Source: Bolinopsis microptera (Eukaryota > Ctenophora > Tentaculata > Lobata > Bolinopsidae). Taken from it: 64,000 nucleotides of DNA. Shown here piece after piece: positions 1 through 64,000 of this stretch. The DNA is taken from NCBI RefSeq assembly GCF_026151205.1, contig NC_087074.1, positions 14,221,167 to 14,285,166 of the forward strand, read 5' to 3'. Both the position numbers and the translations under genes were made by a program. The notes under the pieces are model-generated. The model was not told the origin of the DNA, made no database searches, and was given only the letters and a program-made list of their open reading frames with translations. How positions within the stretch are numbered: the first letter of the stretch is position 1; each line of letters starts with the position of its first letter.

Positions 1-563
1 GCAAATTTTCTAAGACAACATTTTTTCTAATTGATAAGTCAATGCCTTCTAGTTCTATAAGTTCACTAAGATCTGGTCTCAGCAGAATATATCCGTTACC
101 AGAAAGATAGCAGTATACGACGCCCAAATTGTATCAATCATCATGTATAGTTGCAGTAGTTGGTGTCCTACTGCAAAGTCACTAGAAAAACTAGACATTG
201 GCCATAGAAAACACCTTAGAACATTATTGAACATTTATTGGCCTCATGGAACAATATCCAAACTTATACCTAAGATGTAACTCAGTAAAGCTATCAGATC
301 GTGTCCCTAAAGCAAGGTGGAAGCTCCTAGGTCATATCTTGCGTAGTGCTGATGACTCCCCCGCAGCATTAGCGTTAAAGTTTGCTGTCACAACAAACTG
401 TAAAGGGCGCGTCGGTGCGCATCGCAAGATTAAGAATTTGTTCAAGATTATTGTGAATGATTTGACCCGTAAAGGTTTAAAACTTAACTCTTTGAATGAT
501 CTTAATAAGCTTAAGATATTAGCCGATGAAAGAGTTGCTTGGAGAAACAAATTTTTACTCTAG
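1..563 (+). pseudogene. 3' end of a decayed non-LTR (LINE) reverse transcriptase
   Basis: Conceptual translation from about 44 shows the typical post-palm part of a LINE RT: a KIWSQ..ISVTRKIAVYDA stretch, then MYSCSSW, then RTLLNIYWP..TIS. It continues in another frame with LYLRCNSVKLSDRV, WKLLGHILR and a final AWRNKFLL. This order is standard for the region between the RT thumb and the C-terminus in RTE/jockey-like elements (family knowledge). The two parts are out of frame by one base near 250-262, and a TAG interrupts the upstream part at about 50. The copy is therefore dead. The 5' end lies outside the window. The last ORF ends at 563, and no poly-A tail or target duplication was recognised. 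Confidence 0.8.
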
Positions 564-913
564 CTGTCTTGATCTTGTACTGATCACCATTTTAGGAGGA
601 CTTGATTTCTTTTAGGGGTTTTGAATATTATAATGGTGTAAACAGTTTCTTAATAATATAATAATGATAAGTCAAATACCCTCGATTGATCCGCAACGTA
701 TTATGATGTTTATAACAACAAAGCTCAGGTTAAGTTTAACGTAATAACATAACATCTACAATCTAAAAGATTTGTAATAAATAAATATGAAGACAATTAC
801 AAAGATTATAAACAAAATTAAAATAACTGTTTAAACAGGCATACAAAACTTAAAAACCTTGTGAAATCACTATATCAAATTTGGAATTACCAATACCACC
901 TAAATTATAAAAG

Positions 914-2146
914 TCAATCACAATTAATCTTTCTATTCATTTTCGCGCTAGCTTCTTTCACAGAACCTGCATTGTCAAGGATGGCCGATTTCTTTTTGGG
1001 AACAGGCTTCTTATCCGTAGATTTCTTCTTTGTCGATTTCTTTGGAGCCGTTTTCTTTATGCGTGGTTCGTTCAGCTTAAATCTTCCTTAATTGGGAAGG
1101 TGTTAAAAGATCTTCAAACAATTACGATATTCTAATTGAGCGCCCAACGGTTAAAAGTCACTACAGATAAAACCGACAAACACCAATTTAAATTCGGCGT
1201 TGTAATTGCCATCATCATTGCCATTATTTTGACTAGGTTGAGTGATAAATCATAAAACTGCTGTTCTTTTAGCAGCGACATGGCCGATGTAAAGAAATTA
1301 ACGCGAGATGGGGTTACAGCTAAAACATCATCTTACGACCAAATTTGTTCAATGTGCGGGATTTACCTATCAGACCAGTGGCAGTTCCTGACAGTTTGAT
1401 CAGCTCCCCTTCGTTTATCATCTTCTTTATTTCTCTCTTCATATCTTCTGAAACACAATAAGTTTCGGAAGTCAAGAACGTACAATCTTCCTCAATTAAA
1501 TTAGTGGTTCAAATCAGAATCCGACACAACATTAAGGCTTAATAATTTGTGTCAAAAGTACTTACAACTTACGTTTCACACGGTCCTCATTTATATTAGA
1601 TTTAGGGAAATCATTGTGTTGTATGATGAACTTTATCACGGATTGAGCAGTGTTTCCTCTGTACCTTTTATTGGTGCTCGCTGTGTACGGAGAATGTCAG
1701 ACTATAATATAGACTACTAATTTCTTGAATAATAAGATGCCAAAGACTAGTTTATTTATCATTTCCACTGTTTATATTAAGGCTGTTTATATTAAGGCCA
1801 TTTCGACTGAGGATCGCCCAAAGTAAAAAGTAAGTATATTAAGGCCTCGCGAGACATACAAATTATCAACTTGAAAAATTTACTTACAGTCTGTAAATTG
1901 GTCTCTTTGTTGCAATTGTAGCTCCTTCAGCTCCAACACTGCCTCTTTTATCATTATATTACATTTTGATCTTGAATATCTGGCAATGACCTTCTTTTTG
2001 GAATTGATTTTATTTTTGACGATGGACTCGTCCGTTTGAGTTTCACTTTTTTGAGTTTCACTTTCTTGAGTTTCAATTTCTTGAGTTTCACTTTCTTGAG
2101 TGACGGGCTTGTTGGTGCTTGTTTCATTTTCAGTATTGTCGGCCAT
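914..2146 (-). CDS. Linker histone H1-like protein, four exons, 206 aa
   Basis: Exons on the minus strand are 2146-1888, 1680-1573, 1447-1367 and 1086-914. All introns are GT-AG and in phase 1 (207, 125 and 280 nt), and the frame stays open to TGA at 914-916. The start ATG has an in-frame TAG just upstream. Residues 1-55 are an acidic tail with five TQ motifs spaced exactly five residues apart (16-37). Residues about 56-155 match the winged-helix H15 globular domain: helix 1 around MIKEAVLELKE, helix 2 around NTAQSVIKFI, helix 3 around MKREIKKMINEGEL, and the final wing KLSGTATGLIGRFKLN, the counterpart of the H1 signature GTGASGSFKL. The loop between helices 1 and 2 is about 10 residues longer than usual. 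Residues 156-206 are a short lysine-rich tail with PKKS and KKKS motifs. It should bind nucleosomal linker DNA. Introns are unusual for replication-type H1, so a replacement-type role is likely (inference). Confidence 0.87.
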
Positions 2147-2449
2147 TATCTAGAAATAGTTTGATCAAATATGTGAATTTCAAAATATACAGACCGCTAA
2201 GAAAGGTTGACATATATAATGGCCTTAGCACCCTCTGAAGCTTTGCTTTTCAAATGCATGCAGTTAAACCGGAAAATACTGATCGCTCTCATGAAATCTA
2301 GAAATAAATATTTCGACGTGAAATTTATGACAATTTTAAATTGATAACCCAAATCAGAACAAATGTAATTGATTACACCTAATTAATAACATTAATACTT
2401 TGTTATAAGTATAACTTGTATGAAAAGCATTAATATTATTAACAAACCA

Positions 2450-2870
2450 TCATTTTGTCTAATTCTATTGCAGAGTTCAGTGTGGAAAAGCGACACGCAC
2501 ATAAAGCTATCGGGAGAATGAAAATAACGGACAGACGTGAAACGCGGAAAAGTATTAGTAACGCGAGTGGTGTCACGTGGTTTCTGTGTCACGTGGTTTC
2601 TATCCCACCAATGGCGTACTTATCTCGGCTGATAACCAAATTAAACTGATCGTAATAATAACCCGCGCAAGATGGAGAGAATTCACCGTTGTATAAAGAT
2701 AACGAAAAAGATAAGCAATGCAAACGCGATAATGTGTACATATTGCCGAATTTCGATAAAGCACCGTCCTCTATTTTCCAGTTCGACTGGACACGTGACC
2801 TGCCACGTGGCTTGTCCCCTGCCCACGAGTCATCAATTCTACACAAAGCGCTACTAAAACGGCACACTTA
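2450..2870. promoter_or_regulatory. GC-richer candidate promoter region with four CACGTG boxes
   Basis: The block between the H1-like gene (minus) and the plus-strand gene at 3016 is richer in G+C than its surroundings. It carries CACGTG at 2574, 2590, 2792 and 2804; the first two sit in a direct repeat GTCACGTGGTTTCT. Divergent promoter activity is inferred from position only. No TATA box was recognised. Confidence 0.35.
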
Positions 2871-2946
2871 TACGTCCGATAATAAATGTAATCCTACATT
2901 CTATTTCTATACAAACTGCCTGAAAACCGAAGATATACACTTCTAA
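2672..2946 (+). CDS. Candidate upstream exon, unassigned
   Basis: One plus-strand frame is open from about 2664 to 2946. Its hydrophilic, exon-like translation includes DNVYILPNFDKAPSSIFQF and HESSILHKALLKR. It could be a 5' exon of the gene at 3016-6349, but I found no donor whose phase fits the 3016 exon. Two other frames across the same block are also open (61 codons plus, 92 codons minus), as expected of a GC-richer promoter region. Treat it as unproven. Confidence 0.25.
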
Positions 2947-3015
2947 ATGAACACGAACGTAACTCTTCAATATCATAGTTATCTGTTATACCTTACAACA
3001 TCTGTTGTAATTTAG

Positions 3016-6000
3016 TGTTCCCTATACTATCCTTGTCACATACGGTCTGTTTCGAGACCCATATCTCCTGGGGGATCGATAGAATCAGTCCAATCCATTG
3101 CAGAGATAACTAAAATTTCAGAAATTGGAATCATGCAGTTAAGGAAACCAGAGGAAGGGAGTACACCAGTCTCAACAATTATAGAAAGTGAATCAGCGAA
3201 CCAACAATACTCTAGAGGATTCAATCCTTCAAGGTTTGACAAGTTTTGTCATAGAATTTGAAAACTTGCTGTTATGATAAATTTCAGAACAAGTATTTGC
3301 ATAAAAAAGAAATAACAATGAACAAATTATTGATCGCGAGTAAGACTATATAAAGGAGCACATACAGGGTAAATTATCAAAAGTTGCTTAAAATGTGCGT
3401 TCACAGTTCTAACAACATTAATGCACGTACAGTGTGTTGTGTTCCCACTACACCACGTGGGAGAGACACTCCCAGGAGCACAACAACTACCGGGTCTGCT
3501 GTCCTACACCTCCCCAAATAAAGAGTCCTCCTCCAAACCGCAAGTTTTTTCACATGAAGAGGTGCTCTTTTAAGTTTATTACAGCGGGTTGTTATTTGAT
3601 GAATGAACGAATGGAGCATTCTTTACTCCCTATATCATCAAAAATCAAAGTTGTTTGTAATTTGTTTCTCCACAATTGACCTGTTGACGCATCTAACAAA
3701 ATATCCACGTCAGATGTTCTCTTCAAAAGTGTCACCCTGTGAACGAGCAATCAGTTATCCTGGGTTCCTCCAACCCCTCCGGCAGTTTTTCTACCACAGA
3801 GTGGAGTTTATCCCGATCCTTGATTCAAGTAACGACGTCGGGAGCTCAAAACCGTGGGAAACCCCGCTGGTTCAGTGGGCTGGGTCAAAACCACCCTCCT
3901 CCACCTTCAAGGCTGAGTCCCCGTGTACCATCCACTCCATGCAAACTTGGTCAGTCTGAGTTCAACAACTAGCTAAGTTAAGGGCAGTTCGAATCTTTGC
4001 ATCCACTTGACTAATCTGTAAGGAAGTATTTCAAAAATAAAACGGTATGTACGTTATGGAAAGAAAACAGTAAACTTATCCTTATCAGGCAAAGTACCGA
4101 GCGTCAGCCCGGAGGACACAGATTTACTCCTTCACGACTACAAGACCCTAAAGTTCTTCCTGTGTGCCACCAGAGGGCCCCCTCCATCACAGCAGGAGAT
4201 GAAGGAGGAGGAAGAGGAGGAAGAGATGTCCCCTCCATCTCCCATCTTCAACCGCCGTCCAACTACTCAACCAAACCTAACGTACAGGACTTAAATTTGA
4301 GGTTCTTTGAGGATATGATTCTATTCCCCAATCAATCTCATTGATTCTTTTAATCACGTCCCAAATTTATCAATCATTAGTAATTATGTTGTAACCTCAA
4401 AATAATCTAAATCGGTCCAAGTATCCTTGACGAAATAAGCTATATAATTGAAGATTTATATGCAGGAAAGCGATGAGTTTTAGTTTATCTGAAGGTGTAA
4501 AGGAGGAAAAGTCAGGTGGTGGTAGGCAACGTAGAAGAAATGCCATCACACTGGAGAGTACCTTTACCAGACGCAAACCGTCTTCTTTAAAAAGAAGATT
4601 CTCCTCCTATGTGCAAAATAGCAGGGTTTCCATCACATTTAAACACAAAGTGGGACCTGGTAAGAGATTTGATATTTTAGTTCAGTTTGCTAGATTAAGA
4701 TGTTTCAATCATCTTGTATACTTAAGGTGGCAAGTGATTCAGTACCACTGCAATTGAAGATGTAATTTCGCGGACCCTAATCAAGGTTAGAACAATCTCA
4801 ACGTTTCAGTAGATCCCAATGCAAGAAGGGGCTCCTTTCTGGTGACGCCTGCCCCAAGAGTAAGCAAACCTCCTTTTCGTCCAGTACAAAAAAGCAGACT
4901 TTCTTTCTCTCAAACTTCCGGGTAAACATAATTACAAAACGTTCGGGTTTACAAAATTAAACTCATTTGCTATGTATTTGTCAGTATGTTTCAACCATGA
5001 GGGTACTATTATAGCTTTAATGCAGGCTAGCTCGGTTTACGGTAGAAGAAGACGGCGTTGATAAAATCAGGAAGACCGTTAAGCAGACAGTTTCCATACG
5101 GAGATGCAAGTCAGAAATCTACGATGATGTTATAGTTTCGACGTAAGTTCTTAATAGAAATTAGGTCATGATCGATTAACAGAGGGAAAATATCATCATC
5201 TATATTTTAAGAATAGCCGCTATTGAACTCAAAATTCAAACTTGACCTAAATAACGAAGCAAGATACTAATTCTTTAGACTAAAGTCAACTATTTGAAAG
5301 GTCTGCCCTATTTTTCATTGATTTTCAGACCGTTTAAACAGCTTCTAATTTATTTATGCTTAGTAGGTTAAACTGCGGGTGGTCTTGACCTTCAATGTTC
5401 AAGTTAAACATTATACACCCACTATAACACATATCCACGAGCACCAAACTGTTGCAATAAGCTAACCAGACATCCACGTGCAGCTTTGAGATTTAACGTC
5501 TCCAAAACCTACGAAACATGTTTGAAAATTTGATAAACGGTATGAGAATTGTAATATACTTAGGGCGTTTTAGTAAACTTGCCTGCCGTTCAGCCGTTGT
5601 CATATTTTTGTTAGTGGCGAGGCTGCTTATCTGGGTTACATGGCCGATAAGAAATGTATTAAGTTTACACATAAATAACTGATTTGATATTATTAATTTG
5701 CATATTTGATATTTTAGGACATAATTAATTTTGTTATTAAAATGTTGACCATTGTTAATGATCTGGCCCGGCGCGCGCTACTTCGTAGCACTTGCCGTCG
5801 GGCCATTTCGAGAAGAAAGCGGCGCGCGCTACTTCGAAGAAATTTAGACGAGTAACATCCGTCAATTAAAATGCCGATACATTTTAAATTTTCACCATCA
5901 CCATGTCCCTATCCGACCTTTACAAACACATTTTAAGAGTAATCGATATTATTATTCCCTGTTGTTTCATCGAATTTTACTTGAAAATCTTTAAAAGCAT

Positions 6001-6349
6001 CATAGTTATACATACAATTTCTATAATTTTAGGTAACAAATATTGTTCATCAAACTATCCGATTGAACTGCAGCTGTTCCGAAGACACGCTTTGTAACAT
6101 AAACTAATTACAACGTGTTACATATCTGTTACACTTCTCCTGTCACCAGATGGTTGTCACTATCCAATAACTCAATAATATAAAGCTATTTAACATTATT
6201 TCATTGTAAGAGCTCAAAGACGAAAATATCAGTTCCTACAGAAGTTGTTGTTGAGATTACATTTACAGATTATGTGCTTGTTTTGCAGGGTCAATGATCG
6301 TGGAGTAAGAACTTATACGGATACCAGCAGTACCAGTAGCAAGGCTTAA
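3016..6349 (+). CDS. Eight-exon gene for a disordered Ser/Pro/Arg-rich protein (5' end not found)
   Basis: Proposed exons are 3016-3233, 3433-3561, 3714-3949, 4089-4281, 4466-4659, 4810-4921, 5026-5142 and 6289-6349, 419 codons before TAA. Donor and acceptor phases agree at every junction (2,2,1,2,1,2,2). The best-supported junctions are those from 3949 onward; the second exon is the weakest. The product has no recognisable fold. It has a Pro-rich part (NHPPPPSRLSPRVPSTP), a run of seven glutamates after QQEMK, and several basophilic-kinase-type sites (RRFSSY, RRGSFL, TVSIRRCKSEIYDD), and ends SSTSSKA. This suggests a phosphorylated scaffold or regulator (inference). The 1146-nt last intron carries GC-rich repeats. 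An upstream exon with the start codon is expected, because the first exon begins at an acceptor. I do not recognise the family. Confidence 0.65.
5766..5843. repeat. GC-rich duplicated motif inside the last intron
   Basis: GCGCGCGCTACTTCG occurs twice within about 55 bases. The first copy sits inside a GGCCCG...CGGGCC inverted repeat. This is sharply GC-rich in an AT-rich intron, and no coding potential was seen. Confidence 0.5.
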
Positions 6350-7083
6350 CAATTTCCTCGTCTAGACGAAAATTAGAAAATTAGAGAAATGTGAGAAATG
6401 CCCAGTTATTGTAGCCCAATAACCAAAGTTTTAGTGTAGAATAGACAGTACACACTGTAGACTCTGATTATTATAGTATCCCTGCTATAACAGACACTAT
6501 CTGGAATATTAATCAGGTAGAATACAGGTAGAATACAATTTCAATGCAGGTAGAATGCAGGTAAAATGCCAGAATCTTCCATGTGCCTCCACTAACTGAA
6601 CCTTTACAACAGCTCATATCATGAACCAAATTTACTACATGACGCTGCGAAACCCATTCATTCCCTCGGACGTCAAACTCAAAATTATTCTAGATCATTT
6701 TTGGCATTTACGGAACACATAACTATAAAAATACGGGAGACGTGCTCTGCAGCTTTCTGACTCACATTCTGTGCGGGATAAAATACCAATATATTTTAAC
6801 TAGTAGTATTGTAGTTCTCTCTTTACACCACCTGTCATCAAGATATATTATGTAACTGCGTGCGAGTGCAGTGTACGAGCTGCTTTCTTTATACTACACT
6901 TCTACTTTTGATATCTAGTGTCTGTTTACGGGCTGCTTTCTTTATCTACAGGTCCTACACTCCTACTTTTATTATAATGAACGAGCTGCTTTCTTCTTTT
7001 CTATTTGAGTGAACAAGCTGCACTTGTAGGTCTTGTACTCCTAGTCCTATTTGAGTGTACGCTTTTCTTTACCGACACGGCTC
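6350..7083. other. Non-coding stretch after the plus-strand gene
   Basis: Presumed 3' untranslated and intergenic DNA. It contains short imprecise repeats (AGGTAGAATAC at 6515-6560; GAGCTGCTTTCTT variants at 6875-7000). No ORF or RNA gene was recognised. Confidence 0.5.
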
Positions 7084-7089
7084 GTACCA

Positions 7090-7175
7090 GTTTACCTGGG
7101 GACCCCAGGCTATAATGTTCATAAACATAAGGATTAAAGATTTGGCGGAATGACAGGCTGAGCGCCGCCCAGTAA
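7090..7175. mobile_element. 86-bp miniature element, copy A (6-bp target duplication GTACCA)
   Basis: The unit starts GTTTACCTGGGGACCCCAGG and ends GCCCAGTAA. It is flanked by GTACCA on both sides (7084-7089 and 7176-7181). The core GGCGGAATGACAGGCTGAGC is shared with the copy at 16669-16744, which has a different 6-bp flank. Ends are weakly inverted (TTACCTGGG / CCCAGTAA). It is non-coding, and no superfamily was assigned. Confidence 0.7.
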
Positions 7176-7181
7176 GTACCA

Positions 7182-9109
7182 ATGAATGAGTGAATATTCG
7201 TTTACCAACTGAGCAACTGGTGCTGCACGTAGTACGTCGTTAAAGTAAAATGTGAATATTCTTTTGCTTATTGCATATTTTCGTGTCTACAATTTCTATG
7301 TTACTCACTTTCATCAGAGCATTGTTCTTGTGTTTCCTTTGGTGAGTTTTTTAGATAGGTTTGTGGAATTGGAATGAATTTGTCTGAGGAACTTAGAGGG
7401 AGCAACAGTACGTATAAAAATACCACAACGATAAAATTACCATAATATGTTGTTATTACACTGACACATTAATCGGGGTTCAATTATGAACTTCTCGGCA
7501 TTTACCAGCGCTAAGTACCTAAAATGTAACAATATGAGCTTGTAACAGGTGTGCAGTTATAAAGTTATAAGTCCTGGTGTAAAGTTGTAAAGTTGTGATG
7601 ATGAATAACTATAAGCTGCACGATCCATTCGAAATATTATTATTTGTAATTTTCTCATAAAATCTGTCCAAGCCAGGCAGAGTAAATTTGTGATTAATAT
7701 TATCAGACCATACACATAATAAATAAGGCTGATTGGAAACATGAGAATGCTGAAACTAGGCTTGTTAAACGTTGCTCTATTGTCCTGGCGGCTCTGTTAC
7801 CACGACAGATTACATGTCGTATTATACCATAGCCATAGGAGAGTGATCAAGCTCATACCAATGAATTGTCGACCTTTTAATCTCATTTCTGTCATAGAGC
7901 AATTTACACTTGACAGCGATAGATTGCTGGCCTAGTTGCCTTTATACATCACCATTCTCGCCACTGTGCAAATATATTTTATATTTGTACAATGTACAAA
8001 TATAAAACATAAAAGCTCGCAACATGTACAATGTACATGTTGCGAGCTTTTATATTTCTGTCGTGACAGTTTAATGATTCTCTTTGCGGTTATTTCGCCG
8101 AGGTAAAAATATAATTGTTACCGCTCTTGGCAGGTTCAAGTGGAGCTCTTTGACGGGCCGTGATCGAGCGTTTGCTTTCGGTATCTTAATATGTGTTTAA
8201 GTAGTTTATTTAAATCATGGCATGCCCATTTATATGACCCTAATTATGCCTGACTAGTGACAACCCTAGGTATACAATGCCTTTAAATCATACTGAACCG
8301 TCAAAGATTGGACAGCAGAAAATGAAATTTAATTGCAAATATGTTGTATTATGAATTTTATCATTTTTTATTAATTCTACAATATTAGCTATGCTTCAGG
8401 ATAATACATATTGCGACTGCAGTGAACTTAAAGTCTAATTTCACCCATTATAGCAATAGTATAGAATCCACAGCACTGTGTTTGTCCGGACTGATATTGT
8501 AATCTTTAGCATTACAGCTATAAACAAAAGCAATTAATCAGTTTGCGTCAGGGAGATAACCAGCGATAAGCACCGCTACCTAATAATGTTCTCGTCTCTG
8601 AACGACTTAAATTCATTAGCCAGAGCTGGCAAATCGGAATGTCATTTTTTGCTTCCGTTTGGGAAGTACACATATGCACAGATCAAATTATTGCCTTTTG
8701 GCATTTTCTTCATTTCCACATTATTTTATTAACAAATAGCGTGGAATTTAGTAAAACTGGGTTCGGAAGGTCTCAACCAGTAAATTAATTTACCGGAGAG
8801 TCAAAGCTTATTATGTAAGAATACATTTTTTATTTTAAAAACATTGAAGGACTTTTGAGCAATACTAATGAAGAAAATAAAAGTATAAATGTCCATATAT
8901 GAAAAACAATCGACCGTGTATTGGAGTAAACAGTTCAATTAAACAGTAAATCAAATTCAATCTAAAGCACCGTCGTATTTATTAGTCTGTAAGGAGATCA
9001 TTTTAAAGAGAATTTCTTGTCCCCGTGTGTGTGACTCGTTATCATCTTGTTCGGACACACGTTATCAGTTATCGGCTATCGCGCTATCACATTACTTCAT
9101 TTATATCGT
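7182..9109. other. AT-rich intergenic DNA
   Basis: Only short ORFs without exon character are present. Apart from the palindrome pair at 7979-8053 I see nothing that can be called. Confidence 0.5.
7979..8053. repeat. Two adjacent perfect palindromes sharing a TGTACAATGTACA core
   Basis: The first is TTATATTTGTAC-aat and its complement (about 7979-8005). The second has 21-bp perfect arms, ATAAAAGCTCGCAACATGTAC with a 3-base loop (8009-8053). The shared loop and core suggest one arose from the other, or that both are recognised by the same factor. Confidence 0.75.
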
Positions 9110-9375
9110 GATCTGATTGGGAGGCGCGCAACCACTTGATTTAAAACTGTGCGCTGATTGGTCACTATACGCCCACGTGCAGCTGAATTATCAGCTGATC
9201 GATGTAGCGGGACATTTTGACTTATACTCTAATTTAGACTATAGTGTGTGGTCCTACTACTATCGGTACATTTTGCTGAGTTTTTCTTTTGTTTTTCCTT
9301 CTCTTAGTTTTACCACTACCAGTATATAAGTCCCTAGTCCTTCGCCGAGAAACACTAGAAAATATTACATCCAGG
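9110..9375 (+). promoter_or_regulatory. Orphan TATA promoter with two CCAAT boxes
   Basis: Two inverted CCAAT boxes (GATTGG at 9115 and 9156), an E-box (CACGTG at 9174) directly followed by CAGCTG, and TATATAAG at 9323-9330 have ordinary polymerase II promoter spacing. A CAG|GTGTGA donor-like site follows at 9374/9375, about 45 bases past the TATA box, as if ending a short non-coding first exon. No downstream plus-strand gene was identified. It may drive a non-coding RNA or a gene disrupted by the LINE insertion. Confidence 0.4.
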
Positions 9376-9656
9376 TGTGATTTTAATTGCAATACCAATG
9401 TTCAACAATCACGTGTATAATGGCTCGAATCGTGAAATTTAATGCCAAAAAGCCAACATGCGTGATGCAGTTCTAATACCCACGACCGACGACGCCTCTT
9501 GCTTTATGTACAGATTCAAATATTCAATGATTTGCTGGTCTCTCAGGTCTATTGTATTATGTAAAATTATTCAAACAATATACACATAATATAGCAATGA
9601 CCCTATATAAAATCAAACCTTTAAGAATATAAAAAATTCCCTAAACACTCAAAAAA

Positions 9657-11160
9657 TTACCCTTGGCCTTGTGGCTCCAAGTTAAGATCTAGACTGTTTA
9701 TATTAACAATGTTTTTTCTCGCACCTCTGTCTCCACGGAGAGAAATCACTGTTGTTCTTAGGATTTCAAAGCGAAGGCGCTTTCTGATGTAACCTACAGC
9801 ATCCGAGTACCTCTGGCCAGTGTGGTACTCCATCTTACTGGCCAGCTTTTTTACCAGTCTTTCAGCTTCACTACCCATTCCACCAGAAGTCGAGAACACT
9901 AAAGGTGTGAAGCTTTCTTTCTCCACTTCAAGAACCCTTGCGTTGTAACATCGCTTTTTCTCATTTTCATGGGACTGGTACATTGCTGGGATCGATTTGC
10001 TTGCATTGGAGGGGGCTGGGGCATGAAATACCCTTACATCAAAATATGCCCTCTCTGAAGCATTCCAAATCGATCTTGCAGAAATGTCCAGCCTAGCTTG
10101 GTCTCCAAGTACTGTTCCCTTAGGCAACTTCAGACCATCAACTGGAAGAAGAACTGGCTCAGTCTGCACATCCTTGCATTTCACAGTTCTCATTAGTTCA
10201 GCAAAGGTGTCTCTCAGCGAGTTGTGCCGCAGTGATACATATCCACCGAGTTTGCAGATGAGCGCATGGTTTGCTGAGTACTTTTGGCCACACGTACATG
10301 TCTTAGGGCTGTCCGTTAAGTTCAGGTTGTACCTGAGAGCTATTGCATCTGAGAACTGTTGTTTGTTCATCAGATATCCATATTCTTTTAAAGGTAGTGC
10401 TGTTAACCAAGCACTTGCCCCTTTCTCAGCAGCTAGTTGGAACATCAACTTTGCCAGTGGTGTTGACTCGAGCTCCTGGCGTATTTCCGCTTGTTTTTGT
10501 CGATAGAAGAGATCTCGTTCAGTTTTTATCTCAGTTTTCACTCCTTTGCTTACTCTCCAGTCCTCTGTGTAGTTGTCTACCTGCTTGAGAATAGCTTCTT
10601 TAAGGGGGTTTGTGGCTCTACATGAGAATTTGTACTCTCGGTCTGCCATGTCCATCATAACTGGTATACCCAATCCTCCATATCTTGGTGGTAGAGCCAT
10701 TATGTTCCTTAGTTCATCAGTGCAGCTAAACAGCCTGTTGATGATAGCTGGGATAAACTCATCGCGTGTTACTTGTTCCAGAGGAGTGAGCCTATCTGCA
10801 ACTCCTGGGGTAGTTCTGCACACATAGTTCCATCTTTTACTAAGCCCATACATGTATGCACTGTATGCTATTTGAGGTTCTCTTGATGCTATATCACTTA
10901 ATTGTTTAAGATCACGACACCATTCTTGAACTTTTTCCTCGATGAAAGCCCCTTTTCCTTCATCAGTTCCGATAAAGCTGCCCAGATATCGTCGACCAAT
11001 ACTTGTCACATTGACATCTGGGAACAAGTTTCTTGCCTTCTCTTCGTGCTCAGGCTTGACTATCACCCATGTCTTGGAAGATTTAGGGTTGTAACCAAAA
11101 AGTGGTCCTTTAATGCAGAGGTTATCCCACCATTTCCTCAGGTCTATTCGATATTCTATA
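9657..11160 (-). mobile_element. 5'-truncated LINE with intact C-terminal pol ORF (zinc knuckle plus REL-type endonuclease)
   Basis: A single open frame runs from about 11160 to the stop at 9657. From the GTG at 11066 it is 469 codons. Upstream in frame lie WWDNLCIKGPLFGYNPKSSK and TWVIVKP, typical of the region just after an RT core. The RT catalytic YADD is absent, so the copy is truncated near 11150. Later features, numbered from 11066, are a CxCx7-Hx4C knuckle with RHN (257-282) and a PD-(D/E)XK-like core, GDQARLDI (321-328) and YFDVRVFHAPAPS (341-353). The C-terminus resembles R2/NeSL-type REL endonucleases, which nick target DNA (family knowledge). No stop or frameshift suggests recent insertion. 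The 3' untranslated tail runs toward 9600. Confidence 0.8.
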
Positions 11161-11414
11161 TATCTTCCAAAAAACAGGAGGACCGATCTAAAGCTTACTG
11201 CTAAGCAAGCACGTATTATTTTGGTAAAGATGTTACGTACTCTGAGTATTTTTCCTTTCTTTTGTCAGCAGTCAGACACATGTCTTGGCAGCAACTCTTT
11301 GAAGACAGCCGCGTGTCCCAACAATTGAGTGCTATTCTATTTTATTATCTTAGATCTTTCTGCCGCTTACTTTTTATTTTGGTATAGTGGCGCCGTCATC
11401 AGTATCATTGAATT

Positions 11415-12958
11415 GGCACTATCCGTCGCGGAGTAGAATCCGCGGCGGAGCCGCCGGACTCCGAGCAGACTCCGAGCGGACTCCGGCGGAGCCGCCGGAC
11501 TCCGAGCGGACTCCGGCGGTGCTCCGCCAAAATGTATTTACACTGGACTCGAGTACATTTTGGCGGACTCCGAGCGGAGCCGAGCGGACTCCGAGCGGAC
11601 TTTAAAGTCCGCCGCGGACTCCGAGCGGCTCCGCGGCGGCTCGGCGGAGTGTCCGCCGCGGACTAAGCCACTAGGCGAACTCCAGTCCGCCGCGGACTCC
11701 GGCGGAGTGCTTGGCGGACTCCGCCGGACCTCTCCGCCAGACTTGAATCCGGCGGAGTCCGGCGGAGCTTGGCGGAGTCCGCCAGCTCGGCGGACTCCGC
11801 TCGGAGTCCGCCGGACTCCAACAGAGTCCACTGACTTCCGACCTCCGACTTCCGACCCTCGGCTAAATTTGTCACGTGACATACAACATAGCATTTTGCA
11901 ATATTGTGGTCAGATGAAAAGGTCGCTAGTGATAAACCTTAACCATTACCCTCACAATGTCAATAGTGTACAACTCTAGTCCTAACTTTGACCCTATAAT
12001 GTATAAACGTTGACCCTAACCCTCCACCAAACCGTCCGCAGCGAAATATCAATGTCATTGACTGGTCACGTGACCAAAACAATTTTTGTCATATTATCTC
12101 ATATAGGGAAGCGTTTTTAGTTTTACCCTACACGTTGCATGTGGCGTCATTCGGCCGGATCCCAGCAAGCAAAAATACGTCGACCATCACAGGACGACGC
12201 CAGCCAGCACTCTCTACGCTCTTCGAGCTCCGATCGCCCTGTGACGAAGTAAGGACGAAGCCTGAAGTCCTCAGGTAACATCGACCACCGATTGAAAATT
12301 CAAAGATTTTTTGACATTAAGGTCAAATGTAAAACTAAAATCTTGATGTTGATTGATTGACGACGTCAATTTTTGAGTACAGCGCGAGCGCATGCGGAAA
12401 AGGACTGCGTAGCTAGTCAAGATGTTGATAAATATTTGGCTTGTGGCGCGATGTATTGCTCTAAGTATAGCCCTCTCGCTTGCAGTAGCGTGCGACCGCC
12501 GGAAATGACTTGTGGAACAAGCGCGCCCGCAGCGGCGCGAAAGCACATGGTTAGCTAGATGAACGCGATGTGCCTTGCATTGTAAGATGAAATCTTACTA
12601 GCTGACGCCACTCGCAGCTGTGATGTTCGCTGTTCGTCAGCGATCGAAATTTATACGCGTATCACCCGTTAAGATGTGCCACCCGACGCGCCACGCAATT
12701 TTTCTCGTTGCTCGTCGCACGTCGACGAACAACGAAGCTCGTTGCGACGCGCAATGAGCTGCCAGGCTAGGACTTGTCATACGTTGTATGACCCGCCGCG
12801 CACAAAGTGCGCGGCTCCCCCTGTATCGTCCCCCTGTATCGTCTATAGTGAAACGACCGTGGGGGTCGCAACGTGATACAAGCTAGGACATCGTCCTGGT
12901 CCAACAAATTTTGGCGAGCGCGCCGAGCAATTTTCTCCAAAAATTTAATGAGGGCGCC
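11415..12958 (+). repeat. Left inverted arm of the foldback element
   Basis: It is the reverse complement of 16348-17674 with small indels. The outer 11436-11835 consists of permutations of CCGGACTCCGAGCGGA/CTCCGGCGG. Inside lie a GTCACGTGAC palindrome at 11872 and another at 12065. A 108-bp insertion (12774-12881) and a roughly 75-bp block near 12165-12240 are missing from the right arm. Confidence 0.85.
12774..12881. mobile_element. 108-bp miniature element in the left arm, 8-bp target duplication GCTAGGAC
   Basis: The unit begins TTGTCATACGTTG and ends CAACGTGATACAA (imperfect inverted ends). It is flanked by GCTAGGAC at 12766-12773 and 12882-12889. The right arm has the empty site, with a single GGCTAGGAC. 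An internal hairpin CCGCGCACAAAGTGCGCGG is present. Confidence 0.8.
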
Positions 12959-13185
12959 GACTTCCACTTTGGCTAGGTTTCTTTTTATAGGGGGTGCACG
13001 ATAAAAAATAAAGTTGCTTGGGACCCTGGTCATTAGGAAAGTTCGCACGAGATGGACCTCATTTTCCCATTTTAACTTTAGAAGATTGTCACAGGAAGAA
13101 CTTCTAAGATAGGCATATGATATTTCACATATCTATAGTTCAACTAATTTTGTTTCGATTAATAAAAGTTTTGAAGCATTTAGTC

Positions 13186-13905
13186 GAGGGCAAATTGAGG
13201 CTAACGAGTCATTTACATTTTGTCTCCTAATAACAGCTTCTAAGCATGCTATAAAAGTTTAAACATGTTTAATCGATTCATCAGATCTCACTCTTTCAGA
13301 ATCCAGAGAGATGAGGGAAATTTGTTCACTAATTGAGGGAAAAATGAGGCTAACAAGTTATTACTAATTTTTGAATTATTTTTGAATAATAGCGTCTATC
13401 AAAGTATCCTCTGACCTAAAATACATGATATGGATACTCTAGGTTGAAAGCTGGCCCAGCCGTCCCCTTTTTTCTTCTAATTGAGGGGGAAATGAGGCTA
13501 ACAGATCTTTTCTAATTTTTTAATTATGTTTGAACAATAACGTCCTTTAAACTATCCTTTGCCCTGGTATACATGAGATGGATGCTCTAGGTCGAAGGCT
13601 GGCCCAGCCATTTCCTTCTAATGGAGGGTAAAATGAGGCTAACAGATCTTTTCTGATTTTCGAATTATGTTTGAACAATAACGTCCTTTAAACTATCCTT
13701 TGCCCTGGTATACATTATATGGATACTTTAGGTCGATGGTAGACTCCACCTACCCTTTCTGTCTTTTGATGGAGGGTAAAATAAGGCTAACTATCAAGGT
13801 TTTGTTAATTTCTTGTTCTACTGCTTCTTCGGACTAGCCCTTCAATTTCAAATTGTTTCTGCCTAACCTTTATTCAGTTGAGAGGTAAGATTGAGGCTAA
13901 CTCCT
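13186..13905 (+). repeat. Left motif array: about 145-bp units carrying AAATGAGGCTAAC
   Basis: TGAGGCTAAC occurs at 13196, 13345, 13493, 13634 and 13892, with a one-base variant near 13782. It is usually preceded by GAGGG plus 3-5 bases. Units around 13490 and 13635 are near-identical over 130 bp. Confidence 0.8.
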
Positions 13906-13935
13906 GCTTATTATAATATTTTATAAGCGATAGTT

Positions 13936-14575
13936 TTAATGCTGAATGCTTTTATTTTCTTTCTCTAATTCCACTTTTGACCTATATGACAGCCACTTAT
14001 TATTTTCAAATTCGCACATTACAAAACTAATTGCACTGCTTTTTAGAGCCCTCTCGCCAGCTGTACTACCATTAATTAAGAGGTATTGAATTAAATATTG
14101 GTATAATTCAACAACTTGACGTAGATTTATTGTTTGTGAGTGCATTAATCAGACTGATTTAGCGTTTGGCAAAAGTTTATGATTATAATTTGTTTAAAAA
14201 TATTTCCTTGCGTTTGAGATGCGAAATAAAACCTTCCCTTGTAAAACTTTCTCAAACAGTTCCATTTTTATTATACTTTATAGTTTATAGCCTAATTTGG
14301 CATGATATCAGATCATGTGATATTACATGGCCCCATGGAGAGCATTGCCAGAGCAGTTGGCCAGAGAGCTCCATAGGAGTAAGGGGCCTACTCTAGCCAA
14401 CAGTTCTAATACATGTCCTTCCTCAACTTCATTTTCTTATCTAACTGCTGCTGCTGCTCAGCAACTACTTGACAGCTGGCACAGTGACGTTTGTCTGCGT
14501 AGTGTATCTGTTAGCCTCAATTCTGCCTCAAGGAGGGAAGGTATCCTCAATCCAACCTCACATAAGTTTCGATAA
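13936..14575. other. Single-copy centre of the nested element with two weak ORFs
   Basis: The minus strand 14145-13936 encodes 69 residues containing LRQVVELYQYLIQYLL and a charged end (SKVELEKENKSIQH). The plus strand 14327-14575 encodes 82 residues beginning MAPWRALPEQLARELHRSK. Neither is recognised. They could be remnants of a transposase or of captured host sequence, or chance ORFs. Confidence 0.3.
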
Positions 14576-15780
14576 AGTCTCAATAACCTTCGGGCTACAA
14601 TTACAAGTTTTATAGTGGGTCTATAACATGTTTCCGTACATTAAAGTTAAAATGCGGTCGAATTATTTATTAGCCTCATTTTGGCCTCCTACAAATAGAC
14701 TCGGCGATTTCTGAACTGTTGAGCTTGAAGAGGATGAATCAATTTTTATTGTTGACATATTAGATAGTCACAATACCGAACCTACTCGAAAATATACACA
14801 ACAGTATACTTGTTAGCCTCATTTCACCCTCTCAAAAGGTAGTTAGCCTCATTTTCACGTCGAATATTTGAAGCTATAATCCCAAGGAATTTAATGTGCA
14901 ACACAGATATCAAGTAACTTGTGAGTTGTTAACCTGTTACCGTACATTAAAGTTAAAATGCGGTCAAATTCTTTATTAGCCTAGTGTATCTGTTAGCCTC
15001 AATTCTGCCTCAAGGAGGGAAGGTATCCTCAATCCAACCTCACATAAGTTTCGATAAAGTCTCAATAACCTTCGGGCTACAATTACAAGTTTTATAGTGG
15101 GTCTATAACATGTTTCCGTACATTAAAGTTAAAATGCGGTCGAATTATTTATTAGCCTCATTTTGGCCTCCTACAAGTAGACTCGGCGATTTCTGAAATG
15201 TTGAGCTTGAAGAGGATGAATAAATTTGTATTGTTGACACATTAGATAGTCACAATACCGAACCTGCTCAAAAATATACACAAAAGTATACTTGTTAGCC
15301 TCATTTCACCCTCTCAAAAGGTGGTTAGCCTCATTTTCACCTCGAATATTTGAAGCTTAGATATCGATAAAGTCTCAATAACCTTCGGGCTTCAATAACA
15401 AGTTTATTAGTGGGTCCATAACCTGTTTCTGTACATTAAAGTTAAAATGCGGTCAAATTCTTTATTAGCCTCATTTTGGCCTCCTACAAGTAGACTCGGC
15501 GATTTCTGAAATGTTGAGCTTGAAGAGGATGAATACATTTTTATTGTTGACATATTAAATAGTCACAATACCGAACCTGCTCAAAAATATACACAAAAGT
15601 ATACTTGTTAGCCTCATTTCACCCTCTCAAAAGGTGGTTAGCCTCATTTTCACCTCGAATAATTAAAGCTTAGATCTCGATCAAGTATAATCACTATGGA
15701 TTATACTTGCAACTTGGATATCATGGACGTAACACGAGAATGTTCTTTTTTGAAAATAATGAGTAAATTTGTTAGCCTCA
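14508..15780 (-). repeat. Right motif array: about 370-bp units carrying GTTAGCCTCA
   Basis: Units start near 14508, 14990 and 15364 (partial). Each has several copies of (G/A)TTAGCCTCA followed by TTTxxxCCTC, for example near 14510, 14670, 14812, 14842, 14991, 15150, 15294, 15326, 15464, 15607, 15639 and 15770. Orientation is opposite to the left array, so both arrays face the element centre. Confidence 0.8.
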
Positions 15781-16347
15781 ATTGTCCCTCGCAGTTCAAT
15801 CACTCCTACTGAGTTTTGTGAGTGAGCTAGGAGGTCGCCGGACATCTCATTTTTAAGCCGTATTAATTTTCTATACGCATACAAAAAATTGAATGCGTAA
15901 CTAAAACAGAAATGAAATTACGGATGTTTTAAATTTTTTTTCAAAAACGAACTTTTAGGGGTGTTTCTAATGACCAGGGTCTTGGATTTAAAAAAATTGT
16001 TTACCACTGTTTTCTAGAGACTGTGAGAATTTTCACAATACCAAATTTGTTATACCTTTTTGGAAAGATCAGTGAGTTTCGCCTAGGTGCCATATTTGAT
16101 GGTGCGCGGCTTTTGGAGCAAAAGTAGCTGTAAAAGTCGCGTAATTTGACCAAATTCGTCCAAATTTGACCATTTTTGTCGTATTATTCGGATTTATCTT
16201 CAGTTCCTTAAATGAGATCATTCTGGAAATTGGCGAGGACCTTCCAATTGGGCTTTCACAACTTTCCGAAAAATTTAGTGGATATCGGAGTTGATATAGT
16301 AATAAAAATGGGGCAAAATACGCTGCTTTTAGCTGTAACAATTTTTC

Positions 16348-17674
16348 TCGCGCCCTCATTAAATTTTTGGAGAAAATCGCTCGCCAAAATTTGTTGGACC
16401 AGGACGATGTCCTAGCCTGGCAGCTCATTGCGCGTCGCAACGAGCTTTGTTGTTCGTCGACGTGCGACGAGCAACGAGAAAAATTGTGTGGCACGTCGGG
16501 TGGCACATCTTAACGGGTGATACGCGTATAAGTTTCGATCGCTGACGTACAGCGAGCAGCACAGCTGCGAGTGGCGTCAGCTAGTAGGATTTCATCCTAC
16601 AAGGCACATCGCGTTTACCTAGCTAACCAGGTCATTTTCGCCTCCGGCGGTCGCGCGCTACTGCAAGCTTACCTGAGGACCCCAGGCTTTAATGTTGTTA
16701 ATAGAGATTAGGCGGAATGACAGGCTGAGCGCGGCCCAGTAATTGCAAGCGAGAGGGCTATAGTTAGACTTAGAGCAACACATCGCGCCACAAGCCAAAT
16801 ATTTATCAACATCTTGACTAGCTACGCGGTCCTTTTCCGCATGCGCTCGCGCTGTGCTCAAAAATTGACGTCGCGTCGTCAATCAATTAACATCAAGATT
16901 TTAGTTTTACATTTAACCTTTATGTCAAAAAATCTCTGAATTTTCAATCGGTGGTCGATGTTACCTGAGGACCTCAGGCTTCGTCCTTACTTCGTCACAG
17001 GGATCCGGCCGAATGACGCCACATGCAACGAGTTGGGTAAAACTAAAAACGCTTCCCTATATGAGATAATATGACAAAAATTGTTTTGGTCACGTGACCA
17101 GTCAATGACATTGATATTTCGCTGCTGGCGGTTTGGTGGAGGGTTAGGGTCAACGTTTATACATTATAGGGTCAAAGTTAGGACTAGAGTTGTACACTAT
17201 TGACATTGTGAGGGTAATGGTTAAGGTTTATCACTAGCGACCTTTTTATCTGACCACAATATCGCAAAATGCTATTGGCTATGTTGTATGTCACGTGACA
17301 AATTTAGCCGAGGGTCGGAAGTCGAAAGTCGGAAGTCAGTGGACTCTGTTGGAGTCCGGCGGACTCCGAGCGGAGTCCAAGCTCCGCCGGACTCCGCCGG
17401 ATTCAAGTCTGGCGGAGAGGTCCGGCGGAGTCCGCCAAGCACTCCGCCGGAGTCCGCGGCGGACCGGAGTCCGCCTAGTGGCTTAGTCCGCGGCGGACAC
17501 TCCGCCGAGCCGCCGCGGAGCCGCTCGGAGTCCGCTCGGCTCCGCTCGGAGTCCGCCAAAATGTACTCGAGTCCAGTGTAAATACATTTTGGCGGAGCAC
17601 CGCCGGAGTCCGCTCGGAGTCCGCTCGGAGTCCGGCGGCTCCGCCGCGGACTCTACTCCGCAACGGATAGTGCC
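16348..17674 (-). repeat. Right inverted arm of the foldback element
   Basis: It is the reverse complement of 11415-12958. The GC-rich repeat block is at 17328-17655. Open frames here and in the left arm are mirror images of each other and of repeat permutations, so they are not genes. This arm carries the extra insertion at 16669-16744. Confidence 0.85.
16669..16744. mobile_element. 76-bp miniature element, copy B (6-bp target duplication GCAAGC)
   Basis: The unit starts TTACCTGAGGACCCCAGG and ends GCCCAGTAATT, flanked by GCAAGC at 16663-16668 and 16745-16750. It is homologous to 7090-7175. The left arm of the foldback element has the uninterrupted empty site (complement of CTACTGCAAGCGAG near 12475), which proves insertion. 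Confidence 0.85.
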
Positions 17675-17682
17675 ATTGAATT

Positions 17683-19802
17683 TGTTAAAATACTTAGGTT
17701 TTTACATCTAATGTAATATTTTAATGGTGATAGAATTTTTGAAAGCCATACTGATAGGGCTTGTGTCTGCATTTGTAATCCCACTCGATTGTGTCTGATT
17801 TTGATATTGTTTGAAAGTGCTAAGTTCCGTCTTGTACGCCAGAAAGAACGCTTTATTGGCTTTACAATGCCTAAATATCCTCACGCCAACAGTAGCACAG
17901 CTGCTTTTCTACAGAGTCAGTTTAAGCTATCAAAATTGTTTGCAAATATGACATATTCTGCAGAATGAGCCGTCTGGTTGCTAGCCTTCAGACTATAATC
18001 TTTTAATGTCTCTCAGCTGTACTACTCTGTCTCTTATATAGTACACAGATTGTTGGAGTTGTAAAGGAAGACTAGGTTTTACTTCAACACACCCAAAATA
18101 GAATGTCAGCTATTATAAAGGAGTCAAACTTTTGGACTACCCGCAAGTCAGTTTCTGTGGCCACAATCTGCATTTACTTTTAGGTGGCGTATTCAGCACA
18201 TGTAATGATCATAATTCGGCACATTTTCAATTAAAGTTGATCGCTGGGATATTGCCCAATTTAGAAGTAATTCAATCTCTTCCAATATTGCTGCATATTA
18301 TAAACGGCCACATTCACAGGTGCGATGTGAGTGAACGCTGTGTGAGGGGGCCTTGTGGTTTTTGTTACCAGATCTCCACCTTATACATTAGCACTGTCGT
18401 GTGTTCCATGTTAGACATGATGTAGGATGTAGGATGTGTGTAGGTTGTAGGATGCCACAATGGAGCACCCTCCCCAAACACGTGTAAACTTGTTTACTCA
18501 CTTTTTTCGTGAGTTTGTAATTAGCCTCCCTCCTTGGATAATACCAGCTATAGTCTATACAGCTCTGTAGCTTTTCTATCTTTGTTTGATGGTGACTGCT
18601 GCTAAATTTAGCTGGTGTACATTTTATAGCTGTTACCGTCTTCTCGTCGCTTTTATGAAGATTGCTTCAAAATGTGTGTTGTTGATTCTTTGCTCTGAAA
18701 GTGTAACTGTAATTTAAGTCTGTTGGTCCTGATCATCTGAGGAGTGTGCTAATATAAAATATTTGCTGCACTAGTTTGATACTGATACTGGTATGTGAAT
18801 GCACCTGAAATAGAATTCTATTCGGCCGTGATACTTATTTATTAGATATTTTCATAAACTCTTATCGATAATTTGTTCCTGGATTAATCTACAATAATAG
18901 TGTTGCTAATATTATTATTATTTTGAATATCTTACAAAGCAAAGGATTAATTGGATATTCATTGGAGGATACATCTCTTTCCGAAACGTGAGACAAATGA
19001 TTATCACAAGTAAATCCATTGGTCGATTCTTTTGCGATAGTCTGGCGCTAACTATAGCGCTAACTAGCGCTAACTAGCGAGTAGCGCTAACTAGCCGGCG
19101 AAGCAAAATGTTAAAATTTGGTTTTGCGGTATTGCTCGTCAGTCGTCAGCTGACATTAGAAAGTGTTTTCTGGTGCACGATAACTGGCGTTTACTACATA
19201 CTAGCACAGAGCACTAGTACTAGCTCGACTACATGGTCGCCTTCCATCTGTTGCGTGTTCACGTCTTCGTTGGAAAACGAGCTATTGCAATTACCTATAT
19301 TCGAGCTTTTCATTTATAATTAAAACAGGTCCTTCATATTATGGAGCCAGGGTGTGGACTGGCTACACCTAGTAAAAGCACTTCCATCCATATTTTATTA
19401 TAATACCCATCTAGATGAATGATGATCTGCAAATTGTGGAAACAATCAAACAATGAAATCTGCATGGTCCTGTTATTACAATGGCAAGGTCAGGCCAGGT
19501 ATAGATTATTATGCGGGTGGGAGATAGTTCATCTCGCCATTCTTCTTCTTCAATCATATCATTAACAAATAACTTATATATCAAAAGAGACACGTTCATG
19601 CATGTTCAGGCTGGGAATTTACTAGGTATATTTATATAAATTAAAAGAAATTCCCAGCATATAAACATGTCTCTTATATCTTTTTAGATATAACTTTATA
19701 AGTATCTCCAGTCTCCACCTAGAAAGCACATACCTACTATTTGTGTATGAAATAGTTCGTTGTGTGCTTTCTGTGGGGATATAAACCACGGCTTTCATAT
19801 AC
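17683..19802. other. Intergenic DNA with a short TAGCGCTAAC minisatellite
   Basis: A cluster of TAGCGCTAACTA repeats lies at about 19050-19095. An ORF at 18132-18425 lacks exon character and homology that I can see. Nothing else is callable. Confidence 0.45.
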
Positions 19803-19804
19803 TA

Positions 19805-21256
19805 CAGGGTGGCCCAAAAGTGACTACCCACACGCAACCTCTTAATAACTAACGTAATTCGTCTCCAAATTGCACCAAAATTTCAGAGATTATAGATATG
19901 GTTCAAACTTAGATTTCTTGAAAGTTTCGTAAGCCACGCCCAATTACAGTGGGCGTGGCGTGACACTCCCTCTTTTTTACTATTTTCTTCATAAAATGAG
20001 AACACTTTGAGCTAATAACTCCAAATTTTTTGCACACATTTGGCTTGATAATTTAAGACATTTCCCAAAGTTTCAAGTTCATTGTTTAAAATTTGGCTGA
20101 GTTATGTCCATTTCAAAATTCATCGGATACGTGATCCGAGCACTCAGTCAGTGATCTCTGCACTCAATCAGTAATCTCGTCACCCAATCTGATCAAGAGT
20201 AAGGCGTTAGCGTGTATTAATGAGGTTCATTAGGCTTTACCAAACATACTGAGGAGATGACGACCTGATCATGATTGATTGGATACCGATAATGACTTTG
20301 CTAGACAGGAAAACACCAAATTCTTCGTAAAAGTAAGGTCCTAGGATTCCACGAGAACTGATGGCGCACCAGATCGTGACCTTTTCAGGAAAATCAGGAA
20401 TCACGGTCTAAAAGTTAGTGTTTCTTTGTGATCCGATAGGCCCGGTTAGAAAGATCTCGCTTTAGGATTCGTTGAAGGAATGCTCTGCTGAGGTCTAAGG
20501 CAGGAGCTCGTTTTCGGGTGCCAATTTTAGGTGTATCCATCACGTCACAAACAACCATTGTGATGTTTTCTTCGGTCCTCGCAGTTCGTCTTTTGCAGAA
20601 AAAGTGAACTTGATCTTGTGATGCATATCAAAGCAGCTTTTCCGGCAAGGGGATGGTCGGTTGAATTTCATTTAAAATTGTCGTTTAAGCTGAGGGCAGA
20701 ACTCCCCATTCTCTTTGTTCAGGTAGACAAACAATCGTTGTTCCGCAGTATAGGCAGGATAGTGAACCATTTTCGATGATTCAATGGATAGTTCATTCCT
20801 TTTTATAGATTGTAAGGAACGAACCTGTGACTAGCAGGGCTAACAAGCCCTGCAACCAATCAAGCGGTGCATGTGAGCCAAACAGGCCATTAACCAAGTG
20901 CAGAGATCACTGACTGAGTGCTCGGATCACGTGTCCGATGAATTTTGAAATGGTCATAACTCAGCCAAATTTTAAACAATGAACTTGAAACTTTGGGAAA
21001 GGTTTTAAATTATCAAGCCAAATGTGTGCAAAAAATTTGGAGTTCTTAGCTTAAAGCGTTCTCATTTTATGAAGACAATAGTGAAAAAGAGGGAGTGTCA
21101 CGCCACGCCCACTGTAATTGGACGTGGCTTACAAAACTTTCAGGAAATCTAAGTTTGACCCATATCTATAATCTCTGAAATTTTGGTGCAATTTGAAGAC
21201 GAATAACGTGAGTTATTAAAAGGTTGCGTGTGGGTAGTCACTTTTGGGCCACCCTG
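19805..21256. mobile_element. Tc1/mariner-superfamily transposon, 1452 bp, TA duplication
   Basis: The ends are CAGGGTGGCCCAAAAGTGAC and its complement, flanked by TA (19803-19804 and 21257-21258). Terminal inverted repeats extend about 330 bp with mismatches and include CACGCCCANTGTAATTGG blocks. The interior carries a decayed transposase on the minus strand. Length and ends are typical of mariner-type elements. Confidence 0.88.
20210..20770 (-). pseudogene. Decayed mariner-type transposase
   Basis: Starting at ATG 20770-20768 the translation gives an HTH-type start (MVHYPAYTAEQRLFVYLNK). Then, across frameshifts and stops, come FNRPSPCRKS, RILKRDLSNRAYRITKKH and finally DFPEKVTIWCAISSRGILGP, which matches the WCAIS..GILGPYF segment of DDE transposases. 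The stretch that should hold the first catalytic aspartates is missing or unreadable. The element cannot encode its own transposase. Confidence 0.75.
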
Positions 21257-21258
21257 TA

Positions 21259-24161
21259 GGAAGCAGTGAAACTATCGGACTACGATGTATGGGGACCTGC
21301 CACCCCATGGCACCATTAAAATATATCGACTCTGTTACATCGTGTCTTCAATAAATGTATTTGATTGCAGTTGTGAAAATAACAAATATACTCCTTTATA
21401 ATATTATACTCCTTTAGAGAGACTTATTTACGTAGTTGAGTGATGTTATCCTGAAAGCATTCCCTCCAGTTTCATTTGACACATTGATAAAGTGAGTGAT
21501 ATTAAGTGAGTAATATAAAGTGAATCACTAGTGGACCTTTTAACTCATGGTTCGCTCCATCAAGGCAAGAACACTTGTACATATTTTCTGTATTTTTTGT
21601 CTGTTAAGTTATCAGCTCATTCTTCACACTGTTGACAGCCACACAATACTCTGTTATCATAGTAGAGACTAGAGGAGACCCTTATTAGGGAGTAGTGCAG
21701 TCTCATTGCTTCAAAAACGCAATTTTCCCATTCTCCGCGACAAATCGCGACTTTTCACGTTTGCCGCGACAAATCACGAATTTCTCAGTTTCCCGCGACG
21801 AATTGCGCGTATTTAAAAAAATTTAAGGAACAAATATCACATTTTTCTTAAATAGCATGCTAACAAGCCCTAACAAGCAACATATTCTATCTTCCATAAA
21901 ACTTGACCACATGAAATTCATTTAAAAAACTTTAAAATGACACATACACTTTGGCTTATCACGGCGCCGCGATGTTTAGCCTTAAAGATTGCAATTTTCT
22001 ATTGTCCTTGTTAAATGTTAATGTTATACCATTTGAGTTTGAAACTAGAACAGTAAGCTATTAGAACTTGTATTTTCTTTGTCTCTTCCCACAGTCTGAT
22101 TTAATCTCATGTACCTGATATTTTCGGTGTTGTGCTCCTTGAAAGATATCGATAAAGGAGCAACCAACCCCCTCAGTTGAATTAAAGTCAATGGTAGAAT
22201 GCTGATAAAAACCAAAAATGCAGACATCACGCAGCGTTATAATTATATGATAGAAAGCTGCGTCGTAGTGTATTTTCGGGGTTTTTCGACTTTTTTAAAT
22301 GAGCAATTGCATGACAACCATAATTTTGATAATGATATGGCTGTTTTGTTTTCTTTGCTTCGGCTACACCTTCTCTTGCTTCATTTCCAGTGGGTTTCAG
22401 CCAAAACTGGACCAAAAACATTCCTCTTCTCTTTTCTCAGTTCATCATCAGATCATTTAAAATAATCTTTATTCATGCTCAGTGATAGACATCAAGACAT
22501 GTACGTACTACGTGTAATAAACTGATTTACTAACTTATTATTTATTAACTGTTATTAGCCAATTTATATTTTATAATACATGATATTGTGTAAAGTACCT
22601 AATTGTTAACCTTCCCTCCTAATTGGAGGTCTCATCGATCTCAGAACAGTACGAACAACGCTTCTTTAATTGAATTTCGTCTGTCTCCGCTGTAGCCTGG
22701 ATCTTAATCTAATTTCTCAATTTATATTTTAAAGCATCTCTCAGGCTAAGTGGAATGTTGAAGTGGAGACGTTCTCTCCAGTTCACATAATGACTGGCTA
22801 GTCATTCCTCCAAAAATGTTACAAATATCATTAACCCACTACTCCACAGCTCTCGATTTTATATATTCTTTAGTGTGACGATAGAATTATTCCTTTTATA
22901 TTTTTAGTATTTCTTTCGGCTCTTTCGAGAGTGTCCCAGCGGAACTTTCACTCCAGTTTCACCCATTAAATTTACACTTTTTTCTTTGCTGTAAACCGAT
23001 CGTAGGTGTCTGTTCCCTAGCAAAATGAGCGTGGAATGTTGCCTGAAATCGATTTATTTTTGTGCCAGCCCAAATCGATTGCTTATTAACAAGTTCTTTG
23101 TCGTATGCTCGCTTGTCTTTGTGTGATCCAATTTCGTACTTTCTGGTGTATTAAAGAATTAGAATGGTCGTCTGGGTAGAGACGATTAGTAATGACCATG
23201 CTTTGGATAAATTTACTTAATATGTAACTATATGCATTACGTATGTATACCCCCGTAATTTGATTTAGCGTTCATGGGAGCTTTTCAAACCCGAGGTTTG
23301 AATTAACTACAGATCAAATGATTTGGCAGTTCAATTAGCGTGACTACGTGCTACCCACGATACCACACTGAGAGTGAGTACGAAAGATCAGGAGCTCAGG
23401 AATGAGGAATCTTAGGAGGTCCTGTAGTACTCAACTGCACTGTCTAAGCACTAAGTATTACTCTCCACAGGGTATTCTCATTTCTCATTGTACACTTGAT
23501 AGCTTTTTAGCAGGATTTTCTGTTGGCTTGATAAATACACAGGCCGCTGGTCGCACAGTACATGATCACAACCCTGTGCAATACCCCTCCTCTACAGCGG
23601 GTACAAACTATAAGGTGACAAGGTTTTACTGATAACCAGGTTGAGACCATTGTCCTGCGGAGTAACTGTATGTGATCTCTGATATCTTGTACATTTGGGG
23701 ATATCGCAGTTGATACTCACTCTGTGATCTCTGATATTTTGTACATTTGGGGATATCATGGTTGTTACTCACTCCTGATTTGTTCGTTATGTATACAATT
23801 GGGTATATTGCTCGCATTTTTGCGACTGTTTTCTCGCTGTTATCATCGCTGCTTTTTTCTTTTTTATATTGATAACGTATGTTGAAGTGGAAAAATTGTA
23901 GTTGTTTGTTAGTTATGCTATGTTGATTGTTGACCCGCATATTGACACTATTCAAGCGTTAATTACACTTTTTTACTGACGATTTTTTTGGCTTTTGTTG
24001 AAAGCTACAAATCTATGAACATCTAACAGGATATTTTTTAGGAACAAAAGGTCATTCAAACAATGTATACATTCAATTAAATCAAGTGATGCAATTGGCA
24101 GAGCACAATCAAATTTAGTGGTGCAATTGGCAGAGCACAATACACTGCTACCAATATTTTG
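21259..24161. other. Intergenic DNA with minor repeats
   Basis: It contains CCGCGACAAATCGCGA-like short repeats at about 21735-21805 and a two-copy 75-bp tandem repeat (CTGTGATCTCTGATATYTTG) at 23660-23785. Several open frames of 60-110 codons occur but none has splice context or recognisable domains. Confidence 0.45.
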
Positions 24162-24167
24162 AAACAT

Positions 24168-24168
24168 G

Positions 24169-24199
<31 letters not shown>

Positions 24200-24877
24200 A
24201 ACCATATTAAAGTATATTAAAGTATATCCCCGGGTCAAAATCGGAAAAAATCCTACATTTTAATATACTTTAATATACCTACAATTAGAAGATTTATATT
24301 CTTCGTTAAGATTTACATGATGAACTATATTTTTCACTCAGATTCGCAAGATAAGCCTGTTTTAGGACTAGTACATGAATTTCCATCCAGATTGGTCAAA
24401 AATTGGCTGAGCTATGAGCTTAAAAAAATATGCCCATATTTGGGCATACGCTTTTGCCCAAATTCGCTTTTGCCCGAATTCGATAAAATTTCAATATTTT
24501 TTAATGAGACTAACTCTATGTGAAAGATATAACTCAGTGTTTGTTGAATATAATGGATACTAAGTAAAAAGACCTCCATGAACAAAATTGGGAAAATTGC
24601 ACATAATATCTCGGTTCGGAATACTAGCCAAAATGACTTCATTAAAATTGAAATAACTCCATCAGTTTTCAATATTTTTTCAAGAACTTTTTGGAATCGA
24701 TTAAGAATTGCATTTCAAGCTTATTTTGGGCAACAATTTTTGATGTAGGCCTCCAAGGAGATAGGGATATATTAAAGTATATTGTAGGTATATTAAAGTA
24801 TATTAAAGTATATCCCCGGGTCAAAATCGGGAAAAATCCTACATTTTAATATACTTTAATATGGTTGGCCCCCCCCC
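24168..24877. mobile_element. 710-bp element with poly-G / poly-C ends, 6-bp duplication AAACAT
   Basis: AAACAT at 24162-24167 and 24878-24883 flanks a unit that begins with a run of 30 G followed by CCAACCATATTAAAGTATA, and ends with its complement followed by 9 C. A second internal inverted/direct repeat (TATATCCCCGGGTCAAAATC) occurs near each end. No coding sequence was found, and the superfamily is unknown. Confidence 0.8.
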
Positions 24878-24883
24878 AAACAT

Positions 24884-27675
24884 TAACAATTAAATATATA
24901 CAAGTTTCAAAACACACGATCTACTCCATTATAGGGGCAGGGATGAGACTTCTGATAGATGAATCTCATGTTTGGTGTCCACCTTATTTCCTCAGTACCC
25001 TCGTAGAGCAATAATTGAGTTGTTCTCAACATTTCTCGACAGGATTTGTTTTGAAGCTAACCTTCCATATTGTCCACGTCAAATCTATAACGTAAATAAA
25101 TGTTGTTTACCGTAAAATCAGTTCAATCATAATTTCACGGATTGTATAATCGGCGCCCGATAAAACAATGTCAGAAACTGCTCTGGCTGTCAAGCTGTAA
25201 TCATCTTAGTGAATCACCATATCATATTATAGTTACGCAGCTCTTGGAAATTAATATGAAACTATGTTTCACCTTCATTTCCAATCTATAGTTTCACCTT
25301 CATTTATAAGTACGCTTTATTTTACAAACATTGAACTCATTACTCGGAGCTCGCACACGACATCATGTGACAGCTTAACTTTACAGAGCACCATACATCA
25401 TTCATTTGAAAATAGAAAATTGCAGTTGGACTGTTGGGGATATAAAACAATAGAGGTCAACGCTGCAGATTGAGAGTTCTTTGTTTATTTTTTGCTTTTT
25501 AAAAGCATATTTCAAAGCATATCATTCATCACTTTCTGATGTTTTCTTTATTTCTTTCTTTACCGTCGAGTAACTCTTCAGTACATGCTGTTTGCTTTTA
25601 TTTCATACGATGCCACTCGAGTCTTGAAAACATGGCTAAAAATAATGATCCAGGGAGCATCGTGTTGGTAGGTTATTAGGAGGCCAGGGTGTATCTACTA
25701 GGGGTTCAATTTGCCGGTAATTATTACTTCGTGCTACAAGCCCACACCAGCATCATATTATGGTTATTAATCCGGAGCATTTCTAATTGAAATAGTGCCT
25801 CCCTGTCTGGACACGTGCCTTTGTCTGGGCACGTAAAACACCTCTGTTGTTACATCACGTGACCGTTCCAAAACAATAAGATACCGAGATCTCTGGGTCA
25901 CGTGCCAAAACAAATGTGGTTGCTATCCCACAAGCCATGAGCGGCCTCATAAGTATCATCAGTTGATGATCATCAGTTGATGATAATCATTGATATTTTA
26001 TTTTGTCGGATATATTATGATGTTGTGGTCTTAAGTTGGCCAGACTTAGTAATCTTGATTAATCTCGGCTGATGTTGAAGCTCTCGATGCTGCTCCAGCA
26101 CATGTTGCTGCTTTCAATCCGATGCAATATTACAATATTAGCTCTTGTTCATGACGATCTATTTTTTCTCTGTTTTTTTCTTTATTTGAGGCTTTTACAC
26201 TTACTTCATGATAAAACTACAAAGGTTTTTTTCCGTAGAACCATTTATCCTCGAGCGAATATTAATGAGATCATGATTAATGGTCTTTTCTCAGACGTTA
26301 TTCATGAAACCGCACAACACTTTTGTGTTGATCAACTTGAACTGGTATGATATTATGAAGTGATTGTATGGTGCACCACACACTGCACTCTCTCAGCTGT
26401 ATTACCTATAACATAAGCCTATAAACCTATATTATTACCCATATTACCTATATTACCTATACTGTTATCGGCGGAACTTAATCGTCTTAGTATCAGTGCT
26501 CATTATCAAGTGTCAAAATATTACTTTTTAAATCGCATATACTTATCCACCCGTGATTACTAGTACTTTAGCCATACTTTTCCTAGAATATTGTAATAAT
26601 ATTCGGTGAGAGTCACGTTGAGCCTCCATAGTACTCGTTAGTTGCACTGAAGAGTGTTCGACTTTCAAGGGATCATTTCCGTCTAATGGAGATTCTGTAT
26701 ACAAACATGGGAATACACATCCGTCTATTTCAACCTCGATTGAGAAACGGCTAATACAGTTGAGGCTAGATCAGTTTGGGACTGGCTCGATATACTGATC
26801 ATTACCCTTTCCAGGAAAGTAGCATTACTATTAATAAACTTTTCACCGTAACTTATTGTGCAACTTGAATTATTAATCTAACAAACAATAAGACTTGATC
26901 ATCAGCTTTAGCCTTTCAATGCTTTACGAAACTTTCAATTGTCTCAGTTTACTTTTACGATATGTATGATTTTGCTCAAACTGGGTAAAGCGGTGTAATT
27001 AAAATTTTGGGTACGAAGCCTTATGTGCCACCGTGACCAACTTAATTTATTTTATATTGGCCCAATATTATTGGGTGATTCTTGATCGAAATTAACCATC
27101 GACATTCAACAGTACCAAAAAAAAGTTTCTATCAATAATACAACACTTCCTAATACGGCTTGTTGCTCTGTAACAAATAAAAGAATCGTGATCATATGTT
27201 GTGGTGACCCTTCCATTATTCCATATTTATTCTGTATTTATAGTTTCGGGAATTGTCAACAGGTCTCCCAGCTGTTCCTTACTCTAGAATTCCAGTGTCA
27301 GACCTTCAGACTGAATATCACTCTATTCTTTGATCTTTCGATGCTTGATATTCGTAGAATGATTGCTTAATCTTCAACTTGTGCCTTCAATATCACTAAA
27401 ATCGTGCTGTGGTTTCTCGAGAAAATAACCATCTTTTCCCAAGAAAATCTATGCTTTGTCGTGGTATTTTTCAATTCCTGAAATAATTGGATATTATTTA
27501 GTGATTGGTAGTTCGTGACGCTATGCTCCTTAGCTTCGATGTGACCGAGAGTCGACATTCTTCAAAAACAAAGGATACTTATAAAATCGGTTGAATTCCT
27601 GGCTAATAGACAGTAATTTAACCTATTGAAAACTATAACTGTGAATGAAGCGGTTTTGGCTGCATAGTTTAGCAA
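24884..27675. other. Intergenic or intronic DNA
   Basis: It contains CACGTG-type palindromes near 25811, 25857 and 25913 and short repeats of TTACCTATA at about 26400-26462. A plus ORF at 26072-26350 ends at a CTG|GTATGA donor-like site but has no convincing acceptor or homology. Confidence 0.4.
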
Positions 27676-27719
27676 TTGCCTCAATTAAGCTCGGCATTCG
27701 GGTGGTATACAATAATAAA

Positions 27720-27908
27720 TAGTTGGATAACACAGCTGCAGCACTCTCGGACACCAGTGCCTCACCAGTTTACTAATATTAGACATTCGGCGGGATTTAA
27801 AAACAGAAAACGGATCACTACCCACTCGAGTTGTAAACGGACTTTTTTTCAATTCATAAATCCTTGCCGAAATGATCGTTTCCAGGGACTGTTTATCATT
27901 TTAGCCAG
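27720..27908 (+). CDS. Candidate first or 5'-UTR exon ending at a strong donor
   Basis: GCCAG|GTGAGT at 27908/27909 is a near-consensus donor. The frame upstream is open from 27676 and ends in phase 2, which matches the phase-2 acceptor of the exon at 30439. There is no in-frame ATG, so if transcribed it is more likely untranslated leader, with translation starting in the next exon. The 5' boundary shown is arbitrary. Confidence 0.35.
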
Positions 27909-28001
27909 GTGAGTGTTTATTATTTTCCATTGGCTGAACATCATTTTAGGTGGACGTTTTCAAATACACTATAATTTATATTCGTAAGGTTCTGGCACAC
28001 T

Positions 28002-28082
28002 AGCACACACCATAGTAGGGCCCACCTTGTGACTGGTGCCAGTGGGACCAGTTACAAGGTGGTCCCTACTATGGTGTGTGCT
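28002..28082. repeat. Long hairpin, 36-bp arms
   Basis: AGCACACACCATAGTAGGG plus CCACCTTGTGACTGGT is followed after about 9 bases by its near-perfect complement. No target duplication was recognised. It could be a very small foldback element. Confidence 0.7.
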
Positions 28083-28950
28083 ACTATGATGTGTGAATTT
28101 AAAGTGTATTACTACATCAGATGATAGTCATCTGTCTGTTGATATTTACAAGTGATTAACGTATCAAACTGATGTATCCAATTAAAATACTATCGTATAC
28201 ATCCGTGTTACTGTATCGTGTTATTGTATGTTATTGGGAGGTAAGTAGGGTAGTTACTGCTCCAAACTTCCAAAGCAACCTCAAAACAGGAATTATCACG
28301 CCTTAGGAAGCCGGACAATATCTTGTCACATATTTATTAAACAGCCCCTGTAAATCTTGGGGAGCTTCATGGTATTTAACAAGTCAAGTAGATTTGTTAA
28401 ATATTTATGGGATTTATAAGAAAGTTACTGTTAATAGTATTGCTATATCCGATTGCAGCTACATAACTCAAAACTAATAAGTTTAAAGTCCGATAATATT
28501 TATGAGATGTTAGCATACATCAACGGGAATATATTTCAGTGCTTTGCATACGTTATTTGTTGATGATTAACATCAACACGTTGCCAATAAATTGGGCACT
28601 GGACGCACTCTTGCGCTTTTGATGTATCGTCATCGTCAGTCGTGTCCCGCTGACTGACTCTAAAATTTACCAACCTTGTGATTTTGTGAATTATTGTTCG
28701 CGTAGTAGCTCTCCCTGGTCCCTATCGTTTTAGAGTTGTTTAGCTGAACAACATATGGACATTTTCAATCATGATGATTAAGTTCAACATGTGAGGAGAC
28801 CTGTGTTAACCAGGGTAGCCTATCAGTAATGAATCGGCTCTTCTTACACAACTACAATTGTTTGAGAGTTCGACATAATAAAGGCGAGTTTACTGATATA
28901 CGTTCTCTTCGGTGCAGTCAGTGCGTTATATTTATACAGAAGGTACTCCG

Positions 28951-29194
28951 CGGTGGCGTAAGGTTGCGCCCCCTGCGCTCTTTTGGCGCCCCTCCTTGGA
29001 AATTAGAAATGTAAAATTGAAAAAATTATTCGATTTGGGAGGATTCGCTGTTAAAATCCCTGAAATAATGTGTTTCTTTAGTTAAGTTTTTAGTTATTTC
29101 AGTTTAAAAAAAATTGTCCCACTTCTAACGACGATTTGGCGCCCCTATGATGGCGCCCCCTCCCCGCATAGCGAGGCCTTTCGTTACGCCACTG
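28951..29194. mobile_element. 244-bp hAT-like miniature element
   Basis: The right end reads (complement) CAGTGGCGTAACGAAAGG and the left end CGGTGGCGTAAGG. The flanks GTACTCCG (28943-28950) and GTACTACG (29195-29202) are an 8-bp duplication with one change. CAGTGGCG-type ends with 8-bp duplications are common in hAT elements. Non-coding. Confidence 0.8.
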
Positions 29195-29202
29195 GTACTA
29201 CG

Positions 29203-30180
29203 TGGAGTATGCGAATAATATTAATACCTGGCATTGTTATATTTTATTCAGTACATTGAGACGAGAAAGCATGGTTTCTTAGTGTCGTGAGTGTATAATT
29301 GTAGCGTCATATGATTCTCCATCCGCTTGCTCTGATCGTGATAGTCAGTATTTTAGATATCGTCTATTTAAAGGCCAATCGAATCGTGATGTGAAAATGT
29401 GGAAATTTCGCAATATCTGATTCCCATGCTTTATTGTTCTGTGATTCTATGAATGGATCTTGTGAAACCTATTGTTACAGAAAGGCGTAATCTTTTTTAG
29501 ACCATTTTTATCCTAACAGTATGGCTATTGACCTATTCAATAGGATAGTAGAATACTAAAGAGATTGCACTTCTTTTGGACCCATTGTTCCTTCGATTGT
29601 TTAAGGTAAGTGTCGTGGTTAAGGTTATGGTTAGCTTCGGGTTGGGGTTAGGGTTTATATAAAACCGGTTTGTTCGGCTGCAAAGCCGGCTCCAAACCCA
29701 CCTCCCCCCTCGGCTGCTGACGGGGGAGGTGGGATGTGATATGTGACGTCATGTGATATGTGACCGCTCCCTTAGGTGGTTTTTTCTGTTTTGCGGAATT
29801 TTCTTACTTGTGAAAGCTAGCTTTCTAATTATGATACAATTAAAACTAAGATTGATTGTATACTATGAGGAGCGATTATTGTTTGTTATTATTTTATGAA
29901 TCAAGATGTAGTGCAGTTGCCTATTTTGTTATTCCACTATTGTTATCATCACAGTGTATTTGCTAATAAAAAAACAATAAATATGCATTTTTCAAAAACT
30001 GAGATTGTCTTGTACTTTTCTATTGTTACATGTTAAAAAAATATTTGTCACCAATCGATATCCCCCGTAAAATCCCAAGTCTCGTGATATGATTTGTTAG
30101 AGCGATATAATATGAGCCCTTTGTTAATATAAATAGATCAATGAGCTGAACATGCGTTAATAAATGCATTGTGACCTTGA
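29203..30180. other. Non-coding stretch
   Basis: A TTTAAG|GTAAGT donor-like site at 29605 has stops in all upstream frames. A GC-rich inverted repeat (CCCACCTCCCCCCTCGG... complement) lies at 29696-29734, followed by TGTGATATGTGACGTCATG. No gene was recognised. Confidence 0.4.
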
Positions 30181-30192
30181 TCTTTCTGACTA

Positions 30193-30258
30193 TCACGACT
30201 ATCACGACCATCACGACCAGCACGACCATCACGACCATCACGACCGTCACGACCATCG
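30193..30258. repeat. 9-bp minisatellite (CACGACCAT)n
   Basis: About seven copies with few changes. The valine-rich minus-strand ORF here is a by-product of the repeat. Confidence 0.85.
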
Positions 30259-30438
30259 GGCACCAAAACGTTTTGAAACAACGTATCAACTGATCAAATT
30301 TGTAATTAGACCAAGTTTCTTCAATTAAAGCGTGGCATAAGGTTGGCTGCATACAAACGTGACCTCAGTATTACGCAAACGTTCCAACATGTGTTTGAAA
30401 TTGTTCTTTTCAACGGTTGACCTGTCTTTCTCTGATAG

Positions 30439-32713
30439 GAAGCTAGAGTTTGATGGAGTAGACGATACCACCCAGGATACCAAGATGGACTGTGAAGAAA
30501 GTGCTGATGCGATCACCGAGATACGCCCTATGGGGCGCAACCCCTTCAACCGTCAAGCGAGGTAAATATAATGAAATATAATCAATATTGAATAAATGAA
30601 ATGAATAAAATAATGAATAAATAATAAAATAATGAATAAATGAAATATAATGAAATCCACCCTTTTCAGGCAGATAAATTTAATTGTTAATGCAGTTAAT
30701 AAAAATTAAACAGGTTTAAGTAAAATTAAAAATCCAAGATCTCTACTCTAGACTCTTATGCTAGTGCTGCTACTAAACAATAATAGTCGTCATCCGCCTA
30801 ACGCATTATAAACTGGTACTACATAGTTGAATACACCATTATTGTTCTCTGTGAAATTTGATACTTGCTGTGCGGGTTTATTTCATGCCCAATATACTGG
30901 TCTTCAGTCTACAGAAATAACTATAATAAATAGTACGGTATACATTGATTTCGAAATTGTTTCAACGTTAAGTTTCGTGGTTTGCTACATTTTCCAAATT
31001 TCTATTTAAGTTTAATATCTTCTTTCATGTCCTGAATACCATGCAATACCCAGTAAAAATAATAAGTAACACGTGTATGAAGTATTGTGCTCAAGATCAT
31101 CCCCCATAGAGTTAAATCTGGCTCGCACGTTCAGGGATACTTGGATAGATTCACATACTACTACTCTAATTCGACTCGTACTCTTGTTCGACTCGTACTT
31201 GTAGCTGTCCATATTGATAAATGATCATGAAAGGCCTGATGTTTGCTGTATTCAAATTATTTCACGATTTATCCACGACCAATTTGAGTCCGATAAGATA
31301 GCATTTGTACGGTAGGAAAACTTAATTAAATCAATTAACACGAGTTCATGGCTTTTGTTCGCCAATTTATTCGTTGCTGGATTTTAAGAGCATTATCTTA
31401 ATATTATATCATACAAGTGAAACACTCGAAATAGGCAGAAAACGAATAGTTTCATGGTATAATTATGGTATAATCGATGCTATGAAAATTCCAACCATCG
31501 ATGCTTTGTATCGATTTAGTTAATTTAATTAATTAGTTTTGTTCAAATTAATGTCGAATTAGAGTCCAGGTAGTGCACCGTAGTTAGACAGTCGAAGTTC
31601 TTTTGTCGAACTTCAGTACGTGTCGAACTTCAGTACGTGTCGAACTAAAGTACGTGTCGAACTAAAGTACGTGTCGAACTAAAGTACGTGTCGAACTAAA
31701 GTACGTGTCGAACTAAAGTACGTGTCGAACTAAAGTACGTGTCGAACTAAAGTACGTGTCGAACTAAAGTACGTGTCGAACTAAAGTACGTGTCGAACTA
31801 AAGTACGTGTCGAACTAGAGTACATGTAGTTTCACCGCTACATACAGTTAGCACGGTGAAGTTCAAGTAACATCACGTGATCACATCTTGATCCTCATAT
31901 ACAGGGTGTTCACTGTTCATGATACATCGGAATGGTTTCAAACATCTGTATATTTATTTATGAAGGAGCATCCAGCTGTGTTTCGTGAATACCCTGTATC
32001 ACCATTAATCACGTGACATTTTATTATCAGTGATCCTATCAAAAAGATGAAAGTCACGGAAGACTCTTCGTGTAGACAGAGATCTATAAGTACAGTCACT
32101 AACCCTAGTCCTAGACCTAAGTATGTGTGATCATTGTGCGATCAAATGTGTGATCATTGTAGTCTGCACCGATTTTAGACTGCTTTCTTTAACCTTCTTT
32201 TAAAAAGCCCAGATTGATTTGCTGTGGCTGAATGTGTCTGATTTTTGGAGAGCTTCTTTAAATCTGGAACAACTTTTAGTTGTCGCATATTTACACCTAG
32301 AACATTTCACCAGGTCCTTGACTTAACACTTTAGCATTTATTACGATCGTGTTTCATTGCCTGATGATATTATTTGATCATATTTTACTATTACTGCATT
32401 TCTTTTCTGATCTCTTAGGAAAAACTTGACCTAGGATTTTGAAATTGTTTGTCAGCACATTTTAAGCTCCTAGCTTTACTCTAAATATGGTTTCGAAAAT
32501 TGTCTAATAACACGACTAACTGATCCAGAAAGAATGCTCCATTTTTACTAACAACTAATTAATTAATGAGCCCACTTGCACTAACCACAAGCTAATAGTT
32601 TAATTACCCTCAGTGCGATGGAGATGTCCTCAACAGACCCAGAACCGGTTCCCACTATAGGAAGGAAGCAGAGGAGCAAGTCACTTTACGAGATGTCCGA
32701 CCAGAAACCCAGG
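30439..32713 (+). CDS. Two in-phase exons of an unrecognised gene
   Basis: Exon 30439-30561 has a strong acceptor (TCTCTGATAG) and donor AG|GTAAAT, phase 2 in and out. Exon 32614-32713 has acceptor CCCTCAG and donor AGG|GTAGGT, phase 2 in and phase 0 out. The joined frame is open across both. A well-placed ATG (ACCAAGATGG, 30485) would start MDCEESADAITEIRPMGRN and the second exon ends GRKQRSKSLYEMSDQKPR. RSKS is a basophilic-kinase-type site. Acidic then basic composition suggests a disordered N-terminal region. The downstream phase-0 partner is not fixed: 37761, 45257, 56920 or an exon beyond the window all fit. Function unknown. Confidence 0.6.
31605..31828. repeat. 17-bp minisatellite GTGTCGAACTAAAGTAC
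   Basis: About 13 head-to-tail copies lie inside the intron between 30561 and 32614. The central copies are identical, which suggests recent expansion. Confidence 0.95.
31902..31996. mobile_element. 95-bp mariner-like miniature element, TA duplication
   Basis: CAGGGTGTTCACTGTTCATGA at the left, and the complement of CAGGGTATTCACGAAA at the right, are flanked by TA (31900-31901 and 31997-31998). It shares the CAGGGTG start with the Tc1/mariner copy at 19805 but has different sub-terminal sequence. Confidence 0.8.
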
Positions 32714-35700
32714 GTAGGTGCATTTTCAAGTTTTAAACTTTTGTTTATTATTTGTTGTGTTTTAAGTTTTAAAATGTTGTTTATTCGGTTATTACTTGTT
32801 GTTTTGTTTGTTACTTTTTGTCTTTGGATTGTTTGTCAGTCTGATTTAGCAAGTCGTGTTACCATTTTTATGTTGGGAAGATGAAATTGGATCGATTTAG
32901 TAGTTCTACCAATGTACAGTAAGTTTAATTATTTATAACAATGGACAAATGAGTTTTGCGATCGTGTTTATTATAATTTTACTAACCACTATTTTTATGA
33001 ACGGAAGATATTATTCTTACATACAACACGAATCGACAAAACCACAAATAAAGACACAATATTTAATAAGACATAGAAAAATAATAATCGAAAGTAATTG
33101 TTCAAAGAATGGAGCTACAGTCACAGCGTTCGTCTGATTTTGTGATGTTTTGTCATGACTTGATTGTTTCAAATGAACGAACACACAACATTTCATGAAA
33201 ATTATGAAGTGACAATTTGCTATTCTTATCGATAATGATATTGCTTTGTATGTTTAATTAGATTACTGCGACGCAATTAACATTTATTAGCATTTATATT
33301 TATCCTTGGGGATATCATTAAACCATCAAAAGTTCCCTACTGATTGAATCATAATCTTTAAGTTTAATTTACAATTTTGTTAGCCGTTATTTTACTGAAT
33401 AAAATATTGGTCACATAATACATCTGATGCATCCGTGCAGCGTCATTCTATCGAAACGAAACGAAACACTGTATTTACTACCCTGCTACTATGCGACAAA
33501 GATATTGTATAAAATATAACTAAATAATTTTAAAGAGTTAAAGCTCTATTCATTTGATTTACTCCGTGGCTACTGGCTAAGAATCCAATGACACTGCTGG
33601 AAATACAATCAGATTGTGCATTGTTCATCTGTACTACTGCCGGAAAATGACCATGATATTTGGAATTCTTGGCTGTTAACAATTCTTTAGTTATTTGTCT
33701 GTACCGAATATTTACCGTGAGAATTTGGCTTATTTAAAAATGTTCCCATGAATCTTTTGCGTAAAATCTTTCCTAAATATCAAAATATAGCAAATATTTC
33801 TATCTACTACCATTTAGGAGGTGCTAAAAACGTTGATATTTTCCATAAAATAAGTATTTTAAGTTAGTACTTTGCACCATTTATTCTTGTACCAACCTTA
33901 AACTTACCATAACATTTTTTCAATCATCAATGAAGTGCATTGTTCCATCTGCCATTTTTCCCATTTGCTGGCAGACAAAGTATTCTGGTGAATCACTTTT
34001 TCCCTCGAAATTTTTTGGGCTGATGGAACTATTTTTATTTATAGCTCTCACACGGTTACATTTGACTAATCTGAACAAGTCGCATTACAAGTCAGTAGTC
34101 ACCTCCTTCATTTCATTTTCTATTTTGCGACTCTGCTTAAAATGACCTTGACCAGTAGTAAACACACCAAAACTAGGTCTAGTCGGCCTTCATGAAGAAA
34201 AGTCATAATACCATATAAGGAGGTTTTTTAAGTAGTATATCGTAGTTACAAAAAGCAGTGAGGATATATATTGGCCGTCTCGCCGCTGCGTCGTTTGATT
34301 GGGTAGAAGATAAGTAAATAGCCGGCACTTGGCTATATTGTCCGCACTCCACACCTGTTTTAAAATTCAGTCCCATATCTTCTCTGATAAATTATTTTGA
34401 ATCTCTCACATATTTGGCTTGTAGATTCCAATCTTAAATGTTTTTTCCCATCCGACGGAACCGCCTGAAACGTTAAGATTTGATCCATTTTGACGATTTC
34501 GTCTAACAATGTGAATAGAAAATGATGAATATAATGTTCAATGTTTAAGGCTACAAAAAATAAGTAAGTAAGAAGTGTCGATATGATGGTTCAATTTTAC
34601 ATTTTTGATTACTTTCTTTCAACTTTCTGGGGGAAATGTATATAAGTTAATGGCAGAGATAACCCATTCATTTATACCTAAAACAATGCATCTTCAATAT
34701 TCTCTAATAAATTTTGTCTCATAGGCTTATTTTTGATGTTGCCGACAGTATATTTTGAGGCTGATATCAGAAAAGTAAACAAATAAGAAGGAGCTTTTGA
34801 CCAAATTTTGTAAACTAATCAATAGTTGAAGCGGAAATTGTGACCAACTATTTGACATAGCTTGGCTTAGAATGATTGGCAATGCTGGTAATTAGTTCCA
34901 ATCGTGACAATTATAATGATATTTTTAAGATCTGTCATAATATTATCACATTATCACACGATCATTCCTTGCTGATTATGAACTGTTAAATGCTTCAATG
35001 ACATCATTACAGCAAATCATTGGTGCAAAAATGTACATTTACTGATCAGTAACAAAGTTTTTAATAGATTATCTACACATTAATTGTAAATCAAACATTA
35101 AAGTTCAGAAATGTCATTTCCTGACTGGTGTAGTTTGTTTGGCTCAGATAGATCTGCATTCTGCATTCTGCATGTTGACACAATAATCGTCATCTCCACA
35201 CAATATTTTGAGAGTTAGTAAGCAACTATTACCGTTTAATAGTTAACTGTCACGGTTAAATTGGCCGCTCACTAACCGTCAGTTTTATGTGTCTACCTGT
35301 AACCACGTTAACTGCCTGTAACGTTACTTATAACTGTGGTGAAACTCGGCATTTTTCATGGTTTTCACACCTCCTTTTTAATCTTTGCTTTTAAGAAATC
35401 ATTAACGAAGACAGAGATTCTGAAGTCAGTATGTATCTCCAGATATGAGTTATGAACGCCTAAAAATTAAAATCATATGTATTATGTCAGCATGCACACT
35501 TGAAGCTTGCTTGATACCAGCAATTATTTAATCGAGCTGCATTAACGCATTAATAACACATTAAGTTAAAATAGAATTTCCTTGAAAGACATAAGTTTAA
35601 ATGACCTGCGAGAGCATTCTTTCTTCCGCATTTCCGTTGGAATTGCTCACGAATAGCGACAACTGTGTTATTCAACGGTAGAAGACTCGACAAGCAGAAT

Positions 35701-36501
35701 ATATACCAAAATATGCGAATTTCTTGTCTTGCTTCCTATTTTAGTGTCTCCGTATTGACAACAATTCAAAAACATTCTTAAGTTGTTGTTTCTGATGAAG
35801 TTAGTGTTAAAGAAGATCCTTGTGGAGGCTTTCCTTTAATTTCAGAAAATTGTTCTTCCTTCAACATTTCCCCCGCTCCGTCTTTTCTTGCTTGTAATAC
35901 TGCAATTTTGATCAGAAGTAGTACCTCTCTCCCTCTCTCTTTTTCCCTCCTTCTCTCTCCTTCTGTGTTTTACTCAACTGATTGTATTGGTCTGAAGTAA
36001 CGTATTGGTCAGAAGTAACGATACATGTACAGGTGGCATTATCCAGCAGTAATATGGTCGTATCTCCATCAACACATCTGATTACCTTTGTACAAATTTG
36101 ATTCAGAGGTTGTGGCACGGTGTCTAGGATTACAACCTCTGAATCATGCATTACTATTAGCATTTGTTGCCGCTGTTTTCAGCCGCACAGTGTTGACTTT
36201 GTGCAGTACGTTGTGATATCTAATGTACATTGTACTTTGTAAATTGTACTTTTTACATTGCGGTTCTTTACTTATTATGGCACCATGATGACTGCAATTT
36301 GATCTCGTTTCAATAGAAATACTATTGTTTAAAGCTTAGGTTTTAATCGTATAAGATAGGCTGGATATTTAAATATAGCTTTGATTGCACCTGTCCAGTG
36401 TCCGTCCTCCAATGTTTTGACTTGACTCTCTTAAAGTTAAATACACTCCACGCTGGTTTCGTACAATGATCCATTGGTAAACTCCTCGAACTGACTTTAA
36501 A
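32714..36501. other. Intronic or intergenic DNA
   Basis: Mostly AT-rich without exons that I can support. An ATG-led stretch at 32881-32922 (MKLDRFSSSTNV) ends at CA|GTAAGT and is a possible micro-exon. GATTCAGAGGTTGT and its complement form a hairpin at 36102-36147. It explains the minus ORF there. Confidence 0.4.
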
Positions 36502-37769
36502 ATGGGAAACGCGTGCTCGTGTGACGGCTTTGCGGAAGAAGAGAAGAAGGAAATTGTGTTGATCAGCGATAACAAGTTCATTATAAAGAAACAAACTGCT
36601 ACTGTAGTCCCTGAGGTTTCTGTTGAGAAGGAAAAGGTGAGTTTTTATTAAATTCTGATATGTAACTTTTCAGTTGTTATTACCTGATATGAGTGTTATG
36701 TAATTATATATGAGTGTTATGTAATTATATTCAACATCCTGTTTCGAAATTCTATTGTAATCATTAGAATTTTAATGTTATGACCTGTAACCTTGTGACC
36801 TGTAACCTTGTCATCTGTAACCTTGTCATCTGTAACCTTGTCACCTGTAACCTTGTCATCTGTAACCTTGTCACCTGTAACCTTGTCATCTGTAACCCAT
36901 TATCAGCCCCGTTCGGGGGACCCATGTGCCCTCTATACCATGTGCTCATGTGTAATATCTTCTCTCTATAATATCTATAATATCAGGTTATATGTGTCGC
37001 CCAAATATCCGGCAATTTGTCAACACCAAGTATATTATTCCAATAATATGATTAGAATCAGACGAAAGATGCGATATCATCCGTCTTGTGGGAGAGAGAG
37101 AGGTGTGGACTAATCTAAATCGTTACCCCTTACTACTTATATAACTTACTACTTATATAACTTACTACTTATATAACTTACTACTTATATAACTTACTAC
37201 TTATATAACTTACTACTTATATAACTTACTACTTATATAACTTACTACTTATATAACTTACTACTTATATAACTTACTACTTATATAACTTACTACTTAT
37301 ATAACTTACTACTTATAACTTTATAACACACTGTACCCCTTATATTACCCCTCATATAATATGTTACCCCTTATATTACTACTTTACAACACAGTACACC
37401 CTGCAGCTTGCGTTTACAACTTTATTAGCCTGACTAATGTTATCCCTTATCGTTTTTATGAGTCCTGACTAATGTTATATAACCACACTGTGTCGTGTTT
37501 ATAACTTTATGAGCATGACTGATGTAGAGAATATGAATTATGATTGAGTGATAAAGTTTTTACGTTCATGTGGTATTTACCGGTCTTATTTGGGATAATT
37601 CTTCAAGTTGACCTCACTCTTTACATCTGATAGTGCAACTGTTTGTTCAATATAAGAGTTAAACCACTGCTTTACTTTTCTTTACCACTTCAAAGATATT
37701 TATAAATGTTTTTTACTGAAACAAGCAACTACTTGTATTACTTTAAACTTTCTGTTACAGGAGTCATAA
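36502..37769 (+). CDS. Dual-acylation-type start exon (MGNACSC), possibly a 47-aa protein
   Basis: Exon 36502-36636 encodes 45 residues beginning MGNACSCDGF and ending VPEVSVEKEK, then AAG|GTGAGT, phase 0. MG-N-x-x-(S/C) is an N-myristoylation context and the cysteines at 5 and 7 are placed for palmitoylation, so membrane anchoring is likely (inference). The next good acceptor, TTCTGTTACAG at 37760, gives GAG TCA TAA, i.e. a 47-residue protein ending EKES. AATAAA at 38123-38128 could serve as poly-A signal. Alternatively the exon splices to a distant phase-0 acceptor. The minus-strand ORFs over this exon are shadows. Confidence 0.65.
36780..36898. repeat. 15-bp minisatellite TGTAACCTTGTCATC
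   Basis: About eight copies, with ATC/ACC alternation. The unit is divisible by three, so open frames across it on both strands are artefacts of the repeat. Confidence 0.92.
37130..37318. repeat. 16-bp minisatellite TTACTACTTATATAAC
   Basis: About twelve essentially identical copies, in the intron upstream of the 37761 acceptor. A further (TTACCCCTTATA) degenerate tail follows to 37385. Confidence 0.95.
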
Positions 37770-38323
37770 CTCTCCTCGCGTCCTAAGATGGCGTTCCTTT
37801 TGTCACATTATATGGTCCCTCCTCAAGTACATGTTCACAATTCCAATTCCGTGGAACACAGAGACTTGACCAAATACCTCAGAATAGCGAGTTTTAATAG
37901 GTCAACAATACCCCATGTTAGTCGGACAATATATCCTACTATCCTATATTGTCATTGTGTTGGACTGTCGCATCTTAAACATACCAGTTTTATTGTCACT
38001 ATTTACTTGGTCAGTATGGGCCATTATTAGCCCCAAGCGTTTTGGTTCCTTATTCCTGCCACTCAGCATTGCCTACTGTAAAGTACGAATTTAGCTTTCA
38101 TTTTAGACTTCACGTCTCCCGAAATAAAACTGCGAACAAAGTGAAACAAGGGACTAAGTAAACTGTAAAACCAAATTTTCGTCACGCATTGGACTTTATC
38201 AAGGTTACACTGAAAAGAGTGTACACATAGGTACATGCGAGAAAAATCGGGTTACCAATAAGAAAAAATCACAACAGAAAAGTTTACAACCCTCAGATCA
38301 GCGTAGTAAAAGTGTACTAGAAA

Positions 38324-38601
38324 TTAGTCTGTAAAACCGTTTCCACACATGTTATTAATTTTCGGTTTAGTGCGTTCTATTGCTAAGCCTTCTCTTATAA
38401 AGGTATCTAGGGTATCCTTACATTGTTCTGATATGCTAAATTCGAAGTTTTCGAAGAATTTTGCTAAGTCTCTTTTTCCCGATATGGGAGTGTAGTGTGG
38501 GTCGTCTGCTCTGCGGTGTTCAGCAGCGTGGTATCCTAGTGTGGTCCTGAAGTCTGAAATGAAAGCTAAATTCGTCTCAAACTCACGCTCAGCCTTAAGA
38601 T
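38324..38601 (-). CDS. Terminal coding exon, possibly GIY-YIG-like
   Basis: A minus-strand frame from an acceptor at 38602 (CAGTAAATAG) is open for 91 residues to TAA at 38324-38326. The translation is strongly gene-like: it contains FISDFRTTLGYHAAEHRR, then GKRDLAKFFENFEFSIS, then IREGLAIERTKPKINN. The EH...F.I...REgl.I...KP.iN order resembles the C-terminal half of GIY-YIG nucleases as found in Penelope-like retroelements, but the GIY-YIG residues themselves are not in this exon, so the assignment is tentative. The exon starts in phase 1. A 19-base exon at 38651-38669 (G..RQ|) would fit the phase but is speculative. Confidence 0.5.
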
Positions 38602-40822
38602 CTATTTACTGTAAAGTAGACATTTTTCTAAGACAATTGAGAAATTTACCTTGTCTCACTAAATTCCCCTAAATTCAACCACATGCCACAATAAAAATAC
38701 TAACAACCAAATAAAGTTTTAAAAATAATTATATACAATCACCAACGAATATTTCCTCAAGCTTACCTCTAGTTAACTAATTCGTGGTTTAAGCTCTTAT
38801 CTTATTTATGATTAAAGGAATGTAAAATAAAACTTATTGTTTCATTGAGTATCTGAGATATCCTAGTTTTATTTGTTACTTGGTCAGTATCATAGCTCGC
38901 ATACAAATGACCGCTTTATCTGAACACCTTTTATTTGACTACTTCACTTTTATATTGTGTACAGTAAAGTTACCTTGGCAACATGCTCCCTTTGTCATGC
39001 TTTGCTTGTTCGCGTCTGCCCTTTAAACGTTTGACCGTTTTTTATCTGAATGTATTTCTTTTAGTTTTACTTTTATAAATATATCAGTAGATTAGGAAGT
39101 GTTCTATTTTTGCAGTTACTCAGTTGAAAAAAGCTTTTAAATTTTGCCTAATTTCACCATCTGTTGTACATCGGAAAAATATACATCAAATTCTAAATAT
39201 TATAGAACATGACTCTGGTCACGAAGTGTACTATGACGTCACGAAGTGTACTATGTTAATGTAAATTCGGTCATTCTGTGGTGATCCTGCAGTCCTGTCA
39301 ATCGTCATGTAACTGCACTTAAATTTAGATATCTTGCGAAACATTTGTGTTACGAAGCGTGGAAATTAGAATTTAAGCAGCCATTATTGTTGTTATAATG
39401 TACATGTAAACGATATGTAAGATCAGTCGAACAGTGGTAATATGTCTAATGTTGCACTGTTGTCAGCACCAAGGCGTGGGTATTCCCGCTGTGATCACAC
39501 AGTCGGCAGTCGCTCACAGATTTTGCAATCGTTTCACTCAAAATCACGTCACACGTGCTGATTTTACAATTTCTTTGCTCTACCAATTGCTTTGTATGGC
39601 CGTTACAGCGTTGGGCTGTACTCTGTAGATTTGGTTGATATTCTGGTTAGAATTTGGTTGGGCCTGCCCCAATCTGAGGTTGTCTAAAACTTGGGGATCG
39701 TGTAAAATTACTCATCGATACAAAAACCGTTTTGCTGTGACAGTGCTGAAGTTTCTAAAATTAGATAATGTGGCCATACTAAGAATAATTGCAATAAAGT
39801 ATATCGAGCGTTAATTAAACCCGTTAAGTTTAACTTTAACCTCATCTTTATATTTAGACCATTATTTGATAACTTCATAGCTTTATAGCTTCCTAGCTCG
39901 TTAACTAGCTTCTAAACTCCTAACCGCTCCTAGTGCGCCCAAATTCAGAGTATTTGGTTCAATTGCAATAACATTAAGCATATTATCTACTTCTAGGCTA
40001 CCGTATATTAAGATATATAAGAGTACCTGCTAAACCCTATGTATAGTAGAGAAATGACTTATATAATACAATTTAGCGCATGACCGAATCATAAAAATTT
40101 CCTAATAATGATTTCATAATTTTTTGTAGAATTGACGATATCAACATCATCTTCGAATTTTGTAATATCAATATCATCATCCAGTGCAAACGGTGCAATT
40201 TTGGGGCATAAAATGTATTTTGACTTTGTATTTTAAAGTTGTACTTTAATGTTCTATTTTTCGCGTCCCCGCCCATTCGTCGAGAGCCGTCAGAATTTGG
40301 TCAAATCGATTCTGAGATCTTGCAAATATCTAGGTGTCGCTATTAACATTATAATACCAGACGAGGGTGCAGCTACTAGTAGTATTTCGGTGTTAAATAT
40401 CCGAGAATAATCGTTAATTTTTCTGTTAGAACGCCATATCCAGTAATTTTGTTTCTCAGGTAGTCTCTCAAGTAAATTAGGTAACGTTTTTTAGACTCAA
40501 GTCAGTTAACCTCAATAGTTTCAGTTAACCTGCTCAACAGCACTCATCCGTGTATGTAAAAACTTAATGAACATCGTGCACGTGGGCTGTTTTACGTGTA
40601 TGATATTATCTTGTTCTCTAGAACGTCACGACAACTGATCCCAATTAATGATTAAGGGGCGCGGTACTAAGTGAAGTGGTGGGAGAACGTGCATGATATA
40701 CAGCAAATATTCAACTACATATTAGAATAATTTCCCTCGGCGCTACTTAGTAGTAAATGTGCTTTAAAAGTCATTAAGTTATGTAAACATTTTAAATGAT
40801 CAGAAAGAACATGGAATATTAG
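38602..40822. other. AT-rich DNA with no supported gene
   Basis: A donor-like AGAG|GTAAGC on the minus strand at about 38767 has no open upstream frame. The other open frames are short and featureless. Confidence 0.4.
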
Positions 40823-40830
40823 CTTGTCAC

Positions 40831-41442
40831 CAGGCACGTAGCCAGGGGGGGGGGGGGGGCTAGGGGGGCGGCAGCCCCCCCGGAAAAAATCGAACCCCAG
40901 AAAAAAGATAAGCCCCCTAGTCCCCATGGTCGCCTGGTAACTGGGCTGTATTTATGACTGCAGTCAGTCAAAGATTTGAACTGTGGATTAGTAAATATAT
41001 GTCATTAAATCCAAGCAAACATTCTAGAAGACTTCTATAATTATAGTCAATAGTGTCCCCTAGACCGTAGGAAATGTAAAAATCTTAAGACGATGAGGCC
41101 TGAGTAAGTCGTAAATTCTGATTGGAGAATGCAGATTGCTGTTGTGAAGTTACCAAATTTACGTGAGTACTTGATTCTTTTCAATCCCAGTTTATTGCTG
41201 TCCTACAAATTTCTTTAATGCCAAATGTCGTCTAAAACACCCTGTTTCGCAAAAAATTTCCGGGGGGCTGCGCCCCCCTAGCCCCCGCCAAGGGGCTCCG
41301 CCCCTGGACCCCGCTGGGGGCTGCGCCCCCAGACCCCTGCCACAGCTTGCTCGCTTCGCTCGCTGCGCAGCTTGATTGGACGCGTCGGCTCGCTTCGCTC
41401 GCCGACAGCCCCCCTCAAAGAAAAATCCTGGCTACGTCCCTG
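40831..41442. mobile_element. 612-bp non-autonomous hAT element, 8-bp duplication CTTGTCAC
   Basis: Perfect CTTGTCAC at 40823-40830 and 41443-41450. The right end (complement) is CAGGGACGTAGCCAGG; the left end is CAGGCACGTAGCCAGG followed by a G run. Sub-terminal GC-rich direct and inverted repeats (GGGGCTGCGCCCCC, GCTCGCTTCGCTCGC) lie at 41260-41410. No transposase. Ends and duplication length fit hAT. Confidence 0.92.
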
Positions 41443-41955
41443 CTTGTCACACTGTTCTTTAACTTCTCATTTCCAGGAATTTGTCTTCCTTCTTTGGCTT
41501 TAATATTTCACTGTACAAAGTTGTTTCACTCTACTCGGACGAGAGAGAGATAAGGTCCAGGGGTAAGCGTTAATGTAAGCGTTAATGTAAGAATTAGGGT
41601 TTAGACTTTTAGAGAAGGCAAAGGTTCCATAATCCTGGTTGTTGTAAGGCTATTTTAAGAAGTGGGGTAGGGTAGATAATATAGGTAATATGTAAAAAAT
41701 AATCTACTATTCCGCCAGTTTTAAGATGACACGTGTTTAACTTAGTGCTATATTTCACAAATGTATCTCTCTTTTTGGGGCGTTTTTAAGCTTTTCAACC
41801 GCACCTTTGTTTTTTTTATTTGTTACCTCTGATATAGAGAATAAGATGTTGCTTATACTTGCTTATACTTTTATACTTCAATAGCGGGTCTATTATACTC
41901 TTCACAACATCCGACAGTTTCGGCACTCTTACTATTTTACATGTCAGTATAACAT

Positions 41956-42177
41956 AATGCAATGTGCATGGTGCAATGTGAAATGTGCAATGTGCATGGT
42001 GCAATGTGCATGGTGCAATGTGCGATGTGCATGGTGCACGTGTGCAATGTGCAATATGCAATGTGCAATGTGCAATGTGCAATGTGCAATGTGCAATGTG
42101 CAATGTGCAATGTGCAATGTGCAATGTGCAATGTGCAATGTGCAATGTGCAATGTGCAATGTGCAATGTGCATGGTG
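41956..42177. repeat. 7-bp minisatellite (GTGCAAT)n
   Basis: About 30 copies, with GTGCATG variants at both ends. Seven is not a multiple of three and the unit holds no stop in any frame, so all frames on both strands look open. None is a gene. Confidence 0.97.
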
Positions 42178-42654
42178 CACGTTTCCCGGAAACGTCTTGT
42201 CACCCACAACACACACTGCGGTCTGTATGACGTTACAGATTGTGAAGGATCAAAAGGAATCTCTAGTATTCCCACACAATAACCGACCAACTTGCCAAAT
42301 TACGCTCGCCAACCTGCCCGAGTGCCCGCTGCCGGGCCTGGATCAACCTTTTGTTATTTCAAGACAAACTTGTATTTCATGCCGGCTTATATTATATTAC
42401 TGGTTAAATGATTAAATACCTTTTGGGCTGTATCTTTGTCGCGTGGAATGGTGGTCAGCATTCCTTTGTGTGCCTGGTTGCCCCGTCGTTAGCGGCCGGA
42501 ATTTTAAACTTAGATCTCCAATATCTGCTCTTTTGATTGTGAGTCCTCCAGTCCTGTTCCGTTTATACAACATGTGTTATATACTGCAATGTATGCTGTT
42601 GATGTGCTTTGTTTCTAATACCTTCATCGCTTGGCTCAGGCCCAGTCTGTTTAT

Positions 42655-43128
42655 ATTCTAGTAAGCATGGGTACATTCCCTGCAGTACATTCTGGTATAA
42701 AGCATGGTACATTCCCTGCAGTAGGTACATTCTGGTATAAAGCATGATACATTCTGTTGACCTACACTCTTGCCATCCCACAAATCTGTTGATCTAATCT
42801 GAGTGCTGCCAGTAATTGTGAGACTACAAAAGCTTGTAATCACGTATACAATAGGAATGTACAGATTACGTTTGATTATTGCCTACTTGCCGGTGTTATT
42901 GCTGCAGCTTTATACTGGTCGTCCTTGTCAGGCCTAGTTGGACTCGACACGTCATACGGCTAATTCACTGGACCTTCCTTCCTAACACGGTTTTTTGCTT
43001 CCTAAAACAGTCTAGCTAGTTCATTGTTCCTTCCTGCCAAACTAAACAAACTTTGTTGCCTGAGGCACAGTTTCAGTGACTAAACACAGTTTCAGTGACT
43101 AAACACAGTTTCAGTGACTAAACACAGA
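42655..43128. repeat. Short tandem duplications
   Basis: GGTACATTCCCTGCAGTA plus about 20 bases is duplicated at 42670-42745. GTTTCAGTGACTAAACACA occurs three times at about 43068-43128. Both are non-coding. Confidence 0.75.
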
Positions 43129-45256
43129 TTCTTAGTCATGTCACAGGTACTAAACACAGTTATGCCACTGCTGCCAATACTTTAAGGCACTTTGTGCAGC
43201 TTGATCATGATATTATGTAAGATGTTATACCTAACTATTGGTAAAACCTACCAAAGTGATACAGCTAAGTGCTTCTTCAGCATATAAACCTGTAAAGTAG
43301 GTATATCGGACCACCCCACCTAGCTACCTGCTTTTGTTTAGTGCTAGTAGTCCTTCTCATTTCTTATCATTTGATCTCTACTTGAGTGCAGGACTTATCC
43401 GGACTGTTATCGTTCAACGATTCTGCCTCACCTTTCTCAGCCATCAATCGGTTTCCTGCCTGTATGGACCTAGAATATTTTCATTTTTAATGGACATTTT
43501 TGCTGAATATAGAGTGGTATCATGACATAAACTCTTGTTTCAGCTCGAGAGTTCACAGAATTAACATTAAATACACATGAATAGCCCCTCGAATTAATCT
43601 TCAAACATTTGTGTATTGTGTAGTGCTGATCAAGTTCCAATGTTCTATTGTCACATCCACCTGATCATCTGATCGAAGTTTGAACACTGATCTGCCGCAT
43701 TGAAGTCGCTCCACACCGTGTCAAGCCGCGACAGTATTGTTTTAGAATTATATTTTGGCGACAAGAACAAAGTAGTCGGTTGACTCCTGGTTTACTTTTC
43801 AACTGTTTGTAAATTTGTGAACATTAATAACGGAGTTTATCCTATTGAATTGCTACAGACTATATCCAATGCCTCCCTTGTAATTTTCATCGCTTATTGA
43901 AACGTTTTACTTATTGTGAAATAGTATCGACCGACAGATGTACAATATTTATAAGTCTAGAAATCTTACTGACGATATATTTTAGAGGACGTGTTAGATG
44001 ATAAAGTAAAGTAAAGTAAAATTTATGACATCACATCATCACACATGTGACTTACCTATGTGACCTATGTTGAGATTCGTTAAGCTTTAACAGGGCCAAT
44101 GGCCATCACATTGTATGACATGATATCTACAAAATATCATCGCACTATGTAAAGGGATGGAACATTTTATATCTTGCGTTTTATCCCCGTTATCAAGCTG
44201 TTATCTACTCTAACTCCCATGACTAACACTACATCTCACCCCAAACACTAACCAGTTACAGCCCCGGTAAATTGTCTGCTTCACTGCACAATTTGAATTC
44301 CAACTATGAAGATGCTATTGTGAATATTGTTATCCGTCCGTTAGAGGCAAGGGTTATCCATCATTAACGATCATAACGGCAAATTGGGCACGAACAGCTG
44401 CACAAATAACCCTGAGCAATTATAGCATTTTACTAGCTTTGTGTCTGTAGCGGCCACTAAATGAAAGGCTTACAAAACAGACCAAAATAAACGCCACGAT
44501 TAATTAATTGCAGCAGTCTTGATGATGACCCGTACTTCATTGAGATAAGTTGTCTTGTGTGTCAGATAATTGGGTGTAGTAACCATGGTGACGTTTAATT
44601 GGCAGATAATTGAACTGTTAACGACTGTAATAGACCAGGACATACATTAGATACATGCTGCCTGTACATGCTGCCAATTAATTACATTGTCTAAATTGTT
44701 GGAACTCTTCCCCTCCTCCTGCAGCTTGTATTCTGTTTAAACCGTATCATTTACAAGTTTATATTATGCATAAAATACACGAATAAATATTCGCATATCA
44801 TTAGCATATTTCGTGCCTTTATTGGTTTTTTGTAATTATTTAGTGAATAACTATTTACTATAGACAACTTGATCCGTTAAACTTTGTATGATGTGTATTT
44901 TAAACATTTTTCTTAATCATTTTTGTTAATATTATTATCCAAATAAACCGTACTCAAAATTAAGATTCAAACCCTCAAACTGAAACCTCGTCAGAAAGGT
45001 GGTATCAGGTAACAAAAGCAGCCCAAGACTTACGGAACTCTTCTTTAGATCCTGACTCCACTTCGAATCCAACTCTCTGACCAACTGAACTAAGAGTACA
45101 TTTCTATAAGCAGCTCGTTCATCTATACAGATGACCAATACAGCATAGTTTCAGTTTATCGCAAAGTTACATAGCTATCTGGTGCTATGTAATCACACTG
45201 CACAGTGCACACCTCCCTCAATAGTTTGTTGTTGTTTTTATTGGATCAGCAGTTAG
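43129..45256. other. Non-coding stretch
   Basis: No exon supported. A minus ORF at 44935-45138 overlaps a tRNA-like word (TTAGTTCAGTTGGTCAGAG on the minus strand), but A and B boxes are too close for a tRNA. Confidence 0.4.
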
Positions 45257-45394
45257 ATGTCCCTACAGCCCCCTGAATTGAGACTGGGGTCGTCTTTGGC
45301 TCCAACCCCAGCGAGAGCACAACGTAACTCCGTCAACCCTACTACTGAATACTCTAAAGTTATCAATAGAGGCATCGTTTACGACGATTCCAAG
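45257..45394 (+). CDS. 46-codon exon, start or internal, phase 0 out
   Basis: ATG at 45257 leads into MSLQPPELRLGSSLAPTPAR and the exon ends INRGIVYDDSK at AAG|GTAAGT, a strong donor. In-frame TAG precedes the ATG, so it is either a first exon or begins at one of two acceptors (GTTAG|ATG or CTACAG|CCC); both keep the frame. The Pro/Ala-rich start suggests disorder. It is compatible in phase with the exons at 32614, 36502, 56920 and 57794. Not recognised. Confidence 0.55.
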
Positions 45395-46515
45395 GTAAGT
45401 TTTGTGAGAGCTAGTTTTCTTCTCAGAAATACTCTCACTTTTTTAAATTTAATATGCTAAAGACTTTTTACTGTACTAACTATAAATTACGCGACTTGCG
45501 GTATAACTGTGTAAAACAGCTGCGAACTGCTTAACAACTGCTTAATACAACTTCAGACTGTCAAACCTTCATTGTATTTAACCAGCTGTCAAACCATTAT
45601 TCCATTACTGACACGTGTTAAATGAACCGATAATTTGTTATGCGGTTATGAGAGGTGGGTAATATTATATACTATGTATTATACCAGGTGGTATGTAAGT
45701 ATAACTGCACTCAGTACTGCTGTTTAACCACCTCTCCGAACTTCAAATGTTATTAGTCATAGTAATAATAATGCTGCTGCATTAGTAGTTAGTCATTGTA
45801 ATGATAATACTGGATTAGTATTAGTCATAGTACCTGTAAATACCGATTACTGTCTCTTCTTTTATGTAAATATTGCATTATTCTGTTGCGATTGAATATG
45901 TTGTTTTTTTGTCATTGTCTTACTGTATTTTGTTTGTATTTTTTAAAAGCACGTACTACTCAGTTGCTTTCATCGTGAAATATAGAATTCCGGACCTGCT
46001 CAGTCCGGAACTGCTAAACTCCGGCTGAAGAGGGGGGGGGGTCTGAAATGACAAAAATCTGACTTACTTTACATGTGGACGATCTTTAATTACAAGCATG
46101 AAATTATACAAAATTACCTCAAAATTTATCATACAGCTAAATAGTGCATCTAATTAAACAACTTCCGTGTTAAATGAGAACTTGACGCACAAATCAGAAT
46201 AACAATACCCAATAACGTCACTTAAATTGTATTTCACGTGACGTCATATAATTCATTTGCTTTAATAATCAATTATTCAATACTCTTCAATCAGCGTCCT
46301 GTCGGCGCGTTTGTGTCAGCTTACAACACAATAACGATTCATCAAATGATTCTTATTATTAATAATATTTTATTAATATTTATGAAAATTAGACCGTTTT
46401 GCATTAACAAAGCTTTACTTCATTCTAATTAATGAGTACGACAGGCTTTTTAATATATTAACAATATTTTGTTCAGATCTCCAGTAAATAAATAACACAT
46501 TAATGGCTTTCACTG

Positions 46516-47023
46516 TAACAGCCGGCTAACAGCCATCTAACAGCCGGCTAATAGCCATCTAACAGCCGGCTAATAGCCATCTTACAGCCGGCTAAAGCCT
46601 CTAACAGCCGGCTACTAGCGATCTAACAGCCGGCTAATAGCCATCTAACAGCCGGCCTAATAGCCTCTAACAGCCGGCTAATAGCCAATCTAACAGCCGG
46701 CTAATAGCCATCTAACAGCCGGCTAATAGACCATCTAACAGCCGGCTATAGCCATCGAACAGCCGGCTATAGCCTCTAACAGCCGGCTAATAGCCATCTA
46801 ACAGCCGGCTAATAGCCATCTAAGGCTAATAGCCAGCTAACAGCCGGCTAATAGCCATCTAACAGTCGGCTAATAGCCATCTAACAGCCGGCTAATAGCC
46901 ATCTAACAGCCGGCTAATAGCCATCTAACAGCCGGCTAATAGCCATCTAACAGCCGGCTAATAGCCATCTAACAGCTGGCTAATAGCCATCTAACAGCCG
47001 GCTAATAGCCATCTAACAGCCGG
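46516..47023. repeat. 22-bp satellite AACAGCCGGCTAATAGCCATCT, array 1
   Basis: About 23 copies with small indels and substitutions; more degenerate at the left edge than in the middle. Each unit contains the palindrome AGCCGGCT. Confidence 0.97.
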
Positions 47024-48765
47024 TCAGCATTGTACCTATTTGCCGACATTTATTCAAATTGATATTCGTCCAAAACAATGCCCAGACCTAAATAGATCCA
47101 TTAAGAAGGAGACTGAGTTTATCTGACTGAGCCCAAACTTGATTAGATTTAATTGTTAGAAGATGGCGTTTATCAATTCCATTCGCATCTCATTTTGTTT
47201 GCCTTCAGGTTGCCTATCTTTATTCCCATTGTTTATACCCTTTTCATTGGTATCAGACTATTAGTCCAAAAATATTTTCAACATGAAAAAATAATATGAC
47301 AATGCAAAATCTGACAGAAGTTGTTTAGGATATATTGTGAACATAATTCAGGGCAACTTCCTTTTCTTCCCAACTATCCCGATTTTAAACCCCATTGTGA
47401 ATTAATTAGTTAATTGAATTACTGTTTGGTGCGAAAGTCATCGCATCAACATTTGGTGCCTGGATGGGCGTGACACAATGACAAACCACTTTTACTTTAT
47501 CTTTTCGCTCAATTACATCCTACAATGAGCCCATTACCCGCAGTACGGGCCGTACCCCGGTTTAATACGCTACTTTGGCCACTTTACCCTAACCTAGCCA
47601 CATTACCACATTAACACACGAACACACCCTGCTCTGCTTTCTACCTTGTAATATGGGTCCTTAAAAGGTCCCTGCTCTATAACCCTCTTACATGACCCTT
47701 TAATTTGCTTGTTCAGTTACTCGTTAAAATGAACCTCTTAACCATGAGTGCTGGATACAGGGAGACCGCCACGGAGGAACGTGTAGATGGCTTCGTTCTT
47801 GTGTTGATTGCTGGTCCAATCTCGTCCTTTCTCACCAACTCTTCATTAGCTTTTAGATAGTTCCTTGTTTTCGTTGGTTTAGATTCGACCTTTTAAATTG
47901 TGTGCATCAGTTCAGCTTGAATACCAAGAGAGCTATATGTGGGGCGTGGGCTACCCACTCAGAATCTTCATTGACAAAGCTTTGATATCTAGTTCACATC
48001 AATTTCATTCAACACGGACATTGTTGCCATTTTAGTTAACATGTCACACTTGTTATGTTCCAAATACATTGATACAATACATATTATATACGTATTACTT
48101 GTTATGTTGCATAATGACGTCTTTCGTGAGGTTTTTTCCAGTTAACTGTTTACTATTTATAACTTCCACTCATCTTATTCTTAATGATCTGTAAAATATG
48201 CTATAATGGTTAATACTTAATTGTCATTTCTTTTTGTCGGTTCATCACCGATCCAACTTCAAGGGCTCAAAATAATCATGGATGTAGCTGGTATCTGAAT
48301 TAATGTAAATGCAAGATAAGGTTATACATCAGGATTCAAGATGATGTATCGTACAGTCTCTAAAAGCTTTGTCGATCTGTACCAAATTGACCAGTTCCAC
48401 TGTAATTGAAAAGTTTAGATTTGACTGTGGCGTTTCGTACCAATTTTTGTTAGACGGGAATTAAAACGACGATATTTCTGTACCAAGTCCAACAATGCCC
48501 TGCAATCAGCAAATAAAGGATAATCCTGCATTTTATTCACTTTGATTCTAAAATTTCTTATCAGACAATTCTCAAGAAGGATCCATTAATTTGTCTATTT
48601 AGTCTAATTATCCGAATTTTTATTCGCAATAAAATCGTCACATCTATTAATTTTAAATTTTAATTGTGTGGTCAAAACAATGATAGTGGTTACCAGGTCA
48701 TAGTCACGTGACCTCAGCCATGATAGTGGTATTAAGACCGAGCACAAATGTCAAAGTTATGTTAA

Positions 48766-49381
48766 GGGGGCAGGGGGGGGGGTCTTTATGAAATTTCTCT
48801 CGAAATTGATTTTATAATTGTTTCTAACAGAGGGGAGTGATATCTATCTGCTACTTTTGGTCCCATGGAAAAATATTGTTCCTAGCCGAAATTATTGCCG
48901 CTCATGTGTAATTGTTTTGTGCGAGCGATTTTCAATCGTGCGCCCTGAAAATCGAGTCTAAAAATCTATCTCCTCCTACAAGGTGAGCAATCACCTTGAA
49001 ACTTTCAGGATATGTTCTAAGGACCATTTAAAAACTTTTACTCGTTTTAGAATTTCGAGATAGGCCTTTAAACATTTTTAATTCCATTTTGAAAATCTTG
49101 GACCTAGAAAAATCGTCAAAAAAAGAGGTCCAAGATTTTCAAAATCGAATAATAAAACGAGCAAAAGTTTCTAAATGGTCCTTAGAACATATCCTGAAAG
49201 TTTCAGGGTGATTACTCAAAAAATGTAGCAGGAGATACATGACCTTTGGCCGGCAATAATTTCGGCTAGGAACAATATTTTTCCATGGGACCAAAAGTAG
49301 CAGATAGATATCACTCCCCTCTATTAGAAATAACTATAAAATCAATTTCGAGAGAAATTTCATAAAGACCCCCCTACCCCC
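48766..49381. mobile_element. 616-bp near-palindromic element with TTAA flanks (copy 1)
   Basis: TTAA at 48762-48765 and 49382-49385. Ends are GGGGGCAGGGGG and the complement of GGGGGTAGGGGG. The arms pair over almost the whole length around a centre near 49105 (AAATCGTCAAAAAAAGAGG). TTAA duplication is typical of piggyBac and Kolobok elements, and this one is non-autonomous. Confidence 0.85.
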
Positions 49382-49786
49382 TTAATCTATAAGAAGGTTT
49401 GGTTGATCTGTGGTTAAGGTCTTGTTGATTTGTGACCTCGACATTTGATGAATGATGGGGTAATTTGGAGGATAGAAACGATAGCTATCGTGCTGAACAA
49501 CGGTTCTATCCTCCAAATTGCCTCATCATTTGTTTTCAAATTGCCTCATCAATTGTCTTCACATTGCTTTGTCATTTGTCTCCACATTGCTTTGTCATTT
49601 GATTTTGCAACTAAAGTCTAAATTGCCACTGAATAACCATGCCACAAATCTAGTCTCAAACACTTGCCCCATTTAACTAACTTTCTGAGTGTTTACATCC
49701 AGCTCAGCTTTATGTCAGCTATCTCATACATTTGTAAGAACAAACATTGCATTGTCATGTATTCCTGCAGCTTCAATCTGCATTTA

Positions 49787-50019
49787 TCATATATTATGAT
49801 TTATAATTATCATAAAACGTAGTAGAATCACGTGTCGAGCAGTTGTGAAAAGTAGCAGCCTGCCCCCTCTCTCTTGAATAATACATGCGGAGTAAGACCT
49901 GTCAACTGAGTGCTCTTTGGTTTGCAGCATAACTTTGTTCACTTTGTAATCATTTGGCAATGAATCATCAGTTGGATATGACCCAGAATCTTCACACCGA
50001 ATGCTGTCCGGTAAGTATA
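49787..50019 (-). CDS. Minus-strand coding exon in duplicated unit, copy 1
   Basis: Acceptor ACTTTTAGTGCAG at 50020 opens a frame of 77 codons to TGA at 49787. The translation is gene-like: YLPDSIRCEDSGSYPTDD then NDYKVNKVMLQTKEHS and YSACIIQERGG. The last 20 or so residues may be read into an intron (a possible donor is CGACAC|GTGATT), so the true 3' end is unsure. Upstream exons are not found; the next element upstream is a transposon at 50147. Not recognised. Confidence 0.45.
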
Positions 50020-50146
50020 CTGCACTAAAAGTAAAATATGCTAAATGCACGTGTGCTAACTGCACGTGTGCTGTAGCTAGAGTTTTGTTTCTCGTTTCTT
50101 GTTTTATGGTATTCTCATTTTGTTTTATCGTGTGATCAGATTGAAC

Positions 50147-50514
50147 CATAGTTGTTAAGTTCGTCGAAGAAATGCGAAAAGTTCGTCCAGTTCGGCACCT
50201 TTTAAAAATTCGTGAAAATTCGTGAAAATTCGTTGCGTAAATTTTCTTGGCATATGTTTTGATTTTATAATGAATGGCTTAGGTGCGATCACTATTACAC
50301 TTGTAAACAAGTGCGCTGTATACAATATTGTATAGCGTGTACGCCGTGTACAATTTGTGGTGAGCAAAATTTAGAAAATTGGTATTTCAATTGTCCAGTG
50401 ATCTGAATTTTGGGAGGTCATTAAAAATTCGGTTAAAGTTCGTCTATTTCGTTACAAAATTCGTCCAGTTCGGCACCTTTTTAAAGTTCGTCCAGGACGT
50501 CCGTAACAACTATG
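50147..50514. mobile_element. 368-bp hAT-like element, 8-bp duplication GATTGAAC (copy 1)
   Basis: Perfect GATTGAAC at 50139-50146 and 50515-50522. Ends are CATAGTTGTTAAGTTCGTC and the complement of CATAGTTGTTACGGACGTCC. GTTCGTCCAGTTCGGCACC occurs directly repeated near both ends. No transposase. Confidence 0.9.
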
Positions 50515-51157
50515 GATTGAACTATCGCTGTCAACATGAATTTGTAAAAATATTGACGACATTATCACAAATTGTCCGATTTTGCAAAAGCACGTGCCTA
50601 AAAATCATAATTACTTAAACTTTTGCTTCCGTCATCGTCCGGCCTGCACTTACGTGCTTACTTAGTTTGGCTGAAGAAGGAAATTTGTCCACTAGTAATC
50701 TTATAAGCTGCATGATACAACGCCCTTACTAAAATAAATGCAACCCTCTTAAATCAAGCAAATTTTCAATCCACCAACTACGTAATGCTCGTTATTAACG
50801 GGTTTGCATAAAATACCCCTGGTACACGTGACATGTCATGTGCATGACGACAGCTTTTTTTATTAGTTCCAATCCTTACTGTGGGCAAGCTTAACATACC
50901 AGAGTTATTGAATATTGTTTCTTTTTATTAGTCTACTTACAGCTCCGCTTTCTGTAAATTGTGAACTGTCTCTTTCATGCTGCTTGAATCTATGCCTTTT
51001 ATGGGTACGATTACGTAGTTTTTAGTTTTTACCCCCTTAAATTTCATCTCACGACATTTTACTGATTTTAATATTTTGCCAAAGAAATATAAATCTGAGA
51101 TTTTTAGACAGTTAAAGGTTGATATGGCGGTTTTTATAAACCGCCGTTATTAGGTAC

Positions 51158-51253
51158 GGCAATTCGGTAATCTGTCGATGGTCACTTAACGCACGGTCAA
51201 GGCACGGTTAACGCACAATTAACGGACACTTAACGCACGGTTACCGAATTGCC
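51158..51253. mobile_element. 96-bp element, 8-bp duplication TTAGGTAC (copy 1)
   Basis: Ends GGCAATTCGGTAA and exact complement; TTAGGTAC at 51150-51157 and 51254-51261. The interior has repeats of TTAACGCACGGT. It starts with GGCA and makes an 8-bp duplication, like the 6.26-kb foldback element. A GGCGG...CCGCC hairpin sits just outside at 51126-51145. Confidence 0.88.
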
Positions 51254-51470
51254 TTAGGTACTTGCGCACTCATTAGAGAAGGCTAAAAGTAAAAGTCGCT
51301 ATTTTGGTGTTTGCTCTCTATCGAACAAATTTTTGCAAGAAAAATTAGACAATCTGTTGTGTTTGAATTGCGTCTTCACTTTTTGGGCATAAACTCATGA
51401 CTGAATCTGGTTAAGCACTTTAGCTTATAAACGGTTATTTGACTTTTCAAGATTTAGATAAGTTCTAACT

Positions 51471-51649
51471 TTAAAAAGATTTCTTTAAGTGTACTTCTAT
51501 AATACTCCATACGGATATATAAACGGCATCTTTGACTGATTTAACTACTTTTCTCTTCATTTTAAATTCCCATTCGATCATGAAGCGTGCGTCACTAGGT
51601 GATAATTCTTTTCTTTCTTTTGAAAATCTTATTCTTTTTGTGGTTTTAT
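51471..51649 (-). pseudogene. Coding exon truncated by the duplication junction
   Basis: It carries the same C-terminal reading frame as the copy at 56581-56781 (KELSPSDARFMIEWEF... HLKKSF, stop at 51471). Its upstream part is replaced by satellite DNA at 51650, so the acceptor and first eight or so codons are lost. Confidence 0.6.
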
Positions 51650-52139
51650 AGCCATCTAACAGCCGGCTAATAGCCATCTAACAGCCGGCTAATAGCCATC
51701 TAACAGCCGGCTAATAGCCATCTAACAGCCGGCTAATAGCCATCTAACAGCCGGCTTATAGCCATCTAACAGCCGGCTTATAGCCATCTAACAGCCGGCT
51801 AACAGCCGGCTAATAGCCATCTAACAGCCGGCTAATAGCCCTCTAACAGCCGGCTAATAGCCATCTAACAGCCGGCTAATAGCCATCTAACAGCCGGCTA
51901 ATAGCCATCTAACAGCCGGCTAATAGCCATCTAACAGCCGGCTAATAGCCAGCTAACAGCCGGCTAATAGCCATCTAACAGTCGGCTAATAGCCATCTAA
52001 CAGCCGGCTAATAGCCATCTAACAGCCGGCTAATAGCCATCTAACAGCCGGCTAATAGCCATCTAACAGCCGGCTAATAGCCATCTAACAGCTGGCTAAT
52101 AGCCATCTAACAGCCGGCTAATAGCCATCTAACAGCCGG
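51650..52139. repeat. 22-bp satellite, array 2 (duplication junction)
   Basis: About 22 copies of AACAGCCGGCTAATAGCCATCT. More homogeneous than array 1. It abuts copy 1 at TTTTAT|AGCCATCT. Confidence 0.97.
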
Positions 52140-53875
52140 TCAGCATTGTACCTATTTGCCGACATTTATTCAAATTGATATTCGTCCAAAACAATGCCCA
52201 GACCTAAATAGATCCATTAAGAAGGAGACTGAGTTTATCTGACTGAGCCCAAACTTGATTAGATTTAATTGTTAGAAGACGGCGTTTATCAATTCCATTC
52301 GCATCTCATTTTGTTCGCCTTCAGGTTGCCTATCTTTATTCCCATTGTTTATAGCCTTTTTATTGGTATCAGACTATTAGTCCAAAAATATTTTCAACAT
52401 GAAAAAATAATATGACAATGCAAAATCTGACAGAAGTTGTTTAGGATATATTGTGAACATAATTCAGGGCAACTTCCTTTTCTTCCCAACTATCCCGATT
52501 TCAAAACCCCATTGTGAATCAATTAGTTAATTGAATTACTGTTTGGTGCGAAAGTCATCGCATCAACATTTGGTGCCTGGATGGGCGTGACACAATGACA
52601 AACCACTTTTACTTTATCTTTTCGCTCAATTACATCCTACAATGAGCCCATTACCCGCAGTACGGGCCGTACCCCGGTTTAATACGCTACTTTGGCCACT
52701 TTACCCTAACCTAGCCACATTACCACATTAACACACGAACACACCCTGCTCTGCTTTCTACCTTGTAATATGGGTCCTTAAAAGGTCCCTGCTCTATAAC
52801 CCTCTTACATGACCCTTTAATTTGCTTGTTCAGTTACTCGTTAAAATGAACCTCTTAACCATGAGTGCTGGATACAGGGAGACCGCCACGGAGGAACGTG
52901 TAGATGGCTTCGTTCTTGTGTTGATTGCTGGTCCAATCTCGTCCTTTCTCACCAACTCTTCATTAGCTTTTAGATAGTTCCTTGTTTTCGTTGGTTTAGA
53001 TTCGACCTTTTAAATTGTGTGCATCAGTTCAGCTTGAATACCAAGAGAGCTATATGTGGGGCGTGGGCTACCCACTCAGAATCTTCATTGACAAAGCTTT
53101 GATATCTAGTTCACATCAATTTCATTCAACACGGACATTGTTGCCATTTTAGTTAACATGTCACACTTGTTATGTTCCAAATACATTGATACAATACATA
53201 TTATATACGTATTACTTGTTATGTTGCATAATGACGTCTTTCGTGAGGTTTTTTCCAGTTAACTGTTTACTATTTATAACTTCCACTCATCTTATTCTTA
53301 ATGATCTGTAAAATATGCTATAAATGGTTAATACTTAATTGTCATTTCTTTTTGTCGGTTCATCACCGATCCAACTTCAAGGGCTCAAAATAATCATGGA
53401 TGTAGCTGGTATCTGAATTAATGTAAATGCAAGATAAGGTTATACATCAGGATTCAAGATGATGTATCGTACAGTCTCTAAAAGCTTTGTCGATCTGACC
53501 AGTTCCACTGTAATTGAAAAGTTTAGATTTGACTGTGGCGATTCGTACCAATTTTTGTTAGACGGGAATTAAAACGACGATATTTCTGTACCAAGCCTAA
53601 CAATGCCCTGCATTCAGCAAATAAAGGATAATCCTGCATTTTATTCACTTTTATTCTAAAATTTCTTATCAGACAATTCTCAAGAAGGATCCATTAATTT
53701 GTCTATTTAGTCTAATTATCCGAATTTTTATTCGCAATAAAATCGTCACATCTATTAATTTTAAATTTTAATTGTGTGGTCAAAACAATGTGATAGTGGT
53801 TACCAGGTCATAGTCACGTGACCTCAGCCATGATAGTGGTATTAAGACCGAGCACAAATGTCAAAGTTATGTTAA

Positions 53876-54491
53876 GGGGGCAGGGGGGGGGGTCTTTATG
53901 AAATTTCTCTCGAAATTGATTTTATAATTGTTTCTAACAGAGGGGAGTGATATCTATCTGCTACTTTTGGTCCCATGGAAAAATATTGTTCCTAGCCGAA
54001 ATTATTGCCGCTCATGTGTAATTGTTTTGTGCGAGCGATTTTCAATCGTGCGCCCTGAAAATCGAGTCTAAAAATCTATCTCCTCCTACAAGGTGAGCAA
54101 TCACCTTGAAACTTTCAGGATATGTTCTAAGGACCATTTAAAAACTTTTACTCGTTTTAGAATTTCGAGATAGGCCTTTAAACATTTTTAATTCCATTTT
54201 GAAAATCTTGGACCTAGAAAAATCGTCAAAAAAAGAGGTCCAAGATTTTCAAAATCGAATAATAAAACGAGCAAAAGTTTCTAAATGGTCCTTAGAACAT
54301 ATCCTGAAAGTTTCAGGGTGATTACTCAAAAAATGTAGCAGGAGATACATGACCTTTGGCCGGCAATAATTTCGGCTAGGAACAATATTTTTCCATGGGA
54401 CCAAAAGTAGCAGATAGATATCACTCCCCTCTATTAGAAATAACTATAAAATCAATTTCGAGAGAAATTTCATAAAGACCCCCCTACCCCC
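53876..54491. mobile_element. TTAA-flanked near-palindromic element, copy 2
   Basis: Same element as 48766-49381, shifted by 5110 through duplication of the host segment, not a separate insertion (same flanks). Confidence 0.9.
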
Positions 54492-54896
54492 TTAATCTAT
54501 AAGAAGGTTTGGTTGATCTGTGGTTAAGGTCTTGTTGATTTGTGACCTCGACATTTGATGAATGATGGGGTAATTTGGAGGATAGAAACGATAGCTATCG
54601 TGCTGAACAACGGTTCTATCCTCCAAATTGCCTCATCATTTGTTTTCAAATTGCCTCATCAATTGTCTTCACATTGCTTTGTCATTTGTCTCCACATTGC
54701 TTTGTCATTTGATTTTGCAACTAAAGTCTAAATTGCCACTGAATAACCATGCCACAAATCTAGTCTCAAACACTTGCCCCATTTAACTAACTTTCTGAGT
54801 GTTTACATCCAGCTCAGCTTTATGTCAGCTATCTCATACATTTGTAAGAACAAACATTGCATTGTCATGTATTCCTGCAGCTTCAATCTGCATTTA

Positions 54897-55129
54897 TCAT
54901 ATATTATGATTTATAATTATCATAAAACGTAGTAGAATCACGTGTCGAGCAGTTGTGAAAAGTAGCAGCCTGCCCCCTCTCTCTTGAATAATACATGCGG
55001 AGTAAGACCTGTCAACTGAGTGCTCTTTGGTTTGCAGCATAACTTTGTTCACTTTGTAATCATTTGGCAATGAATCATCAGTTGGATATGACCCAGAATC
55101 TTCACACCGAATGCTGTCCGGTAAGTATA
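54897..55129 (-). CDS. Minus-strand coding exon in duplicated unit, copy 2
   Basis: Identical translation to 49787-50019, with the same acceptor. Both copies keep the frame open, as expected if the duplication is very recent. Confidence 0.45.
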
Positions 55130-55256
55130 CTGCACTAAAAGTAAAATATGCTAAATGCACGTGTGCTAACTGCACGTGTGCTGTAGCTAGAGTTTTGTTT
55201 CTCGTTTCTTGTTTTATGGTATTCTCATTTTGTTTTATCGTGTGATCAGATTGAAC

Positions 55257-55624
55257 CATAGTTGTTAAGTTCGTCGAAGAAATGCGAAAAGTTCGTCCAG
55301 TTCGGCACCTTTTAAAAATTCGTGAAAATTCGTGAAAATTCGTTGCGTAAATTTTCTTGGCATATGTTTTGATTTTATAATGAATGGCTTAGGTGCGATC
55401 ACTATTACACTTGTAAACAAGTGCGCTGTATACAATATTGTATAGCGTGTACGCCGTGTACAATTTGTGGTGAGCAAAATTTAGAAAATTGGTATTTCAA
55501 TTGTCCAGTGATCTGAATTTTGGGAGGTCATTAAAAATTCGGTTAAAGTTCGTCTATTTCGTTACAAAATTCGTCCAGTTCGGCACCTTTTTAAAGTTCG
55601 TCCAGGACGTCCGTAACAACTATG
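55257..55624. mobile_element. hAT-like element, copy 2 (by duplication)
   Basis: Same ends and GATTGAAC flanks as 50147-50514. Confidence 0.9.
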
Positions 55625-56267
55625 GATTGAACTATCGCTGTCAACATGAATTTGTAAAAATATTGACGACATTATCCCAAATTGTCCGATTTTGCAAAAG
55701 CACGTGCCTAAAAATCATAATTACTTAAACTTTTGCTTCCGTCATCGTCCGGCCTGCACTTACGTGCTTACTTAGTTTGGCTGAAGAAGGAAATTTGTCC
55801 ACTAGTAATCTTATAAGCTGCATGATACAACGCCCTTACTAAAATAAATGCAACCCTCTTAAATCAAGCAAATTTTCAATCCACCAACTACGTAATGCTC
55901 GTTATTAACGGGTTTGCATAAAATACCCCTGGTACACGTGACATGTCATGTGCATGACGACAGCTTTTTTTATTAGTTCCAATCCTTACTGTGGGCAAGC
56001 TTAACATACCAGAGTTATTGAATATTGTTTCTTTTTATTAGTCTACTTACAGCTCCGCTTTCTGTAAATTGTGAACTGTCTCTTTCATGCTGCTTGAATC
56101 TATGCCTTTTATGGGTACGATTACGTAGTTTTTAGTTTTTACCCCCTTAAATTTCATCTCACGACATTTTACTGATTTTAATATTTTGCCAAAGAAATAT
56201 AAATCTGAGATTTTTAGACAGTTAAAGGTTGATATGGCGGTTTTTATAAACCGCCGTTATTAGGTAC

Positions 56268-56363
56268 GGCAATTCGGTAATCTGTCGATGGTCACTTAAC
56301 GCACGGTCAAGGCACGGTTAACGCACAATTAACGGACACTTAACGCACGGTTACCGAATTGCC
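56268..56363. mobile_element. 96-bp GGCA element, copy 2 (by duplication)
   Basis: Same ends and TTAGGTAC flanks as 51158-51253. Confidence 0.88.
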
Positions 56364-56580
56364 TTAGGTACTTGCGCACTCATTAGAGAAGGCTAAAAGT
56401 AAAAGTCGCTATTTTGGTGTTTGCTCTCTATCGAACAAATTTTTGCAAGAAAAATTAGACAATCTGTTGTGTTTGAATTGCGTCTTCACTTTTTGGGCAT
56501 AAACTCATGACTGAATCTGGTTAAGCACTTTAGCTTATAAACGGTTATTTGACTTTTCAAGATTTAGATAAGTTCTAACT

Positions 56581-56781
56581 TTAAAAAGATTTCTTTAAGT
56601 GTACTTCTATAATACTCCATACGGATATATAAACGGCATCTTTGACTGATTTAACTACTTTTCTCTTCATTTTAAATTCCCATTCGATCATGAAGCGTGC
56701 GTCACTAGGTGATAATTCTTTTCTTTCTTTTGAAAATCTTATTCTTTTTGTGGTTTTATTTGGAACTGTCGCTGAACTCCA
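56581..56781 (-). CDS. Minus-strand terminal exon, intact copy
   Basis: From an acceptor at 56782 (GAAATCTAG) the frame is open for 66 residues to TAA: WSSATVPNKTTKRIRFSK, then KELSPSDARFMIEWEFKMKR and VWSIIEVHLKKSF. Basic and mildly amphipathic; no domain recognised. The plus-strand open frame across it is its hydrophobic shadow. Confidence 0.5.
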   Translation of the reverse strand, partial: WSSATVPNKTTKRIRFSKERKELSPSDARFMIEWEFKMKRKVVKSVKDAVYISVWSIIEVHLKKSF

Positions 56782-56919
56782 CTAGATTTCGGAGGATATG
56801 TGCATGGCTTTTTGTTCGCTCTTGTTATCACTTTCTCATTCCACTTCAGCAAAAAAATTTAATTTTTCACCTCCTCATTCTAGTGGCTACCTTTTCAACG
56901 AATTTTTTGGGGTTTGCAG

Positions 56920-57236
56920 AGTAAAGTGGACCCAGAAAGCTTAGCTCCAGAAGGCTTGGCTCCAGAAAGCTTGGCTCCAGAAAGCTTGGCTCCAGAAAGC
57001 TTGGTTTTAGAAAGCTTGGCTCCAGAAAGCTTGGCTCCAGAAAGCTTGGCTCCAGAGAGCGTGGACCCAGAAGTCTTGGTTCCTAACATCTCGGTGCCAG
57101 ACAACTCAGTGCCAGATAACGGTGTTCCAGATAACATTGAACCAGACAGCGTGGCCCTACGGAAACGGAATCACTCACAGAAGAAGAACACCAGCGTCTA
57201 GTGGAGGAATACCGTAAAATGAAAAGTAACCTTGAA
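56920..57236 (+). CDS. Exon with APESL pentapeptide repeats, apparent frameshift
   Basis: Acceptor GGGTTTGCAG opens phase 0 with SKVDPESLAPEGLAPESLAP and about nine 15-base repeats encoding APESL. Related VPDN repeats follow (57080-57130). The frame closes at TAG 57199-57201. From about 57148 another frame gives very gene-like sequence (PTETESLTEEEHQRLVEEYR, then KMKSNLE) to GAA|GTACGT at 57236/57237. So either one base was lost near 57155, or GACAG|CGT at about 57148 is an alternative phase-0 acceptor. The second part is a charged, helix-forming segment. Not recognised. Confidence 0.6.
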
Positions 57237-57591
57237 GTACGTCAACTATTATTAACATAACAACATATCTGATCGCGCTATAAAAATGTTATACAGAAAG
57301 TAAAAACGGGCTTACATATAACACGAAAATGTACACAGCTTATATGATAAACGTAGACTGTGTTATATATTATATAATATATACCGTGTACACACGTTAT
57401 ATATGCACTAGAGTCTTGTTGTGTTAACTCAATTTTGAGCGCGGCGGTTCCGGCTACAGTACACATTGTCCCGCTATTGTTTCTCTTCACTACACAGTAC
57501 ACTTAACTCCTCCTCCTCCTCCTTCTCCTCCTAGTCGGAACTGATAGATGATTAGTGTTGTGTAAGCTTCTGAGCATCATCGAGTATCTTG

Positions 57592-57634
57592 CCCTACATT
57601 GTCCTACATTGTCCTACATTGTCCTACATTGTCC
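57592..57634. repeat. 10-bp tandem repeat TCCTACATTG
   Basis: About four copies, just upstream of a candidate first exon; a TCC/CTC-rich tract lies at 57508-57534. Confidence 0.85.
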
Positions 57635-57793
57635 CGCTCTTGTTGTAGCACACCCTTTGTTTACATTAACTCACTACATCTAGTGTGATCAGTACTGTTG
57701 AGTCGTTGTATTTTTGTAGTGTTTGTAGTCAGTAGTGTTTGTAGTGCAGTAGCGCGACACCAACAGTAGCGCGACACCTGCGACAGACTCGAG

Positions 57794-57877
57794 ATGTCCT
57801 CCTCGCTGGTAGACGGCCCTGAAGCTAGCACTGGACTAAAACTCAACACACCAGTCGTTGTCACTATTGACGGAGAG
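57794..57877 (+). CDS. 28-codon candidate first exon
   Basis: ATG 57794, with an in-frame TAG upstream, starts MSSSLVDGPEASTGLKLNTP and continues VVVTIDGE to GAG|GTTTGT, phase 0. The duplicated CAGTAGCGCGACACC lies upstream. Fits the pattern of short phase-0 start exons on this strand. Not recognised. Confidence 0.45.
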
Positions 57878-59366
57878 GTTTGTGCGATTTCCGGTTTGGT
57901 TGCGGATTATGATCAAAGATTTTTATTAATCGTCTTTACATTGCCGCTAGTTTTGATGTTCTGGTTTATAAACATACCCTAAAAAGCTGAGAATACTTCA
58001 AAATCCTCTATTTCCTGCCTCTCTACTTACAGTGTAATTACCTCATCCCACCGCTCTTACTGTGATGCTCCGAAGACAAATTATACGCGCTCTCTGGTTA
58101 ATTATAATATTCAATTCATAGATTTTGGGTTGCAGATCGTTGTGACTTGCGACTCTTATAACTTAATAATTATTCTTACCTTTCATTTTGATTGTTGATT
58201 CGACTGCTCAGTGCTGTAATATGGTAGGTAACACTCAATTTTTACAAAGAAATCGTATTTAATCTTAGTTTAACGTTCCATAATTCAATCAATTAAACAA
58301 TAAATTGGAAGAAATATGAGGAAACTAGAAAGTTTGGCGCGACTAATTACCCTCAAAATAGTTAGTCTGATTTATTCTCCGTGCAGTTAGCTTTGACAAT
58401 TCATTATTGACGGATGTACATGAGTACATTTTCCGTTAATTTGGCATGACATGCTCTATTTTAACGCTAAAAAGTCTAATTCCGGAAGCTGTGTTTATTC
58501 CAAATATTTTATACATTCACCCTTCCAAAAAAGCCTAAAATGAACAACTGTTCGTCCTTATATTTCATGAATAGACCTCATTTGGTCTAGCGAGGAAAGC
58601 CTAGTTGTGATATTCGTAATTTGCTCGTATAGCCCGAATATACAGACAAAGTATGGTTAATTAGCAGTATAATTATGGTTAATTAGCAGTATAATTAGGT
58701 TTGATAACCTATTATATAACTGAATATGTAACCAACACCCAGGCTCTCTCAAGGTGCTAATGTTTAGCCCACCTTCCAGGTCTCCTGCATGTTCCTTCTA
58801 GCGTACTGTAAATCCAGTAGCTGCTTATAGCCATGTGGACTGTGTTTCTAACTCACATACACTGCTTATTTGGTGTCTGATTTGTTGTTCTTTTTTATTG
58901 TGTTTTAAGTTATAACGAAAACGCAATGCAGGTTTTAATAAGAGCCTCTATTTTACCGAGTGCAATTTAATACATGTATTTAAATGTTGTATGATTTCGG
59001 AGCTGAATTTAAATCGTAAATAATTCATTGACCCAGGAATGTTATCAGTGTCTATATACAGCCCAGACCACTGAGAAATAACGTCTAACTAGTAACTATT
59101 CTTCTAACCGGGAATTAGCAATAGTTTTACTTATCTATATCTATTTAAGAGCCATTACGTTAGATTATCAATACAATCACTAAATTGTTAATCGTTTCAT
59201 TAATAAACTCTAGACACAGCGATAGCGGTTGGATGATTATAATGCTCCCCTATATTCCGGTACGAGACTAATAAGTTTCCTCCTAACCGTGGAATGTGGA
59301 TCCGTCTATTGGTTTGATAAAATTATCGTCTTATATCGGTTATCTCGGCTTCAAAGCTTAGAACCA
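57878..59366. other. Intronic or intergenic DNA
   Basis: AT-rich, no exon supported; GGTTAATTAGCAGTATAATTA is nearly duplicated at 58652-58700. Confidence 0.4.
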
Positions 59367-59381
59367 ATGGATTCCTCAAAG
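59367..59381 (+). CDS. Possible five-codon start exon (MDSSK)
   Basis: ACCAATGG start context, then ATG GAT TCC TCA AAG|GTAGGT in phase 0. Very short and listed only because it matches the phase and design of the neighbouring start exons. Confidence 0.25.
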
Positions 59382-60433
59382 GTAGGTACACAACTACTGC
59401 ATATGTCCCAGTTTGACAGTTGAATATTGCAGCTTCTCGTACCATCCATCACTATGTACTTAAAATTCGTGATATTCACTGTTTTTGTGGACTTTTAGTG
59501 GTTTTGTTTACAAGTGTGACTGTAATACCGCGATTTTGGCAGAATTTATCATCTAAGACACTCATCTTAAAGACGTTTTCGTCTTTATGATACGTTTCGG
59601 AATTCCGGAATTTCATTTTGTCCGATGTTATTCTTAGTACGAAGGATTCATGACCTATTTATCAATGATCGTGAGATATTTTGGGTATATTAAAAAATCT
59701 AAAGTATCGTTTTCCTCATCCTATATTCCAATTTCCAGATTAACTGACTAATGTTTAATACTCTAATAACAGAGGAATGCGTATTTAGAATCCTGTGACA
59801 TGAACGATACTGTTCTCAACTTCTTTACAACCATTCTGGGCTCTGACTGAATTCTGTGCCAACTATTCCATTGAGTTGTAAATCCCCTTCCCGGTTGTTT
59901 GAAATCGAGTACTTAAATATAAATAATCTTGGCACGGTGGTATTGTTCCAAAACAATATAACAATTTCCTTTGTGATGATCTATCTTCTCCAGCTTCCGT
60001 TCCCACGAAAAGGACCGGTATCAGCCTGATACCGCATTTTCATGTCAAACGGCTGACTCACTGTTTTAGACACGACCCATTGTGCTCCATATCTGATGAT
60101 CAGACTCCAGCTAACGCCTAACATCAGGAGATACTTCCGAACCTTTGTCGGTACAACAATCTTCCAGTATTTTCGTTGGTTACATGAAGTTGTTGTCTAA
60201 ATCTCGATTCACTGAACTGTGGTGTTTGTGTTTTATATATCAGCTGTATTGTGCTGTTCTGTAAAAGTTGATTAATCAATTTTCTCCGATATCAGCTATA
60301 TCTCAATAGGACGGCCAGCTGTCAAGCTTTGCCCTGTATAATCATGATTAAGGGAAACAGAGTGAGGGGGTTTGGCAAGCAGTGCTACTCGGGTAGTGTT
60401 GTTCCGTGAATATGATCAGTCGACAACAGGTCT

Positions 60434-60590
60434 CTAGCTCCACAAGTCGTAGTCACGTGACTGTAGCTCCACAGGTCGTGGTCACGTGACTGTAGCTCCA
60501 CAGGTCGTGGTCACGTGACTACTAGTCACGTGACTGTAGCTCCACAGGTCGTGGTCACGTGACTACTAGTCACGTGGCTGTAGCTGCATA
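60434..60590. promoter_or_regulatory. Tandem array with repeated GTCACGTGAC palindromes
   Basis: About five units of GTAGCTCCACAGGTCGTG followed by GTCACGTGACT, some with an extra ACTAGTCACGTG. Each GTCACGTGAC is a perfect 10-bp palindrome of bHLH-zip/CLEAR-box type. Regulatory role is inferred; it may be simply a minisatellite. Confidence 0.5.
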
Positions 60591-61607
60591 GGTGCCTGTG
60601 CAATCATCATCAGTACTGCGGGAAGATTACCACCATCTTAGAGTTCGTTAGAAGATACGGACTGGGCACCAACTTTATTAGTTCATCTGCTGTTCATCAC
60701 GGCAGATTGCTCCGATAGTACGGGCATGGTCTGATGACTGATCTTCGCCAGAGATTGGAAAGACTTCTGAATAACTTTCTTGTGGGGAATAAAGTTCGAT
60801 TGGATGGTACAGTCCCTTTGTTACCCTTACAATAAAGAAGGGGTCACCGATTAATCATGGCCACCATGGTGACTGATTTGGTTTTGAAATTCATTAAAAT
60901 TTTATGAATATCACTACTTTTAGGCTTCCCTATGACATCTCTGCAAATCTCATTTCTCAGCTATACGCTAAATTCGATGTGATCTATTCAGTGATAGGAA
61001 TTTGTTTTAGCAATGGCGTAAATCCGTACCTTACCAGAGCCTGTGATGTGGATTGCTGAAGTTTTCCTCGATAAAATTCTTCGATCGGATTGATTCCTGT
61101 GCGAGCATAAATTTAAAATTTATTAATCGTTAGAAAATGTTCTAATTGACCCGTACAACAATCACCGGAGAAATGTGCGGCTTTTGTCATTTAGAGAACA
61201 AAATACCTCACATGTTATGCCTGAATATGGTTGTGTCATGTCATGCTAATAGCACCATTCTATAGAACTATAGAATTGCTATCGTCTTTGTTCTACCTGC
61301 CAACACATCTTCCCCGTAATCAATTCTTAGTTTTTCTTATTCGTATATGTTTTACTAGGATGTGCTGCTGGAAAATTAGGATGTGACTGAAAGATATCGT
61401 TTAAGAAAACGTTTATCCGGATTCCATTCGATCATGTATCATCATTCGATCATTAATTAACAGTGTCTAATTTCACGATCAGTAATCAAATATAAATCGT
61501 TCCTCTATATTTTTATGATATATTAATAGTGTACGATATATCCGAATACCGTGTGTCCTCCGGAACATGAGGCTTGTCAACATCAATGATAAGGTATATA
61601 TATACAT
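60591..61607. other. Non-coding stretch with a weak ORF trace
   Basis: At 60600-60831 two adjacent frames give protein-like text (TTILEFVRRYGLGTNF, then MTDLRQRLERLLNNF) separated by a stop. This might be a decayed element. Nothing else is callable. Confidence 0.3.
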
Positions 61608-61773
61608 ATCACCGGAGACTCGCGGGCGGAACAAAATATTGCCCGCGCACGCGCGGGCAATATTTCATGTGTCCCCGAGGGCGCTAGCCCGAGGAGGACA
61701 TATTTTCGTATAGCACGGAGGGCCCATCGGGCCCGAGGGCTATACGATTTTTCCGCCCGCGGGTCGAGGTGAT
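61608..61773. repeat. GC-rich multi-hairpin element
   Basis: Imperfect outer inverted ends (ATCACCGGAGACTCGCGGGC / complement of ATCACCTCGACCCGCGGGC) enclose three internal palindromes: AATATTGCCCGCGC..., CCCGAGGGCGCTAGCCCGAGG, and TATAGC...GGGCCCATCGGGCCC...GCTATA. It stands out sharply in AT-rich DNA. It could be a small foldback transposon or a structured RNA or recombination site. Confidence 0.65.
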
Positions 61774-62205
61774 GTGGATTATATCCACCAGCGTGAGCTT
61801 TTTCTTATAGATATTAGTTATTATTTTAGTTTCTTCAAGAGATCCGTTTTTAATTTAGTTTCACTTTTACTTTCAACATGTTTCTAATGAAATTGATCGA
61901 ACAAATAAAACAGGGGTTACAGTTGATCGAAATTAAGAGTATTTAAGAAATATCAGAGAACAATTCTGACTCATTCAATTTAAGATAGTTCAAGATGCCA
62001 TAACATTAACAGTACGTTGACACTCTACTATTAGTCAAGCTATGAGCATCATATAAGATTAAACTTAATTTAAAAAGTTGCAATTCGGACATAATAATAT
62101 TAACACTATGATGTTAATAAGATAATATTACAGAGCTAGAGAAATATTTAACATAAACAATAAGTAAGATGGTGATCGTTACAGTATTGGGAAACTCTTT
62201 TGTAC

Positions 62206-64000
62206 TTATAGTCCAGGTTTAAGCATTATGAACGCGTATGTCGAGATCAGAGCAATAATCACAGCAGCTATGATAAAACCGGCCCGGTATAAAAGCTTTC
62301 TCGGGTTGTTTAAAGTAAGGATTTCAGACACATTCACAATGTTTTTATTCAAACCAGGGCGCTTATAACGATCCAGTCCAGCTTGGCTCCTATGCCCGGT
62401 GCGGGCCATGATAACACGATCATCAACCCCGTGCTGATTCAAGCGAGTAGTTACAGTGGCTCGTAGCGATCGTAGTGAGAACTTTCCTTTCTCTGAGTCT
62501 AATCCAGCGCGTTCGAAGTACTTCTTCTACTAGTAATTACGTCCGAGAGGTTTCTTAGTTCCGTACCTGTAATATAACTAACATAAAATTCATGAAAAAC
62601 CTTTTGCGTGTGTGAAAATTCAAAAAGAATACAGAAACTATTAGTAAGATAAGATTCAATTCAAATGCTGTATCAAAGAATGCTATGAATTTGGTAAACA
62701 TTTCAACAGGTAAATACAAAATGAAATACGATCATGAGTATTAAAAGACTGCTTAAAATTGTTGGGAGAGAACGTACCATACTAGATCTGTTGATGGATC
62801 TGCTCTCCTAAGAGGATGTTGAAACAGTCTCAGCGTAGAAGAGTTCCTCATTTCTGGAGGGCAGCGGTCAAGATAGAAGTGATAGTAGAAGTAGAACGTT
62901 TCTGTGTCGCTTTTCTTGCTGATATGGGTGACAGTCCTGCGTTTGTGGTGTATGTTTTTCAGACCAGGTTGACGATTTTTGGCCGCGTTCTCAACGTAAG
63001 TTGTGTCCACTGTTCTGTCTCCGATTGTGAAGGTAAAGCTCGCAGGGGTCATGTTGTTTAATTCCGTACCGCCTCTGAAAAATTTCAAAATTAGCACATT
63101 GCATAGCAGTAAATCAAAATTGTAGTTCGAAACTGAGTGCATGAAATGTGAAATTCCAACCAACATGTATGTTGAAGGAGAGCTCAGCTAATGTACCTGT
63201 TACACCTCAGAGTGAGTAGACGGCTTTATTTCAGCATTGGAAAGCGAGGTTATCAAAGAAGAAGATTCGAATGCAAAAGTTACCTCAATGCGAATGTGTA
63301 GGTTGTATAGAATATGAGAGAAGCCAACAGCTGCTCGGGATCAGAAGTGCCAAGTACGCTGAGGAGTCTTGCTGTATCGTCTTCAGACAGGTGGTCAGCT
63401 TGAGTGTTGGTAGGGGCTTTCATCGTGTACTGTTTCTGCTTCACGTATCCGTCATAGACGAGTTGAAAGGGGCGAAATCTTCGGTGCTTAAAGATGTTAT
63501 AATCTTCCCCGATGTTCAGATCGTCACATCTTGCACGTAAGACACGATTCAACCCTGAAGCAGAGGCATTTGTTTATCGCGGTAAATTGTGCCGAATTTG
63601 GTCCAATACCGGAATTATTGAAATACCGGAATAATTGAAATTGAAGTTTGAAAGAGGATTTGAATCAGAGAGAACATGAGCCTAAAATTTACAGAAAAAA
63701 AACTATTGATTGGAGTTAAAAAGAAAGACGACCAAATAATTCCTAACCTCCTAGGAGTCCGTGGAAGGTGACCTGGTCATAATCCTTCCCTTTAGATGCA
63801 ACATAGCGGACGAGACCGTTCGGCATTCTACTCAGTGGCATGACCTCCCAGCGAGTCTGCACCGTGGAATCCTCTTTAGCAAAGTCAGCGAAGGCGTTCA
63901 AAGCTGTCTGATTCTTTTTGAGGGTGTTCTCGGGGACAGTATTTGATAGATATCCCGTAACCGTCTTCTCAAGTTCACGATCGAGGTCAGTGCGAGGAGT
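62206..64000 (-). pseudogene. Crypton/DUF3504-like tyrosine recombinase, four exons, two in-frame stops
   Basis: Exons are 64000(continues)-63748, 63554-63284, 63074-62778 and 62566-62206, with GT-AG introns whose phases agree (1,2,2). Exon 1 carries an alpha-helical N-terminal domain (KKNQTALNAFADFAKE). Exon 2 has LNRVLRARCDDLNI and QLVYDGYVKQ. The exon 2/3 junction makes ALRGGTE, the conserved ..RG.E. box. Exon 4 has PLGRNY, KYFERAGL, SLRATVTTRL and the catalytic end RTGHRSQAGLDRYKRP with His, Arg and Tyr. Such proteins cut and rejoin DNA through the tyrosine. Oddities: TAG TAG at 62532-62527 interrupts exon 4; the usual His before SLRAT is Arg; and the C-terminus continues into a hydrophobic, membrane-helix-like segment (AGFIIAAVIIALISTYAFIM). 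Probably a degenerate mobile-element gene. Confidence 0.75.

What the first reader, a model, noticed from the sequence alone, without database searches (positions are those of the whole stretch)
11415..17674. New foldback transposon family with 1.3-1.5-kb arms and GC-rich repetitive tips
Exact 8-bp duplication, terminal GGCACTATCCGT and arms built from CCGGACTCCGAGCGG permutations define a complete element. The design parallels Galileo/Foldback, but no transposase is present to classify it.
Basis: partly seen in the sequence, partly recalled or inferred. Interest (0 to 1): 0.72.

Follow-up and report, generated by a model that had tools for sequence, protein, structure and literature searches.

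The report
Foldback transposon likely moved by Merlin
A real jumping-DNA family whose copies are little more than two long mirror-image arms, probably moved by enzymes of a known transposon group (Merlin) that in this genome can build its ends from similar DNA-helix-spaced repeats.

Summary
In detail: window 11415-17674 has inverted arms (95.8% identical outside gaps) between exact 8-bp duplications ATTGAATT. It is composite: 13022-15981 is another transposon (TSD TTGG) nested inside, so the foldback itself is 3.3 kb. Its 17-base tip occurs 202 times in the 264.65-Mb genome (reversed control 0). Of 29 tip pairs read, 24 have exact 8-bp TSDs; 5 of 17 insertions tested have complete empty counterparts elsewhere. 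No transposase was found in it by the tests run.

A Galileo-type mover is not supported. Merlin transposons start with GG and make 8-9-bp TSDs, as here. In this genome two Merlin families carry arrays of 11-bp units just inside their ends; one, read at both ends, has them inverted, with 8-bp TSDs and a 932-bp derivative with the same tips. The foldback tips start GGCA and consist of 10/11-bp-phased units. I infer a gene-less foldback moved in trans by a Merlin transposase (0.62). Weak points: no Merlin with these ends was found (0 of 58 matches within 12 kb of the 163 of 202 ends listed), most other Merlin samples showed no such array, and one array first counted proved doubtful.

The parts
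11407..11414 (.). left copy of the 8-bp target-site duplication ATTGAATT
   Evidence: identical at 17675-17682; 24 of 29 tip pairs have exact 8-bp TSDs
11415..12773 (+). left inverted arm of the foldback
   Evidence: aligned to the reverse complement of 16409-17674, 95.8% identity outside gaps
11415..11850 (+). GC-rich left tip: end GGCACTATCCGTCGCGGAG followed by 10/11-bp units (CGGACTCCGAG and variants)
   Evidence: TRF period 11 at 11455-11519; GC 0.69; 63 tips peak at period 10-11
12774..13021 (.). spacer, left part; its last four bases TTGG are the nested element's left TSD
13022..15981 (.). separate nested transposon, 2960 bp, not part of the foldback: TIR GACCCTGGTCATTAG, 4-bp TSD TTGG; GAGGCTAAC motifs in its left half, GTTAGCCTC in its right half
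   Evidence: TIR/TSD and single TTGG in L020 and L028; gap in copy alignments; motif positions
15982..16408 (.). spacer, right part; its first four bases TTGG are the nested element's right TSD
16409..17674 (-). right inverted arm of the foldback
17330..17674 (-). GC-rich right tip with 11-bp units (CCGCTCGGAGT)
   Evidence: TRF 17521-17556 and 17600-17634; GC 0.68
17675..17682 (.). right copy of the 8-bp target-site duplication ATTGAATT

Best explanation
The window holds one copy of a non-autonomous foldback DNA transposon family (roughly 100 copies, inferred from 202 exact tips) that is most likely moved by a Merlin-superfamily (IS1595-type DDE) transposase. The family is nearly all arms: a short end starting GGCA, a GC-rich array of units spaced 10-11 bp, about one DNA turn, then further inverted arm and a small spacer. 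Inferred mechanism: a Merlin transposase made elsewhere in the genome binds the repeated units along one face of the helix, pairs the two tips, cuts the element out and inserts it with an 8-bp staggered cut. Shown: the ends, the 8-bp TSDs, insertion into repeats whose empty versions survive, and, in the same genome, Merlin families with GG-starting ends and 11-bp arrays just inside them (one family read at both ends, with 8-bp TSDs). Inferred: that a Merlin transposase recognises these tips, and that the units are its binding sites.
For: Merlin as published: 5'-GG end, 8- or 9-bp TSD, TIRs 24-462 bp (PMC8101967, passages). The foldback has GG, exact 8-bp TSDs in 24 of 29 tip pairs and long TIRs. 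Five insertions (L012, L017, L024, L025, L028) of 17 flank-joins submitted have complete 99-100% empty counterparts elsewhere with one TSD copy. The genome has 58 Merlin DDE_Tnp_IS1595 matches, 17 in open frames of 300 aa or more, one of them with a stop. Family of L051/L058: in 5 of 5 copies read the outer 40 bp are identical at both ends (GGCAACTTGTACGAACACCG...), 3 of 5 have an exact 8-bp TSD; L058/L060 has inverted 11-bp arrays at both tips; a 932-bp pair with no Merlin match inside has the same tips and an exact 8-bp TSD (interior not read). Family of L050/L059: aligned copies start at GGTAACTCGG with an 11-bp array about 25 bp inside. L052 has an 11-bp array at a like distance from its Merlin gene. 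Foldback tips: in 63 tips the period-11 self-match is 0.371 against 0.280 (sd 0.003) in shuffles; best period 11 in 37, 10 in 20. A second foldback with 11-bp arms (L048:7168-8415) has a right end whose first nine bases equal the Merlin end.
Against: No Merlin match lies within 12 kb of the 163 listed of 202 foldback ends, so no autonomous partner with these ends was found. The shared end sequence is only GGCA plus loose similarity. The foldback units mix 10 and 11 bp, the Merlin arrays are sharply 11. Of 5 Merlin loci read in context, 4 hold 11-bp arrays, but in L053 the array sits where the first 120-139 residues of the gene should be and is shared with L048, so it is probably a foreign insert. 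L052's element ends were not found. Of 10 further Merlin matches sampled in one-sided 551-bp windows, 1 (L077, the L050 unit) shows an 11-bp array; L074 is 99.8% identical to L053 over the same stretch, so the ten are not all separate families. L049 and L069 have a 15-bp unit. Short-period arrays are not confined to Merlin: copy L054 of a nested 21-kb element has 10-bp arrays, and the window has 11/22-bp arrays elsewhere. The 63 tips are related copies, not independent trials. hAT and KDZ transposases were not searched.
Confidence: 0.62

Rival explanations
1. A Mutator-like (MULE) foldback, like Tm1 of root-knot nematodes, moved in trans by a MULE transposase.
For: 88 MULE matches in the genome. 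MULEs often have long TIRs (PMC3310237, start of abstract); Tm1 is a Mutator/Foldback family with composite TIRs (PMC3169594, passages). One MULE match (C7:10589183) lies 2964 bp from a left foldback end.
Against: TSDs are 8 bp where present; Tm1 makes mostly 9 (8-10) and maize Mu 9 (PMC2774946, start of abstract). Only 1 of the 87 MULE matches compared lies within 12 kb of a listed end, about what chance gives; the 88th is on C103, which has no listed end.
Confidence: 0.12
2. A P-superfamily foldback like Galileo.
For: Architecture: long, internally repetitive TIRs, transposase-less copies; P elements make 8-bp TSDs (PMC4168063, passages).
Against: No match to the P-type model PF21787 in this genome, though the control genomes were silent too. 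Galileo TSDs are mostly 7 bp with GTANTAC; here 8 bp, AT-rich, no such consensus.
Confidence: 0.06
3. Moved by hAT, KDZ or another superfamily with 8-bp TSDs, or by a DDE family not yet described; the helical phasing would then be convergent with Merlin's.
For: 8-bp TSDs occur in several superfamilies (recalled); no autonomous partner was found; short-period arrays also occur in a non-Merlin element here (L054). hAT and KDZ were not searched.
Against: hAT ends usually start CAGNG (recalled), unlike GGCA. Among loci read, only Merlin ones combine GG ends, 8-bp TSDs and inverted 11-bp tip arrays.
Confidence: 0.2

Closest known systems
Merlin superfamily DNA transposons (IS1595-related)
   Same: 5'-GG end, 8-bp TSD; tandem repeats inside some Merlin copies are reported (PMC8101967, passages); two Merlin families here have 11-bp arrays just inside their ends
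   Different: Published TIRs are 24-462 bp; here arms of about 1.3 kb, no transposase gene, and no Merlin with identical ends found
Galileo (P superfamily) of Drosophila
   Same: Long, internally repetitive inverted arms; transposase-less copies; other transposons inserted in them (PMC4168063, passages)
   Different: TSD 7 bp, rarely 8, consensus GTANTAC; P-type transposase; no PF21787 match here, control silent
Tm1 Mutator/Foldback of root-knot nematodes
   Same: Composite foldback TIRs, transposase-less groups, nested insertions (PMC3169594, passages)
   Different: Mostly 9-bp TSDs, Mutator-like transposase
Tetris foldback of Drosophila virilis
   Same: A foldback transposon linked to tandem repeats (PMC4079207, title and start of abstract only)
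   Different: Not compared in sequence

Membership tests
Merlin | TIR begins 5'-GG | tested here: met
   GGCACTATCCGTCG tips; GG rule from PMC8101967 passages
Merlin | 8- or 9-bp TSD | tested here: met
   24 of 29 tip pairs exact 8 bp; 5 empty sites among 17 joins submitted
Merlin | DDE_Tnp_IS1595 transposase in the element or in a relative with the same ends | tested here: not met
   0 of 58 Merlin matches within 12 kb of the 163 listed of 202 ends; tblastn of five Merlin proteins against loci L009-L048 and the window copy gave no match at E<=1. So it is not filed as a member, only as probably Merlin-moved
Merlin families of this genome with 11-bp arrays | arrays of 11-bp units directly inside the ends | tested here: inconclusive
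   foldback tips peak at 10 and 11 bp; Merlin arrays sharply 11, placed inside the ends in two families; L053's array doubtful; 1 of 10 one-sided samples
P superfamily / Galileo | 7-bp (rarely 8) TSD with consensus GTANTAC | tested here: not met
   24 TSDs of 8 bp, 72% AT, no such consensus
P superfamily / Galileo | P-type transposase in the genome | tested here: inconclusive
   PF21787: 0 matches, but the control rang nowhere
Mutator-like / Tm1 | mostly 9-bp TSD | tested here: not met
   exact TSDs are 8 bp; Tm1 allows 8-10 but is mostly 9
Mutator-like / Tm1 | MULE transposase between such ends | tested here: inconclusive
   1 of 87 MULE matches compared lies within 12 kb of a listed end; that locus was not read
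hAT | hAT transposase; ends of the CAGNG type (recalled) | not tested
   no hAT family search was run; the ends GGCA do not fit the recalled type
Foldback-type architecture (descriptive, not a lineage) | long inverted arms with internal repeats around little unique DNA | tested here: met

The most novel reading that the evidence does not exclude
This genome hosts Merlin families that build their ends as large inverted arrays of family-specific, helix-phased units, with a second zinc-knuckle-like protein in at least one family, and that shed their genes to become arms-only foldback elements; the window element belongs to a large such foldback family. The units would be stacked transposase binding sites whose number sets how well a copy competes for the enzyme.
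Probability: 0.4. Interest if true: 0.65.

Novelty: new variant of a known kind. Interest (0 to 1): 0.48.

Why it matters
Foldback elements are named for their shape, and the mover is often unclear; Galileo was traced to P and Tm1 to Mutator (passages). Tying one to Merlin would add another route to the same shape. The 11-bp phasing, with a different unit in each of two Merlin families, would offer a testable code for how a transposase recognises its own ends. Novelty in print was checked only by searches of the open library: the Merlin-with-repeats search listed 2 papers and the Merlin-with-foldback search 4; no listed title or start of abstract describes a Merlin foldback, but only three papers were opened, for passages.

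Tried and rejected
Proteins inside long foldback pairs as the missing transposase: two long open frames (1267 aa in the C4 11.2-kb pair, 1341 aa in the C1 25.3-kb pair) looked like candidates. Rejected: for each, the two further copies fetched share sequence only within a nested element with its own ends and show no foldback tip in the stretch read (7.94 kb, TIR CCCAGGAAA, TSD AT; 21.2 kb, TIR TAGGGGGTG, TSD CTTTCAT). The other long pairs hold a reverse-transcriptase frame (C1 17.8 kb) or were not resolved (C1 9.7 kb, C4 13.5 kb, C7 22 kb).

The first TIR/TSD scans of five Merlin loci found no good ends; for L051 the piece fetched was too short, and aligning two copies solved it. An autonomous relative with the first 12 bases but a different 13th: 5 sites, one the window's own right end. 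Empty site of the window copy: none, flanks unique. In one search the self-blastn printed nothing, and the Merlin tblastn had an empty query; redone. Rfam: no match in the window at gathering scores. PDB sequence search with the two nested proteins: only E>=0.65 coiled-coil matches for one, none for the other. Short DNA matches (71-344 bp, 81-93%) between the inside of foldback loci L029 and L042 and DNA beside the Merlin gene in L053/L074 were looked at as a possible direct link; the same sequence also occurs in L056, so I treat it as a dispersed repeat and do not count it. Structure prediction was not used.

A 30th pair, L046 (one end with a mismatch), also has an exact 8-bp TSD CATTTATT by eye and is left out of the count of 29; L044, L045, L047 and L048 showed no partner end in the stretch read and were not counted.

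Full report
Observation. The window element runs 11415-17674 between exact copies of ATTGAATT. The arms pair over 11415-12773 and 16409-17674 with 95.8% identity outside gaps and 233 gap columns of 1429. The outer 350-430 bp of each arm is GC-rich (0.68-0.69 against 0.38 for the window) and holds short units that TRF reads as period 11. The central 13022-15981 is a different transposon nested inside: its ends are GACCCTGGTCATTAG, its target duplication is TTGG, and copies L020 and L028 show a single TTGG there. Without it the foldback is 3300 bp, in line with other copies: 19 of 23 pairs are 2.2-4.3 kb.

Family. The 17-base tip occurs 103 times forward and 99 reverse in the genome, with none for the reversed control. 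Of 29 tip pairs read, the window included, 24 have exact 8-bp direct repeats, 72% AT, without a clear consensus. The five without are L010, L018, L019, L021 (7 of 8 bases) and L043. Five pairs of 11.2-25.3 kb still carry exact TSDs; two were resolved as foldbacks holding other transposons. Among left ends of 21 copies, 190 of 210 pairs aligned over more than 300 bp, with median identity 96% and maximum 99.5%. For the 17 of 23 flank-joins submitted, 40 of 1009 candidate places were scored, and 5 insertions (L012, L017, L024, L025, L028) have complete empty counterparts at 99-100% identity with one TSD copy. The ends, the TSD length and transposition are therefore shown; the near-identity suggests these five insertions are recent. 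The window copy sits in unique DNA and has no such counterpart.

Looking for the mover. tblastn of five Merlin proteins against loci L009-L048 and the window copy found nothing. Long open frames in the two largest-frame pairs belong to nested elements, and another pair holds a reverse transcriptase; three long pairs were not resolved. Pfam searches of the genome gave 58 Merlin, 88 MULE and 0 P-type matches (control silent); hAT and KDZ were not searched. No Merlin match lies within 12 kb of the 163 ends listed of 202; 1 of 87 MULE matches compared does.

The Merlin link. Merlin elements are described with GG ends and 8-9-bp TSDs, and tandem repeats are noted inside some families (PMC8101967, passages). 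In this genome 4 of 5 Merlin loci read with about 1 kb either side hold arrays of 11-bp units, each with its own unit. In two families the array lies just inside the element's end: L051/L058 (ACATTAAGACA) and L050/L059 (GCACACCTCGG). L052 (ACCGGTTAAGA) has its array at a like distance from the gene, but its ends were not found. L053's array does not count: it replaces the first 120-139 residues of the gene and recurs inside the foldback of L048, so it is probably a foreign insert.

The L051/L058 family was read at both ends in five copies: the outer 40 bp are identical (GGCAACTTGTACGAACACCG...), 3 of 5 have exact 8-bp TSDs. Copy L058/L060 has inverted 11-bp arrays at both tips, a 318-aa Merlin transposase, and a second 340-aa frame with a sub-threshold zinc-knuckle match. 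Searching that end with up to 2 mismatches gave 53 places against 4 in the reversed control; 9 of the 58 Merlin matches have such an end within 6 kb in the right orientation, 8 on both sides. A 932-bp pair at C13:5068739-5069670 has the same tips, the start of the 11-bp units on both sides, an exact 8-bp TSD (TGTGTCTT) and no Merlin match; its interior was not read. So this Merlin family makes short gene-less forms with array tips. A second foldback with 11-bp arms, L048:7168-8415, has a right end whose first nine bases equal that Merlin end; its left end differs from its right end at two of these bases and no TSD was found.

The window's foldback begins GGCA, and its 63 tips (40 loci plus the window) have self-match peaks at 10-11, 20-21 and 30-31 bp: 0.371 at 11 against 0.280 (sd 0.003) when shuffled in 20-bp blocks. 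The tips are related copies, so they are not independent trials.

Limits. I call the element probably Merlin-moved (0.62), not a proven Merlin.

How it most likely works (inferred): transposase supplied in trans, stacked binding along one face of the helix at each tip, cut-and-paste with an 8-bp stagger. Long near-identical arms would also allow pairing and exchange between copies; copies without TSD and the inverted duplication around L043 fit that.

Noticed in passing
window 13022-15981: Nested 2.96-kb transposon with ends GACCCTGGTCATTAG and TSD TTGG; GAGGCTAAC recurs in its left half and GTTAGCCTC in its right half, with 141-bp and 313-bp tandem repeats.
   Followed up: partly
L039-L041 (G000 C1:8333508-8359234), joined positions 1537-22738: A 21.2-kb transposon nested in a foldback copy: ends TAGGGGGTG, 7-bp TSD CTTTCAT, a 1341-aa open frame with no Pfam match over its cut-off; some motifs look DDE-like to me by eye. 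Two further near-full copies and a 36% relative in the genome.
   Followed up: partly
L032-L033 (G000 C4:16218311-16229974), joined positions 1190-9128: A 7.94-kb transposon nested in a foldback copy: ends CCCAGGAAA, TSD AT, a 1267-aa open frame with no Pfam match over its cut-off; three full copies, relatives at about 28-36%.
   Followed up: partly
L043 (G000 C7:5864265-5869757): Foldback copy at the axis of an inverted duplication: its two 200-bp flanks are near-identical in opposite orientation.
   Followed up: partly
L058 and L060 (G000 C6:5037324-5040984): Merlin element with a second 340-aa frame on the other strand: CCHC-like start (sub-threshold zf-CCHC match) and long Pro/Ala repeats; L050's tail appears to start a similar protein (by eye).
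   Followed up: partly
L048:7168-8415 and L053:1598-2401: L048 holds a different foldback with 11-bp GTCTATGCAAC arms; its inner repeats also occur in L053, where they sit in place of the start of a Merlin gene.
   Followed up: partly
L029:4066-4260, L042:2726-3143, L053:1-716, L074, L056:5767-6501: A dispersed repeat shared by the inside of two foldback loci, DNA beside a Merlin gene and a third locus; nature unknown.
   Followed up: partly
window 46516-47023 and about 51244-52345: Arrays of a 22-bp (2 x 11) unit TAACAGCCGGCTAATAGCCATC in two places about 5 kb apart; identical 163-aa frames at 49787 and 54897 suggest a 5.1-kb tandem duplication.
   Followed up: no
L049 and L069: Merlin loci with a 15-bp palindromic unit (TGGTCCATGGACC type) instead of an 11-bp unit.
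   Followed up: no
G000 C1:6793943 and C1:6960659: Two foldback left ends share the same ten preceding bases GCCCCTTCTC, suggesting a duplicated segment.
   Followed up: no
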